From Nocardiopsis sp. MG754419 (GTDB taxonomy: Bacteria; Actinomycetota; Actinomycetes; Streptosporangiales; Streptosporangiaceae), in assembly GCF_018207095.1 (NCBI RefSeq), contig NZ_QOCZ01000006.1, forward strand, positions 1 through 64,000: a DNA stretch of 64,000 nucleotides, written 5' to 3'. Position numbers and translations under genes: made by a program. The notes beneath the pieces are model-generated. The model was not told the origin of the DNA. It made no database searches and saw only the letters and a list, made by a program, of their open reading frames with translations. Below are positions 1-64,000 of this stretch, in pieces (positions within the stretch are counted from its first letter, which is position 1; the number at the start of each line of letters is the position of its first letter).

Positions 1-333
1 GTCGAATTGGCGGTTTCGGTATTCCCGATCGGGGTAAAGGACCCCGTGTGCTCCGTTACGGCCTGCGCGTTTCCGCGGGGCTTTTTTCGAAGCGACTCTG
101 CGAGTTTACATGCCCCGAGCACCGCTCGGACCAGGCTGACTTCTCAGAGGGAGACCGGCCCGCCCGCGAAGATTCGCGTTCGTGTCGCTCGGTCTTGACC
201 AACTGTACCCCTGGGTGGGAGTGCTTGTGACGGGTTCCGGAGAACGCGTCGGTGTCATGGCTTACACGTCGTGAAGACGCGTCCGGCCGGTACGCACCCA
301 AGGCACGTCCGGCCGGTTCCTCCCGCGCAGCGG
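1..333. other. intergenic left edge, no gene seen
   Basis: No open frame here has a ribosome-binding site, a family motif and actinobacterial codon bias together. It is the region downstream of pcrA, which is read leftward, and it carries one terminator-like hairpin with a T-run (listed separately). A plus-strand gene may end just outside the window. Confidence 0.5.
52..87 (+). terminator. hairpin followed by six T residues
   Basis: A short GC stem (CGCG/CGCG around TTTC, with outer GCC/GGC after a small bulge) is directly followed by TTTTTT at 82-87. T-runs are rare in this GC-rich sequence, so this is a credible intrinsic terminator for a rightward transcript entering from outside the window. 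The stem is short and bulged. Confidence 0.45.
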
Positions 334-2664
334 TCAGAGCTTCTCGATGGGCGCGTACTTGACGAGGAAGTCCTTCTCCCCGATGTCGGCGCCGAAGTCG
401 ATGCGGGCCTTGGTCCGGTCCCCGGCCCCCTCGACGAGTTGGACCCGCCCCATACCGAAGGAGTCGTGGTTGACGAGGTCGCCGACACTGAGGGTGGGCG
501 CCTCCTTGGCGGCCTGCTTCCGCCCCCCGCCGAAGGTGCCGCCGAAGCCGCCGCCCCCACTGAGACCGCCGCCGCCACGGCCACCACCGATACTCCGGCT
601 AGGAGGTGCGGCCAGGGTGGACTCCGCACGCCGCCAGTCCACGAGCGCGACCGGGATCTCGTCCAGGAACCGGGACGCCGGGTTGTACGACGGCGTCCCC
701 CACGCGCTGCGGACCGCGGCCCGGCTGACGTACAGCCGTTCCTGGGCTCGGGTGATGCCGACGTAGGCCAACCGACGTTCCTCTTCGAGCTGGGTCTTGT
801 CCCCCAGGGTCCGGGTGTGCGGGAACACCCCGTCCTCCATGCCGGTGAGGAAGACGGCGGGGAACTCCAGTCCCTTGGCGGCGTGCAGGGTCATCAGGGT
901 GACCACACCACCGTCGTCGTCCTCGTCCGGAATCTGATCGGTGTCGGCGACCAGGGCGATGCGTTCGAGGAAGTCCACGAGCGTGGGCTCACCGGGGTCG
1001 ATGCCCTGGTTCTCCTCACCTTCGAGCATCGCCTCGTCCTCCAGGAGCGCGGCGAAGGTGTTCTCGAACTCGCGGGCGACGTCGACGAACTCCTCCAGGT
1101 TCTCCACCCGGCTCTCGTCCTGGAGGTCCTTGGACTCGGTGAGCTCGGACAGGTAGCCGGTCTTGCTCAGCACCGCCTCGACGATCTCCGCCGGAGTGCT
1201 CCCGGGCACCACCGCGGTGAGTTCGTCGAGCAGCGCGGTGAAGTTGCGGATCGCGTTGGCCGAGCGGGTGGCGATCCCGGGGGCCTCGTCCACGCGTCGC
1301 AGCGCCTGGGCGAACGTGACGCGCTCGCGCGCGGCGAACAGTTCGATGGACTCCTCCGCCCGGGCCCCGATGCCGCGTTTGGGCACGTTGAGGATGCGGC
1401 GCAGGCTCACGGTGTCCTCGGGGTTGGACAGGACCCGCAGGTAGGCGAGGATGTCGCGGATCTCCTTGCGCTCGTAGAAGCGCACACCACCGACGATCTT
1501 GTAGGGCAGACCGGTCCGGATGAACACGTCCTCGAACACCCGGGACTGGGCGTTGGTCCGGTAGAAGACGGCGACCTGACCGGGCGCGACGATGCCCTCG
1601 TCGGTCAGCTTGTCGATCTCCCCGACGACGAAGGCCGCCTCGTCGTGTTCGTTGTCGGCGACGTAGCCGATGATCCGGGGCCCCTCGCCCTGCTCGGACC
1701 ACAGGTTCTTGGCGGGCCGGCCCTCGTTGCGGTCGATCACCGTGTTGGCGGCCGACAGGATGTTCTGGGTGGAGCGGTAGTTCTGCTCCAACAGGATCGT
1801 GCGCGCGTCGGGGAAGTCGCGCTCGAACTCCAGGATGTTGCGGATGGTCGCGCCGCGGAAGGCGTAGATCGACTGGTCCGCGTCGCCCACCACGCACAGT
1901 TCGGCGGCCGGCACCACGCTGGTGTCGGAGCCCTCCGCGGCGCCGACGAGCTCTCGCACGAACACGTACTGCGCGTGGTTGGTGTCCTGGTACTCGTCGA
2001 CCATCACGTGCCGGAACCGGCGCCGGTAGTACTCGGCGACGTCCGGGTACATCTGGAAGAGGTTGACGGTGACCATGATGAGGTCGTCGAAGTCCATGGC
2101 GCCGGCCTCGTGGAGGCGGCGCTGGTACAGCCGGTAGGCCTCGGCGAGCTTCTTCTCCTGCTCGTTCTGGGCCTGCTCGGCGAACGTGTCGTAGTCGACG
2201 AGTTCGTTCTTGAGGTTGGACACCTGGAAGCTGAAGGACTTGGGCGGGAACCGCTTGGGGTCCAGGTCCATCTCCTTGCAGACCAGCTGCATGAGCCGCG
2301 AGGCGTCCGCGGCGTCGTAGATGGTGAAACTGCTCGGGTAGCCGAGCCGGTGCGCCTCCCTGCGCAGGATGCGCACGCACGCGGAGTGGAAGGTCATCGT
2401 CCACATGGTGTTGGCCGCGCGGGTGCCGAGGAGCGCCTCGATGCGCTCCTTCATCTCGGCGGCGGCCTTGTTGGTGAAGGTGATCGCGAGGATCTCGCCG
2501 GGGCGCACGCCGCGTTCGGCCATCAGGTGCGCGATGCGGTGCGTCAGGACCCGGGTCTTGCCCGACCCGGCCCCCGCGACGATCAGGAGCGGCGAGCCGG
2601 AGTGGGTGACGGCGTCGCGCTGGGGACCGTTGAGACCTTCGAGAAGCTGCTCTTGGGAGGACAC
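334..2664 (-). CDS. pcrA: ATP-dependent DNA helicase PcrA/UvrD
   Basis: Superfamily 1A 3'-5' DNA helicase (776 aa, usual length for actinobacterial PcrA) acting in nucleotide excision repair, mismatch processing and removal of RecA or stalled complexes. The Walker A motif AGAGSGKT lies about 30 residues from the start. Motif II is DEYQDT, followed by GDADQSIYAFRGA (motif III), the QNYRS motif (IV) and VTLMTLHAAKGLEF (V). The C-terminus is glycine-rich, then a small Tudor-like domain ending IEKL. I chose the GTG at 2664 because CTGGAGGAC sits just upstream and the protein then begins a few residues before the Q-motif. The frame stays open further upstream but without homology. It is divergent from the nucleoside hydrolase across about 150 bp. 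Family identity is secure. Confidence 0.95.
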   Translation of the reverse strand: MSSQEQLLEGLNGPQRDAVTHSGSPLLIVAGAGSGKTRVLTHRIAHLMAERGVRPGEILAITFTNKAAAEMKERIEALLGTRAANTMWTMTFHSACVRILRREAHRLGYPSSFTIYDAADASRLMQLVCKEMDLDPKRFPPKSFSFQVSNLKNELVDYDTFAEQAQNEQEKKLAEAYRLYQRRLHEAGAMDFDDLIMVTVNLFQMYPDVAEYYRRRFRHVMVDEYQDTNHAQYVFVRELVGAAEGSDTSVVPAAELCVVGDADQSIYAFRGATIRNILEFERDFPDARTILLEQNYRSTQNILSAANTVIDRNEGRPAKNLWSEQGEGPRIIGYVADNEHDEAAFVVGEIDKLTDEGIVAPGQVAVFYRTNAQSRVFEDVFIRTGLPYKIVGGVRFYERKEIRDILAYLRVLSNPEDTVSLRRILNVPKRGIGARAEESIELFAARERVTFAQALRRVDEAPGIATRSANAIRNFTALLDELTAVVPGSTPAEIVEAVLSKTGYLSELTESKDLQDESRVENLEEFVDVAREFENTFAALLEDEAMLEGEENQGIDPGEPTLVDFLERIALVADTDQIPDEDDDGGVVTLMTLHAAKGLEFPAVFLTGMEDGVFPHTRTLGDKTQLEEERRLAYVGITRAQERLYVSRAAVRSAWGTPSYNPASRFLDEIPVALVDWRRAESTLAAPPSRSIGGGRGGGGLSGGGGFGGTFGGGRKQAAKEAPTLSVGDLVNHDSFGMGRVQLVEGAGDRTKARIDFGADIGEKDFLVKYAPIEKL

Positions 2665-2818
2665 GTCCTCCAGGTTACGGCCGACCGGTGACGGTCCCGT
2701 CCACCCTCGTGGGGGTGGTCGGTCGCGGGAGTGCTCCGGAAGTCGTTCTAGTCTGGTTTCACACCGGGTGCGCTCTTTTCCCACCCGGCTCATGTCATTT
2801 TTCAGGGGGAGATGGGTC

Positions 2819-3766
2819 TTGTCTGACCGGGAGACCACACGTGTGTTCGTCGACTGCGACCCGGGGATCGACGACGCCGTCGCGCTCGCGTACCTGGCGG
2901 CGCGGCCCGAGGTGGAGATCCTCGGTGTCGGTGCCGTGTTCGGCAACAACACCGTGGCGGTGACCGCGCAGAACGCGCTGCGCCTGTTGGAGTTGTACGG
3001 CCGGCCGGAGGTTCCGGTCGCCGTGGGCGCGGAACGACCGTTGGTGCAGGCGCCACGGCTGGCCGAGCACGTGCACGGCGGCAACGGCCTGGGCGACGTC
3101 GAACTGCCCGATCCCAAGGGCGAGCCGGTGGCGGAGTCCGCCGCCGAGCTGCTGGTGCGTCTGGCCCGGGAGAACCCGGGTGAGCTGGACGTGCTGGCGG
3201 TGGGCCCGCTCACCAACGTGGCGTTGGCGATCGGTCTGGAGCCGCGGCTGCCGCAGCTCGTCCGTCGCCTCGTGGTGATGGGCGGGGCCGTGGAGGTCGC
3301 CGGCAACGTGGGTTCGCACGCCGAGGCCAACATCGTCAACGACCCGGAGGCGGCCGAGGCGGTGTTCGCCGCCGGGTTCGACCTGGACCTGGTGGCGCTG
3401 GACATCACCATGAAGACGGTGGCCACCGCGGAGTGGCTGGACCGTCTGAAGGAGGTGCCCGGGGATCGCGCGGAGCGCACTTCGGCGTTCCTCGACTTCT
3501 ACGCGGAGTTCTACAAGGGGATCTTCGGGCTGCGCCAGTGCGCGATGCACGACCCCCTGGCCGCGGCGGTGCTGGCCGACCCGCACCTGGTCACCGAGGC
3601 GTTCGAGGCACCGGTCCGGGTGGAGCTGACCGGGACGCTGACCCGGGGGATGACGGTGGCCGACCGTCGTCCGCGCCCGCGGACCGACGAGCGCCGCGCC
3701 TGCCGGGTGGTCACCTCGGTCTCCGAGGACGCGTTCCTGGACCTGATGCTCGACGCCCTGCGCTGA
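2819..3766 (+). CDS. inosine-uridine preferring nucleoside hydrolase
   Basis: Hydrolyses the N-glycosidic bond of (deoxy)ribonucleosides to free base and ribose, a cytosolic salvage reaction. The protein (315 aa, normal for the family) opens with VFVDCDPGIDDAVA, the DxDPGxDD calcium-binding signature. It also has VVMGGAV, a conserved asparagine-rich EANIVNDPEAA segment and a C-terminal MHDPLAAAVLA motif. The chosen start is the TTG at 2819, seven bases after AGGGGGAG. An in-frame ATG at 2792 would add nine residues but has no good ribosome-binding site. Substrate preference cannot be read from sequence. It converges on the response regulator gene across a strong hairpin. Confidence 0.88.
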   Translation: MSDRETTRVFVDCDPGIDDAVALAYLAARPEVEILGVGAVFGNNTVAVTAQNALRLLELYGRPEVPVAVGAERPLVQAPRLAEHVHGGNGLGDVELPDPKGEPVAESAAELLVRLARENPGELDVLAVGPLTNVALAIGLEPRLPQLVRRLVVMGGAVEVAGNVGSHAEANIVNDPEAAEAVFAAGFDLDLVALDITMKTVATAEWLDRLKEVPGDRAERTSAFLDFYAEFYKGIFGLRQCAMHDPLAAAVLADPHLVTEAFEAPVRVELTGTLTRGMTVADRRPRPRTDERRACRVVTSVSEDAFLDLMLDALR

Positions 3767-3799
3767 GTCGCGAGGACGGCGGGGTCCGCGGGTCCGTCG

Positions 3800-3840
3800 G
3801 GCGCGGGGGCGGCGTGCACGTGCGTGCCGTGCCCCGCGCC
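3800..3840. terminator. bidirectional hairpin terminator
   Basis: GGCGCGGGG (3800-3808) pairs with CCCCGCGCC (3832-3840), and the loop contains a further GTGCACGTGC palindrome. It lies between convergent genes (nucleoside hydrolase on plus, response regulator on minus) and can serve both. There is no T-run, as is common in actinomycetes. Confidence 0.55.
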
Positions 3841-3851
3841 GCGACCGCCCG

Positions 3852-4523
3852 TCAGACCAGCCGGCGGGCGGTCGCCCAGCGGCTCAGTTCGTGCCGGTTG
3901 GAGAGCTGGAGCTTGCGCAGCACCGACGACACGTGCGTCTCCACGGTCTTCACGGAGATGAACAGCTCCTTGGCGACCTCCTTGTACGCGTAGCCGCGGG
4001 CGATGTGCCGCAGGACCTCGCGTTCGCGCTGGGTGAGACGGTCCAGCTCGGGGTCGACCGGGGGCGCGTCGGTGGCGGAGAAGGCGTCGAGGACGAACCC
4101 GGCCAGGCGCGGTGAGAACACGGCGTCGCCGTCGGCGACGCGCACGATGGCGTTGGCCAGGTCCTTGCCGGAGATGGTCTTGGTGACGTAGCCGCGGGCC
4201 CCGCCGCGCACCACCCCGATGACGTCCTCGGCGGCGTCGGACACCGACAGGGCGAGGAACCGGATCTGGGGGTGTTTGGCGAGAACGCGCCGCAGCACCT
4301 CCACTCCCCCGCCGCCGGGCAGGTGCACGTCGAGAAGGACCAGGTCGGGCTGGGCCTCACCGATGACGTGCACGGCGCTGTCGACGTCACCGGCCTCACC
4401 GATGACCTCGACGGTGTCGCCGAGTTCGCCGCGCACACCGCTGCGGAACAGTCGGTGGTCGTCCACGATCACGACGCGGGGAATCGCGTCTCCGTCACTG
4501 AAGGTCGTGCTCTCTTCTCCCAC
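3852..4523 (-). CDS. NarL/LuxR-family response regulator
   Basis: DNA-binding response regulator of 223 aa. The receiver domain (residues about 15-130) has the acidic pocket IVDDH and a phospho-acceptor aspartate in LVLLDVHLP. The C-terminal GerE-type helix-turn-helix shows LTQREREVLRHIARGYAYKEVAKELF and SVKTVETHVSSVLRKL. The start is a GTG at 4523 with only a weak ribosome-binding site, 29 bases after the kinase gene ends on the same strand, so the two form an operon with the kinase first. Its targets are unknown. The PspC domain in the partner suggests cell-envelope stress, like LiaR-type systems, but that is inference. Confidence 0.88.
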   Translation of the reverse strand: MGEESTTFSDGDAIPRVVIVDDHRLFRSGVRGELGDTVEVIGEAGDVDSAVHVIGEAQPDLVLLDVHLPGGGGVEVLRRVLAKHPQIRFLALSVSDAAEDVIGVVRGGARGYVTKTISGKDLANAIVRVADGDAVFSPRLAGFVLDAFSATDAPPVDPELDRLTQREREVLRHIARGYAYKEVAKELFISVKTVETHVSSVLRKLQLSNRHELSRWATARRLV

Positions 4524-4552
4524 ACCTGGACCTTACCGCGACCGGAACCGCA

Positions 4553-5755
4553 TCAGAGGTCGAGGATGCGGGGCATCCTGAGTTGGACCTCGGTGCCCTC
4601 GCCGGGTTCGGTGCGGATGCGGGCCGAACCGCCGTGGCGGTCCATGCGCCCGAGGATGGACCCGCGCACGCCCATACGGTCCTCGGGGATGGCGTCGAGG
4701 TCGAAGCCGGCCCCACGGTCGCGGACGAACACGAGGACCTCCTTCTCCTCGACCTCTCCGAAGACGGAGAGGGTGTCGCTTCCCGCGTACTTGGAGGCGT
4801 TGACCATGGCCTCGCGCGCGGCGCGCAGCAGGGCGCCGAGCCCGTCGTCCATGGGACAGTCCCCCACGCACACCACCTCGATGGGCACGCCGTGCTCCTC
4901 CTCGACCTCGGCGGCCACGCGTTCGAGGGCGGGCGAGACGGTGGTCTCGGCGTCGGCGGGGCGCTGGTAGAGCCAGCTGCGCAGGGCGCGTTCCTGGACG
5001 CGGGCCAGGCGTTGGACCTCGCGGGGGTCCTCGGCCCGGCGCTGGATCAGGGTGAGGGTGTGCAGGACGGAGTCGTGGATGTGGGCGGCGAGTTCGGCGC
5101 GCTCGGCGTTGCGGATGCGTTCGCGGCGTTCGGCGTCGCGGTCGCGGACCAGCCCGATGATCCAGGGGGCGGCGACCAGGGAGATGCCGGCCAGGAGGGT
5201 GAACGCGAAGCTGAGTCCGGCGCGGGCGTCCTGGAGCTGTTGCTGGAACACCATGAAGCCGATGACGCCGGTGACGATGAGCAGGACGCCGGCGCCGGTG
5301 CGCATGAGGCCCTTGGGGCCGGCACGGCTGACGGTGCTGGTCATCCACTCGTCGCGTTGGGCGGGGTTGGCCTGTTGCCAGAGGATGGTGGCGCCGAGCG
5401 CGCCGAAGACGATGAACCACAGCAGGGGGTCGAAGACGCCGCCGAAGACGAGGAAGAGCGCCGCGAGGGCGGTGGCCAGACCGACGTAGGCGATGATCTG
5501 CGAGAGGTCGCGACCCTTGCGTCGGTTCTCGGTGGCCGGGTCCGGGTTCTCCTCGACCTCCTGCACGGGGAGGAGGAAGTAGAGGGCCGCGTAGACGGCC
5601 ACACCGATGCCTCCGACGCCCAGCGCCATGAAGGCGAGCCGGACCACGACCGGATCGATGCGCAGGTGTTCGGCCACGCCCGCGGCGACCCCGCCCAACA
5701 GGCGTCCGTCGACCGCGCGGGTGAGCCGAGGGGTTCCCACGGCCGTCGTTGCCAC
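4553..5755 (-). CDS. PspC-domain membrane sensor histidine kinase
   Basis: About 400 aa. The N-terminus is a PspC domain (DGRLLGGVAAGVAEHL, then a hydrophobic helix), followed by four or so further membrane segments (residues about 30-210). A HisKA_3 dimerisation region has the phospho-acceptor histidine in LAAHIHDSVLHTLTLIQ. A GHKL ATPase domain has EAMVNASKYAGS (N box) and DRGAGFD, ending near RMPRILDL. This is the NarX/DesK class of kinase that pairs with the adjacent LuxR-type regulator. The start is uncertain: I chose the GTG at 5755 because the PspC domain begins about ten residues later, although the upstream ribosome-binding site is poor. It is divergent from the other PspC-domain gene. 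Confidence 0.85.
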   Translation of the reverse strand: MATTAVGTPRLTRAVDGRLLGGVAAGVAEHLRIDPVVVRLAFMALGVGGIGVAVYAALYFLLPVQEVEENPDPATENRRKGRDLSQIIAYVGLATALAALFLVFGGVFDPLLWFIVFGALGATILWQQANPAQRDEWMTSTVSRAGPKGLMRTGAGVLLIVTGVIGFMVFQQQLQDARAGLSFAFTLLAGISLVAAPWIIGLVRDRDAERRERIRNAERAELAAHIHDSVLHTLTLIQRRAEDPREVQRLARVQERALRSWLYQRPADAETTVSPALERVAAEVEEEHGVPIEVVCVGDCPMDDGLGALLRAAREAMVNASKYAGSDTLSVFGEVEEKEVLVFVRDRGAGFDLDAIPEDRMGVRGSILGRMDRHGGSARIRTEPGEGTEVQLRMPRILDL

Positions 5756-5979
5756 CGCCCGATCACCGCTTTCGTCCGAAGTCCCGTTACGTGCGGCGCA
5801 CCCGTGGGCGCGCCCTTCCCCAGGTCTCCAGCATGCCTTGTGCGGGAGGCGCCGACATCGGGGACGCACCCGGGGTCCGCGGGGTGGGGCGGTCAGGGTG
5901 GGTTCAGGGTCGTCCCGGATTCCCTCTTGGACGTGCCAGGGGTGACGATGGTTCCATGAGGAAGGTGCGGTGAGCGACG

Positions 5980-7449
5980 ATGACCGACAGTCAGGCCCCT
6001 GACACGCCTGCCTCCGCGGAGGTTCCGCCCGAGACCGGGCCGGAACTGCGCCGCGACGACGACCATCGGGTGATCGCCGGTGTGTGCGCCGGGTTGGGCG
6101 CGTACACGGGGATCGACCCGGTCCTGTGGCGTACGGGGTTCGTGCTGACGGTGTTCGCCGGGGGTACGGGGTTGTTCCTGTACATCGCGGCGTGGGTCCT
6201 GATGCGCGACCCCCAGGGCGGTCCGGCCACGTTCGAGCAGATGCTCGACCGGGCCATCCCGTCCCGGGCGGTGCCGAAGCTGTTGGCCGTGGGGTTGATG
6301 GCGGCGACCGCCCTGAGTCTGGTGGGCGGGTTCGGCTGGGGGACGATGATCCTCGCCGTCCCCCTGGTGTTGGGGTTGTTGACCGCCCGGAACCGCGGGG
6401 TGGACCTGCGGGCGTCGCTGACGGCGCTCCGCAAGGACCTGGCCGAACGGGAACCACCGCCGACCGGTACGACACCACAGCCCAGCGCCGCCTACTACAA
6501 CCCGGCGCAGCCGTGGGCCTCGGCCCCGCACGGCCCGGTGGACCTGGCGGTGGTGTCGGAGCGCACCTCGCGCGACGTCGAGGACGACGTGGAGGAGGAC
6601 TCCGACGACGGGGACGACGACCACGAGGACGGTGGCCGGGACCACCCGGGGACCGGGTGTCAGGACCACAAGGGCACCCGGAACGCACGTGGTGCCCGGT
6701 GCGCGCGGTTGACCGTGTTCGCGGCCTGGACCGTGATGGTCATGGCGGTCGGTTGGGTGCTCGTCGCGCCCGGTCTGGGGCCACCGTTCTCCGAGGCGGG
6801 GGCGGTGGGTCTGCTGGTCGGACCGCAGCTCGGGGTCTACTTCATGGCCGCGGTGATCGCGGTGGTCGGCCTGTACGCGCTGCTCGGCGCCTGGGTCGGG
6901 GACCCTCGTGGGCTCGCCTCCCTGGGGACCCTCGCGGTGCTGGGCGCGCTCACCGTGCACGGCACCGACGTCACGCAGTGGCGGATCGGCGGTGAGGTCT
7001 GGCGACCGGGGTCGGTCGCCGAGGCCGAGTCGGAGACCATGCGGGTGACCCTGGGCCAGGGGACCCTGGACCTGACGGACCTCGGCCGCGAACTGGAGCC
7101 CGGGCAGAGCGTGGACGTGACGGCCGGCACCGACCTGGGGGTGACGGTCGTGGTGGTGCCCGAGGACGTGCGAGTGGTGCTGGAGGGGTACGTGCTGTTC
7201 GGTGCGGTGCACATGCCCGACGAGGGAGAGGACGACCTGCCGGGGTACGACCTCGTCTATGACGCGACGTTCGAGCCGGTCGGTCCGCTGCCCCCACCGG
7301 AGTCCGCGGACGGGACCGGCGGGGAGCGGACGCCGGGAAGCGAGGAGGAGTCCGCGACGACGGGCCGCACCGACGTGCCCGTGGTGAACGTGAGCGCCGA
7401 CACCCGGCTCGGAGTACTGGAGGTGCGCTATGACCAAGCGCGGGATTGA
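5980..7449 (+). CDS. PspC-domain multi-pass membrane protein
   Basis: 489 aa. After a short polar N-terminus comes a PspC domain (HRVIAGVCAGLGAYTGIDPVLWR) and several hydrophobic segments (residues about 45-140). A long acidic linker follows, rich in Asp and Glu, then three or four more membrane segments (about 245-330). The C-terminal part is soluble and beta-rich (about 345-450), resembling the adhesin-like domain found at the end of many LiaF/PspC proteins. It is divergent from the PspC kinase, so it is probably a membrane partner or modulator of that sensor. The ATG lies beyond a weak AAGGTG element. It overlaps the next gene by 20 bases. Confidence 0.75.
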   Translation: MTDSQAPDTPASAEVPPETGPELRRDDDHRVIAGVCAGLGAYTGIDPVLWRTGFVLTVFAGGTGLFLYIAAWVLMRDPQGGPATFEQMLDRAIPSRAVPKLLAVGLMAATALSLVGGFGWGTMILAVPLVLGLLTARNRGVDLRASLTALRKDLAEREPPPTGTTPQPSAAYYNPAQPWASAPHGPVDLAVVSERTSRDVEDDVEEDSDDGDDDHEDGGRDHPGTGCQDHKGTRNARGARCARLTVFAAWTVMVMAVGWVLVAPGLGPPFSEAGAVGLLVGPQLGVYFMAAVIAVVGLYALLGAWVGDPRGLASLGTLAVLGALTVHGTDVTQWRIGGEVWRPGSVAEAESETMRVTLGQGTLDLTDLGRELEPGQSVDVTAGTDLGVTVVVVPEDVRVVLEGYVLFGAVHMPDEGEDDLPGYDLVYDATFEPVGPLPPPESADGTGGERTPGSEEESATTGRTDVPVVNVSADTRLGVLEVRYDQARD

Positions 7450-7735
7450 CGGTGGCTCGCTGGTCGCCGGTGTGCTGTTCCTCGGCCTGGCGATCGTGTT
7501 CGCCGTCCAGGGCAGCGGATCCTGGGGCTTCGACACCGTGTGGCTGGTCCCGGTGTTGATCGCGGGTCTGGGCCTGGCCGGGGTGGCGCGGGCGCTGTTG
7601 CGCGCCCGCCCGGACCGCTCGGGCGCGACGCGAGGGCCGCGGGGAGCCGAGGACGCGAGCGCACCGGGCGCTCCGGACACCGCCGGGGGAAAGCCCGGAT
7701 CGGACCGGTCCGGGCACACCGGCTCCGAGGACTGA
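7430..7735 (+). CDS. small two-helix membrane protein
   Basis: 101 aa with two hydrophobic segments (residues about 10-28 and 38-57) followed by an Arg-rich and Pro/Gly-rich cytosolic tail. It starts inside the 3' end of the PspC-domain gene (20-base overlap, different frame), so it is translationally coupled and probably acts with it. I recognise no family. The overlap and GC-rich codon bias make a real gene likely. Confidence 0.65.
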   Translation: MTKRGIDGGSLVAGVLFLGLAIVFAVQGSGSWGFDTVWLVPVLIAGLGLAGVARALLRARPDRSGATRGPRGAEDASAPGAPDTAGGKPGSDRSGHTGSED

Positions 7736-7770
7736 CGCAGGAGGCCGTCCCCGGTCCGCCCCGAACGACG

Positions 7771-7803
7771 GAACACCGCCCCGCGCAGGTCGGGGCGGTG
7801 TTC
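7771..7803. terminator. bidirectional hairpin terminator
   Basis: A perfect 13-bp stem, GAACACCGCCCCG (7771-7783) with CGGGGCGGTGTTC (7791-7803), has a seven-base loop. It lies between the convergent small membrane protein gene and ksgA. Confidence 0.8.
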
Positions 7804-7821
7804 TCGTGTGACGAGCGGCGG

Positions 7822-8700
7822 CTACGCGGGACGGTGTTCGGCGATGGCCGCGAACTCCTCGATGCCGAGGGACTCACCCCGGGCCTTGGGGTTCACGCCG
7901 GCCGCGCGCAGGGCGTCCTCCGCGGCGGGGGGCGACCCCGCCCAGCCCGCCAGGGCCGCCCGCAGGGTCTTACGGCGCTGCGCGAAGGCGGCGTCGATCA
8001 CCCTGAAGACGTCCGCTCGGGGGGCCTTGGTGGTGGGTTGGGGACGGCGCACGAGTTCCACCAGCCCCGAGTCGACGTTGGGCGCGGGCCAGAAGACGTT
8101 GCGCCCCACGGCGCCGGCGCGTTTGGCGGTGGCGTACCAGGCCACCTTCGCGGAGGGGACCCCGTAGATCCGCCCACCGGGGGTGGCGGTGATCCGGTCG
8201 GCGACCTCGGACTGCACCATGACCAGGACCCGTTCGAGGCTCGGCAGCAGTTCGAGCAGGTGCAGCAGGACGGGCACCGACACGTTGTACGGCAGGTTGG
8301 CCACGAGCGCGGTGGGGGCCGGCCCGGGGACCTCGGCGATGCGCATGGCGTCTCCGGGCACGACGGTGAGCCGGTCGACGAGGTCGGGCGCGTGGGCCGC
8401 CACGGTGCCGGGCAGCGCCGTGGCCAGCGCCGGGTCGATCTCGATCGCCGTCACCTGCCGCACGTGCGGCAGGAGCGCGAGGGTGAGGGAACCGAGCCCG
8501 GGCCCCACCTCGACGACCACGTCGTCGGCGCCCACGCCCGCGACGCGGACGATGCGGCGGACGGTGCCGTGGTCGATGACGAAGTTCTGGCCCAGGGTCT
8601 TGGTGGGCCGGATGTCGAACCGTTCGGCGAGCTCACGTACGTCGGCGGGGGTGAGCAGGCGGGAACGGTCGTCGGGGTCGGGTGCGGGTGTCTGTGTCAC
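7822..8700 (-). CDS. ksgA: 16S rRNA dimethyladenosine transferase KsgA/RsmA
   Basis: Dimethylates two adjacent adenines in the 3' terminal hairpin of 16S rRNA using S-adenosylmethionine, a late 30S maturation step. It has [11 protein letters not shown] at the N-terminus, the SAM-binding loop [20 protein letters not shown] (motif II), the catalytic VANLPYNVS (NLPY motif IV) and the C-terminal [12 protein letters not shown]. There are three in-frame GTG starts (8727, 8706, 8700). I list 8700 (292 aa), as the sequence before it adds nothing conserved. The order rpfB-ksgA on one strand is a conserved actinobacterial arrangement. Confidence 0.93.
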
Positions 8701-8772
8701 CCACACATCTTGCCGGCCACGGCCCACCCGCTCGTCCCGCGCGATGGCGCCCGCACCCGCCCGGTCCCGTGC

Positions 8773-9966
8773 TCACTCGTGGAGGTGCACCCCGCAGTGG
8801 GGCCACTGGCTCTGCCAGTTCCCGCCGACGGTGTTGTACAGCTGCTGCGCGCGCTGGGTCTGTTCGCCCGGGCTCGCGTCCGAGGGCAGGCCGCTGCCGC
8901 CGACCGACTCCCAGGTGGTGACGCTGAACTGGTAGAGGCCGTAGTAGCCGCCCGCCGAGTTGACCGCCGAGGGGTCGCCGCCCGACTCGCACTGGGCGAG
9001 TCCGGCCCAGTTGAGCCCACCGGCCTCGCCACCGCCCTGGGGCGGGGTCGAGGGGTCCTCCTCCACCTTGGTGCCGATCATCACCAGACCCTCCACCGGT
9101 TCGGTGACGACCTCCTCGGAGAGTTCGTGCTCGACCTCCTCCCCGTGGCGCAGGACGGTCGCGGTGGTGACCTCCTTGAGGCCGTCCTCGGGTTCGGTGA
9201 CGACCTCGCGTTCGCCCTCGGGCAGATCGGGGTCGTCCTGCTCGACGGTCTCGGCCTCGATGACGACCTCCTCCGTCTCGGGCGCGTCGAGCACGGGCAG
9301 GACCCGCACGACCATGCCCGGTTCGGCGGCCTCGTCCGGTTCCGGGCTGACGATGTCGTGCTCACCGAGGTCGACCCCGGCGGCGTCGAGGACGTCGGCG
9401 ACGGTACCGCCGGTGGTGCGGGTCTCGGACCGGACCGTGTCGTACATGACGATCATGCGGGGGGCGCGTTCGGCGGTGACGGTGAGGCCGTCGGCCGGGA
9501 TGGCGGTGGTGTGCGCCTCGGAGAGTTCGACGCCCTCGGGGTCGAGGCCGATCTGGCCGAAGGCCTCATCGAGTGTGGCGGCGTTGACGCGGTGTTCGTG
9601 CCGGTGCCCGTCGAGTTCGACGGTGAGCGGTCGCGGAGAGCGGACGATGACGTGGTCGCCGCCGCCGACGGGGGTGTCCGGGGAGGGGGCCACGGCGTCG
9701 TGCTCGTCGAGTTCGATGCCGGCGTCCTCCAGGACGTCGGCGACGGTACCGCCGAAGGTGCGGACGGTGGTCTCCTCACCGTCGGCGTCGATGGTGACGC
9801 CCTGGTCCATGGCGAGGGCGGTACCACCGCCTGCGAGCGCGAGTGTGATCGCGCCCGTGGCGACGGCGGCCACGACGAGGCGGGACACGGGCGGTGCGGA
9901 GCGGACGCGCCGGCGACCCTTGGCACGACGTTCGCCCCGACCCCTGACCCCGGGTTTTTCGGGCAT
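8773..9966 (-). CDS. rpfB: resuscitation-promoting factor RpfB-like transglycosylase
   Basis: Secreted, cell-wall-acting muralytic enzyme (397 aa) that promotes growth resumption in actinobacteria. A basic N-terminus and signal-anchor (residues about 30-55) are followed by three DUF348 repeats. Two of these share GGTVADVL. A G5 domain comes next (about 240-310) with acidic spacers, then a transglycosylase-like Rpf domain (about 320-397). That domain includes WAGLAQCESGGDPSAVN with the catalytic glutamate, GGYYGLYQFS, and a second cysteine near the end for the disulfide. The ATG at 9966 follows AAAGGTGA at good spacing. An upstream in-frame extension is ignored. Confidence 0.92.
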   Translation of the reverse strand: MPEKPGVRGRGERRAKGRRRVRSAPPVSRLVVAAVATGAITLALAGGGTALAMDQGVTIDADGEETTVRTFGGTVADVLEDAGIELDEHDAVAPSPDTPVGGGDHVIVRSPRPLTVELDGHRHEHRVNAATLDEAFGQIGLDPEGVELSEAHTTAIPADGLTVTAERAPRMIVMYDTVRSETRTTGGTVADVLDAAGVDLGEHDIVSPEPDEAAEPGMVVRVLPVLDAPETEEVVIEAETVEQDDPDLPEGEREVVTEPEDGLKEVTTATVLRHGEEVEHELSEEVVTEPVEGLVMIGTKVEEDPSTPPQGGGEAGGLNWAGLAQCESGGDPSAVNSAGGYYGLYQFSVTTWESVGGSGLPSDASPGEQTQRAQQLYNTVGGNWQSQWPHCGVHLHE

Positions 9967-10013
9967 GAGTCGATCACCTTTCTCTTGGTGCGAAAAATGC
10001 AGAACCCCTCTGG

Positions 10014-10037
10014 GTACCCCGGGGGGACTTGAGAGGC
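10014..10037 (-). promoter_or_regulatory. possible SigB-type promoter of rpfB
   Basis: On the minus strand GCCT is followed after 14 bases by GGGTAC, fitting the Streptomyces SigB pattern GNNT-N14-16-GGGTAC/T. A transcript from it would have a leader of about 40-50 bases. GGGTACCC is itself a palindrome, so the match could be chance. Confidence 0.3.
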
Positions 10038-10326
10038 TCTGGGAAGATTCCGCCTGTTCTGCGAGGCTCTGAACGGGGGTTTCGGGCCATCGACAGCAGG
10101 ACAGGGTCACATTAACACCGAGTCGCGTGCGCCTTTTGATATTGACCGAATATAGGCGTCGGCATCGGGAACATAGTCCGCCGATCCCTTTTTGTCGGAT
10201 TCAGCCCCCGCGTTTCCCCTCGTGTTTCCCCGGCACCCCCGCCCGAGGGTCGGCTTGGCGCCGGACGGGACGGGCCTGCACAATGACCCGAACGTCGTTC
10301 TGGTCAGTTCCCCGCGAAAGGCATCC

Positions 10327-11421
10327 ATGGGCCCCCTCAACGGAATCCGCGTCGTCGAGTTCACCGGGATCGGTCCGGCGCCGATGGCGGGCATGCTCCT
10401 CGCCGACATGGGAGCCGACGTCATCCGGATCGACCGCCCGGGGGCCGTCGAGGCCGCCCATTCCGGCGCGCCGGGCCCGCACATGACCGAGGGTCGCGCG
10501 GTGGTCGGCGCGGACCTCAAGTCCGAGGAGGGACTGGCGCTCGCCCGTGACCTGATCTCCCGCGCGGACGTCCTGCTGGAGGGTTTCCGCCCCGGGGTGC
10601 TGGAGCGGCGCGGTCTGGGCCCCGACGACTGCCGCGCGCTCAACCCCCGGCTGGTGTACGCACGCGTCACCGGTTGGGGGCAGGAGGGCCCGTTGGCCCA
10701 CACGGCCGGGCACGACATGAACTACGTCTCGGTCAACGGCGCCCTGCACTCCATCGGGCGCGCGGGCGGCCCCCCGGTCCCACCGATCAACCTCCTCGGC
10801 GACTTCGCCGGCGGCACCATGTTCACCGTCACGGGCATCCTCGCGGCCCTGGTGGAACGGCAGGGCTCCGGGCGCGGCCAGGTGGTCGACGCGGCGATGG
10901 TGGACGGCAGCGCCCTGCTCATGTCGATGGTGCACGAGGACCGTGCCCGCGGTGAGTGGCGCGACGAGCGCGGCACCAACTACCTGGACACGGGGGCGCC
11001 CTGGTACGACGTCTACGCGTGCGCCGACGACCGTCACGTCTCGGTGGGCTGCATCGAGCCGCAGTTCTACGCGGCGTTCCTGAAGGGGATCGGTCTGGCA
11101 GACGAGGAACTGCCGGACCAGTGGGACACCCGGGCGTGGCCCCGGTTGCGCGCCCGGTTCGCCGAGGTCCTGCGCACACGGACCAGGGACGAGTGGGGTG
11201 CGGTGTTCGAGGGCACCGACGCCTGCGTGATGCCGATCGTGTCCCTGGAGGAGGCCCCCGACCACCCGCACGTGCGGGCCCGTGGCGCGCTCGTACGGGA
11301 GGGCGGTCGGATCGTGTCCGGTCCCGCCCCGCGTTTCGACCGCACACCGGGCGGGGTCACCCGCGCACGACCGCTGCCCGACACCGACGCGGCCCTCGAA
11401 CGGTGGGGGTTGGGGCACTGA
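10327..11421 (+). CDS. alpha-methylacyl-CoA racemase (CaiB/BaiF family)
   Basis: Family III CoA-transferase fold protein of 364 aa. It most resembles alpha-methylacyl-CoA racemases, which interconvert 2R- and 2S-methylacyl-CoA in branched-chain and sterol side-chain catabolism. The racemase catalytic pair is visible: His129 in AGHDMNYVS and Asp159 in NLLGDFAGG. The N-terminal VVEFTGIGPAPMAGMLLADMG is also characteristic. The ATG at 10327 follows GAAAGG. The frame extends upstream but without conservation. It is divergent from rpfB and followed by about 160 bp of spacer. Its substrate is unknown. Confidence 0.88.
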   Translation: MGPLNGIRVVEFTGIGPAPMAGMLLADMGADVIRIDRPGAVEAAHSGAPGPHMTEGRAVVGADLKSEEGLALARDLISRADVLLEGFRPGVLERRGLGPDDCRALNPRLVYARVTGWGQEGPLAHTAGHDMNYVSVNGALHSIGRAGGPPVPPINLLGDFAGGTMFTVTGILAALVERQGSGRGQVVDAAMVDGSALLMSMVHEDRARGEWRDERGTNYLDTGAPWYDVYACADDRHVSVGCIEPQFYAAFLKGIGLADEELPDQWDTRAWPRLRARFAEVLRTRTRDEWGAVFEGTDACVMPIVSLEEAPDHPHVRARGALVREGGRIVSGPAPRFDRTPGGVTRARPLPDTDAALERWGLGH

Positions 11422-11585
11422 GCGAGGGTCGGAGGGCGCTTCTGCCCGCACGATCGGAACGGCCCCCGAGGCCCGACCGGCCGCTTCACCCGGAATCGCC
11501 GTATCGCCGTTTTCCCTCGGTGGGCACGCTCGATCACTAGGGTGAGCCCGACCACCAGGGTGATACGCGCGATCGGGGGGCCGCC

Positions 11586-13829
11586 ATGTCACCGAGTACC
11601 GGGCTCGGCACACGTTGGGCGTCGCGTCTGTGCGGGGTCCTGTTGGCGGGCGTGGCCCTGCTGGCCTCCGCACCCGCTTCCGCGTCGGAACCGGCGACCA
11701 CCCCCGACGCCGACCTCACCCGGACCACTCCGGTCGTCCTCGTGGGGATCCCCGGACTGCTCTGGGAGGACGTCACCCCCGAACACACCCCCACCCTGTG
11801 GCGGATGGCCGGGGACGGCGCGATCGGCAACGTGTCGATCCGCACGGCCACCTCCCGCACCTGCCCCACCGACGGCTGGCTGTCGGTCTCGGCAGGGCAG
11901 CGTTCCCTGGCCGAGCGGGAACGGTTCACCGTCTGTGAGCCCGCACCCGAACCGATCCCGGACGGCTCGGGCGCGGTGGTGCCCGGCCACGCCGCGCTGG
12001 TCGCGCAGAACCGGGCGTCGGCCTTCGACGCGCCCGTGGGCCTGCTCGGCGGGACCGTGCGCGACCACGGCGGTCTGACCCTGGCGGCCGGCCCCGGCGC
12101 GGCACTGGGCGCGGCGGACACCTCCGGCCGGGTCGACCACTACCTGGAGTCGGCGCGCGAGGTGACCCCCGAGCGGCTCGACGGGGTGTCCCTGGCCGTG
12201 GTGGAACTGCCCGAACTCACCCGCCTGTACCCCGAGCCCGGTGTCGACGGGGAGGAGCCGTCGGAGCCGCTGCCCGAGGACGTGCCGGAGTGGGAGCGCG
12301 AGGAGGCGCTGGCGTCCCTGGACGCCCGGTTCGCCGCCGTGACGAGCGCCCTGCCCACCGGCGCCTCACTGATGGTCGCGGGCGTGTCCATGGACAGCGG
12401 GCCGTCCCGGCTGACCGTCGCCATGACCGCCGACATGACCGATCACGGTCTGGCCGGACCCGCCTCCTACCTGGCCTCGGAGTCGACGCGCAGGCCCGGC
12501 CTGGTGGTCCTCACCGACACCACCGTGACCGTGCTCCACGCCCTGGGCCTCCGTCCGGAGACGCCCACCGGCGGCAGGGTCTGGCAACTGAACGAACGCC
12601 CGGCGACGACGGAGGCCGCGGTGGAGCGGCTGGTGGACTTCAACACCGCCGCGGTCGTCGTGGGCGCGTCCATCCCCGGCTTCTTCAGCGGACTGGTCGT
12701 CCTCCAACTGTTGATCTACGCGGCGGCCGCCTACGCGCTGCACCGGTACTCCGACCACCAGCGCGGTAAGCGGGCCCTGGTGCTGTCGGTGACCCGGGTG
12801 GTGGCGCTGGCCGGCGCGGCCTTCCCGGTCGCCAGCTACCTGGCCAACCTCATCCCGTGGTGGGCGGCGGACACCCCGCCCCTGGCGCTGTTGGCGTCGG
12901 TGCTGGCCGTGGACGCGCTGGTGGTGGCGTTGGCCATGGCGGGCCCATGGCGGCGCACCATACTCGGGCCGATGACGGTGGTGGCGGGCGCGACCACCCT
13001 GGTGCTGTTCCTGGACCTGTGCTTCGGCGCGCACCTGCAGATGAACTCGCCCACCGGGTACTCCCCGATCGTGGCCGGCCGGTTCTACGGGATCGGCAAC
13101 ATCGCGTTCGCGACCTTCGCCACCGGCATGCTCATGGCGGTCGCCGGGATCGCGCACGTCCTCATCGGTCGGGGGCTGCGACGGACCGCGGTGGTCACCA
13201 CCCTGGTCATCGGGGTGGCCTCGGTGCTCATCATCGGCTGGCCCGGTCTGGGCACCGACTTCGGCGGGGTGATCGCGCTCATCCCCGGTCTGGCGGTGAC
13301 CACCATGATGATCGCGGGCGCGCGGATCACCGTGCCACGCCTGACGGTGATCGGGGTCACGGCCGTGACGGTGATCGCACTGCTGTCGTGGATGGATCAC
13401 CTGCGCCCCGTCGAGGACCGGAGCCACTTCGGCGCGTTCGCCGAGCAGGTGGTGAACGGTGAGGCCGGAACCGTGCTCGTCCGCAAGCTGGAGGCGATGC
13501 TGGGCACCCTGGGCAACTGGCATCTCACCCTGCTGTCGGCGGGGGCGCTGGTGTTCCTCTTCGCTGTCCTCAACCGGCCAACGAAATGGCGGATCGGGGC
13601 GTTGCAACACGCCTACGAGTACGCTCCGACACTCCGGGCGGGTCTCACCGGTTCCCTCGTGACCGCCCTCGTGGGATTCGCGGCCAACGACTCCGGGGTG
13701 GCCATCCCCGCCCTGGCGCTGACGGTGGCGGTGCCGTTGACCCTCTCGGCCTGTGTGTGGGCGATCCAGCGCCAGGATCGGGAGCCGGAACCGGCGTCCG
13801 ACGGTGAGGAGTCCCTACGCCGGGCGTGA
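11586..13829 (+). CDS. polytopic membrane protein with alkaline-phosphatase-like ectodomain
   Basis: 747 aa. A signal peptide (residues about 15-34, ending SAPASASEP) leads into an extracellular domain of about 310 residues. Its start (VVLVGIPGLLWEDVTPEHTPTLWRMAGDGAIGNVSIR) looks like the alkaline phosphatase/phosphoglyceromutase superfamily. About ten membrane helices follow (about 365-725), with the conserved loop NSPTGYSPIVAGRFYGIGNIAFA. The ectodomain has two or more cysteines. Similar large proteins occur widely in actinomycetes without a defined role. Cell-envelope polymer modification is a guess. The ATG follows GGGGGG. I do not see an obvious phosphatase nucleophile, so the ectodomain may be a binding domain. 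Confidence 0.7.
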   Translation: MSPSTGLGTRWASRLCGVLLAGVALLASAPASASEPATTPDADLTRTTPVVLVGIPGLLWEDVTPEHTPTLWRMAGDGAIGNVSIRTATSRTCPTDGWLSVSAGQRSLAERERFTVCEPAPEPIPDGSGAVVPGHAALVAQNRASAFDAPVGLLGGTVRDHGGLTLAAGPGAALGAADTSGRVDHYLESAREVTPERLDGVSLAVVELPELTRLYPEPGVDGEEPSEPLPEDVPEWEREEALASLDARFAAVTSALPTGASLMVAGVSMDSGPSRLTVAMTADMTDHGLAGPASYLASESTRRPGLVVLTDTTVTVLHALGLRPETPTGGRVWQLNERPATTEAAVERLVDFNTAAVVVGASIPGFFSGLVVLQLLIYAAAAYALHRYSDHQRGKRALVLSVTRVVALAGAAFPVASYLANLIPWWAADTPPLALLASVLAVDALVVALAMAGPWRRTILGPMTVVAGATTLVLFLDLCFGAHLQMNSPTGYSPIVAGRFYGIGNIAFATFATGMLMAVAGIAHVLIGRGLRRTAVVTTLVIGVASVLIIGWPGLGTDFGGVIALIPGLAVTTMMIAGARITVPRLTVIGVTAVTVIALLSWMDHLRPVEDRSHFGAFAEQVVNGEAGTVLVRKLEAMLGTLGNWHLTLLSAGALVFLFAVLNRPTKWRIGALQHAYEYAPTLRAGLTGSLVTALVGFAANDSGVAIPALALTVAVPLTLSACVWAIQRQDREPEPASDGEESLRRA

Positions 13830-14421
13830 CCCCTACACCATCGGTCACAGGGACGGCAAAGCGACCGGGCACGACCTTGCGTCGCTCACGTCACGAATAG
13901 GCCACGGCCCTGTGGTAAAGTCCGTGGCTGTAACGACCCCGGTGACACAGATCCCACAGGCCATGAGGCCGCCAGGGAGAGGGGCCGCGCGAGGAACCGG
14001 CCCAGCCGTCACCTCCGGCACCGGCCACCGGGGAATGACCGTCGACAGCGATGGGTTCTCACGTGCAGAGGGCCGTGTCACCGTCGGTCCACGGCGAGCC
14101 CCACGGAAACCGGGCCCGTCGCGCACCGGGTCTCACCGACCCTCTGTATCCGTCATCACCGATGACCCGCATCGCATCCGGAACTTTCGGCCCGGGCCCA
14201 GGCGTTCCATGGATGCCGTGCTTTTACGAGCAAACCAGGCGAGAAAGGCGTTTCCTCCCCCGGCATCCGGTCCGGGGTACCACGCAAGGAACTAGATGAA
14301 CCATCAGCTTGGCTCACGCGGTAACGCAACCAACGCACCGGTCACCACACGTCCCCGGTGGGACTACGTGTGGTCTGCCTCGCCGACCCATCGGGCAGGG
14401 CCCGAGTACGCCGGAGTCGCA
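13830..14421. other. 592-bp intergenic region before the STAS gene
   Basis: No convincing gene. A weakly coding frame here has an ATG at 14296 with a good AAGGA site and runs in frame into the STAS gene. Its third-position GC (about 64 percent over 42 codons) is well below the surrounding genes, so I treat it as leader. A GTTT and a GGGTAC occur upstream but 21 bases apart, too far for a SigB-type promoter. Confidence 0.4.
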
Positions 14422-14775
14422 ATGCCCGAACTGAGCATCGCCTCGACCCTCCACGAGTCCGGACGCGTTCTGGCTCTGGACGGCGAGATCGACATGGCCA
14501 CCGAAGCCCGCTTCCAGGACGCCGTCACCGAAGCGCTGACCACGCAACCGTTCGGCCGCGTCGTGCTGGACTGCACCGAACTGCGGTTCATCGACTCCAG
14601 CGGTCTGCGCGTGCTCATCCGCGCGCACAAGTTCGCCAAGGAGCAGCGTGCGCTGCTGGTGATCGCCTCCGCTCCGCCCCGGGTCCTGCAGACCCTGCGC
14701 ATCACGTCCCTGGACACCCGCATTCCGGTGTTCGGCTCGGTCGCGCAGGCGCTCGCGGCACCGCAGAACGCCTGA
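14422..14775 (+). CDS. STAS-domain anti-sigma factor antagonist
   Basis: 117-aa single STAS domain of the SpoIIAA/RsbV family, which binds an anti-sigma kinase and is switched off by serine phosphorylation. The conserved phosphorylation loop FIDSSGLRVL is intact, as is the N-terminal LDGEIDMATEARF. The ATG at 14422 follows GGAG at six bases. An alternative ATG at 14296 would add 42 residues of poor codon bias. No anti-sigma kinase or sigma factor is adjacent, so it is an orphan module. Cytosolic. Confidence 0.82.
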   Translation: MPELSIASTLHESGRVLALDGEIDMATEARFQDAVTEALTTQPFGRVVLDCTELRFIDSSGLRVLIRAHKFAKEQRALLVIASAPPRVLQTLRITSLDTRIPVFGSVAQALAAPQNA

Positions 14776-14798
14776 CCCGCGCACTCTCCACGACATGA

Positions 14799-14829
14799 AG
14801 AAGGCCCCGCGATCCTCTGCGGGGCTCTT
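14799..14829 (+). terminator. hairpin terminator after the STAS gene
   Basis: GCCCCGC (14804-14810) pairs with GCGGGGC (14819-14825) around an eight-base loop, flanked by AAG and TCTT. It lies 25 bases downstream of the STAS stop codon. Confidence 0.7.
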
Positions 14830-14891
14830 CGACGTGTACGGGGACGGGTGCCGCCTCCTGCCGTGAGGCGGAGGTCCGACGCCGGCTCGCA

Positions 14892-15602
14892 CTAGAACAG
14901 CAGCATCCACACGCCCAGGCCGGTGACGGCCGCGTTCACCAGGAGGAACACCCCCACCCACAGGGTGCCGGGAATCCCGGTGAGCCCGGCGAGCTGGTCG
15001 GCGTCGGAGTGCGGCGAGGGTTGGCGACTGCGCTGCGCCTGGAGTTCGAGGACCGGTCGCACGCCCGCGAAGAGCAGGAACCAGATGAACAGGTAGGCGA
15101 AGGCCGCTTGGACCTCGTGCGGGGTGAACCAGCTGACCCCGAAGACCACGGCCCCGGTGACCACGATGGAGATCACGCCGTACAGGTTGCGGATCATCAG
15201 CAGCATGGCGGCGAGCACGAGGATGCTCGTCCACAGGAGCGCGGTGATGCGTCCGGACATGAGCATGAGGATGCCGAGAAGGCCGATGACGGTGGGCGCG
15301 ACGTAGCCGGCGAACACCGTGAGGATCATGCCGATACCGGTGGGCCTGCCACGGGAGACCGTGACCCCGGAGGTGTCGGAGTGCAGGCGGATACCGGTCA
15401 GCTGGCGTCCACTGAGCAGCGCCACCAGGGCGTGCCCGCCCTCGTGCGCGATGGTGACGACGTTGCGCGCCACCCGCCAGGGAGGGCCGAGCAGAACGGC
15501 TGCCAGGGCGATCGCGGCCGTCGTGACGATGATCCACTGTTCCGGGTCGGGCTGGACGGACAGCACGTCCTGCCACACGTCACCGAAGCTCGTTGCACCC
15601 AC
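14892..15602 (-). CDS. M50-like membrane metalloprotease family protein
   Basis: 236 aa with about six membrane helices. The first hydrophobic segment leads to TIAHEGGHALVALLSG, an HExxH-type zinc site of the site-2-protease-like M50 family, followed by HSDTSGVT. The rest is hydrophobic. Members of this actinobacterial group are annotated as M50 family metallopeptidases without known substrates. I chose the GTG at 15602 because GGGAG lies just upstream. An ATG at 15623 would add seven residues. A second catalytic motif of the NPDG type is not obvious, so protease activity is uncertain. Confidence 0.68.
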   Translation of the reverse strand: MGATSFGDVWQDVLSVQPDPEQWIIVTTAAIALAAVLLGPPWRVARNVVTIAHEGGHALVALLSGRQLTGIRLHSDTSGVTVSRGRPTGIGMILTVFAGYVAPTVIGLLGILMLMSGRITALLWTSILVLAAMLLMIRNLYGVISIVVTGAVVFGVSWFTPHEVQAAFAYLFIWFLLFAGVRPVLELQAQRSRQPSPHSDADQLAGLTGIPGTLWVGVFLLVNAAVTGLGVWMLLF

Positions 15603-16060
15603 TGGTCTCCCGACTTCCCACATCGACCGCCGACGAAGGGGCCGCGCCGCCGACGCCTCGGTGGCCGGGGGCGAGGGGGTCGCGGGCCCTTGCCGAACTT
15701 TATGGCATGTCCGGAGGTGCCGTGCCGGCACACCGGAGCAGGGTGGGGGGCGCCGCCACCCGGAGCGACCGTGGCCGGTCACCGGGAAGGCACCGAGGGG
15801 CGGCCCGGTCCCGGCACCGGGCCGCGCTCACGACGAAGGTCCGGTGCACACCCACGCCGCCGGCGCGACCTGTCCGCCGCCGAGGATCACGACCGCCGCC
15901 GCACGGGCCTTCGGAGGACGCGGCGCGTCGCCCGCACGCCGGAGGCACCGACGACCGGGGAGACCACGGCGAGGCCGGAACGGGAGCCGGGACCACGAGT
16001 CCCTCCGCACACGGCCCTCGGGGCCGGCCCGGCCCGGGCGTCGACCGCGCCCGGGGAGGT
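15603..16060. other. 458-bp intergenic region
   Basis: No gene is supported: open frames here are GC-skew artefacts with Pro/Arg/Gly-rich products and no ribosome-binding site. The stretch carries the promoter of the leftward M50-like gene and the 3' flank of the leftward SRPBCC gene. Confidence 0.4.
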
Positions 16061-16498
16061 TCAGTCCTGTTCGGCCACGGCCTTGAGGCGCACCAGGGTC
16101 TCCTCGATCCCCCGGGCGTTGCGGGCCGGGGCCCCGGACAGCACGTAGAGGTACGCCTGACCCCACGTGTAGTCGAAGGTCTCCGTGACCCGGGTCCGGC
16201 CCGACCCGAGGTCCTCCAACACGTAGCGCCAACGGTGCGAACCGACGTGCTTCCAGGCGATGAGGCGTCCCTCCTCGAACTCCACCACCCTGTTGGTCAT
16301 GCGGTAGGGCAGCCCCAGCATCCGCATGTCCATGCCGAACTCCGAGCCGAGTTCGAGTCGTTGCGGCCCGAAGACCGACCCGAGCACCGTGCCGGACCCG
16401 TCGAGTTCGGAGTGCCGTACCGGGTCGGCGAGCAGGTCGAAGATCCTCTTGACCGGAGCGTCGACCTCGATGCTCCGCGCCACCATGTGTTCAGCCAT
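16061..16498 (-). CDS. SRPBCC (START-like) family protein
   Basis: 145 aa with the helix-grip fold typical of polyketide cyclase/START-like proteins that bind hydrophobic ligands. It has the N-terminal strand VARSIEVDAPVKRIFDLLADP, a central EFEEGRLIAWKH segment and a C-terminal helix with ARGIEETLVRLKAV. The start is the ATG at 16498, with another methionine at residue 5. It is cytosolic. No ligand can be predicted. It is separated from the mutT1-like gene upstream by about 50 bases on the same strand and may be co-transcribed. Confidence 0.72.
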   Translation of the reverse strand: MAEHMVARSIEVDAPVKRIFDLLADPVRHSELDGSGTVLGSVFGPQRLELGSEFGMDMRMLGLPYRMTNRVVEFEEGRLIAWKHVGSHRWRYVLEDLGSGRTRVTETFDYTWGQAYLYVLSGAPARNARGIEETLVRLKAVAEQD

Positions 16499-16548
16499 GC
16501 ACGCATCATGTCACCGGCGCGGGACCACCCCGACCCGGGAGGTACCCG

Positions 16549-17541
16549 TCACTCTCGGACGCCGTGACGTTCCACACCGGCCAACTCGCCGTCGGCGGAC
16601 ACGTGCAGCACCCAGAACGAGCCCTTGCGCAGCCCACGTTGTTGGGACAGTGGGGCGCCCAGTCGGGTGAGCGCCTCGGTCATCAGTTCCGGGACCAGTT
16701 CACCGTGGGTGCACACCACGGTGGGAAGGCTCTCGTCGAGGAGCCGCGCGAACGCCTCCCTGGCCTCCCCCACCTCGTAGCCCCGACCCTCCCGGCCCAC
16801 CGTGAAGGCCCGTTCGGTGCGCATCTGCACGTCCTGCTCGACCGTGTACGGCAGCAGGGACTCGGTGCAGCGCGCCGCGGCGGACGTCACCACCCGGGGC
16901 CGCCCGTAGGCGCCGAGCACCCGGGGCAGGGCCAGGGCGTCGGCCCGGCCGGTCTCGTCGAGCGGTCGCAGCAGGTCGCTGTCGTTCCAGGAACGCTTCT
17001 CCCCCGCGGACAGGTGCCGCAGCAGGACGATCGGGAAGGTCTCGGCGGGACCGGACAGGAAGTTGTCGACCACCTGGACGTCGTGGTCGTAGGTGAGCCG
17101 GGCGCGGGCCTCCTCCACGGGGACCCACTCGACCGTCTCGACCTCCTCGTTGGGTTCGTAGTCGATCTCGCCCCCGGGGCGTTCGGGGGTGGCGGCCCAC
17201 CACTCCACCTGCTTGGGCCAGCCGTCCTTGAGGTAGCGCTGGGGCGGCAACCGACGGCCGAGCACGGGGACCAGCCCGGTCTCCTCCTCGACCTCGCGGA
17301 CCGCACCGATGATGGGGTGCTCTCCGTTCTTCAACTTGCCCTTGGGCAGGGTCCAGTCGCCGCGGTCGGGGCGACGGATGAGCACGGTCTCCAGGCCCGC
17401 GGGGCCCTCGCGCCACAGCACGGCGCCCCCGGCCCGGATGGGTTCCAGATAGCCGCCCACGGCGGTGTCACGTGGCGGGAAGGCACTGGTCACCCGAATG
17501 CCGGTCGGCGGGGCCGACGTCCGTTCGTCCTGCTCGCTCAC
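16549..17541 (-). CDS. mutT1: MutT1-like Nudix hydrolase with histidine phosphatase domain
   Basis: 330-aa two-domain protein. The N-terminal Nudix domain (residues about 33-165) has the Nudix box with the REVEEETGL core. The C-terminal domain (about 168-330) is a histidine phosphatase with the LLRH motif and a second active-site histidine in CTHGE. This is the architecture of mycobacterial MutT1, which degrades diadenosine polyphosphates and 8-oxo-dGTP/8-oxo-dGDP. The GTG start overlaps the ppk1 stop codon in a GTGA arrangement (4-base overlap), so translation is coupled. This is the same ppk1-mutT1 pairing as in mycobacteria. Confidence 0.88.
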
Positions 17542-19640
17542 CCGTCCACCACTCTCAGGTGACGGTCGCCGCGCAGGGTGTCCTGGAGATCGATGAGCGG
17601 TCTGCCTTCCTCGTCATGGGTCACGCGCTTCCACGCCCCCTCCGGCTGCAGTCTCCAGGAGGAGGTGGTGTCGGCCATCGCCAGGTCCATCAGGCCGACC
17701 AGACGTCGGCACTGTTCGGGGTCGGAGATGCGCACCAGCGCCTCCACCCGCCGGTCCAGGTTACGGGGCATGAGGTCGGCGCTGCCGATCCACACCTGTG
17801 GACGCCACGCGTTGGCGAAGACGAACACACGGGAGTGTTCGAGGAATCGGCCGAGGATGCTGCGGACGCGGATGTTCTCCGACAGCCCCGGCACGCCGGC
17901 GCGCAGCACACAGCTGCCCCGCACCCACAGGTCGACACCGACGCCGGCCTGGGACGCACGGTAGAGGGCGTCGATGATCTCCTCGTCCACCAGGGAGTTG
18001 ACCTTGATCCGGATGCGCGCGGGCTCGCCCTTGAGCGCGTTGGCGACCTCGGTGTCGATCTGGCGGAGCAACCCCTGGCGCAGCGCGGCGGGCGCCACCA
18101 TCAGGCGTCGGTAGTGCCTTTTGCGGGAGAACCCGGTGAGGCTGTTGAAGAGGTCGCTGACGTCCTCACCGACCTCCGCCGAGGCGCTGAACAGACCGAG
18201 GTCCTCGTAGACGCGTGCGGTGCTCGGGTTGTAGTTGCCGGTGCCGACGTGACAGTAGCGACGCAGGAGACCGTCGTCGTCCTGGCGGATGACCATGGAC
18301 AACTTGCAGTGGGTCTTGAGGCCGACCACTCCGTAGACCACGTGACAGCCGGCCTCCTCCAGCTGGCGGGCCCACTGGATGTTGTTCTGTTCGTCGAAGC
18401 GGGCCTTGATCTCGACCAGGACCACGACCTCCTTGCCCTCGCGGGCCGCCTCGATGAGCGACTCGACGATGGGCGAGTCCCCACTGGTGCGGTACAGGGT
18501 CTGCTTGACCGCCACGACCTTGGGGTCGGTGGCGGCCAGGGCGAGGAAACGCTCGGTGGTGGTGGCGAAGGACTCGTAGGGGTGGTGGACCAGGATCTCG
18601 CGTTCGCGGATCGAGGCGAAGAGGTCGCCCGAGGTCAGCGCACGCGGTTCGACGGGGACCATCGGCGGGAACCGGAGGTCGGGGCGGTCGGCGTCGGCGA
18701 TCTGGGCGAGTCCGGCGAGGTTGAGCGGCCCGGGGACCCGGTAGATCTCCTCCTCGTCGGCACCGAGTTCCTCGGTGAGGATGGCCAGCACCTCGTCGCT
18801 GATGGTCTGTTCGACCTCCAGCCGGACGAGCGGGCCGAACCGACGGCGCAGGAGTTCGTTCTCCAGTGACTGGACGAGGTCGTCGGTCTCGTCCTCGTCG
18901 ACCTCCAGGTCGGCGTTGCGGGTGACCCGGAAGGCGTGGTGCTCGACCACGTCCATGCCCTCGAACAGTTGGGGCAGGTGCGCCGCGATGATGTCCTCGA
19001 CCGGCACGTAGCGGCCGCCGCCGTGCGCGGTGAGTTCGATGAAGCGCGGCAGCGCACTGGGCACCTTGACCCGGGCGAACATACGCCGGTCGTCACCGGG
19101 GTCCCGGACGCTGACGGCGAGGTTGAGCGAGCGGCCGGAGATGTAGGGGAAGGGGTGGGCGGAGTCGACGGCGAACGGGGTCACCAGGGGGTAGATGGAG
19201 CGGCGGAAGTTCCCGTGGAGGTGTTCGCGCTCGTCGGTGTCCAGGTCCTTCCACCGGACGATGCTGATGCCCTCCCCTGCCAGGGCCGGGGCCACGCTCT
19301 CCGCGAAGCAGGCGGTCTGACGCAGGATCAGTCGGTGGGTGAAGAGCGAGATGCGCTCCAGCAGGTCCTTGGGGTGGTGACCGCTGGAGGAGGCCACCGA
19401 CAGTCCGGTGGCCAGGCGGCGTTTGAGACCGGCGACCCGGACCATGAAGAACTCGTCGAGGTTGCTGGAGAAGATCGCGAGGAACCGCGCCCGTTCCAAC
19501 AGCGGGATGTTCTCGTCCTCGGCGAGTTCGAGCACGCGTTGGTTGAAACGGAGCCACCCCTCCTCACGGTCCATGAACCTGTCGGGCGGCAGTTCCGCGG
19601 TGCCGGGTTCCGCGGGTGTCGGCGCTGATTCCGTGCTCAC
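17538..19640 (-). CDS. ppk1: polyphosphate kinase 1
   Basis: Transfers the terminal phosphate of ATP reversibly onto inorganic polyphosphate. Length 700 aa, normal for PPK1. Domains in order: N domain ([19 protein letters not shown]), head domain, then the two catalytic C domains. The autophosphorylated histidine is His444 in LKTHCKL. Later conserved motifs are [29 protein letters not shown] and [17 protein letters not shown]. The GTG at 19640 follows GGAGGGGGAG. First gene of a likely operon with mutT1. Confidence 0.96.
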
Positions 19641-19790
19641 AGTGGGCAGACTCCCCCTCCTTCATGACCACACGGTGACAACCCCATGAGGGGGAAATGA
19701 CCGCAACACGACCCCTATGGATCTTCTGTACCCACTCGACCAGGGATCCCGTGGGTCGGCGGGCAAGTTTTGCACCACGAACGGGACAAC

Positions 19791-19812
19791 GCGCCCCGCC
19801 GTGGCGGGGCGC
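19791..19812 (-). terminator. terminator of the CPBP gene
   Basis: A perfect 10-bp inverted repeat, GCGCCCCGCC (19791-19800) and GGCGGGGCGC (19803-19812), with a very short loop. It lies 27 bases downstream of the CPBP-family gene and upstream of ppk1. Confidence 0.7.
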
Positions 19813-19838
19813 GTCGCGAAGGTGGAACGTGGTCGGCC

Positions 19839-20780
19839 TCAGATGCCGATGTCCAGGTCCGGCGGCAGGATGAGGATGAACATCGCGATGCGCATGAGGA
19901 CGTTGATCCAGGTGTTGCGGAAGCACGCCCACAGGTAGCCGTAGAGCACGCCCGCGGCGCCGTAGGTCAGCATGGCCATCCCGGTGTCGTGCACCAGGTC
20001 CAGCCCGGCGAGCTGGGACACCGCGTCGTAGGGCTGGATGAGCGCGTAGGTGAGCGCGAACAGCACCGAGGTGGTGATGATGCCGCCCCAGCGCCCCAGG
20101 AGCATCTCCAGCCGGGTCTGCATCATGCCCCGGAAGAAGATCTCCTCACAGACCGCGATGACGGCGAAGGCGACCAGCATGGCGTACAGCGTCAGGGACG
20201 GTCCGGGCAGACCGATGTAGGGCGCCAGCAGATAGCCGAGGATCCCCGAGGCCACGGCGACGGGGACGAGCCCCAGCCAACGCCAGGGTTCGACCACCTT
20301 GAGCGCGAGCGTGGGCATGGCGGTGCCCTTGCCGTCCACGGTGATACCGGAGCGGTCCATGATCAGCAGAGGGAGCGCGAAGAGGAACAGCAGGCGCGAC
20401 ACCAGTGAGACCGACACCGCCAGGTCCGTGGTGGTGCCCGTCTCCTCCCCGAAGAAGTCGAGGATGCCGGACAGCACCACCATCGACACCACGAAGCAGA
20501 CGATGAGCAGCAACAACCAGGCCACTTCGCGGGTGAGGGGGTGCCCGTCCATGGCCGCCCACACCCGACGGTCCAGTGCGTCCCGTCGCCCCAGCCAACG
20601 GACCAGACCCCAGGCCACGAGACCGGCCAACAGCATCGGTCCCCAGGAGAGCACGAACAGCATGGCCGACTCGCCGAAGACGTCGTTGCGCAGGACCGGA
20701 TGGGCGAGAAGTGGCCCGGCGACGAAGACCGCCGCGAAGGCGACGGTCCACGCGAGCCCCCATCTTCGCACTGTGGTCAC
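19839..20780 (-). CDS. CPBP-family intramembrane protein, degenerate active site
   Basis: 313 aa with about eight membrane helices. The CPBP (CAAX protease/bacteriocin-processing, Abi) family signature EExxxR is present as CEEIFFRG (Glu212, Glu213, Arg217). The second motif, normally FxxxH, reads FALTY (Tyr245 at the His position). The third, normally a histidine followed by Asn, reads in the RNTWINVLM region without a histidine. Metal-dependent proteolysis is therefore doubtful, and the protein may be a pseudo-protease or a membrane scaffold. The GTG start follows GGGGGGA. Stand-alone gene. Confidence 0.75.
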   Translation of the reverse strand: MTTVRRWGLAWTVAFAAVFVAGPLLAHPVLRNDVFGESAMLFVLSWGPMLLAGLVAWGLVRWLGRRDALDRRVWAAMDGHPLTREVAWLLLLIVCFVVSMVVLSGILDFFGEETGTTTDLAVSVSLVSRLLFLFALPLLIMDRSGITVDGKGTAMPTLALKVVEPWRWLGLVPVAVASGILGYLLAPYIGLPGPSLTLYAMLVAFAVIAVCEEIFFRGMMQTRLEMLLGRWGGIITTSVLFALTYALIQPYDAVSQLAGLDLVHDTGMAMLTYGAAGVLYGYLWACFRNTWINVLMRIAMFILILPPDLDIGI

Positions 20781-20915
20781 TTGAGTCCCCCCTGTCTCAG
20801 AAAACCCATTCTGCCCCAGGGGAAACTAAAAGCGACTTAATGACTACGGTATGTCGTCACCAGGTGTGACCGGCGAAGACGCACCGGAGGGGCAGAGTCA
20901 TCGGCGCACGAAAGG

Positions 20916-20952
20916 GCGCCGCCCCGGCCGTCGACACGACCGGGGACGGCGC
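20916..20952 (-). terminator. terminator of the ehu operon
   Basis: GCGCCGCCCCGG (20916-20927) pairs with CCGGGG-A-CGGCGC (20940-20952), one bulged A. It lies about 25 bases after the ehuA stop codon. Confidence 0.6.
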
Positions 20953-20975
20953 TCAGCGACATCCGGGAGCGGTTC

Positions 20976-21821
20976 TCAGTGGCCGTTCTCCAGGACCGAC
21001 TTGAGGAACGACTTCGTCCGCTCCTCGCGCGGGTCCCCGAAGATCTGGTCGGGAGGACCCTCCTCCGCGATCCGGCCCTGGTCGAACATGAGGACACGAT
21101 GGGAGACGTCTCGCGCGAACCCCATCTCGTGTGTCACGCACAGCATCGTGATGTCGGTGGTCTCGGCCACCTCGCGCAGTACGTCGAGCACACCGGCGAC
21201 CAGCTCCGGGTCCAGAGCCGAGGTGACCTCGTCCAGGAGCAGGATCTCCGGCCGCATGGCCAGCGCGCGGGCGATCGCCACCCGCTGCTGCTGACCGCCG
21301 GACAACTGGGTCGGGTGGGCGTCGATCTTGTCGCCCAGACCCACCAGCTCCAAGAGCTCCTCGGCCCGTTGGCTCGCCTCGTCCTTGCCGATCCCCAGGA
21401 CGTGGACCGGCGCCTCCATGATGTTCTTGCGCACGCTCATGTTCGGGAACAGGTTGAACTGCTGGAACACCATCCCGATGCGCTTGCGCCTGGCCCGCAG
21501 GTAGCCCTCGTTCGCGGGGGCCATGCCGTTGCCCCTCGGCATGTGGCTGAAGGGCTCGCCGTCGACCCAGATGCGACCCTCGGTGACCTTCTCCAGCGTC
21601 ATCAGCAGACGCAGGATGGTGGTCTTGCCCGACCCGCTCGGCCCGATGAGCGTGACGCGCTCACCGGGAGCGACCGAGAAGTCGAGGTGGTCCAGGACCG
21701 TGAGGTCACCGAAACGCTTGACCACCTTGTCGAAGACGATCAGCCCGTCCTCGGCGTTCTCGGCGACGACGCCGTCGACACCCGGTGCCGTGGTGTTCTC
21801 GGGGGTATCAGACGGCGACAT
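20976..21821 (-). CDS. ehuA: ectoine/hydroxyectoine ABC transporter ATP-binding protein EhuA
   Basis: ATPase subunit of the binding-protein-dependent importer that retrieves ectoines. 281 aa with Walker A GPSGSGKTT, Q-loop FQQFNLFPNMSV, signature LSGGQQQRVAIARAL, Walker B ILLLDEVTSALDPE and the switch histidine in CVTHEMGF. It is most like polar amino-acid transport ATPases of the GlnQ/HisP group. The assignment as EhuA rests on its position in an ehuBCDA set next to ectABC. The ATG at 21821 follows GGAG and overlaps ehuD by 14 bases. Last gene of the operon. Confidence 0.88.
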   Translation of the reverse strand: MSPSDTPENTTAPGVDGVVAENAEDGLIVFDKVVKRFGDLTVLDHLDFSVAPGERVTLIGPSGSGKTTILRLLMTLEKVTEGRIWVDGEPFSHMPRGNGMAPANEGYLRARRKRIGMVFQQFNLFPNMSVRKNIMEAPVHVLGIGKDEASQRAEELLELVGLGDKIDAHPTQLSGGQQQRVAIARALAMRPEILLLDEVTSALDPELVAGVLDVLREVAETTDITMLCVTHEMGFARDVSHRVLMFDQGRIAEEGPPDQIFGDPREERTKSFLKSVLENGH

Positions 21822-22494
21822 ATCGCTTCTCCAGTCGTCGGATCAGAATCGCGGACGGGATGCTCACCACGAGGAAGAGGAACCCGACCATGGTCATGGC
21901 CTCCGTCATCCGGAAACTCTCGCTCCCGACCCGTTGGGCCCGGGTCAGCAGCTCCGCCACACCGATGGCGAAGAGCAGCGGGGTGTCCTTGAACATGGCG
22001 ATCAGGTAGTTGCCCAGTGCCGGGATGACCTTGCGGATGGCCTGGGGCAGCACGACTGCGCCCCAGGTACGGCCGGTCGGCAGGCTCAGTGCACGCGCGG
22101 CCTCCCACTGCCCCTGGGCCACTCCCTCGATGCCCGAGCGGTACACCTCGGCCGTGTAGGCCGCGTAGTGGATACCGAGGACCGTCACACCGACGGTGAA
22201 GGCCGTGATGGGCACCGGGCCCAGCAACGGTACGTTCAGGCTCGCCGGCAGCAGGAAGAAGACGAAGACCACCTGGATGATCAGCGGGGTGGTCCGGATG
22301 AACTCCATCACGAAGTGCACGATGGCCCCGATGACCGGTGCGCGGCGCACGATCGCGATCAGCAGTCCCAGGACCAGGGCGATGGTGTAACCGATCAGCG
22401 TGAGCTGCACGGTCACCCACAGCCCGCCCAGCAGACTCGGCATGACGTCGAACGTGAACTCGAAGTCCCAGATCATGGGTGCGGAGTCGTTCAT
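21808..22494 (-). CDS. ehuD: ectoine/hydroxyectoine ABC transporter permease EhuD
   Basis: 228-aa permease of the HisMQ type with about five membrane helices. The EAA loop (QWEAARALSLPTGRTWGAVVLPQA) contacts the ATPase. Near the N-terminus is LLGGLWVTVQLTLIGY, typical of polar-solute permeases. Its ATG overlaps the ehuC stop codon by one base (TAATG) and its 3' end overlaps ehuA by 14 bases, so translation is tightly coupled. Which of the two permeases is C or D follows the usual gene order. Confidence 0.86.
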   Translation of the reverse strand: MNDSAPMIWDFEFTFDVMPSLLGGLWVTVQLTLIGYTIALVLGLLIAIVRRAPVIGAIVHFVMEFIRTTPLIIQVVFVFFLLPASLNVPLLGPVPITAFTVGVTVLGIHYAAYTAEVYRSGIEGVAQGQWEAARALSLPTGRTWGAVVLPQAIRKVIPALGNYLIAMFKDTPLLFAIGVAELLTRAQRVGSESFRMTEAMTMVGFLFLVVSIPSAILIRRLEKRYVAV

Positions 22495-23243
22495 TACTTG
22501 GCCACCCCCACCCGGGTACCGACCGACGGCGGTCGGAGCAGACCCATGAGCCCACCGCCGGAGGGCGGGATACGGCCCAGCTTCACGTTGGCTCGACGCT
22601 CCAGGAGTCGCATACCGAAGATCAGCACCTGCGCGATCAGGTAGTAGAAGACGAAGGCGATCGCGAACGCGGCGAGCGTCTCACCCGTACCGCTGCGCAC
22701 CTCACGGGCGACGGCGGTGAGGTCGAGGATGCCGACCAGGTAGACGACGGCGGACGCCTTCATCAGCTCGATGATCAGGTTGCCGAAGGTGGGCAGCATC
22801 TGCGCCCACGCCTGCGGTACGACGACCAGTCGCATGCGCTGGAACCACGAGAGGTTCAGCGCGACGGTGGCCTCCACCTGGGCCTTGGGAACCGCGTTGA
22901 GCGCGGCCCGCACCACCTCGGCGCCGTAGGCGCCGACGTTCAGGCCGAGCGCGAGGATCGCGGCGAACATCGGATCGAGTTCGTAGCCGGTCATGTCCGG
23001 GAGCGCGTAGACGATCCAGAACATCACCACCAGGGCGGCGATGCCGCGGAAGACCTCCACGTAGACCGTGGTGATCGCGCGCAGGATCCAGGGCCGCGTC
23101 GAGCCCATGATCCCGAAGACCATGGCTAAGACGAAGGCCAGGACCGCGCCCGCGAAGGTGAGCTGGATCGTGATCCAGGCACCGTCGAGGTAACGCGGTA
23201 GCTGTACCTGGAGGAACTCCAGGAACCATTGAAGGAACTCCAC
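22494..23243 (-). CDS. ehuC: ectoine/hydroxyectoine ABC transporter permease EhuC
   Basis: 249-aa inner-membrane permease, paralogous to ehuD. The N-terminal signature is YLDGAWITIQLTFAGAVLAF, and the EAA loop (QVEATVALNLSWFQRMRLVVVPQAW) lies around residues 125-150. Five helices are followed by a polar C-terminal tail. It starts seven bases after ehuB ends. It forms a heterodimeric channel with EhuD. Confidence 0.86.
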   Translation of the reverse strand: MEFLQWFLEFLQVQLPRYLDGAWITIQLTFAGAVLAFVLAMVFGIMGSTRPWILRAITTVYVEVFRGIAALVVMFWIVYALPDMTGYELDPMFAAILALGLNVGAYGAEVVRAALNAVPKAQVEATVALNLSWFQRMRLVVVPQAWAQMLPTFGNLIIELMKASAVVYLVGILDLTAVAREVRSGTGETLAAFAIAFVFYYLIAQVLIFGMRLLERRANVKLGRIPPSGGGLMGLLRPPSVGTRVGVAK

Positions 23244-23250
23244 GACGGGA

Positions 23251-24159
23251 TCAGCCCTCGCAGAGCTCGGAGGTGCTCGTGCCGTCGGGAAGGTCGGCGT
23301 CGGTGAAGCCCCACTCCTCGCCGAGCTCCAGCAGGCGGCCGCTCTCGGTGAACTCGGCGATGACGCGGTTCACCTCGTCGAGCATCTCCTGGTCGCCCGA
23401 GCGGAGGCAGAGACCACCCCAGCCCTTCTCCTCCTTGCCGTCCATGACCGGGTAGAAGGGCTCGGTGACGTCGAACTCGCCGCCGCGCTCCATCAGGAGG
23501 TACTCGTGGGAGACCTTGAGCATCGAGACGGCGTCCACGCGGCCGTTCTCCAGCATCTCGAACCCGGTGGTCTGGTCCGGGATGAGCTCCATCTGGCCCT
23601 CGGGCACGCCGAAGTACTCGGCGTAGGTCTGCTCCACCGAGGCGTTGAGCACGGCGAGCCGGATGTCCGGGTTGGCCGCGATGTCCTCGAAGTGCTGGAT
23701 CCCCAAGGGGTTGCCCGCCTCGACCATGAAGGCCTCGGGCGCGGTGGCGGTCGGCTCGCTGAACGCCACCTCCTGGCAGCGCTCGGGCGTGATGAACACC
23801 CCGGCGGCGAGAATGTCGAACTGATCGTTCTGCAGACCCGGGATCAGACCGTCCCAGCTGGTGGAGGTGGCGACGATCTCGGGAATGCCGAGTTCCTCGA
23901 AGACGGCCTGGGCCACGGCCGGAGACTGACCGGCGGCCTCACCCGCAGCGTCGACGAACCCGAAGGGGATCTCGTTGGCGAGCCCCACCCGGACGAAGCC
24001 CTGCTCGCGCAGGTCGTCCAGTGACGCGCCCTCGCCGGCGCGCGTGCACGAGGCGAGCGTGGGGGCCAGGGCGACTGCGGCCGCACCGACCCCGGCCAGG
24101 CGGAAGGCGTCTCGGCGGCGCCAGGTTCCCCGCCGACGCGCTGTTCCCTGATTCTTCAC
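23251..24159 (-). CDS. ehuB: ectoine/hydroxyectoine-binding lipoprotein EhuB
   Basis: 302-aa solute-binding protein (SBP family 3) that delivers ectoines to EhuCD. The N-terminus has a twin-arginine-like RRRDAFRLAGVG, a hydrophobic stretch and a lipobox LASC, so it is probably a Tat- or Sec-exported lipoprotein. The mature part begins DLREQGFVRVGLANEIPFGFVD and has aromatic residues (Phe, Trp, Tyr) available for an ectoine cage. The GTG at 24159 follows GAGGAG at six bases. It is the first gene of ehuBCDA and has its own upstream region after the ectC terminator. Confidence 0.88.
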   Translation of the reverse strand: MKNQGTARRRGTWRRRDAFRLAGVGAAAVALAPTLASCTRAGEGASLDDLREQGFVRVGLANEIPFGFVDAAGEAAGQSPAVAQAVFEELGIPEIVATSTSWDGLIPGLQNDQFDILAAGVFITPERCQEVAFSEPTATAPEAFMVEAGNPLGIQHFEDIAANPDIRLAVLNASVEQTYAEYFGVPEGQMELIPDQTTGFEMLENGRVDAVSMLKVSHEYLLMERGGEFDVTEPFYPVMDGKEEKGWGGLCLRSGDQEMLDEVNRVIAEFTESGRLLELGEEWGFTDADLPDGTSTSELCEG

Positions 24160-24387
24160 GACTGCTCCTCGAAAACTCGAGAGCGGGTCTCCGCCGAAGG
24201 ACAGGCGGAGACACCGCACATTCGGATGGTGGATCGCCTCATGCGGCTCACACCGCGGATCGTGTCCGTGGCTCCGGCCGTCCCCCGGGAACACGGGACG
24301 ACGGCTCTGGTACGGGGTCTCTCTCCCCGGGCCCGCCGTGCAGTAACTGAAGACGTTTAGTCCGTTATGCACTGGTTATGAGCTGCT

Positions 24388-24426
24388 CGGCATCGCGCGA
24401 TCAGGCCGAAAGGCCTCGTCATGCCG
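24388..24426 (-). repeat. nested inverted repeat in the ehu leader
   Basis: Outer arms CGGCAT (24388-24393) and ATGCCG (24421-24426) enclose inner arms AGGCC (24403-24407) and GGCCT (24412-24416) around a four-base loop. As RNA on the ehu strand this folds into a two-tier hairpin. Function unknown. Confidence 0.5.
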
Positions 24427-24491
24427 ATCACCTGTGAGTGGTGACTATGGGTTCTTATGCCCGTTACTCAGGGATGTCTACCCCACGAACA

Positions 24492-24529
24492 ACGGAGGGC
24501 GAGGACCGGAACCGGTCCTCGCCCTCCGT
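24492..24529 (-). terminator. strong terminator after ectC
   Basis: A perfect 18-bp stem (24492-24509 with 24512-24529) with a two-base AA centre, 22 bases past the ectC stop codon. No T-run. It should end most ectABC transcripts before ehuB. Confidence 0.75.
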
Positions 24530-24551
24530 CGAGGTCTGAAAGCGCCGTGTA

Positions 24552-24953
24552 TCAGGCGCTCGCCTCCTCCTCCACGACCAACGGGTAGACCCCGTTCTCG
24601 TCGTGGACCTCACGCCCGGTGACGGGCGGGTTGAACACGCACAGCACGCGGAAGTCCGTCTTGGGGCGGACCGTGTGCTTCTCGTGGCCGTTGAGCAGGT
24701 AGAGGGTGCCCGGCGTGATGATGTGCTTCTCGCCGGTCTCCTCGTTGGTCAGCTCGGCCTCACCCTCGATGCAGTGCACGAGCTCGACGTGGTTGGCGTA
24801 CCAGAACGTCGACTCGGTGCCCGCGTAGAGCACGGTCTCGTGGAAGGAGAAGCCCACCTTCTCCTTGGCCAGGACGATGCGACGACTGCGCCAGTTCTCG
24901 GTCTTGATGTCGGCGTCGGTGTCGCTGATCTCGTCCAGACTGCGAACGATCAC
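24552..24953 (-). CDS. ectC: L-ectoine synthase EctC
   Basis: Cyclises N-gamma-acetyl-2,4-diaminobutyrate to ectoine, the last step of compatible-solute synthesis. 133-aa cupin, the usual length. Conserved EctC stretches include [31 protein letters not shown], the metal and substrate region [18 protein letters not shown] and [11 protein letters not shown]. The GTG at 24953 follows AAGGAG. It lies 117 bases after ectB, separated by a strong hairpin. No ectoine hydroxylase gene (ectD) follows it in this window. Confidence 0.96.
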
Positions 24954-25007
24954 TGGGGTCTCCTTAACGTGCTGGTGCGCGCCGAATATGCGCTGGTTAC
25001 ACGGTAC

Positions 25008-25050
25008 GGGGCCGGACGAGGTTCCCGCTGGAGGAACCTCGTCCGGCCCC
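25008..25050 (-). terminator. hairpin between ectB and ectC
   Basis: A perfect 18-bp stem (25008-25025 with 25033-25050) with a seven-base loop, starting about 20 bases after the ectB stop codon inside the ectABC operon. It looks like a terminator or attenuator, or an mRNA-stabilising 3' end. No T-run follows. Confidence 0.6.
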
Positions 25051-25070
25051 GAAGTCTCGGGGGGTCGGAC

Positions 25071-26339
25071 TCAGGCGGGCTGGGAGCTCTTGACGGCCGC
25101 ACGGGCGGCGTCGGCCATGATGTCCAGGCCCGTCGTGAGCTCCTCCTCCGTCGTGGTGAGCGGCGGCAGGAGCTTGGCGACCTCGTCCTCGGGACCGGAG
25201 GTCTCAAGGAGCAGACCGCGGTCGAAGCACTCGGCGGCGACCCTCTTGGCGATGCCGCCCTCGGCGTCGAAGGCCAGTCCACGAGCCAGACCGCGACCGC
25301 GGATGTGCGCGCCGAAGTCGGCGTGCTCGGCGGCCATCTCGCTCAGCCGCGCCTCGACCTTGGCGCCCTTGGCCAGGGTGGCCTCGGCGAAGGCGTCGTC
25401 GCTCCAGTAGCGGCGCAGGGCCTCGGTTCCGGTGACCATGGCCGGGTTGAAGCCGCGGAAGGTGCCGTTGTGCTCACCGGGCTCCCACACGTCCAGCTCG
25501 CGCTTGAACAGCGTGAGCGCCATCGGCAGGCCGTAACCGCTGATGGACTTGGACAGGGTGACGATGTCCGGGGTGATGCCGGCCTCTTCGAAGCTGAAGA
25601 AGCGGCCGGTACGACCGCAGCCCATCTGGATGTCGTCCAGGATGAGCAGGATCCCGTACTCCTTGCAGAGGTCGGACAGCCCGCGCAGCCACTCCGCGCT
25701 GGCCACGTTGATGCCGCCCTCGCCCTGGACGGCCTCCACGATCACGGCCGCCGGGGCGTCCAGGCCACTGCCGCTGTCCTCCAGCAGGCTGCGCAGCCAC
25801 AGGAAGTCCGGGGTCTGGCCGTCGAGGTAGTTGTCGAACGGCATGGTCGCCACGTGGTCCAGGGGCACGCCGGCGCCGCCGCGCTTCATGGAGTTGCCGG
25901 TGACGGCCAAGGCGCCCAGGGTCATGCCGTGGAAGCCGTTGGTGAAGTTGATGATGGTCTGGCGACCGGTGTACTTACGGGCCAGCTTCAGCGCGGCCTC
26001 GACCGCGTTGTTACCGGCGGGGCCGGGGAACTGGACCTTGTAGTCCAGTCCTCTCGGTTTGAGGATGATCTCCTCGAACGTTTTCAGGAAGTCGCGTTTG
26101 GCCGTGCTGTAGGCATCGAGGCTGTGGACGATGCGGTCGTCCGTCAGGTAGTCGACGAGCGGCTTCTTCAGTTCCGGGTTGTTGTGCCCGTAGTTGAGCG
26201 AACCGGCACCGGCGAAGAAGTCGAGGTAGGGCTTGCCGCTCTCGTCGTAGACGTGTGCTCCGACCGCCTTGTCGAAGACGACCGGCCAGTTACGGCAGTA
26301 TCCGCGGACTTCGGACTCGATGCGCTGGAAGGTCTCCAT
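25071..26339 (-). CDS. ectB: diaminobutyrate-2-oxoglutarate aminotransferase EctB
   Basis: PLP-dependent class III aminotransferase that makes 2,4-diaminobutyrate from aspartate semialdehyde and glutamate, the first dedicated ectoine step. 422 aa, typical. Conserved elements are DFFAGAGSLNYGHNNP, PGPAGNNAVEAALKLARK, EAVQGEGGINVAS, the PLP-contacting LILDDIQMGCGRTG and the Schiff-base lysine in TLSKSISGYGLPMA. The ATG follows AAGGA. The gap from ectA is 91 bp. Confidence 0.96.
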   Translation of the reverse strand: METFQRIESEVRGYCRNWPVVFDKAVGAHVYDESGKPYLDFFAGAGSLNYGHNNPELKKPLVDYLTDDRIVHSLDAYSTAKRDFLKTFEEIILKPRGLDYKVQFPGPAGNNAVEAALKLARKYTGRQTIINFTNGFHGMTLGALAVTGNSMKRGGAGVPLDHVATMPFDNYLDGQTPDFLWLRSLLEDSGSGLDAPAAVIVEAVQGEGGINVASAEWLRGLSDLCKEYGILLILDDIQMGCGRTGRFFSFEEAGITPDIVTLSKSISGYGLPMALTLFKRELDVWEPGEHNGTFRGFNPAMVTGTEALRRYWSDDAFAEATLAKGAKVEARLSEMAAEHADFGAHIRGRGLARGLAFDAEGGIAKRVAAECFDRGLLLETSGPEDEVAKLLPPLTTTEEELTTGLDIMADAARAAVKSSQPA

Positions 26340-26430
26340 CGTGATGTTCCTTGGTTCCTTTCCCCAACTTCATGGGCTCATGGCTGAGACGAGGGGCGGG
26401 TCAGGATCGCGTTCGATCCGGTGCGGATGG

Positions 26431-27033
26431 TCAGTCGTCGGAGTCGACGTCCGTCGGCCCGAAGGGGCCGATACGTACGAGGTCCTCGGGCTCGTGTGGC
26501 TCGTCGCCGTCGGCCGGGAAGTGCTCCTCGGTGAAGAGCGGGCTCCACAGCGCCTCGGCGTCCCGGTCCCGTGCGAAGGACCCGAAGAGGGCGCGGGAGG
26601 CGGTGTTGTCCGGCGTGACGGTCGCTTCGAGGTACCGCACACCCTGATCGGCGAACGTGTCGCCGATGAAGTCGAGCATCCGGCGGGCCAGTCGCTGACC
26701 GCGGTACGCGGAGTCGACGGCGACCTGCCAGAGGAAGTAGGTGTCCGGGCTGTCGGGTCGGACGTAACCGGTGACGTAGGCCGCCACTCGTCCGTCGGTG
26801 TCCCTGGCCACGACGCTCGTCGCGGCGAAGTCCCGGCACCACAGTGTGTAGGCGTACGGAGAGTTGACGTCCATCCCCGTCTCGCCGGCCAACCGCCACA
26901 TGTGCGGCCCGTCCTCCGGTGAAGGATGGGTGAGGCGCACGCCCTCGTGGCCCGCGCCCTCGGCGGTCCGGGAGTCCTGGGCCCCGACGTCGTTTCGGTC
27001 GCGTGCTGAGAGGTTCGTTCGTAGTTGTGGCAC
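26431..27033 (-). CDS. ectA: L-2,4-diaminobutyrate acetyltransferase EctA
   Basis: GNAT acetyltransferase that makes N-gamma-acetyldiaminobutyrate using acetyl-CoA. Hallmarks are DVNSPYAYTLWCRDFAATSVVA, YFLWQVAVDSAYRGQRLARRML (the acetyl-CoA pyrophosphate loop) and EATVTPDNTASRALFGSFA. The start is uncertain. The GTG at 27033 gives 200 aa but has a poor ribosome-binding site and sits inside a repeat that looks like an operator. The GTG at 26940 would give 169 aa, nearer the usual length, but still with weak initiation signals. First gene of ectABC. Confidence 0.92.
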   Translation of the reverse strand: MPQLRTNLSARDRNDVGAQDSRTAEGAGHEGVRLTHPSPEDGPHMWRLAGETGMDVNSPYAYTLWCRDFAATSVVARDTDGRVAAYVTGYVRPDSPDTYFLWQVAVDSAYRGQRLARRMLDFIGDTFADQGVRYLEATVTPDNTASRALFGSFARDRDAEALWSPLFTEEHFPADGDEPHEPEDLVRIGPFGPTDVDSDD

Positions 27034-27059
27034 GTCGAACGAACTTAGCGAACGAAGTT
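27012..27059. promoter_or_regulatory. repeat cluster at the ectA start, possible operator
   Basis: CGAACGAACTT (27036-27046) and CGAACGAAGTT (27049-27059) are direct repeats with a 13-bp period. An inverted copy, GGTTCGTTCG, lies at 27012-27021. The cluster straddles the annotated ectA start and is the sort of array a repressor dimer binds. No regulator gene of the EctR type is present in the window. Confidence 0.45.
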
Positions 27060-27090
27060 CAAAGGCGATTCACGCCGAATCCGCGGACAT

Positions 27091-27115
27091 GTTTGGAAGA
27101 AAGAGGGGCGGGTAT
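27091..27115 (+). promoter_or_regulatory. SigB-type promoter match
   Basis: GTTT (27091-27094), 15-base spacer, GGGTAT (27110-27115). This fits the Streptomyces SigB stress promoter pattern GNNT-N14-16-GGGTAC/T exactly. It reads rightward, away from ectA and toward whiB, about 600 bases upstream of that gene. Confidence 0.45.
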
Positions 27116-27577
27116 GGCTCGTCTATTTAGCAGCTGACGACCGCCTTGACCTGCACCTTCGGGTGACGCGCGGTGGTGGCCGAACGGCCTGGTCACGCCC
27201 ATCTCATCAGGGGGTTCGGCGGTGGCGGAGGGGTCTGCTCGCCCGGGGCGGGCACCCGTCTCCCGATGGACCATCGACAAGCGCCGGGGTCAAACATAGA
27301 GCCTCCGGCGGCGATATTAAGCGTGTGTTAAGTCACATCAATTCGGTGGAAAGCTCGCGACATAACACCCCGGAAGGGTCGCATCGCACGTCACACGGTA
27401 CGCGTTCGTTTCTTGAGAACCAGCCTTACGCAGCAAAAATCGCCACCCCCGCAGGGCGCGCGGACGATCACCAGCCCGCGCCCCGCGCACGCCTCGCACG
27501 CGGCGCGACCCGGGCCGGGCGACCCTCGTCCTCGCCGAACGTCCTTGATGATTTGCGGATTTTGGAGCAGACTCTGC

Positions 27578-27605
27578 GTAGTACGACCTCATGTAGTACT
27601 ACAAT
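27578..27605 (+). promoter_or_regulatory. TACAAT -10 element with GTAGTAC repeats
   Basis: A good -10 hexamer TACAAT (27600-27605) has no matching -35. Instead two GTAGTAC copies (27578-27584 and 27593-27599) precede it, the second within the palindrome GTAGTACTAC. This arrangement suggests an activator- or repressor-controlled promoter for the WhiB-like gene. Confidence 0.4.
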
Positions 27606-27732
27606 TAGTCGCATCGCGGTGCCGCAGTCACGGAAGGTCCTACCCCCGGCTACGGCCACGCGACCACGAATTTCGCCGTCCCCACCGCGGCAACTCCGGT
27701 GGGGGATCATCGACCAGGGATCGGAGGCGCTC

Positions 27733-27996
27733 GTGAACCGCCTGTATCACGACAGTGAGGACTGGGTCCAGCAGGGGAACTGCCGCTCGTACGACCCTGA
27801 GATCTTCTTCCCGGTGAGCAGCACCGGGATCGGTCGCGTCGACACGGAACAAGCCCTCGCCGTCTGCCGCAGCTGTACTGTTCGCCCGGAATGTCTGCGG
27901 TGGGCTCTTCGCGCCGGTGAGGCGCACGGAGTCTGGGGTGGGACCACCCCCGAGGAGCGTCGCTACATGCGCCGCGAACTCGTACCGGCCGGCTAG
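27733..27996 (+). CDS. WhiB-family iron-sulfur transcriptional regulator
   Basis: 87 aa. The four cluster-ligating cysteines are Cys17, Cys45, Cys48 and Cys54 (C-x27-C-x2-C-x5-C), followed by the Wbl signature HGVWGGTTPEERR and a basic C-terminal tail (RYMRREL). Wbl proteins carry a redox/NO-sensitive [4Fe-4S] cluster and bind the principal sigma factor. The GTG at 27733 follows CGGAGG at good spacing. I cannot assign it to a numbered WhiB class. It is flanked by ectABC and a copper-related pair, and is terminated by a strong hairpin. Confidence 0.9.
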   Translation: MNRLYHDSEDWVQQGNCRSYDPEIFFPVSSTGIGRVDTEQALAVCRSCTVRPECLRWALRAGEAHGVWGGTTPEERRYMRRELVPAG

Positions 27997-28008
27997 GAAA
28001 GCGGGTGG

Positions 28009-28040
28009 AGCCGCCGGGTGCCCTCGCGCACCCGGCGGCT
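28009..28040 (+). terminator. whiB terminator
   Basis: A 13-bp perfect stem (28009-28021 with 28028-28040) and six-base loop, starting 13 bases after the whiB stop codon. Confidence 0.8.
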
Positions 28041-28126
28041 TCCCTGTGTCCGGCCCCGTTCCCCGTGTCCTCCCGCTCCCCGACGGGTCTTGCGGCCCTC
28101 GGGGGCACCGCTTAGGTTCGGTAATC

Positions 28127-28711
28127 GTGCGACCCGCTCACGGCACCCTGCGACTCACGCGCACGGCACTCCTCGCCGGCGCGTGCTCCGGGCTTGCCTG
28201 GGGCGGTCACCACCTGTGGTCCGACACCGCCGCCGGGGTCGGGGGGCTCCTCCTGGCCACGGCGTTCCTGTTCGGTCTGCTGTGGCGCTTCACCAGGATC
28301 ATGCGGGGCTTCGGCGACATCTTCGCCGTCATGGCCCTCGCACAGGTCGCCCTGCACCTGATCCTCCAGCTGACGGCGGGCCCGGGGCTCCACCCGCCCG
28401 GCTCCGACCATGGTGGCCACGGGCTGCTCACCCACACTCTCGGCCTCGCGCCGGGCATGCTGTTCGCACACCTGTGGGCGGCCCTGCTGGCCTCCGCGCT
28501 GCTCGCCCACGGCGAGTCCGCGTTGTGGTTCCTGACCACCGCCGTCTCCCGGGCCCTGCCACGGCCCCTGAGTGTTCCCGAGACGCCGATCGGCGCGGCA
28601 CTCCGGGCACACGTCGCACCCCTGCCCACGGCACCTTCTCCGCCCGCGCCCACCGCGCACGGGCCTCGCGGGCCTCCCGGTTCGTCCGCGCCCCTCCTCC
28701 TGCCGTCGTAG
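28127..28711 (+). CDS. four-helix membrane protein upstream of copC
   Basis: About 194 aa with four predicted membrane helices (residues about 10-30, 35-55, 60-85, 110-145). There is a His/Gly-rich loop, PGSDHGGHGLLTH, and a Pro/Ala-rich cytosolic tail. I do not recognise the family. Small membrane proteins next to CopC in actinomycetes are often linked to copper handling, and the clustered histidines fit that, but it is inference. The GTG start at 28127 has a poor ribosome-binding site. Confidence 0.6.
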   Translation: MRPAHGTLRLTRTALLAGACSGLAWGGHHLWSDTAAGVGGLLLATAFLFGLLWRFTRIMRGFGDIFAVMALAQVALHLILQLTAGPGLHPPGSDHGGHGLLTHTLGLAPGMLFAHLWAALLASALLAHGESALWFLTTAVSRALPRPLSVPETPIGAALRAHVAPLPTAPSPPAPTAHGPRGPPGSSAPLLLPS

Positions 28712-28819
28712 TACCCCGGTACACGGCGTCTCGGGGCAGGCCGAAAGAGCCCGGACGCGCACGGACGCCGTGCCGCCCGGGGCACGCACCGCACCCGAAC
28801 GGCCCGAGAGAGAAGACCC

Positions 28820-29428
28820 ATGAAGAGAACCCACATCGCCGCCCTGATCGCCCCCCTCGCGGCGTCGGCCCTGCTGCTGGCCCCCTCCCCCGCCCTCGCC
28901 CACGACGTGCTCATCGCCTCCGACCCGGAGGACGGCGCCACCCTGGAGGCCGTCCCCGAGGAGGTCGTGCTGACCTTCAACAACGCGCCGATGGAGGGGG
29001 GCGACGGCAGCGCGATCGTCGTGACCGGCCCCGACGGCGAGACCCAGTACGAGGACGGCGCGCTCACCTTCGACGGCGCCGACGTGTCCGTGGGCCTGTC
29101 CACGCTGGACGAGGCCGGCGAGTACAGCATCGGGTACCGCGTCGTCTCCTCCGACGGCCACCCCATCCAGGACACGCTCGCCTTCTCGGTGAGCGAGGAG
29201 GCCGTGGCCGCGGCCGCCCCGGAGCAACCGGCCGAGGAGGAGGGCGCCCAGGAAGAGGAGCCCGCCGAGGAGGTCGAGGAGTCCCCGGCCGCCGCCGAGG
29301 AGCCCGCGGCCGAGGGAACGTCGTCCACCACCCTGCTGCTGGTCGGTGGCATCGCCGCCCTCGCCGTGATCGGCCTGATCGTGGTCCTCGTGGTGCGCAT
29401 GCGCAACAGCACGGGTTCTCCGCGGTAG
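28820..29428 (+). CDS. copC: copper resistance protein CopC
   Basis: 202 aa: signal peptide (residues 1-27, ending SPALA), a CopC beta-sandwich domain (28-125), a long Glu/Ala/Pro-rich linker and a C-terminal membrane anchor (about 172-193). Cleavage after ALA would leave His28 as the amino-terminal copper ligand. A second conserved element, SSDGHPIQDTLAFSV, supplies the Asp/His pair typical of Cu(II) CopC. There is no fused CopD domain. The ATG at 28820 follows GAGAGAAG. Confidence 0.85.
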   Translation: MKRTHIAALIAPLAASALLLAPSPALAHDVLIASDPEDGATLEAVPEEVVLTFNNAPMEGGDGSAIVVTGPDGETQYEDGALTFDGADVSVGLSTLDEAGEYSIGYRVVSSDGHPIQDTLAFSVSEEAVAAAAPEQPAEEEGAQEEEPAEEVEESPAAAEEPAAEGTSSTTLLLVGGIAALAVIGLIVVLVVRMRNSTGSPR

Positions 29429-29444
29429 GCGGCGACCTGACACG

Positions 29445-29486
29445 CGAGAGCGGGCCCGCACGTCACCACGTGCGGGCCCGCTCTCG
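29445..29486. terminator. strong hairpin terminator after copC
   Basis: A perfect 19-bp stem (29445-29463 with 29468-29486) with a CACC loop, 16 bases past the copC stop codon. It also lies downstream of the leftward PP2C gene. Confidence 0.85.
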
Positions 29487-29654
29487 TGTCGTGTCGTCCT
29501 CGTGCGCCGGCGGACCGTGCGTCCCGAAAGCCGCGGAGGGCTCAGGAGGAACGTCCCTCACACCCCGAGCCCGGAGGGTTCCGCCTCGCTACCGGGCACC
29601 CGAACACGGGACGAGGCGAAGCGGAGGCCCGTGATCGGACACAGACGCCCCCGC

Positions 29655-30416
29655 TCAGCGCCGACGGGCCAGCAGGATGCTGATGTTGTCCTTGCCGCCC
29701 GCGCCCATGGCGGCCTGCCACAGGGCGTGCACGGCGGCCTCGTCGCTGCCGGCCTCCGCGATGATGCGCTCCATCTCCTCCAGCAGCACCAGGTCGGAGA
29801 GACCGTCGCTGCACATGAGCCAGGCGCTGGGGTCGGCGGCCTCGTCCCGGCCCACGTGCGGGACCATCGTGCCGCCGGAGCTGCCGCCCAGCGACTGGGT
29901 GATGAAGTTCGTGGTGACGGGACGGCCGTCCTCGGAGGGGGGCAGGGCCGGAGAGTCGTCCTCGGAGAGCTGGCGCAGGCGGCGCCCCTCCAGACGGTAG
30001 GTACGCGAGTCACCGACGTTGAACCAGAAGTTGCCGTCGTTGTTGAGCAGGACGCCGGCGACCGTGGTGCCCATCCCGGAGAACTCGGGATGTTGGGAGG
30101 CGTGGTCCTTGATCTCCTCGTCGATGTGGGTGAGGAGTTGGGCGACCTCCTCGTTGGTGTTGAGACGCGGACCCATCTCGGCCATGCGGTGCACGGCGTG
30201 CTCCGAGGCGATCTCACCGGCGGCCTGACCGCCGATGCCGTCGGCGACCGCGAGGATCACCGGTTCGCTCACCGGCAGCACGCAGCGGACCGGGGAGGTC
30301 ATGTTCGCACTGGCGACGGTGAGTGCACCCATGACCACGGAGTCCTCATTGGCGGGGCGGATAGCGCCCCGGTGCGTGAGGGCCGTGACAATGACTTCCC
30401 CACCAGCGACACCCAT
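29655..30416 (-). CDS. PP2C-family serine/threonine phosphatase
   Basis: 253-aa metal-dependent protein phosphatase of the bacterial PstP/PrpC type. The acidic metal ligands are in RPANEDSVV, AVADGIGGQ, MCSDGLSDL and GGKDNISILL. There is no membrane segment, so it is a cytosolic single-domain enzyme rather than the membrane-anchored cell-wall phosphatase. The ATG at 30416 follows GGGAGG. An upstream methionine in frame lacks a ribosome-binding site. It sits at the left border of the signalling block. Its substrate is unknown. Confidence 0.9.
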   Translation of the reverse strand: MGVAGGEVIVTALTHRGAIRPANEDSVVMGALTVASANMTSPVRCVLPVSEPVILAVADGIGGQAAGEIASEHAVHRMAEMGPRLNTNEEVAQLLTHIDEEIKDHASQHPEFSGMGTTVAGVLLNNDGNFWFNVGDSRTYRLEGRRLRQLSEDDSPALPPSEDGRPVTTNFITQSLGGSSGGTMVPHVGRDEAADPSAWLMCSDGLSDLVLLEEMERIIAEAGSDEAAVHALWQAAMGAGGKDNISILLARRR

Positions 30417-31251
30417 ACGCCCTTCCTCCCGTTTCGTCGGCCTTGGCCGGCTGTCCGGCACCCGCCGGACCTTGGTCGAGTCCCGTTCAACGTCTGGATT
30501 CTGTCACCGTACCGAGGCGGAGTCGGTCAAAATCCGTGTACATCATGGCGGAAAACGCTCGGATGCGCAGTTCCCGACCGCCTTTGTACCGCCAAAAGTG
30601 TGGCGATGGGGGGCTGAGGGACCCCCGAGTTCCACCGACCCGGTTCCGGTCCGACACTAGCGGTGCTCGGGGCCTGCCGACAGTGCCACCGAGGAGGTTC
30701 GGCGAACCGGCAGTCCAGCGCCCTGTTCACGGGGGTGGAACGGGACCGCGGACCACCCGGGAACCGGGTTTCGGACGGAAGACGGGACCGAGAGCACATT
30801 GTCGCTTCGTCCCGGGTCTGGCACAATGGTCCCCGTTGGGTGTCTAAGACGCAGACACACACGACCTCCGCCCCGCGCGCGAGCCTGGTCCACAGGTGCG
30901 CCCGGTGGCGTTCAGCCTCTCTCGATGGTCGTTTGGTGTGATCTGTCATGCGTCTCTCCCCTTTCCCTGTTCCTCGTGAACCACGGCACCGTCCGCACCT
31001 CGTGCGCGCGGCGCTTCGTGCTGCCCGGCCACCCTCGCCCCGGGGTCGGGGACACGCTCCCCCCTGAGTCCCCCCACGCCCGACCGTGCCCAACGGCGTC
31101 CAGTGGTTTTCTCCCCTCGGATGAAAGCACCGGTGGCCGCAGGGCACGGCGGCCCGACCTCGTTCCCCCCGGATGATTCCGATCCCCGCTCCGGAGTCCC
31201 CCGGGACCAACCACGACGGACACGACGACGGTGTCCAAGGAGTCCAGCCCA
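30417..31251. other. 835-bp divergent intergenic region
   Basis: No coding sequence is supported between the PP2C and glycosyltransferase genes. It holds a good rightward promoter candidate (30799-30827) followed by a palindrome (30841-30857), so the glycosyltransferase mRNA would have a leader of about 400 bases. A small RNA or leader peptide is possible, but I cannot point to one. Confidence 0.45.
30799..30857 (+). promoter_or_regulatory. promoter plus palindromic operator
   Basis: TTGTCG (30799-30804), 17-base spacer and CACAAT (30822-30827) form a housekeeping-type promoter. Just downstream TGTCT-N7-AGACA (30841-30857) is a dyad placed at the expected transcription start, as a repressor site would be. 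Confidence 0.4.
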
Positions 31252-32526
31252 GTGAAGATCGCCATGGTCGCCGAACACGCCAACCCCCTCCCCGCTCACC
31301 GGGGCGAGCCGGCCTGCCCCTCCAGCCTGCACGTGTGCGCCGTGTCCCGCCAGCTCGCCAAGCGCGGTCACAAGGTGACCGTCTACGTCCGCCGGAGCGA
31401 CCCCGAGCAGCCCGAGGGCCGCACGCGGATGTCCCGCGGCGTCTCCGTCGCCTACATCGACGCCGGTCCCGCGCACGTTCTCAAGGAGAGCGACCACGCC
31501 GAGCACACCGGAGCCTTCGGCACCGCCCTGGCCTCGGTTCTGGACGAGGACACCCCCGACGTGCTGCACGCCATCGGTTGGACCAGCGGCCTGGCCGCCC
31601 TGCACGCCCAGGCGCACAGCGTGAAGGACCAGACCGGGGTCCCCATCGTCCAGACCTTCCACTCCCTCAACGCCAGCGAGCAGCGCTCCGGCCTCGTCCA
31701 CCGGCCCGACCGTGCCCGCATGGAGTCGATCCTGGCCGCCCGCGCCGACCGTGTCCTGGTCAACTCCACCGACCAGCAGGGCGAGCTGGCCCGTCTGGGC
31801 GTGCCCCGGCACCACGTGAGCGTCGTCCCGTTCGGGGTGGACTCCGACCACTTCAGTGTCGAGGGCAGCGCCTCCTCCGAGCCCTGGACCTCCCGCCGCG
31901 AGGAGCGGTCCCGCCTGATCTCCGTGACCTCGCTGAACGAGAGCGGCGGCGCCGAGCGTCTGGTCGAGGCGATGACCCGCCTGCCCGAGGCCGAGCTGCT
32001 GCTCGTGTCCACGGCCGAGGACCGCACGGTCGCCCTCGACGAGAACGCCCAGCGCATCGAGATCCTGGCCAAGGAGGCCGGGGTGGACGACCGCGTGCAC
32101 CTGGCCGGCCCGGTGGAGCGCAAGGAACTGCCCCGACTGCTCCGGTCGGCCGACGTGTACGTCTCCGCCGCCTCCTACGACCCCTACGGCGGCGCCGTCC
32201 TGGAGGCCATGTCCTGTGGCCTTCCGGTCGTGGCGACCGCCACGGGCGCCGTGCCCGGCGCGGTGCTGCACCGCACCAGTGGTGTCCTCATGCGCTTCGG
32301 CCGCCCCGACGAGGTGGTCCGGTCGGTCCGCGCCGTCATCAACACGCCCACCATGAGCACCGCCTACGGCATCGCCGCCGTCGACCGCGCCCGCTCCCGC
32401 TTCACCTGGCAGCGCATCGCGGTGGAGACCGAGTTGGCCTACGAGCGCTCCCGGCCCGCGCAGACCGAGCAGGACCGCCCCGACGAGAACGAGGCGGAAC
32501 TACTGCTGTCCGGCTCCGCCCACTAA
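31252..32526 (+). CDS. GT4-family glycosyltransferase (MshA-like fold)
   Basis: 424-aa retaining glycosyltransferase of family GT4 with two Rossmann domains. The N-terminal half begins MKIAMVAEHANPLP and continues with a short acceptor-binding region. The nucleotide-sugar half has LISVTSLNESGGAERLVEAM and the EX7E-type element EAMSCGLPVVATATG. The GTG at 31252 follows AAGGAG at nine bases. A GTG 21 bases upstream has no ribosome-binding site. Donor and acceptor are not predictable: it resembles D-inositol-3-phosphate glycosyltransferases but is too divergent in the N-terminal half to call mycothiol synthesis. The next gene starts 17 bases after it ends. Confidence 0.75.
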   Translation: MKIAMVAEHANPLPAHRGEPACPSSLHVCAVSRQLAKRGHKVTVYVRRSDPEQPEGRTRMSRGVSVAYIDAGPAHVLKESDHAEHTGAFGTALASVLDEDTPDVLHAIGWTSGLAALHAQAHSVKDQTGVPIVQTFHSLNASEQRSGLVHRPDRARMESILAARADRVLVNSTDQQGELARLGVPRHHVSVVPFGVDSDHFSVEGSASSEPWTSRREERSRLISVTSLNESGGAERLVEAMTRLPEAELLLVSTAEDRTVALDENAQRIEILAKEAGVDDRVHLAGPVERKELPRLLRSADVYVSAASYDPYGGAVLEAMSCGLPVVATATGAVPGAVLHRTSGVLMRFGRPDEVVRSVRAVINTPTMSTAYGIAAVDRARSRFTWQRIAVETELAYERSRPAQTEQDRPDENEAELLLSGSAH

Positions 32527-32543
32527 ACGGTCACCCACCACCG

Positions 32544-33512
32544 ATGACCTTCGAACACCAGGGGCTGCTCTTCCGTCGGAGGAGACGGCTCCACGAGGTG
32601 GCACGGGAACGACTCCGCGGCGCCGTGCGCGGGGGCGATCACACCGTGCTCGCCGTGGCCGACCCGGCCGCGCTCCTGGACGGGCTCACGCCCGAGGACC
32701 GCGGTCGGGTACTGGTCATGGACCGGGACGCCCTCTACGACGCCCCTGGTCGCGCTCTGGCGACGCTGCACCGCATGACCTCGGTGCACGACTCCGTCAC
32801 CGTCGTCGCCCAGCCCCCGATGCCCTTCGCGACGGCACTGGAGAGTCGTGAGTGGCACCGGTGGGAGTCGGTGTTGTGCACGGCGCTGGCGCCGACGCGC
32901 ATGCGTCTGCTGTGCGTCCACGACGAACGAGGGCTGCCTCCGGGAACCCGGTCGACCGTCCTGGCCACCCATCCGGTTCTGGTGGAGGAGTCGGGGGGTC
33001 GACCCAACCCCGCCTACCTGGGCGCCACGGTCCTCGGCCGACGGCGCCGGGCCCCCGAACCCCTGCGCCTGCACGGACCGGAGCACCTCCTGGAGATCGG
33101 GCAGTCCCTGCCCCGGTTGCGCGCGGACCTCACCGCGCTCGCCCGCGACCTCGATCTCCCGGAGGATCGTGCGGAGGGTCTGGTGGTGGCGGCCAACGAA
33201 CTCGCCGCCAACGTGCTGGAGCACGGCGCGGGCAAGGGGACCGTGCGGATCCGGCGCGGTCACGACCGGTGGGTGTGCGACGTCTTCGACGAGCGCGGCG
33301 GACTCACCGACCCCCTGGCGGGGTACCGCCCCGCCGACGGTCTGCGCACCCGTGGGTACGGGCTGTGGATCACCCGACAGATCTGCGACCACATGGAGAT
33401 CTGCGCGGACGAGGAGGGGTCCCTGGTCCGGCTCCACTTCGTGGACCGCGCCCCCGACCGGGCGACGGAGGAGGACGGCGAGGGGCGGCGGAGCGCCTCG
33501 GTCGGCCCCTGA
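32544..33512 (+). CDS. MEDS-domain plus HATPase anti-sigma-type regulator
   Basis: 322 aa. The N-terminal part (residues about 1-160, beginning HQGLLFRRRRRLHEVARERLRGAV) resembles the MEDS sensory domain of actinomycete regulators. The C-terminal part (about 185-310) is an RsbW-type HATPase_c_2 domain with VVAANELAANVLEHG (N box), CDVFDERGGLTDP and TRGYGLWITRQICD. Such proteins act as anti-sigma factors or serine kinases on STAS partners, and a STAS gene lies convergently 23 bp away. The ATG at 32544 has a weak ribosome-binding site but follows the glycosyltransferase by 17 bases. Confidence 0.75.
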   Translation: MTFEHQGLLFRRRRRLHEVARERLRGAVRGGDHTVLAVADPAALLDGLTPEDRGRVLVMDRDALYDAPGRALATLHRMTSVHDSVTVVAQPPMPFATALESREWHRWESVLCTALAPTRMRLLCVHDERGLPPGTRSTVLATHPVLVEESGGRPNPAYLGATVLGRRRRAPEPLRLHGPEHLLEIGQSLPRLRADLTALARDLDLPEDRAEGLVVAANELAANVLEHGAGKGTVRIRRGHDRWVCDVFDERGGLTDPLAGYRPADGLRTRGYGLWITRQICDHMEICADEEGSLVRLHFVDRAPDRATEEDGEGRRSASVGP

Positions 33513-33535
33513 GGCGGGTCTCCCCCGCGACCGGA

Positions 33536-33880
33536 TCAGGCGCGGAGTTCGGACACCGCGTCGCCGGTGCTGGCGCCGATCGGGATGACCTGGTCGATCC
33601 CCGCGATCACGAACAACCGATTGACCTGTTGCTGGGGCTCGGTCACCGTGAACCGGATACCGCGGTCGCGGGCCTGGCGGAACGCCGCGACCAGGACCCC
33701 GATGCACCGCGAGTCACAGAACTCGACCTTCGCCAGGTCCACGACCACGCCCGTGAACTCCTGCGAGAGGACCCGTTCCAGCGTCATGGCCAGGGCCGGG
33801 GACGTGACCGCGTCCATGTCGCCGACGGGTGTCACGACGGCGACGCCATCCTCGCGGCGGATCGAGATGTCTGACGTCAC
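33536..33880 (-). CDS. STAS-domain anti-sigma factor antagonist
   Basis: 114-aa SpoIIAA-like STAS protein. The phosphorylatable loop reads FCDSRCIGVL, so the usual Asp-Ser-Ser-Gly is Asp-Ser-Arg-Cys: the first serine is kept but its neighbours are changed. It has a typical N-terminal VTPVGDMDAVTSPAL strand-helix. The GTG at 33880 follows AAAGGAG. It is convergent with the MEDS-HATPase gene and upstream (same strand, 178 bp) lies the GAF-ANTAR gene. It is probably a switch partner of one of the RsbW-like domains nearby. Confidence 0.82.
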   Translation of the reverse strand: MTSDISIRREDGVAVVTPVGDMDAVTSPALAMTLERVLSQEFTGVVVDLAKVEFCDSRCIGVLVAAFRQARDRGIRFTVTEPQQQVNRLFVIAGIDQVIPIGASTGDAVSELRA

Positions 33881-34058
33881 GGTCGATCTCCTTTTCGTTC
33901 ACACGCGCACAGAGCGGGTGGCGGCCCACCGCGAGGCGGGCCACCGACCGTCGTCGCGCGCCACGACGGTCTCGGACCCTCATCATGACGCTTCACGGTC
34001 ACGCTCCGGACTCACCGCGGTGTTGTTGCCAGGTCGTTCACCGGCCGGACCACCGCGC

Positions 34059-34829
34059 TCACCGCCCGTCCGCGCCGTTGCGCCGCATCCGCGCCTGCGG
34101 TCCGGTGTTCTGCGAGACCAGGTCCCGGGCCACGTCGACCACACGCTTGCGATTGCGCTGGGCGACCTCGCGCAGGGCCGTGAACGCGGCGTCGGCGTCA
34201 CAGCCCCGGGCGTGCATGATGATCCCCTTGGCCTGGTCGATCACCGTACGCGCCGACATCGCCCGACGCATGTGCGCGGACTCCCGGGCCGCGTCGGTCC
34301 GACGGACGGCCGTGTGCAGGGCCATCGCCGCGTGTTCGGCGAGCAGTGCCGTGAGCTGGGGAACCACGCCCTGGTCGAAGGCGTCGGCGCGCCCGGAGTG
34401 CACGCCGAAGGTGAGCACCCGGTCCTCGTCTCCCTCGTCGGGGAGTGCACTGGGCTGGGTGATGGAGGAGCGGTCCCCGCACTGGACCGCCATGGCCGTG
34501 TAGCGGGGCCACCGCTGTTCGCGCAGGACGTCGGAGACCCGGACCCGGCGCATCTCGCGGACGGCCTCGACCGTGGGCCCCTGGTCGGTCGTGTACTGGT
34601 GCTCGAGCGCCTGGGACAGGTCGGAGTGCGAGGCGCCGTAGTCGGTGACCACGTGGCGGCGGGAGCCGTCCGGTCCGACCACCTCACGCCACAGCACCAC
34701 CAGCGCCGCGGAACAGCCCGGCACGCTCAACGCCGCGGCCCGACTCATCTGGTCCAGGGCGCGATCCGGGCCGGCGTTCTCCTCCTGGCCCAGCGCACCG
34801 ATGTCACGGGCGAGGTGTTCGATCCACAC
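34059..34829 (-). CDS. GAF-ANTAR RNA-binding regulator
   Basis: 256 aa. A GAF domain (residues about 15-165) is followed by a C-terminal ANTAR domain (about 180-240: SARTVIDQAKGIIMHARGCDADAAFTALREVAQ). ANTAR proteins bind paired-hexaloop RNA structures and prevent transcription termination when their sensor domain is activated. The GTG at 34829 follows GGAGGAGG. Its RNA targets are not evident here. It is divergent from the PAS-GAF gene across a 126-bp region with an AAGGTAACCTT palindrome. Confidence 0.85.
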   Translation of the reverse strand: MWIEHLARDIGALGQEENAGPDRALDQMSRAAALSVPGCSAALVVLWREVVGPDGSRRHVVTDYGASHSDLSQALEHQYTTDQGPTVEAVREMRRVRVSDVLREQRWPRYTAMAVQCGDRSSITQPSALPDEGDEDRVLTFGVHSGRADAFDQGVVPQLTALLAEHAAMALHTAVRRTDAARESAHMRRAMSARTVIDQAKGIIMHARGCDADAAFTALREVAQRNRKRVVDVARDLVSQNTGPQARMRRNGADGR

Positions 34830-34868
34830 CGCACCAACCTCCTCCGTTCGTTCCCCTCTCCCGCACCA

Positions 34869-34879
34869 AAGGTAACCTT
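34869..34879. promoter_or_regulatory. AAGGTAACCTT palindrome between divergent sensors
   Basis: An 11-bp perfect dyad centred in the 126-bp space between the divergent GAF-ANTAR and PAS-GAF genes. It could be a shared operator. The regulator is unknown. Confidence 0.3.
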
Positions 34880-34955
34880 CGGAAAAGCCTCGACCGGACA
34901 CCGGAGCGTTCCGGAGTCACCGCCCACCCTTGACGACGACCGGGAGACCGTGAGC

Positions 34956-36116
34956 GTGTCGGACAACCTCGCCGATCTGCAACGGGAGATCAGCGCACTG
35001 AGTGAACGGGTCGCCGCGCTGCGCAACACCCATGCCACCTATCCGGGCGACGCCGGCGGCACGGCCGAGGCCGCCCTGGCCGAGCTGGAGTACGCCGAGC
35101 GGCTGCTCGGCGACGCCGGCGGGGAGTTGGCACGGTCCCTCAGCGGGCCCGCCGAGCCCCGTCGCACGGGTGAGGAGGGCGACCGCGGCCTGTTGCGCGC
35201 GGTGTTCAACCAGCTCAGCGTCCCGGTGGTGCTGCTGGACCACGACGGCTACATCCGCCGGATCAACACCGCCGGCGCCGATCAGTTGGGCGGTGCCCCC
35301 GGCTATCTCACCGGGAAGCCCTTCGCTCATTTCGTGGACCTGCGCAAACGCGCCGCCATGCAGTCGTGGTTGGCGTCCGTGCTGCGCGGTGACGGGTCCG
35401 CGTCCCTGGAGTCGCGGCTGGCGCAGCGCGGGTGGGCCGAGGACGTGCACGTGACCCTGACCCGCCTGGAGCTGCCCTCCGAGGCCCAGCCCCTGGTGCT
35501 GCTGGCGATGTCGCCGCCCATGCGCGGCGCGGAGGAGGAGGGGCCCTCCCCGTTGGAGCCGGAGGTGGAGGACCAGGTGGTGGTCCTGGCCGCCCGCCGT
35601 CTGGACGTGCTCACCCGGATGACCCGGCTGCTGCTGCGCGGCACCACCCCCACGCAGGGCCTGGCGCTCACCGACGCCGCCGACCTGCTCGCCGACTCCT
35701 ACGCGGACTGGGTGATCATCGACGTCTGCGACCTTCCCGAGCATCCCCTGGCGGCACGTCGCGCGGCGGTGGTCGGTCCCGCGGACGCGCCGCAGGGCCA
35801 ACGGGACGAGGTGGCCGCTCTGCCCCCGGGCGACTCCGACATCCCCGGAGAGGTGCTGGGCCGAGGTCAGTCGCTGTTGTTCCCGCTGATCGAGGACGCG
35901 TCGGTGCTCGGCCGCATGGGATCGGGCGCCCCGGTCCTGGCGGGTCTGGGCGCGGGTTCGCTGCTGTCGGTGCCGCTGCGCGGCAGCCGGGGTGTGCGGG
36001 GCGCGCTCACCCTCATCAGACGCAGTAACCGCGGCAGCTTCCGCCTGGCCGACCTGGGCCTGATCGAGGAGATCGGCGAGCACATCGGGCTCGCCCTGCC
36101 ACCGCGCGCCTACTGA
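34956..36116 (+). CDS. PAS-GAF sensor protein without output domain
   Basis: 386 aa. An N-terminal coiled-coil stretch (DLQREISALSERVAALRN) is followed by a PAS domain (residues about 75-190: GLLRAVFNQLSVPVVLLDHDGYIRRINTAGADQLGG) and a GAF domain (about 215-385). There is no kinase, phosphatase or DNA-binding domain, so it must act through a partner. The PAS and GAF pair resembles the middle part of actinomycete SpoIIE-type phosphatases with the catalytic end missing. The GTG at 34956 lies nine bases after GGGAG. A GTG six bases earlier is also possible. Confidence 0.72.
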   Translation: MSDNLADLQREISALSERVAALRNTHATYPGDAGGTAEAALAELEYAERLLGDAGGELARSLSGPAEPRRTGEEGDRGLLRAVFNQLSVPVVLLDHDGYIRRINTAGADQLGGAPGYLTGKPFAHFVDLRKRAAMQSWLASVLRGDGSASLESRLAQRGWAEDVHVTLTRLELPSEAQPLVLLAMSPPMRGAEEEGPSPLEPEVEDQVVVLAARRLDVLTRMTRLLLRGTTPTQGLALTDAADLLADSYADWVIIDVCDLPEHPLAARRAAVVGPADAPQGQRDEVAALPPGDSDIPGEVLGRGQSLLFPLIEDASVLGRMGSGAPVLAGLGAGSLLSVPLRGSRGVRGALTLIRRSNRGSFRLADLGLIEEIGEHIGLALPPRAY

Positions 36117-36210
36117 CCTCCACCGGCCTGCCGAGCCCTCGCCCCGCGGGTCACTCCGCCCAGGGCACCGAGGGGCGCGCGCGGCGGACCCGCGGGCCCC
36201 GACACCCTCG

Positions 36211-36245
36211 CCACCGGACCCACCGGACCCACCGGACCCACCGGC
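36211..36245. repeat. CCACCGGAC tandem repeat
   Basis: Three full copies of the 9-bp unit CCACCGGAC plus a partial fourth, between convergent genes. Too short and GC-biased to assign function. Copy number may vary between strains. Confidence 0.6.
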
Positions 36246-36301
36246 CGGCACGGTCCACGCACACGGCCGCGCGCGCCGGGGCGACGCGGCCGGGGGCGGA
36301 C

Positions 36302-36943
36302 TCAGTCGTCGGGGCCGTGCAGGGTGTCGACCAGCGTGGACAGCCGTGAGGCCGAACGGTCCACCCGGCGGACGGCGTCCACCAGGGGCTGATCGATCTC
36401 CTGGTACTTGCCGACGATGTGCTCGCGCAGGTCGGACAAGTCCGACTGGACCTGACGGGAACGCTGGGAGAGCTGCTCGGCGAGCACCTTCCCGGGTTCG
36501 CCGGTCTCCTGGTTGAGGACCCGCTGCAACGAGCGCGCCTGCTCGCGCATCTGCGCCTTGAGCTGGTGCAGCTCGACGAACACCTCGACCTTGGAGCGCA
36601 GCACCCACGGGTCGAACGGCTTGATGAGGAAGTCCACCGCGCGCGACGAGTAGCCGCGGAACACCTGGTGCCGGTCGACCTCCTGCGCGGTGAGGAAGAT
36701 GATCGGCACGTCCTTGGTCTTCTCGCGCTGCTTGATGTGCGCGGCGGTCTCGTAGCCGTCCATGCCCGGCATGATCACGTCGAGCAGGATGACCGCGAAG
36801 TCCGTCCCCAGAAGGTGCTTCAGCGCCTCCTCACCGGAGTTGGCCCGCACCAGGTTCTGGTCCAGGGAGGTGAGGGCCGCCTCCAGTGCGATGAGGTTCT
36901 CGTCGCGGTCGTCGACGAGAAGGATGTTGGCCTTCTGAGTCAC
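36302..36943 (-). CDS. osaB: OsaB-like response regulator without DNA-binding domain
   Basis: 213 aa. The receiver domain (residues about 5-125) has the acidic pair in LLVDDRDE, phospho-acceptor Asp in VILLDVIMPGMDG, conserved Thr/Ala in IFLTAQ and Lys in LIKPFDP. The rest (130-213) is a charged, coiled-coil-prone tail with no helix-turn-helix. It follows the OsaA-like kinase gene by six bases on the same strand. In Streptomyces, OsaB is the DNA-binding-free partner of the hybrid kinase OsaA and is needed for growth under osmotic stress. Gene order and architecture match. Confidence 0.8.
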   Translation of the reverse strand: MTQKANILLVDDRDENLIALEAALTSLDQNLVRANSGEEALKHLLGTDFAVILLDVIMPGMDGYETAAHIKQREKTKDVPIIFLTAQEVDRHQVFRGYSSRAVDFLIKPFDPWVLRSKVEVFVELHQLKAQMREQARSLQRVLNQETGEPGKVLAEQLSQRSRQVQSDLSDLREHIVGKYQEIDQPLVDAVRRVDRSASRLSTLVDTLHGPDD

Positions 36944-36949
36944 TGCTGC

Positions 36950-39900
36950 TTACTCCGAGTCGTGGGGCGGGGTGATGCCACGGGTGCCGGTCCTCCCGGT
37001 CGATCCGTGGACGTCCCCGGCGTCGTCGCGGATGTCCGTGTCGCCATTGTGCCCGTCCCGGGGACCGTTCGCGTCACCGGGACGGTCGTCCGCGGCGGCA
37101 CCGGCCCTGGTCTCCTCCGGTCCGGCGGTGAGCCAACGGCGCATCACGTCCAACAGGTGGTCGAGATCGACCGGTTTGGTCACGTAGTCGGTGGCGCCGG
37201 CCGCCAGGCTGCGCTCCCGGTCACCCTGCATGGCCTTGGCGGTCAACGAGATGATCGGCAGGTCGGCGAACTGCGGCATCTCCCGGATCCGCTGCGTGGT
37301 CTGGTTACCGTCCAACTCGGGCATCATCACGTCCATCAGGACCAGGGAGATGTCCTCGTTGGCCTCCAACCGCTCGATCCCGGAATGCCCGTTGTCGGCG
37401 TACAGGACCTCCAGGCCCTGCGCTTCGAGGGCACTGGTCAGCGCGAACACGTTGCGCACGTCGTCGTCGACGATGAGCACGCGTTGTCCGGCCAGGATCG
37501 CGCGGCGTTCGGGGTCGGGCCGCGCCTCGACGTGTTCCTCGGTCCCCGACTCCTCGGGTTCGACCCCCTTGAGGACCTGGACCATGGGCAGCGGCTCCTC
37601 GACCTCACCGGAGTCGGTCAGCGCCGCCACCACGGCGTCGAAGTCCTCGTCGGGCAGGTCGAGTTCGGCGTCGGTCAGGCTGTCGTGCGCGCCCGAACCC
37701 TGCTCCAGCGCCGGCAGCCCCATCGTGGCCGGGACCCCCAGGGCGGGGGTCTCGTCCATGTTCTCCCCGGCGTCGTCGGGCAGGCGCACCGGCAACAGCA
37801 GGGTGAAGGTGGAGCCCTGTCCCGCCACGCTCTGGACCCGGATCTCGCCGCCGAGCAGGCGGGCGAAGTTACGGCTGATGGACAGGCCCAGGCCGGTGCC
37901 GCCGAACCGTCGTGAGGTTCCGCCGTCGCCCTGGTGGAAGGCCTCGAAGATCACCTGGAGCTTGTCCTCGGCGATCCCGATGCCGGTGTCGGCGACGGTG
38001 AAGGCGATGACCTCCTCGTTCTCGACGAACATGTCGAGGTCGGTGTCCTCCAGCGCCCACGCGGGTTCGATGAGCAGCCGGACCTCGCCCTGCGGGGTGA
38101 ACTTGACGGCGTTGGAGAGCAAGTTCCGCAGGATCTGCTGGAGCCGCTGTTCGTCGGTCCACAGTGTCTCGGGGATGTCCGGGGAGACGTCCACGGCGAA
38201 CGCCAGCCCCTGTTCGCCGGTGACCGGGCGGAACGTGGCCTCCACGTAGTCGACGAGCTGGGCGATGTAGACCTCGCTGGGCTGCACCTCGGCGCGGCCC
38301 GCCTCCACCTTGGACAGGTCGAGGATCTCGTCGATGAGCAGGAGCAGGTCGCTCCCGGCCTTGTGGATGGTCTGGGCGAACTCGACCTGCTTGGGCGTGA
38401 GGTTCTGTTCGGCGTTGTCGGCGAGCAACCGCGCCAGGATGAGCAGGCTGTTCAGCGGCGTACGCAGCTCGTGCGACATGTTCGCCAGGAACTCGGACTT
38501 GTACTTGGAGGAGACCTGGAGCTGGTGGGCGCGCTCCTCCAGGGCGTTGCGGGAGCGCTGGATCTGCTGGTTCTGGAGCTCGATCGCCCGGTTCTGGTTG
38601 GCCAGCTGGGTGGCCTTCTGGCGCAGCTCCGCGTTCATGCCGCGCAGCTCCTCCTGCTGGCGCTGCAGTTCGTTGGAGCGTTCGCGCAGCTGGCTGGTGA
38701 GCTGCTGGGACTGTTCGAGCAGCAGCTCGGTGCGGTTGTTGGCCAGGATGGTGTTGATGGTCGTCCCGAGCAGGGAGACCAGCTGGCGGAGGAAGTTCTT
38801 GTGGATCTCGCGGAACTCCTCGAAGGAGGCGAACTCCACGACGCCCAGGGAACGGCCCTCGGTGACGATCGGGACGATGTACAGGTTGGTGGGGTGGGCG
38901 CCCCCGAGCCCCGATTCGATGTTGACGTAGCCCGGCGGGATGTTGCCGACCTGCTGTTCGACCTGCTGGGCGATGGCCTCACCGGCCAGTCCCTGACCCT
39001 TGACGATGCGCCGCCGCTTCTCGGTGGGCTGGAAGCCGAAGCCCGCGTACAGCCGGAAGACGTCTTCGTGGTCCTGGTCCTCGGGCAGGTAGCAGGCGCC
39101 GTGCTGCGCCCCGATGAGCGGCGTGACCTCGTTCATGATGAGGCGCGCCAGCTCGTCGAGGTCACGGTGCCCCTGGATGTGACCGGAGATGCGCGCGAGG
39201 TTGGACTTGAGCCAGTCGGCGTCGCGCTGGTCGGCCGTGGTCTCGCGGAGGTTGGACACCATCAGGTTGATGTTGGCCTTGAGCTCCTCCATCTCACCGC
39301 GGGTGTCGACCTGGATGTTGCGGGTCAGGTCGCCCTTGGCCACGGCGTTGGCGACCTCGGCGATGGCGCGCACCTGGGTGGTGAGGTTGCCGGCCAGTTC
39401 GTTGACGCTGTCGGTGAGCTGCTTCCACGTCCCGGTGACGCCCTCGACCTTGGCCTGACCGCCCAGCTGTCCGAGGCTGCCCACTTCGTGGGCCACGCGC
39501 GTGACCTCGGTGGCGAAGGCCGACAGCTGGTCGACCATGGTGTTCACCGTGGTCTTCACTTCGAGGATCTCGCCCTGGGCGTTGACGTCGATCTTCTTGG
39601 TGAGGTCACCGGCGGCGACCGCGGTGGTGACCTCGGAGATGTTGCGCACCTGGGTGGTGAGGTTGTGCGACATCGAGTTGACGTTCTCGGTGAGGTCGTT
39701 CCAGATACCCGAGACGCCCTTGACGCTGGCGCGACCGCCGAGCTTGCCCTCGGTGCCCACCTCGCGGGCCACACGGGTGACCTCGTCGGCGAAGGCGGAG
39801 AGCTGGTCGACCATCACGTTGATGGTCTCCTTGAGCTCCAGCATCTCGCCCTTGGCGTTCACCGTGACCTTCTTGGTGAGGTCGCCGGCGGCCACCGCCC

Positions 39901-41356
39901 GCGTCACCATGGAGATCTGCCGCACCTGGTAGGTCAGGTTGTTGGCCATGGAGTTGACGTTGTCGGTCAGGTCCTTCCAGACCCCGGAGACGTCGCGTAC
40001 GTGGGCCTGCCCGGCCAGTTTGCCCTCGGTGCCCACCTCGCGGGCCACACGGGTGACCTCGTCGGCGAACGTGGACAGCTGGTCCACCATCGTGTTGATG
40101 GTGTCCTTCATCTCGAGCATCTCGCCCTGGGCGTCGACCGTGATCTTCTTGCCCAGGTCACCGCGGGCGACGGCGGTCGTGACCTGGGAGATGTTGCGGA
40201 CCTGGTAGGTGAGGCTGTTGGCCATCGAGTTGACGTTGTCGGTCAGGTCCTTCCAGATGCCCGACACGCCCTTGACGCTGGCACGGCCGCCCAGCTTGCC
40301 CTCGGTACCCACCTCACGGGCGACCCTCGTCACCTCGTCGGCCAGGGAGTCGAGCTGGTCGACCATGGTGTTCACGGTGTTCTTCAGGGAGAGCATCTCG
40401 CCCTGGACGTCCACCTCGACCTTGCGGGTGAGGTCGCCGCGGGCGACCGCCGTGGTGACCTTGGAGATGTCGCGGACCTGGTTGGTGAGGTTGTCCGCCA
40501 TGGAGTTGACGTTGTCGGTGAGGGCCTTCCAGGTGCCCTGGACACCGCGCACGTTGGCGCGACCGCCGAGCTTGCCCTCGGTGCCCACCTCGCGGGCCAC
40601 ACGGGTGACCTCGTCGGCGAACGTGGACAGCTGGTCCACCATCGTGTTGATGGTGTCCTTCAGCTCCAGCATCTCGCCCTGGACGTCGATGGTGATCTTC
40701 TTGGTGAGATCACCCCGGGCGACCGCGGTCGTGACGGTGGAGATGTCACGGACCTGGAGGGTGAGGCGGGAGGCCATCTGGTTCACCGACTCGGTGACCT
40801 CGCGCCAGGCGCCGGAGACCCCCTCGACCCGGGCGCTACCGCCGAGCTTGCCCTCGGTGCCCACCTCGCGGGCCACACGGGTGACCTCCTCGGTGAACCC
40901 GCTCATCTGGTCGGCCATCCGGTTGACCGTGGTGGCCAGGCGCAGCAGGTCGCCCTTGAGCTCGCCGCTGCGGCCCTCGGTGGAGGCGCGACGGTTCAGC
41001 TCGCCCTCGGCGACGGAGTCCAGGACCAGGGCCACGTCGGTGACGGGTTCGGCGACCTCGTCCAGCAACATGTTGAGCGCCCGGGCGCTGTTGCCCCAGG
41101 CGCCCCGTGCCGGGTGGACGCTGACCCGCTCGTTGAGACGGCCCTCCTCGCGGACCACGTCGCCGACGCGCTGCAGCTCCGAGCTGAGCTGTTCGCTGTG
41201 GTCGACGACCTCGTTGAAGACGGAGGCGATCTCCCGCAGCTTCCCGCTACCGCGGGCGCGGAGCCGGACGCTGAAGTCACCGTCGCGCATCCGGTACAGA
41301 GCGTTCAGAATCTCGTCGAGCTGGTCGTCGGCCAGTTCCGTGACCGCCTCGGGCAT
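36950..41356 (-). CDS. osaA: OsaA-like soluble hybrid histidine kinase with HAMP array
   Basis: 1468 aa with no membrane helix or signal peptide, so cytosolic. Order: an N-terminal helical region, six or more HAMP-containing repeats of 92 residues (about 100-715), a GAF domain (about 735-890), and a coiled coil. A HisKA domain follows with His962 in [11 protein letters not shown], then HATPase_c ([26 protein letters not shown]), an acidic linker, a receiver with Asp1342 in [11 protein letters not shown], and a polar tail. HAMP arrays of this type occur in group III fungal kinases and actinomycete OsaA, where they sense osmotic change. The ATG at 41356 follows GAGGAGGGG. It is co-transcribed with osaB. 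Confidence 0.85.
39206..40990 (-). repeat. 276-bp tandem repeats encoding the HAMP array
   Basis: Near-identical segments recur at exactly 276 bp: the GTGCCCACCTCGCGGGCC element or its variants starts at 39477, 39753, 40029, 40305, 40581 and 40857. Each unit encodes 92 residues containing [26 protein letters not shown] and [19 protein letters not shown] identity is high enough for recombinational gain or loss of units. Confidence 0.85.
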
Positions 41357-41698
41357 GAACCCCTCCTCAATCCCGCACACCACCCTGGTCTTCGATCACC
41401 GCGCGCCGGGCCGGTCCGACCCGGCCCACCGCCCGGTGGGCCGCCCCCGTGCCGGGTCGCGAGCACGGGACACGGGGGCGCGCGAGTGGTGGCGCGCCCC
41501 TGGTGACACCCCGTCACGCTATCGTCGCGAAGTACCACCCGAAAGAAGCGGATGTGTCGTCTTACACTAACCGCCAGAGCAATCGCGCACAGGTGTGTCG
41601 ACGATCTCCCCCGCGGTCGCCCCCGGTGAACGGGGTCCGGGCATCGACGAACGGATCCCGCGTATCGTTGCAGTGGCCATCACCAGCATTCGCGCCCA
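41357..41698. other. 342-bp divergent region between osaA and osaC
   Basis: Gene-free. It contains a GC-rich inverted repeat (GCCCCCGTG at 41443-41451 with CACGGGGGC at 41471-41479) in the osaA leader. The right half is lower in GC and probably holds the osaC promoter. No SigB-type GGGTAC/T motif is present on either strand here. Confidence 0.4.
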
Positions 41699-43924
41699 GT
41701 GACGAAGGACACCGACGGCTTGGCAGCACACGACGCGTTGAAGGTCGCTCGACGGGAGTTCCCCCCAGCTCCCGAGACCGCGGCGGCCGCCCGAGAATTC
41801 GTGCACGACACCCTGCTCGGTTGGGGCGTGCCCGACCCGTTCGACGACATCATCCTGCTCGTCAGTGAACTGGTCACCAACGCCGTCATCCACGCGGACT
41901 CCTCCCTGGAGGTCACCGTCCGGCGTTCGGAGGGGTCGACGGAGGTCATGGTGACCGACTCCGCCCCCGAACGCGCGGTCCCCCAGGCGGGTCCGTTGGC
42001 GGTGGACACCACACCCTCGACCGACAACGAGCGCAGTGGTGGTCTGGGGTTGGCGCTGGCCTCGGCCATCGCCTCCAGTTGGGGCGTGAGCTACGGGCGC
42101 AACGACAAGGCCGTCTGGTTCCGCATCGAGGACAAGGGCGCCGACCACACGTCCCTGGAGTCCCCTCAGGTGCGCAGGGGCGGTGGTCCCGTCCGTCCCA
42201 TGCGTCCGCCGGCGTGGTCGGCGCTGGACGCGGCGCTCGGCTCCCGACTGAGCCTGCCCCAACTGCTGGAACGCACGGTGGAGTACGCCACCTCGAACCT
42301 GGGCGGTGACGCCGCCTACGTCGCTCTGGCGACCTCCGACGAGACCATGTGGGAGGTGCGCGCGGCGATGGGGTTGACCGGGGGCGCGCCCTGGCGCCCG
42401 CTGCGGGTGCGCACCGAGGAGATCTTCCCGTCCGCGGCGCCCGAGCCCGGACCGGTGATCAACGACGACCTCATGATCGCCCGCGCCAGCCGCGGGGCGC
42501 TGTCCCGGGCGGGGATGCGCTCGTTGGTGACCGCTCCGCTCATCGTCGACGGACGCGTGACCGGCCTGTTGGCGGTGGCCTCCACCCGGGCCCGCCACTT
42601 CGGCTCCGCGGCCGCCAAACGGCTCCAGGAGGGCGCCGACCTCATCGCGCTGCCCGTGGAGCGGGCCCGACTGGCCGAGGTGGAGCTGAGCCGCCGCGCC
42701 TCCCTGAGCTTCCTCGCCGAGGCCAGCGACCTGCTCGCCGGCACACTCGACGAGCGGATGACCGGTGCCCTGGCGGCACAGCTCATCACCTCCCGGCTGG
42801 GCCGGTGGTGCGCCATCCACACCACCGACGAGCTGGGGATCTCCAAGCTCACCCACGTCGTGCACAGCGACGAGAACCTCAACGACGTCCTGCGCTCGCT
42901 GCTCACCGCGCTGCCCCCGCAGGAACAGCGTGAACCGCAACCGTTGTGGTCGCCGCAGGAACTGGCCGACGAGGGACTGGCCACCGAGGGGCTGGACGAA
43001 CACCTCACCGGCCTGTTGGCGCGCGGTCCCGCGATCAGCATCCCCCTGGTGGCGCACGGTCGCGCGCTGGGGCGGATGACCATCGGCAAGAACGAGACCG
43101 ACGACTTCACGCGTGAGGAGGCGGACGTCGCCGACGACCTGAGCCGTCGGGTCGCCTCGGCGATGGAGAACGCCCGCCTGCACGAGCGGCACACCGCGAT
43201 GAGCACCGCGCTCCAGCGCAGCCTGTTGCCGCCCAAGGACAAGGAACCCGTGATCCCGGGCGTCGACCACGCGGTGTACTACCGACCCTCGGACGAACGC
43301 AGCGAGGTCGGCGGCGACTTCTACGACGTGTTCTCCGCCAACGGTCGGTGGTGTTTCGCCATCGGCGACGTGTGCGGCACCGGCCCCGAAGCGGCGGCCG
43401 TCACGGGTCTGGCACGGCACACGCTGCGCGCACTGGCCCGGGAGGGCTTCACCCCCGCGCACATCATGCAGCGGCTGAACATGGCCATCCTCGACGAGAA
43501 CACCTCGACGCGGTTCCTCACCATGCTCTACGGCGAGATGACCCCGGCCACCGACGGCGCGGGCGGCATGCGCGTGCGCATGGTCTCCGCGGGCCACCCG
43601 CTGCCGATGCGGGTGAACCAGAAGGGCGAGGTCGAGACCTTCGGCAACTCCCAGCCGCTCCTCGGCGCGTTCGAGGACGTCGGGTTCGCCACCGAGAGCG
43701 TGGACATCCATCCGGGCGAGGTGGTGCTGGCGGTCACCGACGGCGTCACCGAACGGCGCAGCGGCAGCGACATGCTCGGCGACGAGGGGTTGGCGGAGAT
43801 CTTCTCCCACGCCGCGGGGCTGACCGCCCAGGCGGTGATCAGCCGGATCGAGCGCGAGTTGGAGGAGTACGCGCCGGGCGGCAACGCGGACGACACGGCG
43901 ATGCTGGTCCTGCGCTTCCTCTGA
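41699..43924 (+). CDS. osaC: OsaC-like RsbW-GAF-SpoIIE multidomain regulator
   Basis: 741 aa. Residues about 10-145 form an RsbW-like HATPase domain (LVSELVTNAVIHADSSL N box, VTDSAPE, SGGLGLALASAIASSWGV). Two GAF-like regions follow (about 175-320 and 330-500), then a coiled segment and a SpoIIE-type PP2C phosphatase (about 520-741: SEVGGDFYDVF, AIGDVCGTGPEAA, AVTDGVTERR, NADDTAMLVL). Anti-sigma kinase and phosphatase in one chain is the design of Streptomyces OsaC, which returns SigB activity to baseline after osmotic stress. The start is the GTG at 41699, although a TTG at 41720 is better spaced from GAAGGA. Confidence 0.8.
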   Translation: MTKDTDGLAAHDALKVARREFPPAPETAAAAREFVHDTLLGWGVPDPFDDIILLVSELVTNAVIHADSSLEVTVRRSEGSTEVMVTDSAPERAVPQAGPLAVDTTPSTDNERSGGLGLALASAIASSWGVSYGRNDKAVWFRIEDKGADHTSLESPQVRRGGGPVRPMRPPAWSALDAALGSRLSLPQLLERTVEYATSNLGGDAAYVALATSDETMWEVRAAMGLTGGAPWRPLRVRTEEIFPSAAPEPGPVINDDLMIARASRGALSRAGMRSLVTAPLIVDGRVTGLLAVASTRARHFGSAAAKRLQEGADLIALPVERARLAEVELSRRASLSFLAEASDLLAGTLDERMTGALAAQLITSRLGRWCAIHTTDELGISKLTHVVHSDENLNDVLRSLLTALPPQEQREPQPLWSPQELADEGLATEGLDEHLTGLLARGPAISIPLVAHGRALGRMTIGKNETDDFTREEADVADDLSRRVASAMENARLHERHTAMSTALQRSLLPPKDKEPVIPGVDHAVYYRPSDERSEVGGDFYDVFSANGRWCFAIGDVCGTGPEAAAVTGLARHTLRALAREGFTPAHIMQRLNMAILDENTSTRFLTMLYGEMTPATDGAGGMRVRMVSAGHPLPMRVNQKGEVETFGNSQPLLGAFEDVGFATESVDIHPGEVVLAVTDGVTERRSGSDMLGDEGLAEIFSHAAGLTAQAVISRIERELEEYAPGGNADDTAMLVLRFL

Positions 43925-43933
43925 ACCCGGGGG

Positions 43934-44539
43934 TCAGAGCCAGCCCATGTCCTGCGCGGTGCGGATCGCGGCCATGCGGTTCTCCGCGCCGGTCTTGCCG
44001 ATGGCGTTCGACAGGTAGTTGCGCACCGTGCCCTCGGTGAGGTGCAGGGTCCGGGCGATGGCGGCGACGGTGGCGCCGTCGGCGGCGGCGCGCAACACCT
44101 CGCTCTCCCGGTCGGTGAGCGGGCTCTCGCCGCCGACCATGGCCGCGGCGGCCAGGTCGGTGTCGATGTAGCGTCCGCCCTCGTGGACCTTGCGGATGGC
44201 GCCCGCCAGCAGTTCGACCGGCGCGTCCTTGGCCAGGAACCCCCGCGCGCCCGCGGACAGGGCCCGGCGCAGGTAGCCGGGGCGTCCGAAGCTGGTGAGG
44301 ATGACGACCCCGCAGCCGGGCGCGCGCTTCTTGAGCTCGGCGGCGGCCTCCAGCCCCGTGGCCCCGGGCATCTCGATGTCCAGGACGGCGACGGCGGCGT
44401 CGTGCGCGAGGACCCGGTCCACCACCTGGTCGCCCCGACCGACCTCGGCGACGACCTCGATGTCGTCCTCCAGGCCGAGCAGCGCGGCGATGGCACCGCG
44501 CACCAGGTGTTCGTCGTCGGCGAGAACAAGCTTGATCAC
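43934..44539 (-). CDS. NarL-family response regulator (DesR-like)
   Basis: 201 aa. Receiver domain with ADDEH, phospho-acceptor Asp in AVAVLDIEMPG, Thr in VVILTSFG and Lys in FLAKDAP. The C-terminal GerE domain has LTDRESEVLRAAADGATVAAIARTLHLTEGTVRNYLSNAI. It is of the DesR type found with DesK-like kinases, but no kinase gene is adjacent, so it is an orphan here. The GTG at 44539 follows AAGG. An upstream in-frame extension is not conserved. Convergent with the OsaC-like gene (9 bp apart) and divergent from the protease gene. Confidence 0.85.
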   Translation of the reverse strand: MIKLVLADDEHLVRGAIAALLGLEDDIEVVAEVGRGDQVVDRVLAHDAAVAVLDIEMPGATGLEAAAELKKRAPGCGVVILTSFGRPGYLRRALSAGARGFLAKDAPVELLAGAIRKVHEGGRYIDTDLAAAAMVGGESPLTDRESEVLRAAADGATVAAIARTLHLTEGTVRNYLSNAIGKTGAENRMAAIRTAQDMGWL

Positions 44540-44714
44540 GGGGAGGCCTTCCCTCTCACCTGCGCCGTCGGAGAGCGCGAGCACGGTATCGTTCCGGACA
44601 TTGTGGGGCATGAGGCACAGTACGGGCTCGCGGGGAGGGGCGCCCCGCACCGCACGGGAACTCGAAACCGCGCTGTAGCGGGCTCTCACCCTTTTCTAAC
44701 CCACACACCACAAG

Positions 44715-46400
44715 ATGAAGCAAGTCAGTACATCGTCCCATCAGCCGGAGGATGAGTTGCAGCCGAACGAACCGAACGACGGCCGGGAGACCGGTGCGGG
44801 TGCGGAGCACGCCGCCGGCCCCGAGGACCGACCCGTCCAGGACTCCCTCGCCTCCGACGACCGGGAGCAGGGCACTCCCTCGGACGACGCCACCGGGGTG
44901 GACGAGACCGGCGCGCAGGCCCCCGAGGTCGAGCGTTCGGGTCCCCCTCGTTTCTCCCCGCCCGAAGGGTCGGCCCCCAGTTGGGCGACCGGCCCCCACG
45001 ACACCGACCAGGGGACCTACGTCTTCCACGGCCAAGGCCCGCACACCGGTCCCCGACCGGCCGGGCCGCAGCAGCCCGGACCGGGCCCCCAGCAGCCGAG
45101 CCCGTACGCCACGGGACCGGGGCACCACGGCCCGCAGCACCACACCGGTGCCTTCGCGGCCGGCGGTCACCCCGGGGGACAGCCGGGCGGCGCGCCCGGC
45201 CCCCACCCCGGTGGGCATCCCGGCGGCGGGCCCGGTCCCCACCCCGGAGGTCCTCACTACCCGGGGCCGATCGGGCATCCGGCCTTCGGCGCCTCACCCG
45301 CGCCCGGTCCCAAGAAGCGCGGCACCGGCAGGATCATCGGGATCGCCGCCGCGACCGCGCTGGTCACCAGCCTGATCGTCGGTCCGGCGGCGGCACTGGG
45401 CACCGCCTATCTGATGCCCGGCGCCGCACCGAGCAACGCGCTCACCGGTGAGCAGGGCACCACCGCCACGGAGGGGGCCGTCGGCGAGGTCGCCGAGCAG
45501 GTCCTGCCGAGCGTGGTCTCCATCCAGACCGGATCCGGCGGCGGCAGCGGCGTGGTCCTGTCGTCGGACGGACAGATCCTCACGAACGCGCACGTGGTGG
45601 CCGAGGGCGGCCCCCTCCAGGTGCGGTTCAACGACGGGACCGCCGCGGAGGCGGAGGTCCTCGGCTCGGACCCGGTGTCCGACATCGCGGTGATCCAGGC
45701 CGAGGGCCGCGACGACCTCACCCCGGCCACGCTGGGCGACTCCGACCAGGTCGGCGTCGGGGGCGACGTGATCGCGATCGGTTCACCACTGGGCCTGTCC
45801 GGCACGGTGACGACCGGTGTGGTCAGTGCTCTCGACCGGCCCGTGAACACGGGCGCCACCGAGAGCGGCGGTGGGCAGACGTCCACCGTGATCAACGCGA
45901 TCCAGACGGACGCGGCGATCAACCCCGGCAACTCGGGTGGACCGTTGGTGAACTCGGCCGGCGAGGTCGTGGGCATCAACACGGCCATCGCCGGACTCTC
46001 GCAGGAGAGCGGTTCCGTGGGTCTGGGCTTCGCCATCCCGATCAACCAGGTCCGCCCGATCGCCGAGCAGCTGGTGGAGCAGGGGAGCGCGAGCTACCCG
46101 GCCATCCAGGCGACCATCGCCCCGAGCCGGAGCGGTGGCGCGGAGATCATGGAGGTGACCGGCGGTGGCGCCGCCGACGAGGCGGGCCTGTCCGCGGGCG
46201 ACGTCGTGGTCTCGTTGGACGGAGAGTCGGTGGACTCCCCCGACCAGCTCATCGCGCAGATCCGGGCCCGTCAGCCCGGGGACGAGGTGACGCTGGGCGT
46301 GCAGTCCGGCGGCAACGGCTCCACGGAGGAAGTGAAGGTCACGCTGGGCGAGCAGAGCGCCGCGGCCGCCACCGAGGAGGTCGAGGCGGAGGAGGACTAG
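44715..46400 (+). CDS. HtrA/DegP-type trypsin-like serine protease with PDZ domain
   Basis: 561 aa. A long acidic then Pro/Gly/His-rich cytosolic N-terminus (residues 1-205) is followed by one membrane helix (about 211-235), a trypsin-like domain (about 260-440) and a PDZ domain (about 450-540). The catalytic triad is visible: His in LTNAHVVAEG, Asp in VSDIAVIQ, Ser in NPGNSGGPLVNS. The protease faces the cell exterior and belongs to envelope quality control (PepD/HtrA class). The N-terminal region contains PGPHPGG-type short repeats of low complexity. The ATG at 44715 has a weak ribosome-binding site. Confidence 0.9.
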   Translation: MKQVSTSSHQPEDELQPNEPNDGRETGAGAEHAAGPEDRPVQDSLASDDREQGTPSDDATGVDETGAQAPEVERSGPPRFSPPEGSAPSWATGPHDTDQGTYVFHGQGPHTGPRPAGPQQPGPGPQQPSPYATGPGHHGPQHHTGAFAAGGHPGGQPGGAPGPHPGGHPGGGPGPHPGGPHYPGPIGHPAFGASPAPGPKKRGTGRIIGIAAATALVTSLIVGPAAALGTAYLMPGAAPSNALTGEQGTTATEGAVGEVAEQVLPSVVSIQTGSGGGSGVVLSSDGQILTNAHVVAEGGPLQVRFNDGTAAEAEVLGSDPVSDIAVIQAEGRDDLTPATLGDSDQVGVGGDVIAIGSPLGLSGTVTTGVVSALDRPVNTGATESGGGQTSTVINAIQTDAAINPGNSGGPLVNSAGEVVGINTAIAGLSQESGSVGLGFAIPINQVRPIAEQLVEQGSASYPAIQATIAPSRSGGAEIMEVTGGGAADEAGLSAGDVVVSLDGESVDSPDQLIAQIRARQPGDEVTLGVQSGGNGSTEEVKVTLGEQSAAAATEEVEAEED

Positions 46401-47012
46401 GGATGCGCCCCCGGGGGCTCGGCCGGGTTTCGGCCCGTGGCGGGACACCCCGAGGCGAGGCGAAGGCCCTCGGCGCGTCCAGAGCCCTACCGGTGCCCGA
46501 GCGGACACCACTCGTGGTCCGGCGCACGGGGTCCGGGCGGTGTCCGCGCGGGCCCGGCCCGTGGTCGGCGCCGGCGGAGCCGGGGCACCGACCGCCCGGC
46601 GCACAGATCACCCGGCGCGGTCCCGCAGGAGGTCGACGGGGGCGTCCCTCCGGCGGGACCGCGTTCGGGTTCACTCTCGTCGATCAGCGGGGGGATCCCC
46701 GGCGACGCACAGTGGGTGCACATGAGGAACACGAGACGAGGGGCGGCCCGGCACGAGCGCCGGGCCGCTTCTTCGTGTCACGGACTTCCGGGCCGTCTCG
46801 GTTCCGGTCGGAATGGGCCGTCGGTCGACCCTGACCGGAACACACGAGACCGTCTTGAGGGACAGGAGTGAATACGGAGAGTATTGTTCTCTGCGCCGTC
46901 TGCGACCACTGCGATCGTCGCTCCGTTCACCGCACGGTCGACGACGGTCCATGCGGGTGGCTCACACTCAGGATGACCACGGCAGGCCGCGCGACACTGC
47001 AGGAGAACCGGT
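46401..47012. other. 612-bp intergenic region after the protease
   Basis: No gene is supported on either strand. A good terminator hairpin lies 340 bases downstream of the protease stop codon rather than close to it, so either the mRNA has a long 3' tail or a small untranslated transcript ends there. The right end holds the promoter of the glycosyltransferase. Confidence 0.4.
46743..46773 (+). terminator. hairpin followed by TTCTT
   Basis: GCGGCCCGGC (46743-46752) pairs perfectly with GCCGGGCCGC (46759-46768) and is followed by TTCTT. It acts on the plus strand. Confidence 0.7.
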
Positions 47013-48287
47013 ATGTCCACGTCCTTCGCACTGCACCAGCCCACCGTCCCGCGGCCGGCCCATCCCGGCGTCGGTCACCGCCGCACGCGAGTCCTCATCG
47101 GCACCGACACCTACCCGCCGGACGTCAACGGCGCGGCCTACTTCACCGCGCGCCTGGCCCAAGGCCTGGTCGAACGCGACGTCGAGGTGCACCTGGTCTG
47201 CCCCTCCCCCACCGGGCGACCGCACGTGGTGGAGCGGGACGGGGTCGTGGAGCACCGGTTGCGGTCCATGCCCTCCCTGGCGCACGAGAGTGTCCGCCTG
47301 GCCCTGCCACCGGGGGTGCGCGGCCACCTGAACCGGCTCCTGGACCGCCTGAGCCCGGACGCCGTGCACATCCAGAACCACTTCCTCATCGGCCGGATGC
47401 TGGCCCGGGCCGCCCGCGGGCAGGGTGTGCCGGTGATCGCCACCAACCACTTCATGCCCGAGAACCTCTTCGACCACCTGCGCTTGCCGTGGTCGCTGCG
47501 ACCGTACGCGGCCCGCCTGGCCTGGTGGGACCTGAACCGGGTGCTGAGCCGGGTGGCGCACGTGACCACCCCGACCCCGACCGCCGCCGGACTGCTCCGC
47601 GTACAGGGGTTCGCCCATCCCGTGGAAGCGGTGTCCTGCGGGATCGACCTGGCCCGCTTCCGCCCGGCGCCGGAGGGGTCCACCCCCGCCGACCGGCGGC
47701 GCCTGCGCGCCCGGTTCGGGCTCCGGGACCGCACGACGATGCTCTTCGTGGGCCGTCTGGACGAGGAGAAGCGCGTCGACGAACTGGTGCGCGCCGTCGC
47801 CCTCATCCCCGACGTCCAGTTGGTGCTGGTGGGTCAGGGAGCGCACCGGGGCAGGCTGGAGGAGCTCGCCGCGGCCGAGGGTGTGGCCGACCGGGTCGTG
47901 TTCCTCGGTTTCGTGGCGCACGAGGACCTGCCGGACGCCTACCGCTGCGCGGACGTGTTCACCATCGCGGGCATCGCCGAACTCCAGAGCATCGCCACCC
48001 TGGAGGCCATGGCGAGCGGGTTGCCCGTGGTCGCCGCCGACGCCATGGCGCTGCCGCACCTGGTGGAGGAGGGGCGCAACGGGTACCTGTACGAGCCGGG
48101 CGACCCGGATCGACTCGCCGACCGGGTGAGGGCGGTGGTGGCCTCGGAGAAGACCCGGTCGCGCATGGGCGCGCACAGTCGGGCCATGGCCTCCCGTCAC
48201 CGGATGGAGGACTCCCTGGAGCGGTTCGAGCGCATCTACGAGGACGTGTCGGTCGGCGCGCTCGCCTCGTCCTCCGGGGGCCGGTAG
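47013..48287 (+). CDS. GT4-family glycosyltransferase (mannosyltransferase-like)
   Basis: 424 aa, two Rossmann domains. The N-terminal domain has LIGTDTYPPDVNGAAYFTARLA with the glycine-rich loop. A conserved HIQNHFLIG and TNHFMPEN follow. The donor domain has LFVGRLDEEKRVDELVRAVAL and AELQSIATLEAMASGLPVVAADAMALPHLV (EX7E region). It resembles GDP-mannose-dependent lipid alpha-mannosyltransferases of actinobacteria, so a role in envelope glycolipid is likely, though the substrate is unproven. The ATG follows AGGAGAACCGGT. Its last 52 bases overlap the convergent sensor kinase gene. Confidence 0.8.
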   Translation: MSTSFALHQPTVPRPAHPGVGHRRTRVLIGTDTYPPDVNGAAYFTARLAQGLVERDVEVHLVCPSPTGRPHVVERDGVVEHRLRSMPSLAHESVRLALPPGVRGHLNRLLDRLSPDAVHIQNHFLIGRMLARAARGQGVPVIATNHFMPENLFDHLRLPWSLRPYAARLAWWDLNRVLSRVAHVTTPTPTAAGLLRVQGFAHPVEAVSCGIDLARFRPAPEGSTPADRRRLRARFGLRDRTTMLFVGRLDEEKRVDELVRAVALIPDVQLVLVGQGAHRGRLEELAAAEGVADRVVFLGFVAHEDLPDAYRCADVFTIAGIAELQSIATLEAMASGLPVVAADAMALPHLVEEGRNGYLYEPGDPDRLADRVRAVVASEKTRSRMGAHSRAMASRHRMEDSLERFERIYEDVSVGALASSSGGR

Positions 48288-49774
48288 GTCGGCAGCGCGA
48301 ACCCGATCACGGTGCCGCCGCCCTCGCGGTTGCGGGCGAAGACCCGGCCTCCGTGGTCGTGGGCGATCTCGCGGACCATGGCCAGTCCCAGCCCGGAGCC
48401 GGGCAGACCGCGGGCGACGGTCGCCCGGTAGAAGCGTTCGAAGAGGTGCGCGATCTCGTCGGGATCCACACCAGGGCCCCGGTCCAGAACCTCGACGACG
48501 CCCGCGCGGACACGGATCTCGATCGGGGCGGTGCCGTCGGGGTCGAACTTGGCGGAGTTCTCCACCGGGTTGGCCAGCGCCCGTTCGAGGGCGCCCGGAC
48601 GGCCCCACACGAGGCTGTCGTCGGCGTCGACGAGGATCAGACGGCCGGTCCGGCGACGGGTGCGGGCCGCGACGCGCTCGGCGACCTCGGTGAGCGCGAC
48701 CGCGCTGCGAGCCTCGTCCTCGTGCTCTCCGGTGGCCAGCCCGACCAGTTCGTTGACCAGGTCGGTGAGTTCGCGGGTCTCGCCCTGGAGATCGTCGATG
48801 AGCCGCTGTCGGGCGTCCGGGCTGAGCCGGTCCACCCGGCCCATGACCTGCACGTTGGTGCGCAGGCTGGTGAGCGGGGTGCGCAGCTCGTGCGCGGCGT
48901 CCTGCACCAGACGGCGCTGTTCGTCTTTGGAGCGGGCGAGCCGGGCGAGCATGGCGTTGAAGGCGCTGGTGAGTCGACCGACCTCGTCGTGGCCGGGTTC
49001 CTCGGGGTCGCCGCCCTCACCGTGACCGCCGGCGGCGGTCGCCCGATCGCCGTCGCCCCCGTGCCGGCCACGCGCGGTGGTGACCGGATCGAGGCGTCCG
49101 GTGGAGCTCACGTACTCGGCGGCCTCGGTCAGACGGACCAGCCGGCCGGTGATGCGGTGGCCCACCAGCCACCCGACCGCGGCGGCGCACAGTGCGGCGA
49201 ACAGGCCCACCCACAGGATCTGGGTCGCCAGTCGACCCACCATCTGTTCGATCGGCGACAGGCGTTGGAGCAGCTGGATGGCGCCACGCCCCTCCCCCAG
49301 CGAGACGGTGCCCACCCGGTACATCTGCTCGTCGACCTTCAGGTCCCGCTTGCTCACCACACCGGCGTCGTCGGCCCGGGCCACCTCCAGGTCCTCGGCG
49401 GTGGGGTGGAAGGAGGGCGGCTCCTTTTGGTTGGACTGCAGACGCGCCCACCCCCCGTCGGGCGCCAGGACCTGCGCGTCCAGGCTGCCCGGGGCCAAGA
49501 ACGAGTAGCGGTTCTCCTGCACGTCCTGGCTGGCCTCGGCGGAGACGACCAGCTGACGGGAGAGGTTCTGCACCGCGGTGTCGAACTCGTTCTCGGCGTC
49601 GGCCCGGATGAGCGAGGCGGCGGTGCCGTAGGCGAGCGTGCCGATCAGGGCGATGGTGACCGCGGCGACCATCGCGAACAGGACGGCGAAGCGGGTACCG
49701 AGCCGCCAGTCACCCGGATTGAGCAGGACACTGTGCCGCGCCGCCTCCTGGACACCCGATTCGGGAACGGACAC
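48236..49774 (-). CDS. OmpR-class sensor histidine kinase (MprB-like)
   Basis: 512 aa. Membrane helix (residues about 28-50), extracytoplasmic sensor domain of about 120 residues, second helix (about 180-205), and a HAMP domain with a His/Gly-rich insertion (GRHGGDGDRATAAGGHGEGGD). HisKA has His in VQDAAHELRTPLTS. HATPase_c follows, but its N box reads NPVENSAKFDPDG, where NAxKF is usual. DRGPGVDPDEI and GSGLGLAMVREI close the catalytic domain. The GTG at 49774 lies seven bases after the regulator stop codon, so the pair is one operon with the regulator first. The layout is like mycobacterial MprAB, an envelope-stress system. Confidence 0.85.
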   Translation of the reverse strand: MSVPESGVQEAARHSVLLNPGDWRLGTRFAVLFAMVAAVTIALIGTLAYGTAASLIRADAENEFDTAVQNLSRQLVVSAEASQDVQENRYSFLAPGSLDAQVLAPDGGWARLQSNQKEPPSFHPTAEDLEVARADDAGVVSKRDLKVDEQMYRVGTVSLGEGRGAIQLLQRLSPIEQMVGRLATQILWVGLFAALCAAAVGWLVGHRITGRLVRLTEAAEYVSSTGRLDPVTTARGRHGGDGDRATAAGGHGEGGDPEEPGHDEVGRLTSAFNAMLARLARSKDEQRRLVQDAAHELRTPLTSLRTNVQVMGRVDRLSPDARQRLIDDLQGETRELTDLVNELVGLATGEHEDEARSAVALTEVAERVAARTRRRTGRLILVDADDSLVWGRPGALERALANPVENSAKFDPDGTAPIEIRVRAGVVEVLDRGPGVDPDEIAHLFERFYRATVARGLPGSGLGLAMVREIAHDHGGRVFARNREGGGTVIGFALPTYRPPEDEASAPTDTSS

Positions 49775-49781
49775 CGTCGAC

Positions 49782-50477
49782 TCACCCCTGGCGCAACGTG
49801 TAGCCGACACCCCGGACCGTCTGGATCAGCGGTGGTCCGCCGTCCTCCAGCTTGCGACGCAGATAGCTGATGTAGACCGCCAGGTTCTTCGACTCCGGGC
49901 CGAAGTCGTAGCCCCAGATGCGGTCGTAGATGGTGGCGTGGTCCAGGACGATCCCGGCGTTGCGCATGAGCAGTTCGAGCAGGTCGAACTCGGTCTTGGA
50001 CAGCTCCACCTCGCGTTCGCCGCGCCAGACGCGACGGGCGCGCGCGTCCAGACGCAGCGCGCCCACCCGCAGGGGCGCCTCGTCGCCGGCGTCCTCCGTC
50101 ACGGGGGCGGCCCGACGCAGCAGGGCGCGCAACCGGGCGAGGAGTTCGTCCAGTTCGAAGGGTTTGGCGAGGTAGTCGTCGGCGCCGGCGTCGAGCCCGG
50201 CCACCCGATCGGGCGTCTCCACCCTGGCGGTGAGCATGAGGATGGGGGTGCGGTCGTGCTCCGCCCGCAGGACCCGCGCCACCCCGAGGCCGTCGACCCC
50301 GGGCATCATGACGTCCAGGACCAGCAGATCGGCGGGCTCGGCGTGGACGGCGGCCAGGGCCTGGACGCCGTCCGCGACCGTGCGCACCGTGTACCCCTCC
50401 AGTTGGAGGGCGCGTTCCAGGGACTCCCTGATGGCCCGGTCGTCGTCGGCGACCAGGACGGTGGCGGTGCTTTCCAT
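49782..50477 (-). CDS. OmpR-family response regulator (MprA-like)
   Basis: 231 aa. Receiver domain (residues about 5-118) with ADDDRAIRESLERAL, phospho-acceptor Asp in LLVLDVMMPGVDG, Thr in MLTARVE and Lys in LAKPFELDELLAR. The winged-helix domain (about 140-230) has LSKTEFDLLELLMRNAGIVLDHATIYDRIWGYDF and YISYLRRKLE, ending in VRGVGYTLR. The ATG at 50477 is preferred over an upstream TTG. It forms an operon with the kinase that follows. Confidence 0.9.
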   Translation of the reverse strand: MESTATVLVADDDRAIRESLERALQLEGYTVRTVADGVQALAAVHAEPADLLVLDVMMPGVDGLGVARVLRAEHDRTPILMLTARVETPDRVAGLDAGADDYLAKPFELDELLARLRALLRRAAPVTEDAGDEAPLRVGALRLDARARRVWRGEREVELSKTEFDLLELLMRNAGIVLDHATIYDRIWGYDFGPESKNLAVYISYLRRKLEDGGPPLIQTVRGVGYTLRQG

Positions 50478-50571
50478 GCGCCCATGCTCCCCCAAGCGGG
50501 TGAGAGAGCGGTAAGAACCCGCCAGGAAAGCGGCGAGATCCTGTCACGGAACCGGCACCGGACCACGCCCC

Positions 50572-50600
50572 GGCCCCGCCGGGGCCCCGCCGGGGCCCGG
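50572..50600 (-). terminator. GC-rich tandem/inverted repeat after the lyase gene
   Basis: Two and a half copies of the 11-bp unit GGCCCCGCCGG, self-complementary within and between copies. It lies directly downstream of the leftward CoA-ester lyase gene and upstream of the two-component operon. Confidence 0.4.
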
Positions 50601-50601
50601 T

Positions 50602-51549
50602 TCAGGCCTCGGGGTCGAAGGCGCGGGTGCGCCGCAGGCCGGCCGCGCGGCCCTTGCCCGCCACCACCAAGGCCATCTTCCGAGACGCCTCGTCGAGCAT
50701 CTCCGCGCCCAGCATCACGGCGCCGCGTCGGTCGACGGTCGTGGCGTGCTCGTAGGCGTCGAGGATGAGCTCGGCGTGGTCGTAGTCGTCCTGGGAGGGG
50801 GCGAACACCTCGTTGGCCGCCTCCACCTGGAGGGGGTGCAGCACCCACTTGCCGTCGAAGCCGAGGGCGGCGGTGCGTCCAGCGGCGCGGCGGAACGCGT
50901 CCACGTCCCGGATCTGCAGGTAGGGGCCGTCGATGGCCTGGAGTCCGTGCGCGCGTGCGGCCACGAGGATGCGCATGAGGACGTGGTGGTAGGCGTCGCC
51001 GTGGTCGTAGCCGGGCGGTTGCTCGCCGACCACGAGGCTCTTCATGTTGAGCGAGGCCATGAAGTCGGCCGGCCCGTAGACCAGGGTCTCCAGACGCGGT
51101 GAGGCGGCGGCGATCGCGTCCACGTTCACCAGGCCCCGGGCGTCCTCGATCTGGGCCTCGATGCCGATCCGGCCGACGGGCAGGCCCACGGCGCGTTCGA
51201 TCTGGGTGAGGAGCGTGTCGAGCCAGTGCACGTCGCGGGCGTCGGTCACCTTCGGCAGGACCAGGGCGTCCAGATGGGCGCCCGCGTTCTCGACCACGGT
51301 GATGACGTCGCGGTAGGCCCACTCGGTGGAGACGTCGTTGACCCGCACGGTCCGGATCCGTCCGTCCCACCCGCCGTCGGTGAGCGCCCGGACGACGGTG
51401 GTGCGCGCGGACTCCTTCTCCAGCGGCGCGACCGCGTCCTCCAGATCGAGGAAGAACGCGTCCACGTCCAGCCCCCGGGCCTTCTCCACGAACCGGGCGT
51501 TGGACCCCGGCACCGCGAGCACCGACCGTCGCGACCTCGGCTCTGTCAT
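50602..51549 (-). CDS. HpcH/HpaI-family CoA-ester lyase (malyl-CoA lyase-like)
   Basis: 315-aa TIM-barrel of the CitE/HpcH family, near the 318-residue malyl/beta-methylmalyl-CoA lyases in length. Conserved features are SVLAVPGSNARFVEKA, FFLDLEDAVAPLEK (metal-binding Glu/Asp), RTVRVND, VGRIGIEAQIEDARGLVN (catalytic Glu), LVYGPADFMASL and GFDGKWVLHPLQVE. It is predicted to cleave or form a C-C bond between acetyl- or propionyl-CoA and a 2-oxoacid such as glyoxylate, with Mg2+. A second, shorter paralogue lies 7 kb away in the mesaconate operon. The ATG at 51549 follows GGGGAG. Divergent from the molybdoenzyme gene. Confidence 0.82.
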   Translation of the reverse strand: MTEPRSRRSVLAVPGSNARFVEKARGLDVDAFFLDLEDAVAPLEKESARTTVVRALTDGGWDGRIRTVRVNDVSTEWAYRDVITVVENAGAHLDALVLPKVTDARDVHWLDTLLTQIERAVGLPVGRIGIEAQIEDARGLVNVDAIAAASPRLETLVYGPADFMASLNMKSLVVGEQPPGYDHGDAYHHVLMRILVAARAHGLQAIDGPYLQIRDVDAFRRAAGRTAALGFDGKWVLHPLQVEAANEVFAPSQDDYDHAELILDAYEHATTVDRRGAVMLGAEMLDEASRKMALVVAGKGRAAGLRRTRAFDPEA

Positions 51550-51695
51550 GGCGTGATCTCCCCGCTCGTGCGCTCGGGTTCCTGTGCGGACACGGACCCC
51601 GCTCGGGGCCGCGCGCCTCATCATCGCACCGTGCGGTGCATAGAGTGTGCTCCGGGGCCGGGCGACGAGACGGCCCGGGGGATCAGGGAGTGCGC

Positions 51696-54041
51696 ATGTC
51701 CGTGACGCTGCGGCCGACCAGTGCCCACTGGGGCAGCTACCAGGTGGAGGTCCGGGGGGACCGGGTGGTCGGGGTGCGTCCCGACCCGCGGGATCCGGCG
51801 CCCTCCCCGGTGATGGAGAACACCCCGGAGGCCCAGCACCATCGCACCCGGGTGGCCCGGCCCGCGGTGCGACGCCGTTGGCTGGAGCACGGCCCCGGCC
51901 CGGATCCGCGCCGGGGCGATCCGGACGACGCGTACGTCGAGGTGGACTGGTCCACCGTGCTGGACCTGCTGGCCTCCGAACTCGACCGGGTGCGCAAGAC
52001 GTACGGCAACACCGCGATCTACGGCGGCTCCTACGGCTGGGGCAGCGCGGGCCGGATCCACCACGCGCAGAGCCAGCTGCACCGGTTCCTCAACACCATC
52101 GGCGGGTACACGCGTTCGCGCACCACCTACAGCCACGGGGCCGTGGAGGTCCTGTTCCCGCGGATCATCGGCATCCCGGCCGCCAACCGTCTGTTGCACC
52201 GCGCCCCGTCCTGGGAGCGGATCCGCGAGCACACCGAACTGCTGGTGAGCTTCGGCGGACTGCGCCTGTCCAACACGTGGAACTCCTCGGGTGGACGCGC
52301 CGCGCAGACCGCCGGACCGTCGATGACCGCGGCCTCGGACGCGGGCGTGGAGTTCGTGTCGGTGTCCCCCCTGGCCGACGACGTCCCCGACGGCCTCAAG
52401 TGCACCCGGGTGTCCCTGGAACCGGGCACCGACACCGCCGTGTTGTTGGCGCTCATGCACGTGTTGTTCGACGAGGGGCTGGCCGACACCGCGTTCCTGG
52501 ACCGGTACACGGTCGGCGCCGACCGGCTCCGCGCCTATGTGATGGGCGGTCGGGACGAGCACGGGGAACCCGGCGGGGTGGAGCGGTCACCAGAGTGGGC
52601 GGAGCGGGTGAGCGGGGTTCCCGCCGCCGACATCCGCGCCCTGGCCCACCGGATGGCGGAGCGCCGCACCCTCGTCAACGTGGGTTGGTCGGTGCAGCGC
52701 GCCCGGTACGGCGAGCAGCCGCTGTGGGCCGGGCTGGCTCTGGCGTGCTGCCTGGGGCAGGTGGGTCTGCCGGGCGGCGGCTTCGCGTCGGGCTACGGCT
52801 CCATGGGCAACTACGGCGGCGGTGCCACCCCCGTGGGGCTGCCGCGCATGCCACAGGGGTCCAACGCGGTGGACTCGTTCATCCCGGTGGCCAAGGTCGC
52901 CGACATGCTGCTGTACCCCGGTCTGCCCTACGACTTCGACGGAGAGCGTCGCCACTACCCCGACATCCGACTGGTGTACTGGGCGGGCGGCAACCCCTTC
53001 CACCACCACCAGGACCTCGACCGGTTGACCCGGGCCTTCGGGCGTCCCGAGACGGTGGTGGTGCACGAGACGCACTGGACGGCCACGGCCCGGCACGCGG
53101 ACATCGTCATCCCGGCGACCACCACGCTGGAGCGCGAGGACATGGCGGCCAGCCAGGGCGACCTGGCGCTGCGGGCGATGCCGAGGGCGGTGTCCCCCCA
53201 CGGGCGGGCACGCGACGAGTACGACACCTACGCCGACCTGGCCGAACGGCTCGGGGTACGGGAGGAGTTCACCGAGGGGCGCACCGCCCGCGCGTGGATG
53301 CGCGTGGCCTACGAACGGTGGCGTTCCCTGCTGGCCCGCCGTGACCTGGAGGTCCCGGACTTCGCGACGTTCTGGGAGCGGGGCCGGGTGGAGATCCCGG
53401 GCCGGGTCGAGGACGAGACCCTGATGGGCGACTTCCGCGAGGACCCCGAGGGGCGTCCGCTGCGGACCCCGAGCGGGCGGATCGAGCTGTACTCGGAGAC
53501 CATCGCCTCGTTCGGGTACGAGGACTGCCCCGGACACCCGGTGTGGCTGCCCGGTCCGGCCGTGGCGGCCCGGCCGGGACGACACCGGGACCAGCGGCCC
53601 CTGGTGCTGGTGGCCAACCAGCCCTCCGGCCGGTTGCACAGTCAGCAGGACATGGGCCGGCACAGCACCTCGCAGAAGGTGCGGGGACGGGCCCCGCTGC
53701 GGATGCACCCGGACGACGCCGGGTCCGCGGGGGTGTCCGACGGCGACGTGGTGCGGGTGACCGGTCCCAGCGGCACCTGCCTGGCCGGTGCGGTGCTCGA
53801 CGACGGTCTGCGCCCCGGAGTGGTGCAGCTGTCCACGGGCGCCTGGTACGACCCGTCCGGACCCGACGTGACCTGCGCGCACGGCAACCCGAACGCGCTC
53901 ACCCGGGACGAGGGCACGTCCTCCCTGAGCCAGGGCTGCACCGGCCAGTTGGTCCGGGTCCGGGTGGAGCCCTACACGGGCGCTCCGCCGGCCCTGCGGG
54001 CCTTCGAGCCGCCCCTCGGTGTGGAGCGGTCGACGGACTGA
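51696..54041 (+). CDS. cytosolic molybdopterin oxidoreductase, BisC/DMSO reductase type
   Basis: 781 aa, no Tat signal and no N-terminal Cys-rich Fe-S motif, so it is a soluble type III DMSO reductase-family enzyme like biotin sulfoxide reductase. Motifs are YGGSYGWGSAGRIHHAQSQ (pterin binding), TTYSHGAVEV with the probable molybdenum-ligating serine, VNVGWSVQRARYGEQ, YWAGGNPFHHHQDLDRL, IPATTTLEREDMA and the C-terminal GDVVRVTGPSGTCL domain. Likely substrates are S- or N-oxides such as biotin or methionine sulfoxide. The ATG at 51696 follows AGGGAG. It converges on the FadR-type regulator gene. Confidence 0.85.
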   Translation: MSVTLRPTSAHWGSYQVEVRGDRVVGVRPDPRDPAPSPVMENTPEAQHHRTRVARPAVRRRWLEHGPGPDPRRGDPDDAYVEVDWSTVLDLLASELDRVRKTYGNTAIYGGSYGWGSAGRIHHAQSQLHRFLNTIGGYTRSRTTYSHGAVEVLFPRIIGIPAANRLLHRAPSWERIREHTELLVSFGGLRLSNTWNSSGGRAAQTAGPSMTAASDAGVEFVSVSPLADDVPDGLKCTRVSLEPGTDTAVLLALMHVLFDEGLADTAFLDRYTVGADRLRAYVMGGRDEHGEPGGVERSPEWAERVSGVPAADIRALAHRMAERRTLVNVGWSVQRARYGEQPLWAGLALACCLGQVGLPGGGFASGYGSMGNYGGGATPVGLPRMPQGSNAVDSFIPVAKVADMLLYPGLPYDFDGERRHYPDIRLVYWAGGNPFHHHQDLDRLTRAFGRPETVVVHETHWTATARHADIVIPATTTLEREDMAASQGDLALRAMPRAVSPHGRARDEYDTYADLAERLGVREEFTEGRTARAWMRVAYERWRSLLARRDLEVPDFATFWERGRVEIPGRVEDETLMGDFREDPEGRPLRTPSGRIELYSETIASFGYEDCPGHPVWLPGPAVAARPGRHRDQRPLVLVANQPSGRLHSQQDMGRHSTSQKVRGRAPLRMHPDDAGSAGVSDGDVVRVTGPSGTCLAGAVLDDGLRPGVVQLSTGAWYDPSGPDVTCAHGNPNALTRDEGTSSLSQGCTGQLVRVRVEPYTGAPPALRAFEPPLGVERSTD

Positions 54042-54077
54042 GGCCCGACCGGTGGAGCACCGGGACGCCGGCGTCGG

Positions 54078-54749
54078 TCAGCGCGTGTCGACGTCGGCGG
54101 CCCGCGCGGTGAGCCCGGACATCGTGTGCTCCGCGGCCTCGGAGATGTGGGCGTGCATGTGCGCGGCCGCCCGGTCGCCGTCCCGGGCCCGGAGGGCGTC
54201 CATGATCGCGTGGTGCTGGTCCGAGGACGCCTCGGCCCGACCCACGAGGCTGATCGCCTGGTAGGGCACGCCGTCCCAGAGGCGGTCGATGAAGTCCATG
54301 AGGTAGTGGGAGCGGGCGGCGCTGTAGACGGCGCGGTGGAAGTCGGCGTTGAGCGCGGTGATGTCCTGGCTGCGCCCCTCCGCGACGGCGCGGTCGAGGA
54401 CCCGCAGCGCCCCCTCCATGATCTCCAGTTGCGCGTCCGTGGCCTGCTCGGCGGCCAGTCGGGCCGCCATGGGCTCCAGGACGAGGCGGAGCCGGTAGAC
54501 GTCCTCGGCCCGCTCGGGGGTGCACTGGGCGACGACGGCTCCGAGGTTGGCCCGCTGTTCGATGAGGCCGTGGGCCGCGAGCATCCGCAGGGCGTCCCGC
54601 ACCGGGGTGAGGCTCATGCCGAGCCTGCGCGCGAGGTCCTGGAGCCGCAGCCGTTCCCCCGGGGGGAGCTCTCCGGAGCGGATGGCGTCACGCAGTGCGC
54701 GGTAGGCCACCTCGGCCTTGGTCGGGGCTTCCGCGCGCTCGATCGACAT
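54078..54749 (-). CDS. GntR-family (FadR subgroup, FCD domain) regulator
   Basis: 223 aa. N-terminal winged helix (residues about 10-75: ERLRLQDLARRLGMSLTPVRDALRMLAAHGLI) and C-terminal FCD ligand-binding domain (about 85-210) with the Asp/His metal-ligand pattern DFHRAVYSAARSHYL and DQHHAIMDALRARD. It is divergently placed from the mesaconate operon and very probably controls it and itself. The -10-like TAGTCT lies about six bases before the ATG, so the mRNA may be leaderless. An upstream methionine is not used in this reading. Confidence 0.88.
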   Translation of the reverse strand: MSIERAEAPTKAEVAYRALRDAIRSGELPPGERLRLQDLARRLGMSLTPVRDALRMLAAHGLIEQRANLGAVVAQCTPERAEDVYRLRLVLEPMAARLAAEQATDAQLEIMEGALRVLDRAVAEGRSQDITALNADFHRAVYSAARSHYLMDFIDRLWDGVPYQAISLVGRAEASSDQHHAIMDALRARDGDRAAAHMHAHISEAAEHTMSGLTARAADVDTR

Positions 54750-54756
54750 GGGGTTC

Positions 54757-54798
54757 AGACTAGCGCACCTTGGCATTTTGTCATTTATAAATTATTCT
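54757..54798. promoter_or_regulatory. divergent gntR/mesaconate operon promoters with ATTTATAAAT dyad
   Basis: Strikingly AT-rich island. Plus strand: TTGGCA (54770-54775), 17-base spacer, TATTCT (54793-54798), reading into the CoA-transferase gene. Minus strand: ATGACA-N16-TAGTCT ending about six bases before the gntR ATG. The perfect palindrome ATTTATAAAT (54783-54792) lies within both promoters and is the probable FadR-type operator. Confidence 0.55.
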
Positions 54799-54899
54799 CC
54801 CACCACGCGTCGTGTCCCCCGTCACGGACATCGGTGACGCAGGACGCGCCGGTCCCGACGGAGCCTCCCCGCGAGGGGGGGCGTGGAAGGAGCTCGCCC

Positions 54900-56090
54900 A
54901 TGCCGGCACTCGACGGCATCACCGTGGTCTCACTCGAACAGGCCGTCGCGGCCCCCTTCGCGACCCGCCAACTCGCCGACCTCGGGGCACGGGTGATCAA
55001 GGTCGAGCGCCCCGGCTCGGGTGACTTCGCGCGCGGCTACGACACCACCGTCCAGGGGATGTCCAGTCACTTCGTCTGGATCAACCGGGGAAAGGAGAGC
55101 CTCACCCTGGACATCAAGGACCCCGACGACGCGGAACTGCTCGGGCGCCTCCTCGACCGCGCCGACGTGTTCGTGCAGAACCTGGCGCCGGGAGCGGCCG
55201 AGCGCGCCGGTCTCGACGCCGACACGCTCCGGGCGCGCAACCCCCGGCTCATCACGTGTGGGATCTCCGGGTACGGCGCCGAGGGACCCTACCGCGACAA
55301 GAAGGCCTACGACCTCCTCATCCAGTGCGAGGCCGGGCTGCTGTCGATCACTGGTTCGGAGGAGGAGCCCGCCAAGGCCGGGGTGTCGATCGCCGACATC
55401 TCCGCGGGCATGTACGCCTACTCCGGCATCCTGGCGGCACTGTACGAACGGGAGACGACCGGGGTCGGCACCCACGTGGACGTCGCCATGCTGGACGCCC
55501 TCGGCGAGTGGATGGGCTACCCGTACTACTACGCGAACTACGGCGGGTCCGCCCCACGGCGCACCGGGGCCCGACACGCCTCCATCGCCCCCTACGGACC
55601 CTTCCGCGCCGGCGACGGCGCCGAGGTGTTCCTCGCGGTGCAGAACGACCGCGAGTGGCGTGCGCTGTGCACGGTGGCGCTCGGGCGGCCCGAACTGGCC
55701 GACGACCCGGCGCTGGCGACCAACAGCGACCGTGTGCGCCACCGCGAGCGGGTCACCGAGGCGGTGGAGGCGTCGTTCGCCGAGCTGACCGCCGACGGGG
55801 CGATCGCCCGACTGGACGCCGCGGGCATCGCCAACGCCCGTCTGCGGACGCTCCGGGAGTTCGCCGACCACCCCCAGCTCGCCGCGCGCGACCGGTGGCG
55901 CGAGGTCGACACCCCGGCGGGTCCCGTGCGCGCCCTGCTCCCACCGGTGACCCCGGGGGGCGTCGAACCCGTGATGGGGCCGGTCCCGGCCTTGGGCGAA
56001 CACACCGAGGCGATCCGCGCCGAGCTCGCCCTCACAGCGGGCGCGCCCACGCACGGTGCTCCCACCACGGACGGGAAGACGACGTCATGA
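54900..56090 (+). CDS. family III CoA-transferase (mesaconate/citramalate CoA-transferase-like)
   Basis: 396-aa CaiB/BaiF protein. N-terminal [36 protein letters not shown], then the catalytic aspartate region [43 protein letters not shown]. Unlike the protein at 10.3-11.4 kb it lacks the racemase His-Asn motif. Its position before a class I fumarase, a mesaconyl-CoA hydratase and a citramalyl-CoA lyase points to transfer of CoA (for example from succinyl-CoA) to mesaconate or citramalate. The ATG at 54900 follows AAGGAG. It overlaps the next gene by 4 bases (ATGA). Confidence 0.8.
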
Positions 56091-57742
56091 CCGACGTCCC
56101 GTACACCGAACCGCTGCCCCTGGGTCCGGACACCACCGAGTACCGTCTCGTCACCTCCGAGGGCGTCGCGCTCCGCTCCGTCGACGGGCACGAGGTCCTG
56201 GAGGTGGCGCCCGAGGTGCTGCGCACCCTGACCCGGACCGCGATGGAGGACATGGCCCACCTGTTGCGCCCCTCCCACCTGGCGCAGCTGCGCACGATCG
56301 TCGACGACCCCGAGGCGAGCGGGAACGACCGTTTCGTCGCCTCGGACCTGCTGCGCAACGCGGCGGTCGCGGCCGGGGGCGTCCTGCCGATGTGCCAGGA
56401 CACGGGGACCGCCGTGGTCATCGGGCAGCGGAGCAACGCCGTGCGCACCGACGGGGACGACCACCGCCAGGTCGCGGCCGGGGTGCGGGACGCCTACGCC
56501 CGCCTCAACCTGCGCTACTCCCAGATGGCGCCGCTCACCATGTGGGAGGAGGTCAACACCGGCACCAACCTGCCCGCGCAGATCGACATCAAGCTCAAGG
56601 CGGGCAACGAACCCCGGTACGAACTGCTGTTCATGGCCAAGGGCGGCGGCAGCGCGAACAAGACCTTCCTGTACCAGGAGAGCAAGGCGATCCTCTCGGA
56701 GGAGCGCATGCTGGCGTTCCTGGAGGACCGGCTCCGCTCGCTGGGCACGGCGGCCTGTCCCCCGTACCACCTCGCGATCGTCGTGGGCGGATCGAGCGCC
56801 GACCAGGCGCTCACGACCGCCAAGCTGGCCTCCACCCGCCAACTCGACGCGCTGCCCGACCAGGGGTCGCCGACCGGACACGGGTTCCGGGACCGCGACT
56901 TCGAACAGCGTGTGCACGAGCTGACCCGGAGGATCGGCTACGGCGCGCAGTTCGGCGGCAAGTACTTCTGTCACGACGTCCGCGTCGTACGGCTGCCCCG
57001 CCACGGCGGTTCCCTCCCGATCGCGTTGGCGGTCTCGTGCTCGGCCGACCGTCAGGCCAAGGCCGTGATCACACCGGAGGGCGCCTACCTGGAGCGGTTG
57101 GAGACCGACCCGGCCCGCTTCCAGCCGCCGGTCGCGGACGCGCACCTGTCCTCGGACGCGGTGAGCGTCGACCTCGACCGGCCGATGGACGAGATCCGCG
57201 CGCGGCTCTCCACGCTGCCCGTCGGCACCCGGCTGAGCCTGAACGGCACCATCGTCGTGGCCCGGGACATCGCGCACGCCCGCATCCGCGCGGCCCTGGA
57301 ACGCGGCGAGCCGATGCCCGCCTACCTGCGGGACCACCCGGTGTACTACGCGGGCCCGGCCAAGACCCCGCAGGGCCGCCCGTCCGGTTCCTTCGGACCG
57401 ACCACCGCCGGACGCATGGACGGCTACGTCGAGGAGTTCCAACGCGCCGGCGGCTCCCTCGTCATGCTGGCGAAGGGGAACCGGTCCCGCGGGGTCGTCG
57501 AGGCGTGCCGCGCGCACGGCGGGTTCTATCTGGGCTCGGTCGGTGGTCCGGCCGCCCGGCTCGCGCAGGAGTGCATCCGCGAGGTGGAGGTCCTGGACCA
57601 CTCCGACCTGGGCATGGAAGCGGTGTGGCGGATCCGGGTCGAGGACTTCCCCGCGTTCATGGTCATCGACGACAAGGGAGGGGACTTCTTCGCGCCCATC
57701 GCCTCCCCCACCCTGACCATCACCCCTCGCCCCGGCACCTGA
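56087..57742 (+). CDS. class I fumarase / mesaconase
   Basis: 551 aa, the length of iron-sulfur class I fumarases (FumA/FumB/FumD). Candidate [4Fe-4S] ligands include Cys103 in PMCQDTGTA, the cysteine in [10 protein letters not shown] and one in [12 protein letters not shown]. Other motifs are [32 protein letters not shown] and [14 protein letters not shown]. Class I fumarases hydrate fumarate to malate and often mesaconate to (S)-citramalate. The surrounding genes favour the mesaconase role. The ATG overlaps the CoA-transferase stop codon. A 180-bp space follows before the hydratase gene. Confidence 0.85.
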
Positions 57743-57922
57743 GCACCGTGGGCCGAGGATCACCCCGGCGCCCGGGTGCGACGGCGCGGGCGTCTTCGGG
57801 GCCGTCGGATGCGTCGCCATGGCTCGGAGCCCTCGGTACGGAGCCCACACCGACCGCGCCCCGGCCGATCATCGCCCGGGCCGCACCACCCGCACATGAA
57901 CGACCACCAAGGAGCAACCCCG

Positions 57923-58834
57923 ATGTCCGACCTGAACGAGGTCCTCGAAGGCTGGTCCCCCGAGCCCGTGAGCGTCACCGGGACCATCGACCCCTGGCCC
58001 GGCGAGGCCTTCGCCGGGGCGCTCGACCGGCCACTGCGCCTGGCGCACGGGGACGCGCTGCCCCCGATGTGGCACTGGTTCCACCTGCTCGACCACCCCG
58101 ACCGGTCGGCCCTGGGCGACGACGGGCACCCCGCCGACGGCGCCTTCCTCCCGCCCGTCCCGGACCGACGGCGCATGTTCGCCGGAGCACGCGTGCGCAT
58201 GCACCGCCCGCTCCGGATCGGGGACGAGGTCACCCGCCGTTCCTCCCTGGAACACGTGGCGGTCAAGCGGGGGCGCAGCGGCGAGATGGCCTTCGTGACG
58301 GTGCGGTCGGAGTTCCTGCGCGGTGACGAACTCCTCCTGGTCGAGGACCAGGACATCGTCTACCGCTCCCAGCCGCCGGGTCGACCGAACGCGTCGGTGG
58401 CCCCGGACCGGGTCGCGGCGGCACCGGGAGGGACCGGCGGCACGCCCACGGAGCCGTCGGCGGACGGGTCCCGCGTCACGCTGGACACCGACGCTCCCCT
58501 GCTGTTCCGGGTCAGCGCGCTCACCTACAACACGCACCGCATCCACTACGACCTCCCCTACTGCACCGACGTCGAGGGATACCCCGGTCTGGTCGTGCAC
58601 GGGCCGCTCCTGGCCCTGCTGCTGTTAGAGGTCCCGCGCCGGACCCACCCCGACCGGTGGGTGGAGTCGTTCTCGTTCCGCCTGCACAACCCGGTGTTCT
58701 CCGGTGCGCGGGTGATCGCCGACGGACACGTCGGGGAGGACGGCGCGCTGGCCCTGTCCGCGTCGGCCGAGGGCGGGCCGGTCGCCGTCAGCGGCTCCGC
58801 CGTTCTCGGCGCCGCTCCGGAGGCGCGGCCCTGA
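57923..58834 (+). CDS. mesaconyl-C4-CoA hydratase-like MaoC/FAS1 dehydratase
   Basis: 303 aa with two hot-dog halves. The N-terminal half carries ALPPMWHWFHLLDHP and VPDRRRMFAGARVRMHRPLRIGDEV. The C-terminal half has the hydratase motif FRVSALTYNTHRIHYDLPYC (Asp/His region) and EGYPGLVVHGPLLALLL. This is the architecture of Meh-type enzymes that hydrate mesaconyl-C4-CoA to (S)-citramalyl-CoA. Codon 235 is TTA (58625-58627), a codon read by the bldA tRNA in streptomycetes and usually rare. The ATG at 57923 follows AAGGAG. Its stop codon overlaps the next start (TGATG). Confidence 0.82.
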   Translation: MSDLNEVLEGWSPEPVSVTGTIDPWPGEAFAGALDRPLRLAHGDALPPMWHWFHLLDHPDRSALGDDGHPADGAFLPPVPDRRRMFAGARVRMHRPLRIGDEVTRRSSLEHVAVKRGRSGEMAFVTVRSEFLRGDELLLVEDQDIVYRSQPPGRPNASVAPDRVAAAPGGTGGTPTEPSADGSRVTLDTDAPLLFRVSALTYNTHRIHYDLPYCTDVEGYPGLVVHGPLLALLLLEVPRRTHPDRWVESFSFRLHNPVFSGARVIADGHVGEDGALALSASAEGGPVAVSGSAVLGAAPEARP

Positions 58835-59661
58835 TGCCCGGCAACGCTCCCCCGCTCCTCGGGGTCGGCCCCGCGCTCCTGTTCTGTCCCGCCGACCGGC
58901 CCGACCGGATCCGCAAGGCCGCCGGCGTCGCCGACGCGGTGATCGTCGACCTGGAGGACGCGGTCGCCCCGGCGGGCAAGGAGGCCGCGCGGGCCCACGT
59001 CGTCGACGCCCTCCGCGACCTCGGCACGAACCGGATCGTGGTGCGGGTCAACGCCGTGTCCACCCCGTGGCACGAGGACGACCTGCGGTCCCTCGCCGAC
59101 CGACCCGACACCGTCGTCATGCTCCCCATGGCCGCCTCCCCGGAGGAGGTGGAGGCGCTGGCGCCCCATCCGGTGATCGCCCTGTGCGAGACGGCGGCGG
59201 GTGTCCTGGCGGCCCCCGCCATCGCGGGCGCGGACAACTGTGTCGGCCTGATGTGGGGCGGAGAGGACCTGGCGGCGGACCTCGGCTCCCGCCGGCGGCC
59301 CGGACGCGGTCCGGGGCGCGCCCCCGTGGCCGACCACGCCCGTTGGACCGTCCTGCTGGCCGCCCGCGCCCGGGGCCGGCGGGCGATCGACACCGTGTAC
59401 ACCGACCTCGCCGACGTCGAGGGCCTGGAGCACGATGCGGCGGAGGCGGCGGAGTCCGGGTTCGACGCCAAGGCGTGCGTGCATCCACGCCAGGTGCCCG
59501 CGGTGCGCGCGGCGTTCCTCGCGACTCCGGACGAGGTGGCCTGGGCACGCCGGGTCCTCACCGCCGCCGAGGCGGAGGGCGGCGCGTTCGGTTTCGAGGG
59601 CGCCATGGTCGACGCCCCCGTCCTCGCACGGGCCAGGCGGATCCTGTCCGTCAGCGGGTGA
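58834..59661 (+). CDS. CitE-like (S)-citramalyl-CoA lyase
   Basis: 275-aa TIM-barrel lyase of the CitE family. It has PALLFCPADRPDRIRKAA, VIVDLEDAVAPAGKEAAR, NRIVVRVNAVST, IALCETAAGVLAAPAIA (catalytic Glu) and LMWGGEDLAADLG, with ESGFDAKACVHPRQV near the end. It is predicted to cleave citramalyl-CoA to acetyl-CoA and pyruvate, the exit step of mesaconate breakdown. The start overlaps the hydratase stop by one base. Its 3' end overlaps the convergent PrsW-family gene by 11 bases. Confidence 0.85.
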   Translation: MPGNAPPLLGVGPALLFCPADRPDRIRKAAGVADAVIVDLEDAVAPAGKEAARAHVVDALRDLGTNRIVVRVNAVSTPWHEDDLRSLADRPDTVVMLPMAASPEEVEALAPHPVIALCETAAGVLAAPAIAGADNCVGLMWGGEDLAADLGSRRRPGRGPGRAPVADHARWTVLLAARARGRRAIDTVYTDLADVEGLEHDAAEAAESGFDAKACVHPRQVPAVRAAFLATPDEVAWARRVLTAAEAEGGAFGFEGAMVDAPVLARARRILSVSG

Positions 59662-61828
59662 GGAGGCGGTCGGCCCGGCGGGGCAGGAGCAGTCCCGCCA
59701 GGGCCGGCAGCGCGTACCCCACCTGGCCGGGGGCCAGCATGCCGAGGATGACTCCGGTGTTGGCGCTGGGGGCCCGCAGGAACGCGCGCATCCGCGGGTG
59801 TGCGTAGGGCACCCCGTTGCCCATGGTCAGCAGGCTGAGCAGGGCGACGCCGACCAGCGCGGTCCACACGACCCCGGCGGTGCCGGCGCGGGCCAGCCAG
59901 TTCTGCAGGTGGTCGACGGCCACCACGGCGTAGGCCGGTGCGGTGGGGCCGGGCACGCTCCAGGCCCCGGGCAGCGTCACCCCGGCGAGGACGGCCGCCG
60001 AGACGGCCGCGACGGCGACGGTCCCGGTGGCGGTGCCCGCCAGGCCGAGGCGGTAGGACAGGTCACGGGCCTGGGCGGACAGTTCCTCCTGGGAGGGGTG
60101 CCGGCGCCAGGGGCGCCCCTGGGAGCGGGCCTCCCCCATGGCGTTGGCCCGGCGTCGCCGCAGGAACCGCAGGGTGTCGCAGAGCGCCCCCGGTCCGCGC
60201 CGGGCCGCTCGGGTGGCGGCGGCGAACTCGTGCACGATGGCGGTCACGGTGGTGGCCAGGGTGATCGGCAGGTCCGCGCCCGACAGTGCCATGCGGCGGA
60301 ACAGCGGGGCGATGTCGGAGGGGATCCGCACCCGGATGGACACCGAGCGCCCGTGCGCCCACCGCCGGAGGCGCGCCAACGGCGGCCGGCCCGGCAGCGG
60401 GGGCGTGGACTCGGCGGCCGACGCGATGAGCCGGTGGTCCATGGCCACCGCGCACACCAGGGCGATGAGCAACAGCCAGGGGGTGAGCGCGCCACCGCCG
60501 ACCAGGCGGTGCAGGAAGGTCGAGACCGGGTCCAGGGTGGCGGCGGCGAGCAGGGCGTTGAACCGCAGGTGCTCCAGGTACACCAGGGCGGTGGCCAGGA
60601 CCGGCAGCAGCCACGTCCATCTCCCGTACCGTCGGCCGACGATGGCCAGGCCCAGGGCGGCACCGATCAGTCCGGTGACCACGGCGTGTCCGGAGAAGGT
60701 GGCCAGCACCTCGCCGCCGGGGGCGGCGATGGTGCTGCCGCCGGGCAGGAACAGCCCCGAGGGAGCCGTGTCGGGGACCGAGACCTCCGTGAACAGCCGT
60801 TCGGCCAACTGGAAACCGGCCCCGGACGCCGCCCCCAGCAGGAGGAAGTCCACCGCGGCCAACCGCCGCACGCGTCGTCGGGCCAGGAGGGCGAAGAGCA
60901 GCAGCGGCGTCAGCTTCGCCGCCTCCTCGACGGTGACCGCCACGTAGGTGTAACCGAACGCGCCGTAGGGCTCCAGGCCCGACAGCCCGACGATCAGCGT
61001 CTCCAGGAGGGCGACCGGCCAGAGCAGGAGTGCCCCGAGGGCCACCACCCGCAGCAGGGTCGCGAAGGAGACGGTGCGCGAACGCGCCAGGAACGCCAGT
61101 TGGAAGAGCAGCACGAACGTGAGGGCCAGCGCGGGCAGGGCCGGACCGAGCTCGGGGGCGCTCAGCGGCGCCACGAGCAGCACCACGACCATGAGCCAGT
61201 TCCAGCCCCCGCGCAGGGCTCGCAGCGAACGGACGACGCGGGGCGAGCGTACCCGGGCGCCCTCGGCCCGCCGTGAGAGGTGTTCGTGCAGGTCGGGTCC
61301 GAGGCCTCGGTTGCGGGCGTGGCGGGCGCCGGCCTCGATGCAGTGGTACCGCTGGGCGGCCTGCACGAGCTCGGGGCGTTGGGTGCGCTGCGCCTGGGCG
61401 GCGAACTCGGCACGCACGCCGGGGATGTCGGAACCGACGATCTCACGGACGAAGTCGGCCGGCCCGGACGCGACGGTGAGCTCGTTGGCGGCGACCAGCA
61501 CGGCCGCGGAGAAGTCCTCGACGCAGACGAGGAAGTCGGTGGGGGTGGCGCCCCACCCGCGGACGAGGTCGACGAGGGTGTCGGTGTCGAGCGGTACCTC
61601 GGTGACCGGCTCGTAGGAGAACTCCCCACGGGTGCGGCAGACCAGGAGGCGGTCCACACCGAGGGCCCGGCCCGCGTCGACGATCCCGCGGATGAGGTTG
61701 CGGTCCCGGGGGACCGCGAAGGGTGTGGTGACCTTGCCCCCGGCCCGGAGCCACTGCCGGTCGAACTCGGTGGGTCCGGCACAGACGCGCAGCACGAGGT
61801 CGCGCGCGAGCATGGCCTGTTCTTCCAT
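59651..61828 (-). CDS. PrsW-family intramembrane metalloprotease with N-terminal soluble domain
   Basis: 725 aa. Residues 1-205 are soluble with no recognised domain. About a dozen helices follow. The PrsW motifs are intact: EE301-302 and Lys305 in VTVEEAAKLT, Glu343 in GFQLAERLF, His381 in FSGHAVVTG and His420/Asn424 in LEHLRFNALL. A cytosolic region (about 455-590) and four more helices complete it. PrsW proteases cut anti-sigma factors or envelope proteins within the membrane. The usual PrsW core is some 220-400 aa, so this is much enlarged. The ATG at 61828 follows GAGG. Confidence 0.78.
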   Translation of the reverse strand: MEEQAMLARDLVLRVCAGPTEFDRQWLRAGGKVTTPFAVPRDRNLIRGIVDAGRALGVDRLLVCRTRGEFSYEPVTEVPLDTDTLVDLVRGWGATPTDFLVCVEDFSAAVLVAANELTVASGPADFVREIVGSDIPGVRAEFAAQAQRTQRPELVQAAQRYHCIEAGARHARNRGLGPDLHEHLSRRAEGARVRSPRVVRSLRALRGGWNWLMVVVLLVAPLSAPELGPALPALALTFVLLFQLAFLARSRTVSFATLLRVVALGALLLWPVALLETLIVGLSGLEPYGAFGYTYVAVTVEEAAKLTPLLLFALLARRRVRRLAAVDFLLLGAASGAGFQLAERLFTEVSVPDTAPSGLFLPGGSTIAAPGGEVLATFSGHAVVTGLIGAALGLAIVGRRYGRWTWLLPVLATALVYLEHLRFNALLAAATLDPVSTFLHRLVGGGALTPWLLLIALVCAVAMDHRLIASAAESTPPLPGRPPLARLRRWAHGRSVSIRVRIPSDIAPLFRRMALSGADLPITLATTVTAIVHEFAAATRAARRGPGALCDTLRFLRRRRANAMGEARSQGRPWRRHPSQEELSAQARDLSYRLGLAGTATGTVAVAAVSAAVLAGVTLPGAWSVPGPTAPAYAVVAVDHLQNWLARAGTAGVVWTALVGVALLSLLTMGNGVPYAHPRMRAFLRAPSANTGVILGMLAPGQVGYALPALAGLLLPRRADRLLTR

Positions 61829-61992
61829 GGGGAACCTCGGGGGTGGGGATCGCGTGGGGGCCGTCCATGTCCGACGTCGTCCGTCACGGGGATCGGACCC
61901 GCACGAGCATAACGGCGCGGTGGTTCCCGCGGAGAACGCACCTGGGAACGACGTCCGATGACCGGCCCGCCCGTGAACGGTGCGCCCGTCGG

Positions 61993-63309
61993 TCATCGGC
62001 CGGCGGCGGGGGCCTCGCGCTGGTGCGCGACCGGGACCGACGCCTGGCGCGAGGCACGTGGGCCGGCCCCGAAGGCGTCCGCGCACAGCTGCACGAGGTG
62101 GCCCGGCCCCGGGAGGGACAGGGCCCAGCCGGTGAGCGCCCAGCCCAGGTGCAGGTGCTCCATCGCCCGGGCGAGCGCCCACACCCCACTGCGGCGGATC
62201 CCGTCGGCGCTCTCGTAGGTGAGCCGGTACAGCACCTCCGGGTGATCGGCCGCGGCGCGCAGGCGCAGCGCCGTGGGCGCCCGGGCCGCCACCCACCGGC
62301 CGACGCCCCGGCACGATCCGCAGTCCATCGCGACGTACAGGGTGCCCTCGCCGCGCCCCGGCCAGGGACGCCATCGCGGCAGCCAGGGACGGACCCCGGC
62401 CCGGTAGGCGACCCAGTCGGCACCGAACCGTTCCCGGAGCCGCCCGTCCTCGTGCCAGGCCGCGAACCCGGCCCCGTAGACGAGTCCGACCAACGCGCCG
62501 ACCATCAGTGCGGGGTGAAGCAGGCCCAACACCAGGTACACCAGCACCATGGCGAGCTGCATCGGGTTGCGCACGTAGGCGTAGGGGCCGCTGGTGACCA
62601 GACGATCGGGCGGATCGTAGGGCAGCGGGGTGCCCCGGCCCACCGCCGCGAACTCGCGGGCGGCGGCCAGTCCGGGCAGGGCCGCCAGGGCAAGGAACTG
62701 TCCGAGGATCGACGACTCCGTGGCCCCCGGGGGTGCGATCCGGATCCCCGTGGTGGGGTCCGTGGCCAGGACCAGCACCGGCAGGGCCACCATGAGCACG
62801 CCCGCCGACAGCGCCTGCGCCCACATCCGTGTGTGCGGCAGGAGCCCGCGGCGGGTCCAGAACGCCAGCAGCAGCGCGGGGATCAGGCACAGTGTCACGC
62901 CCGCCATCTCACCGAGCAGCCACCACTCCCCCAGCGCCACCACGGGTGCGGCGAGCGGCATGAGGACCACGTCCAGCCAGACCAGCAGCACGGTGACCAG
63001 CGGGACGGGCAGGAGACGCAGCAGCAGGGCGGGCACGGCGCCCCACAGGAGCGCCCAGGCCAGGACGAGGTCGACGGGCAGTCCCAGCCACAGCGCGCCC
63101 TCGGCGTGGAAGGTCCACCAGCCCACGTGCGTCGCGTAGAGGTTGAGCGGCACGAGGGTGCACAGCGCCCAGGCGGACGCCACGATCATCGCCGCCGTCT
63201 CGCGGTGACGCGGGGCCCGCCACAGGCACAGGGCGACGAGCACGCCGAAGGGCAGGAACAGACCGAGTCCGCGCACGGCCAGGGCCGGAAGCTCGGGGAG
63301 GGTGCTCAT
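61993..63309 (-). CDS. membrane methyltransferase (ICMT/PEMT-like) fused to a DCC domain
   Basis: 438 aa. Eight or so membrane helices (residues about 10-285). The second half of these carries an isoprenylcysteine/phospholipid methyltransferase-like signature: TSGPYAYVRNPMQLAMVL and HEDGRLRERFGADWVAYRAGVRPWLP. From residue about 324 a DCC-type thiol-disulfide domain (DUF393) begins, YVAMDCGSCRGVGRWV with Cys330 and Cys333, running to about 400. The substrate is unknown. The ATG at 63309 overlaps the previous gene's stop codon (ATGA), so it is coupled to it. Confidence 0.72.
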   Translation of the reverse strand: MSTLPELPALAVRGLGLFLPFGVLVALCLWRAPRHRETAAMIVASAWALCTLVPLNLYATHVGWWTFHAEGALWLGLPVDLVLAWALLWGAVPALLLRLLPVPLVTVLLVWLDVVLMPLAAPVVALGEWWLLGEMAGVTLCLIPALLLAFWTRRGLLPHTRMWAQALSAGVLMVALPVLVLATDPTTGIRIAPPGATESSILGQFLALAALPGLAAAREFAAVGRGTPLPYDPPDRLVTSGPYAYVRNPMQLAMVLVYLVLGLLHPALMVGALVGLVYGAGFAAWHEDGRLRERFGADWVAYRAGVRPWLPRWRPWPGRGEGTLYVAMDCGSCRGVGRWVAARAPTALRLRAAADHPEVLYRLTYESADGIRRSGVWALARAMEHLHLGWALTGWALSLPGPGHLVQLCADAFGAGPRASRQASVPVAHQREAPAAGR

Positions 63310-64000
63310 CGGGCCGCTCGCGCGAAGGTGTCGGCGAGGTAGGCGGCGGCCAGATCGGTGGCGTAGGACTGCACGGGACCGAAGTACCAGGACGGGTCGT
63401 AGGTGCGCCGGTGGTCGATCTCCCAGGTCATCTCGGTGCCCTCGGGCGTCGCCGTCCAGGTGACCACCGCGCGCTCCATCTCCATCCAGCGGTCGAAGGT
63501 GGTGTCGTCGGTGACGTCGAAGACCACACGGCCGCCGTCGGCGTGGATCCGGCTGTCGACGACCGTGAGCTCCATGTGACGCGGGGTCGGTACGGCCCCC
63601 GGGCCGAGGCTGCGCCGGGGGGTGAAGCGGACGGCGCGCGTGTCGCCCTCCGCCAGGCCCGCACCGTGGGCCTCGACCGGCCGGGGGAAGGGGATCGCCC
63701 GCAGGAACAGCGCCTCGGGGGCACCGTAGGCGGGCGGTGCGGCCAGCGCGTCCGCGACGTCGGTGGGGGTCGCGGCGACCACCACGGTGCCCGTGCCGGT
63801 GTCCTCGCGCGGCAGCGGCGAGATCCCGCCCACGCCTTCCAGGAGGAGGACGAACAGGACCGGGACGGCCACGTAGGCGTGTGGACCGCGCCCGTCCCGC
63901 CCGAGGATCCGCACGAACATCCAGGCCACCAGGGCGACCACCCCGTAGATGAGCGGGGCGGAGATGAGCAGGCAGACCACGCCCTCGCCCAGCAGGGGTC
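63306..64000 (-). CDS. membrane-anchored protein of unknown function, cut by the window edge
   Basis: At least 224 aa and probably continuing beyond the right edge, since the reading frame stays open through hydrophobic sequence (LLGEG before the first GTG at 63980). Two N-terminal membrane helices (LISAPLIYGVVALVAWMFV and AYVAVPVLFVLLLEGVGG) are followed by a 160-residue domain resembling START/SRPBCC-like proteins: TPTDVADALAAPP, FDVTDDTTFDRWMEME, TWTATPEGTEMTWEIDHRR. It lies upstream of and is coupled to the methyltransferase-DCC gene. I do not assign a function. Confidence 0.6.
   Translation of the reverse strand, partial: PLLGEGVVCLLISAPLIYGVVALVAWMFVRILGRDGRGPHAYVAVPVLFVLLLEGVGGISPLPREDTGTGTVVVAATPTDVADALAAPPAYGAPEALFLRAIPFPRPVEAHGAGLAEGDTRAVRFTPRRSLGPGAVPTPRHMELTVVDSRIHADGGRVVFDVTDDTTFDRWMEMERAVVTWTATPEGTEMTWEIDHRRTYDPSWYFGPVQSYATDLAAAYLADTFARAAR

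Follow-up and report, generated by a model that had tools for sequence, protein, structure and literature searches.

The bipartite element at 27091-27115 of the window (the whole stretch of DNA analysed, 64,000 nt) appears, from comparison of genomes, to belong to the ectoine genes and not to the neighbouring whiB-like gene: with a probability of about two in three we regard it as an activator-type site located about -58 to -81 in the ect promoters, and a lineage-specific site of this type is the best explanation of its behaviour. In the genomes compared it keeps its orientation and a near-fixed phasing to the ect core promoter, is present at ect loci where no whiB is found, and occurs elsewhere in exact form no more often than a control pattern.

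On the + strand the element (GTTTGGAAGAAAGAGGGGCGGGTAT) reads GTTT-N15-GGGTAT. The initial annotation, which saw in it a SigB-like promoter pointing at whiB, was right as to letters, spacing and strand, and also as to the exactness of the match: the consensus published for SigB homologues, applied here as GTTT/GNNT followed by GGGWAW, GTTT and GGG being 14-16 nt apart, is fitted (PMC8346170). No other GTTT-N14-16-GGGTAT match exists in the window, for which shuffling gives an expectation of 0.03 (present in 3 of 100 shuffles). Its description as lying in a lower-GC region is only mildly true, because GC in 200-base windows differs little between those over the element (0.60-0.67), the ectA gene (0.68-0.72) and whiB (0.64-0.68). 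Read towards the ect genes, the element becomes TACCC-N15/16-AAAC, its inner spacing being 15 or 16 depending on the locus. The + strand match starts 58 nt upstream of the ectA start; the half-sites, neither inverted nor clear direct repeats, are about two helical turns apart with their centre near -70. The TAAATA of an adjoining AT-rich box stops 9 nt ahead of TACCC in this direction, and the box would coincide with the start region of a rightward transcript.

Table 1. Features of the ect-whiB region in window coordinates
Feature	Position	Strand	Remarks
ectC, ectoine synthase	24552..24953	-	PF06339 and NF009806
ectB, diaminobutyrate-2-oxoglutarate transaminase	25071..26339	-	TIGR02407 above cut-off
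ectA, diaminobutyrate acetyltransferase	26431..27033	-	TIGR02406 above cut-off; start GTG 27033
ectA -10 hexamer TAAGTT (TAnnnT)	27042..27047	-	kept at fixed distance from element
Conserved stretch TTGAACTTCGTTCGC just upstream of ectA -10	27048..27062	-	alignments
Conserved bipartite element, ect direction ATACCC-N15-AAAC	27091..27115	-	about -58 to -82 of ectA
AT-rich box GCTGCTAAATAGACGA (ect direction)	27119..27134	-	partly conserved in alignments
whiB-proximal promoter-like TTGATG-N17-CAGACT, then repeats GTAGTACGAC, GTAGTACTAC (palindrome TGTAGTACTACA)	27545..27603	+
whiB-like gene	27733..27996	+	PF02467; start GTG 27733, divergent from ectA

ectA was found in every member of a genus set of 40 Nocardiopsis genomes, defined by database grouping (two carry the names Streptomonospora nanhaiensis and Glycomyces fuscus), and the element stands upstream of it in 39, always with N15. 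GTTT-N15-GGGTA is present at 38 of the genus loci; one (L017) has GGGAA, and the locus scored as missing the element (L019) reads GGGGA and is without TACCC. The half-sites are nearly invariant and the 15 inner bases variable, with a mean pairwise identity of 0.40 in the genus. A second set took in other genera: 46 genomes whose ectA match is strong, 40 collected first and six added later, and 43 of them carry the element at ectA. It is present at 38 of the first 40 loci, with N15 in 30 and N16 in eight, and in five of the six added genomes, the sixth (G129) having N17 and about 53 nt; G114 and G170 are without it at ectA. The strict motif TACCC-N15/16-AAAC occurs at 38 of 40 loci in the genus and again at 38 of 40 in the family; shuffling gave on average 0.12 of 40 (maximum 2) and 0.11 of 40 respectively. 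In the opposite orientation the motif occurs at none of these ectA loci. This conservation bears out the view of the sequence as a regulatory site.

Among 80 named ectA loci the element together with a -10 was found in 46, all of them within L152-L199 (46 of 48), which represent Nocardiopsis, Streptomonospora, Allosalinactinospora, Actinomadura, Spirillospora, Murinocardiopsis, Sphaerimonospora and Actinoallomurus, with one record labelled Glycomyces fuscus, and bins. None of the 32 loci L200-L231 (many Streptomyces, with Kitasatospora, Nocardia, Saccharopolyspora, Amycolatopsis, Glycomyces and others) has the combination, the motif being absent within 300 nt; one of them, L221, has a stray TTCCC form without a -10. 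Because the named loci L152-L199 partly recur in the unnamed sets, the counts from the two were kept separate and are not summed.

It is conservation across genomes that confirms the element as real and not a chance match, the single-genome count alone being near background. In its own genome the exact pattern has six matches, against one for the reversed control; besides that at ectA they lie in 16S rRNA, in a cinA frame (Pfam CinA) and at ectD, and two are N14 matches. A further regulon, as read from these additional exact matches, was rejected, though a sigma-B regulon of sites further from the consensus may exist. The looser GTTT-N14-16-GGGTA has 22 matches, those at ectA, ectD, rRNA and cinA included, against 12 for the controls. 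The 40 genus genomes together hold 115 exact N15 motifs: 22 at ectA, 34 at ectD, 40 in cinA-like coding sequence and 19 elsewhere, the ect sites being assigned by position and the cinA-like ones by spacer sequence (one checked, PF02464). The reversed-pattern control, likewise for exact sites only, gave 19 in all. As a separate observation, the exact GTTT-N15-GGGTAT inside the cinA coding frame (L006, G000:C457:10971-10995) is recurrent in the genus and lies upstream of an HTH-type ORF, which may be ClgR-like.

Ect genes and whiB as neighbours of the element

In the genus ectD is separate from ectABC, being for example about 130-150 kb away in G001, G010, G021 and G034, and all 40 genus orthologues have a second copy of the element upstream, oriented the same way; it is found also at four of four further ectD copies with 64-67% identity. 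Searches of the 600 nt upstream of other ectD genes found it at none of seven distant genus paralogues examined, at none of six other-genera copies apart from ectABC (of eight such copies), and at none of 11 sampled operonic copies. In two genomes of one genus (G060 and G114; L232 and L233) ectA and ectB are about 3 and 5 kb apart, and the series of element, 43 nt, TATGTT, 8 nt and GTG remains 0.5-0.6 kb upstream of ectB in both; ectA has the element in one genome of this pair and is without it in the other. Sharing by separately located ect genes (ectA, ectD and ectB), as would be expected of an activator site, is thus what we find. The ect genes of N. gilva are reported to respond to 15% NaCl by increases of 5.3-fold (ectA), 7.4-fold (ectB), 7.6-fold (ectC) and 22.9-fold (ectD) (PMC5884947).

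Most genus ectD upstream regions (L100-L129) carry in addition a box, CCCATATAGTAT, about 150 nt upstream of ectD, which stops 8 nt ahead of TACCC and resembles either an additional -10 directed at ectD or a third component of the element.

The initial annotation placed whiB, or an unannotated RNA over the next 600 bases, in the osmotic stress regulon; the link to osmotic stress genes is supported, the proposed targets are not. Judged from its distribution, the whiB-like gene is not likely to be the target of the element, from whose expected transcript start (27121-27126) the gene's own start is about 610 nt distant. It is divergent beside ectA in all 40 genus genomes and present beside ectA at 27 of 40 other-genera loci, all 27 of which carry the element, neighbouring genes having been compared in the first 40 of these loci. 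A 2-kb search found no whiB at the other 13, of which 11 keep the element, L073 and L096 being without it. The nearest called gene at 33 no-whiB loci with the element is tandem with ectA in 27, divergent in five and uncalled in one; these numbers are approximate, since the loci draw on both sets with at least four contigs counted twice, and the ORF calls, made from base composition, are rough (L090 and L195, the same contig, gave different answers). The tandem gene is often prolyl aminopeptidase (one checked, TIGR01249), and at no-whiB loci a transcript from the supposed promoter mostly would run antisense towards the upstream gene. The element accordingly stays with ectA, ectD or ectB in the absence of whiB. 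The WhiB protein itself, considered as the one that requires the element, was rejected, close orthologues (E <= 1e-25) being missing from many element-bearing genomes.

A second argument against whiB as the target is that it has promoter-like sequence of its own: TTGATG-N17-CAGACT ends 160 nt ahead of its start and is followed by paired GTAGTAC repeats. At the genus loci TTG-N20/21-CAGAC was found in 36 of 40, the paired repeats in 40 of 40 and the exact palindrome in 32 of 40; the paired repeats are present also at 33 of 36 other-genera loci checked (some contigs twice), the other three being without whiB in the stretch examined. Repeats and palindrome, at 27578-27603, lie close to where transcription from the proximal whiB promoter is expected to start, and have the look of an operator bound by a protein that regulates this whiB.

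Distance to the ect core promoter

The ectA -10 hexamer has the form TAnnnT, reported as consensus for the -10 of S. lividans leaderless genes (PMC8079986), and follows the element after 43 nt in 39 of the 39 genus ectA loci that have one. Upstream of genus ectD the gap is 43 nt (18) or 44 nt (12) among 30 loci and likewise 43 or 44 nt at 10 further loci. Among 38 family ectA loci with the element it is 43 nt in 26 and 44 nt in nine, with single cases of 42, 45 and 53, so that TAnnnT stands at 42-45 nt in 37 of 38 and at 43 or 44 in 35; because offsets were tested one after another (43, 44, 42, 45, 53), some choice is built into these counts. In the five added other-genera genomes the gap is 42 or 43 nt. 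Exceptions are L092, with 53 nt, and one of two ectA copies in G090, without TAnnnT at 40-47 nt. Among loci with the element, a GTG or ATG comes 7-8 nt after the ectA -10 at all 39 of the genus and all 38 of the family, in the genus invariably GTG, and because the start codon follows so closely ectA is probably leaderless.

The length of the gap hardly shifts while its sequence diverges: mean identity over its first part is 0.65 for genus ectA and 0.43 for family ectA, and mean pairwise identity is 0.32 for genus ectD (17 loci). That the length is conserved where the sequence is not suggests that the element and the polymerase at the ect promoter are in helical phase. Orientation to the ect -10 is constant and distance nearly so, as expected of an activator site. 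No TTGACA was seen by eye at normal -35 spacing from the ectA -10, and the promoter scan lists no promoter there.

We envisage a putative, osmotically responsive DNA-binding protein that would occupy the two half-sites, centred near -70, and activate RNA polymerase at ect promoters lacking a plain -35, ectABC and ectD being thereby induced together. An activator acting at these promoters would explain the joint salt induction of the ect genes. The likeness of the element to a sigma-B promoter would, under such an activator, be coincidental or reflect a shared half-site preference.

Alternative readings and known regulators

Several observations tell against an activator site. The match to the sigma-B consensus is perfect, spacing included, and GGGTA and GTTT are what sigma-B homologues are reported to read (PMC8346170); inner spacing that varies between 15 and 16 is more usual in sigma promoters than with rigid dimers; there is no inverted and no clear direct repetition in the half-sites, and a candidate binding protein was not found. 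Nor does every ect gene have the element: other-genera ectD away from ectABC (0/6) and distant genus paralogues (0/7) are without it, there are the locus exceptions L019, G114, G170, G129, L092 and G090, and at five of the 33 no-whiB loci the nearest ORF call is divergent. The main rival is a sigma-B-family promoter divergent from ectA and ectD, at a back-to-back distance to the ect promoter fixed by a shared bound activator or by interaction of the two polymerases; its transcript would be short, antisense or without coding function, the whiB-bearing clade being a possible exception. We consider this unlikely, though far from negligible: it keeps its weight because GTTT-N15-GGGTAT perfectly matches the consensus given for S. 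coelicolor and B. subtilis (PMC8346170) and a spacing of 15 or 16 is tolerated, and the genome has three SigBFG-type sigma genes that reach the family cut-off, with a fourth near it. A divergent promoter would, however, need no fixed phase to the ect -10; exact sites outside the ect and cinA-like places are in no excess (19 against 19), the excess of the looser pattern is small and includes the sites already named, no loose match lies in the regions examined around seven of the ten SigBFG-like sigma gene matches (L047-L053), and most no-whiB loci have no sense gene downstream. More doubtful again is the conversion of a sigma-B-type promoter into a control element: stress-sigma polymerase would bind reversed, its phase fixed, behind the ect core promoter and would govern that promoter by contact or by divergent transcription, not by transcribing ect. 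If true, this would tie ectABC and ectD to the general stress sigma factor in Nocardiopsis, Actinomadura and their relatives.

That a sigma-B promoter expresses whiB itself under osmotic stress, through a 5' leader of about 610 nt, we think improbable. The site points towards whiB, and the adjacency of the two genes is constant in the genus and frequent outside it, but the element persists at 11 of 13 family loci where whiB was not found, and at ectD; whiB has its proximal promoter-like sequence and repeats; and 27135-27285, which the leader would traverse, is poorly conserved in the genus. The same poor conservation weighs on the proposal that the promoter serves an unannotated small product, RNA or protein, encoded within 27122-27730, which is very unlikely in spite of conserved genus blocks at 27195-27207 and 27288-27370: Rfam gave, over the bases past the element, one match far below the gathering score; RNAalifold found a single 3-bp helix in 27116-27290 (-1.9 kcal/mol), albeit better than shuffled columns (z -7.6); and a minus-strand ORF from ATG 27298 (MFDP...) was rejected, its frames breaking to leave 6 to 87 aa across the 40 genus loci. 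A chance match without function can practically be dismissed; single-genome counts near background (6 against 1, or 22 against 12 for the looser pattern) would allow it, but it is already contradicted by the strict-motif counts and by the absence of the element from the 32 ectA loci of other groups.

How ectoine synthesis is switched on osmotically is only partly known, and in the open-licence PMC literature we found no paper announcing an ect element of this kind. SigB homologues are credited with the consensus GTTTAA-N12-14-GGGA/TAA/T in B. subtilis and with a looser -35 in S. coelicolor (PMC8346170). The element shares with the SigB promoters of these species GTTT, GGGTAT, the preferred spacing and the link to osmotic stress (PMC8346170); unlike them, it points away from the ect genes, at a near-fixed distance to their -10, is nearly invariant, and is not accompanied in the 40 genus genomes by any additional group of exact sites. 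Nor is it placed, as a SigB promoter should be across relatives, upstream and in sense of a controlled gene, the upstream gene being called tandem at 27 of 33 no-whiB loci and the element facing away at ectD. A 2018 review lists SigB control as verified for the Virgibacillus transporter gene ectT and as untested for ectABC (PMC5924519), and a salt study of S. coelicolor describes SigB involvement as potentially limited (PMC13011467).

MtrA, GlnR, EctR and CosR do not obviously account for the element. MtrA is described as activating the Streptomyces ectABCD promoter osmotically from an upstream site with the consensus GTnACC-n5-GTnAC (PMC13189361); the two would be alike as upstream sites for osmotic activation, but by eye the element does not resemble this form, and the direct repeat was not seen in the element consensus. 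Repression of ectABCD in Streptomyces is reported for GlnR (PMC10704036), and the GAAAC form of the element resembles one half of the GlnR box given there; the other half, GTnAC 11 bp ahead of AAAC, is absent from alignments judged by eye. EctR-type repressors likewise control the ect operon through an upstream site, described as A/T-rich and pseudo-palindromic with 2 bp between its two 8-bp half-sites (PMC5924519), whereas the element is asymmetric with 15-16 bp between halves. With the -10 and the probable start, the element offers an exact DNA bait for finding the regulator in actinomycetes that bear ectoine genes; it is also a warning that a perfect sigma-factor consensus can mislead unless relatives are compared.

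Further features of the ectA-whiB gap

The divergent arrangement of the ect operon and one whiB subfamily (26431-27996) hints at a functional link between them. In this genome the whiB frame is open far upstream (27163-27996, an ORF of 277 aa); the extension is probably not real, because stops close that frame in many genus genomes. About 80 bases in the middle of the gap, 27288-27370, are strongly conserved in the 40 genus genomes, their conserved letters being GGTCAAACATAGAGCC ... TTAAGCGTG.GTTAAGTCACATCAATTCGGTGG ... GACATAAC. No conserved ORF was found in this block, which contains a direct repeat, TTAAG-N6-TTAAG, present at only four of 36 other-genera loci checked.
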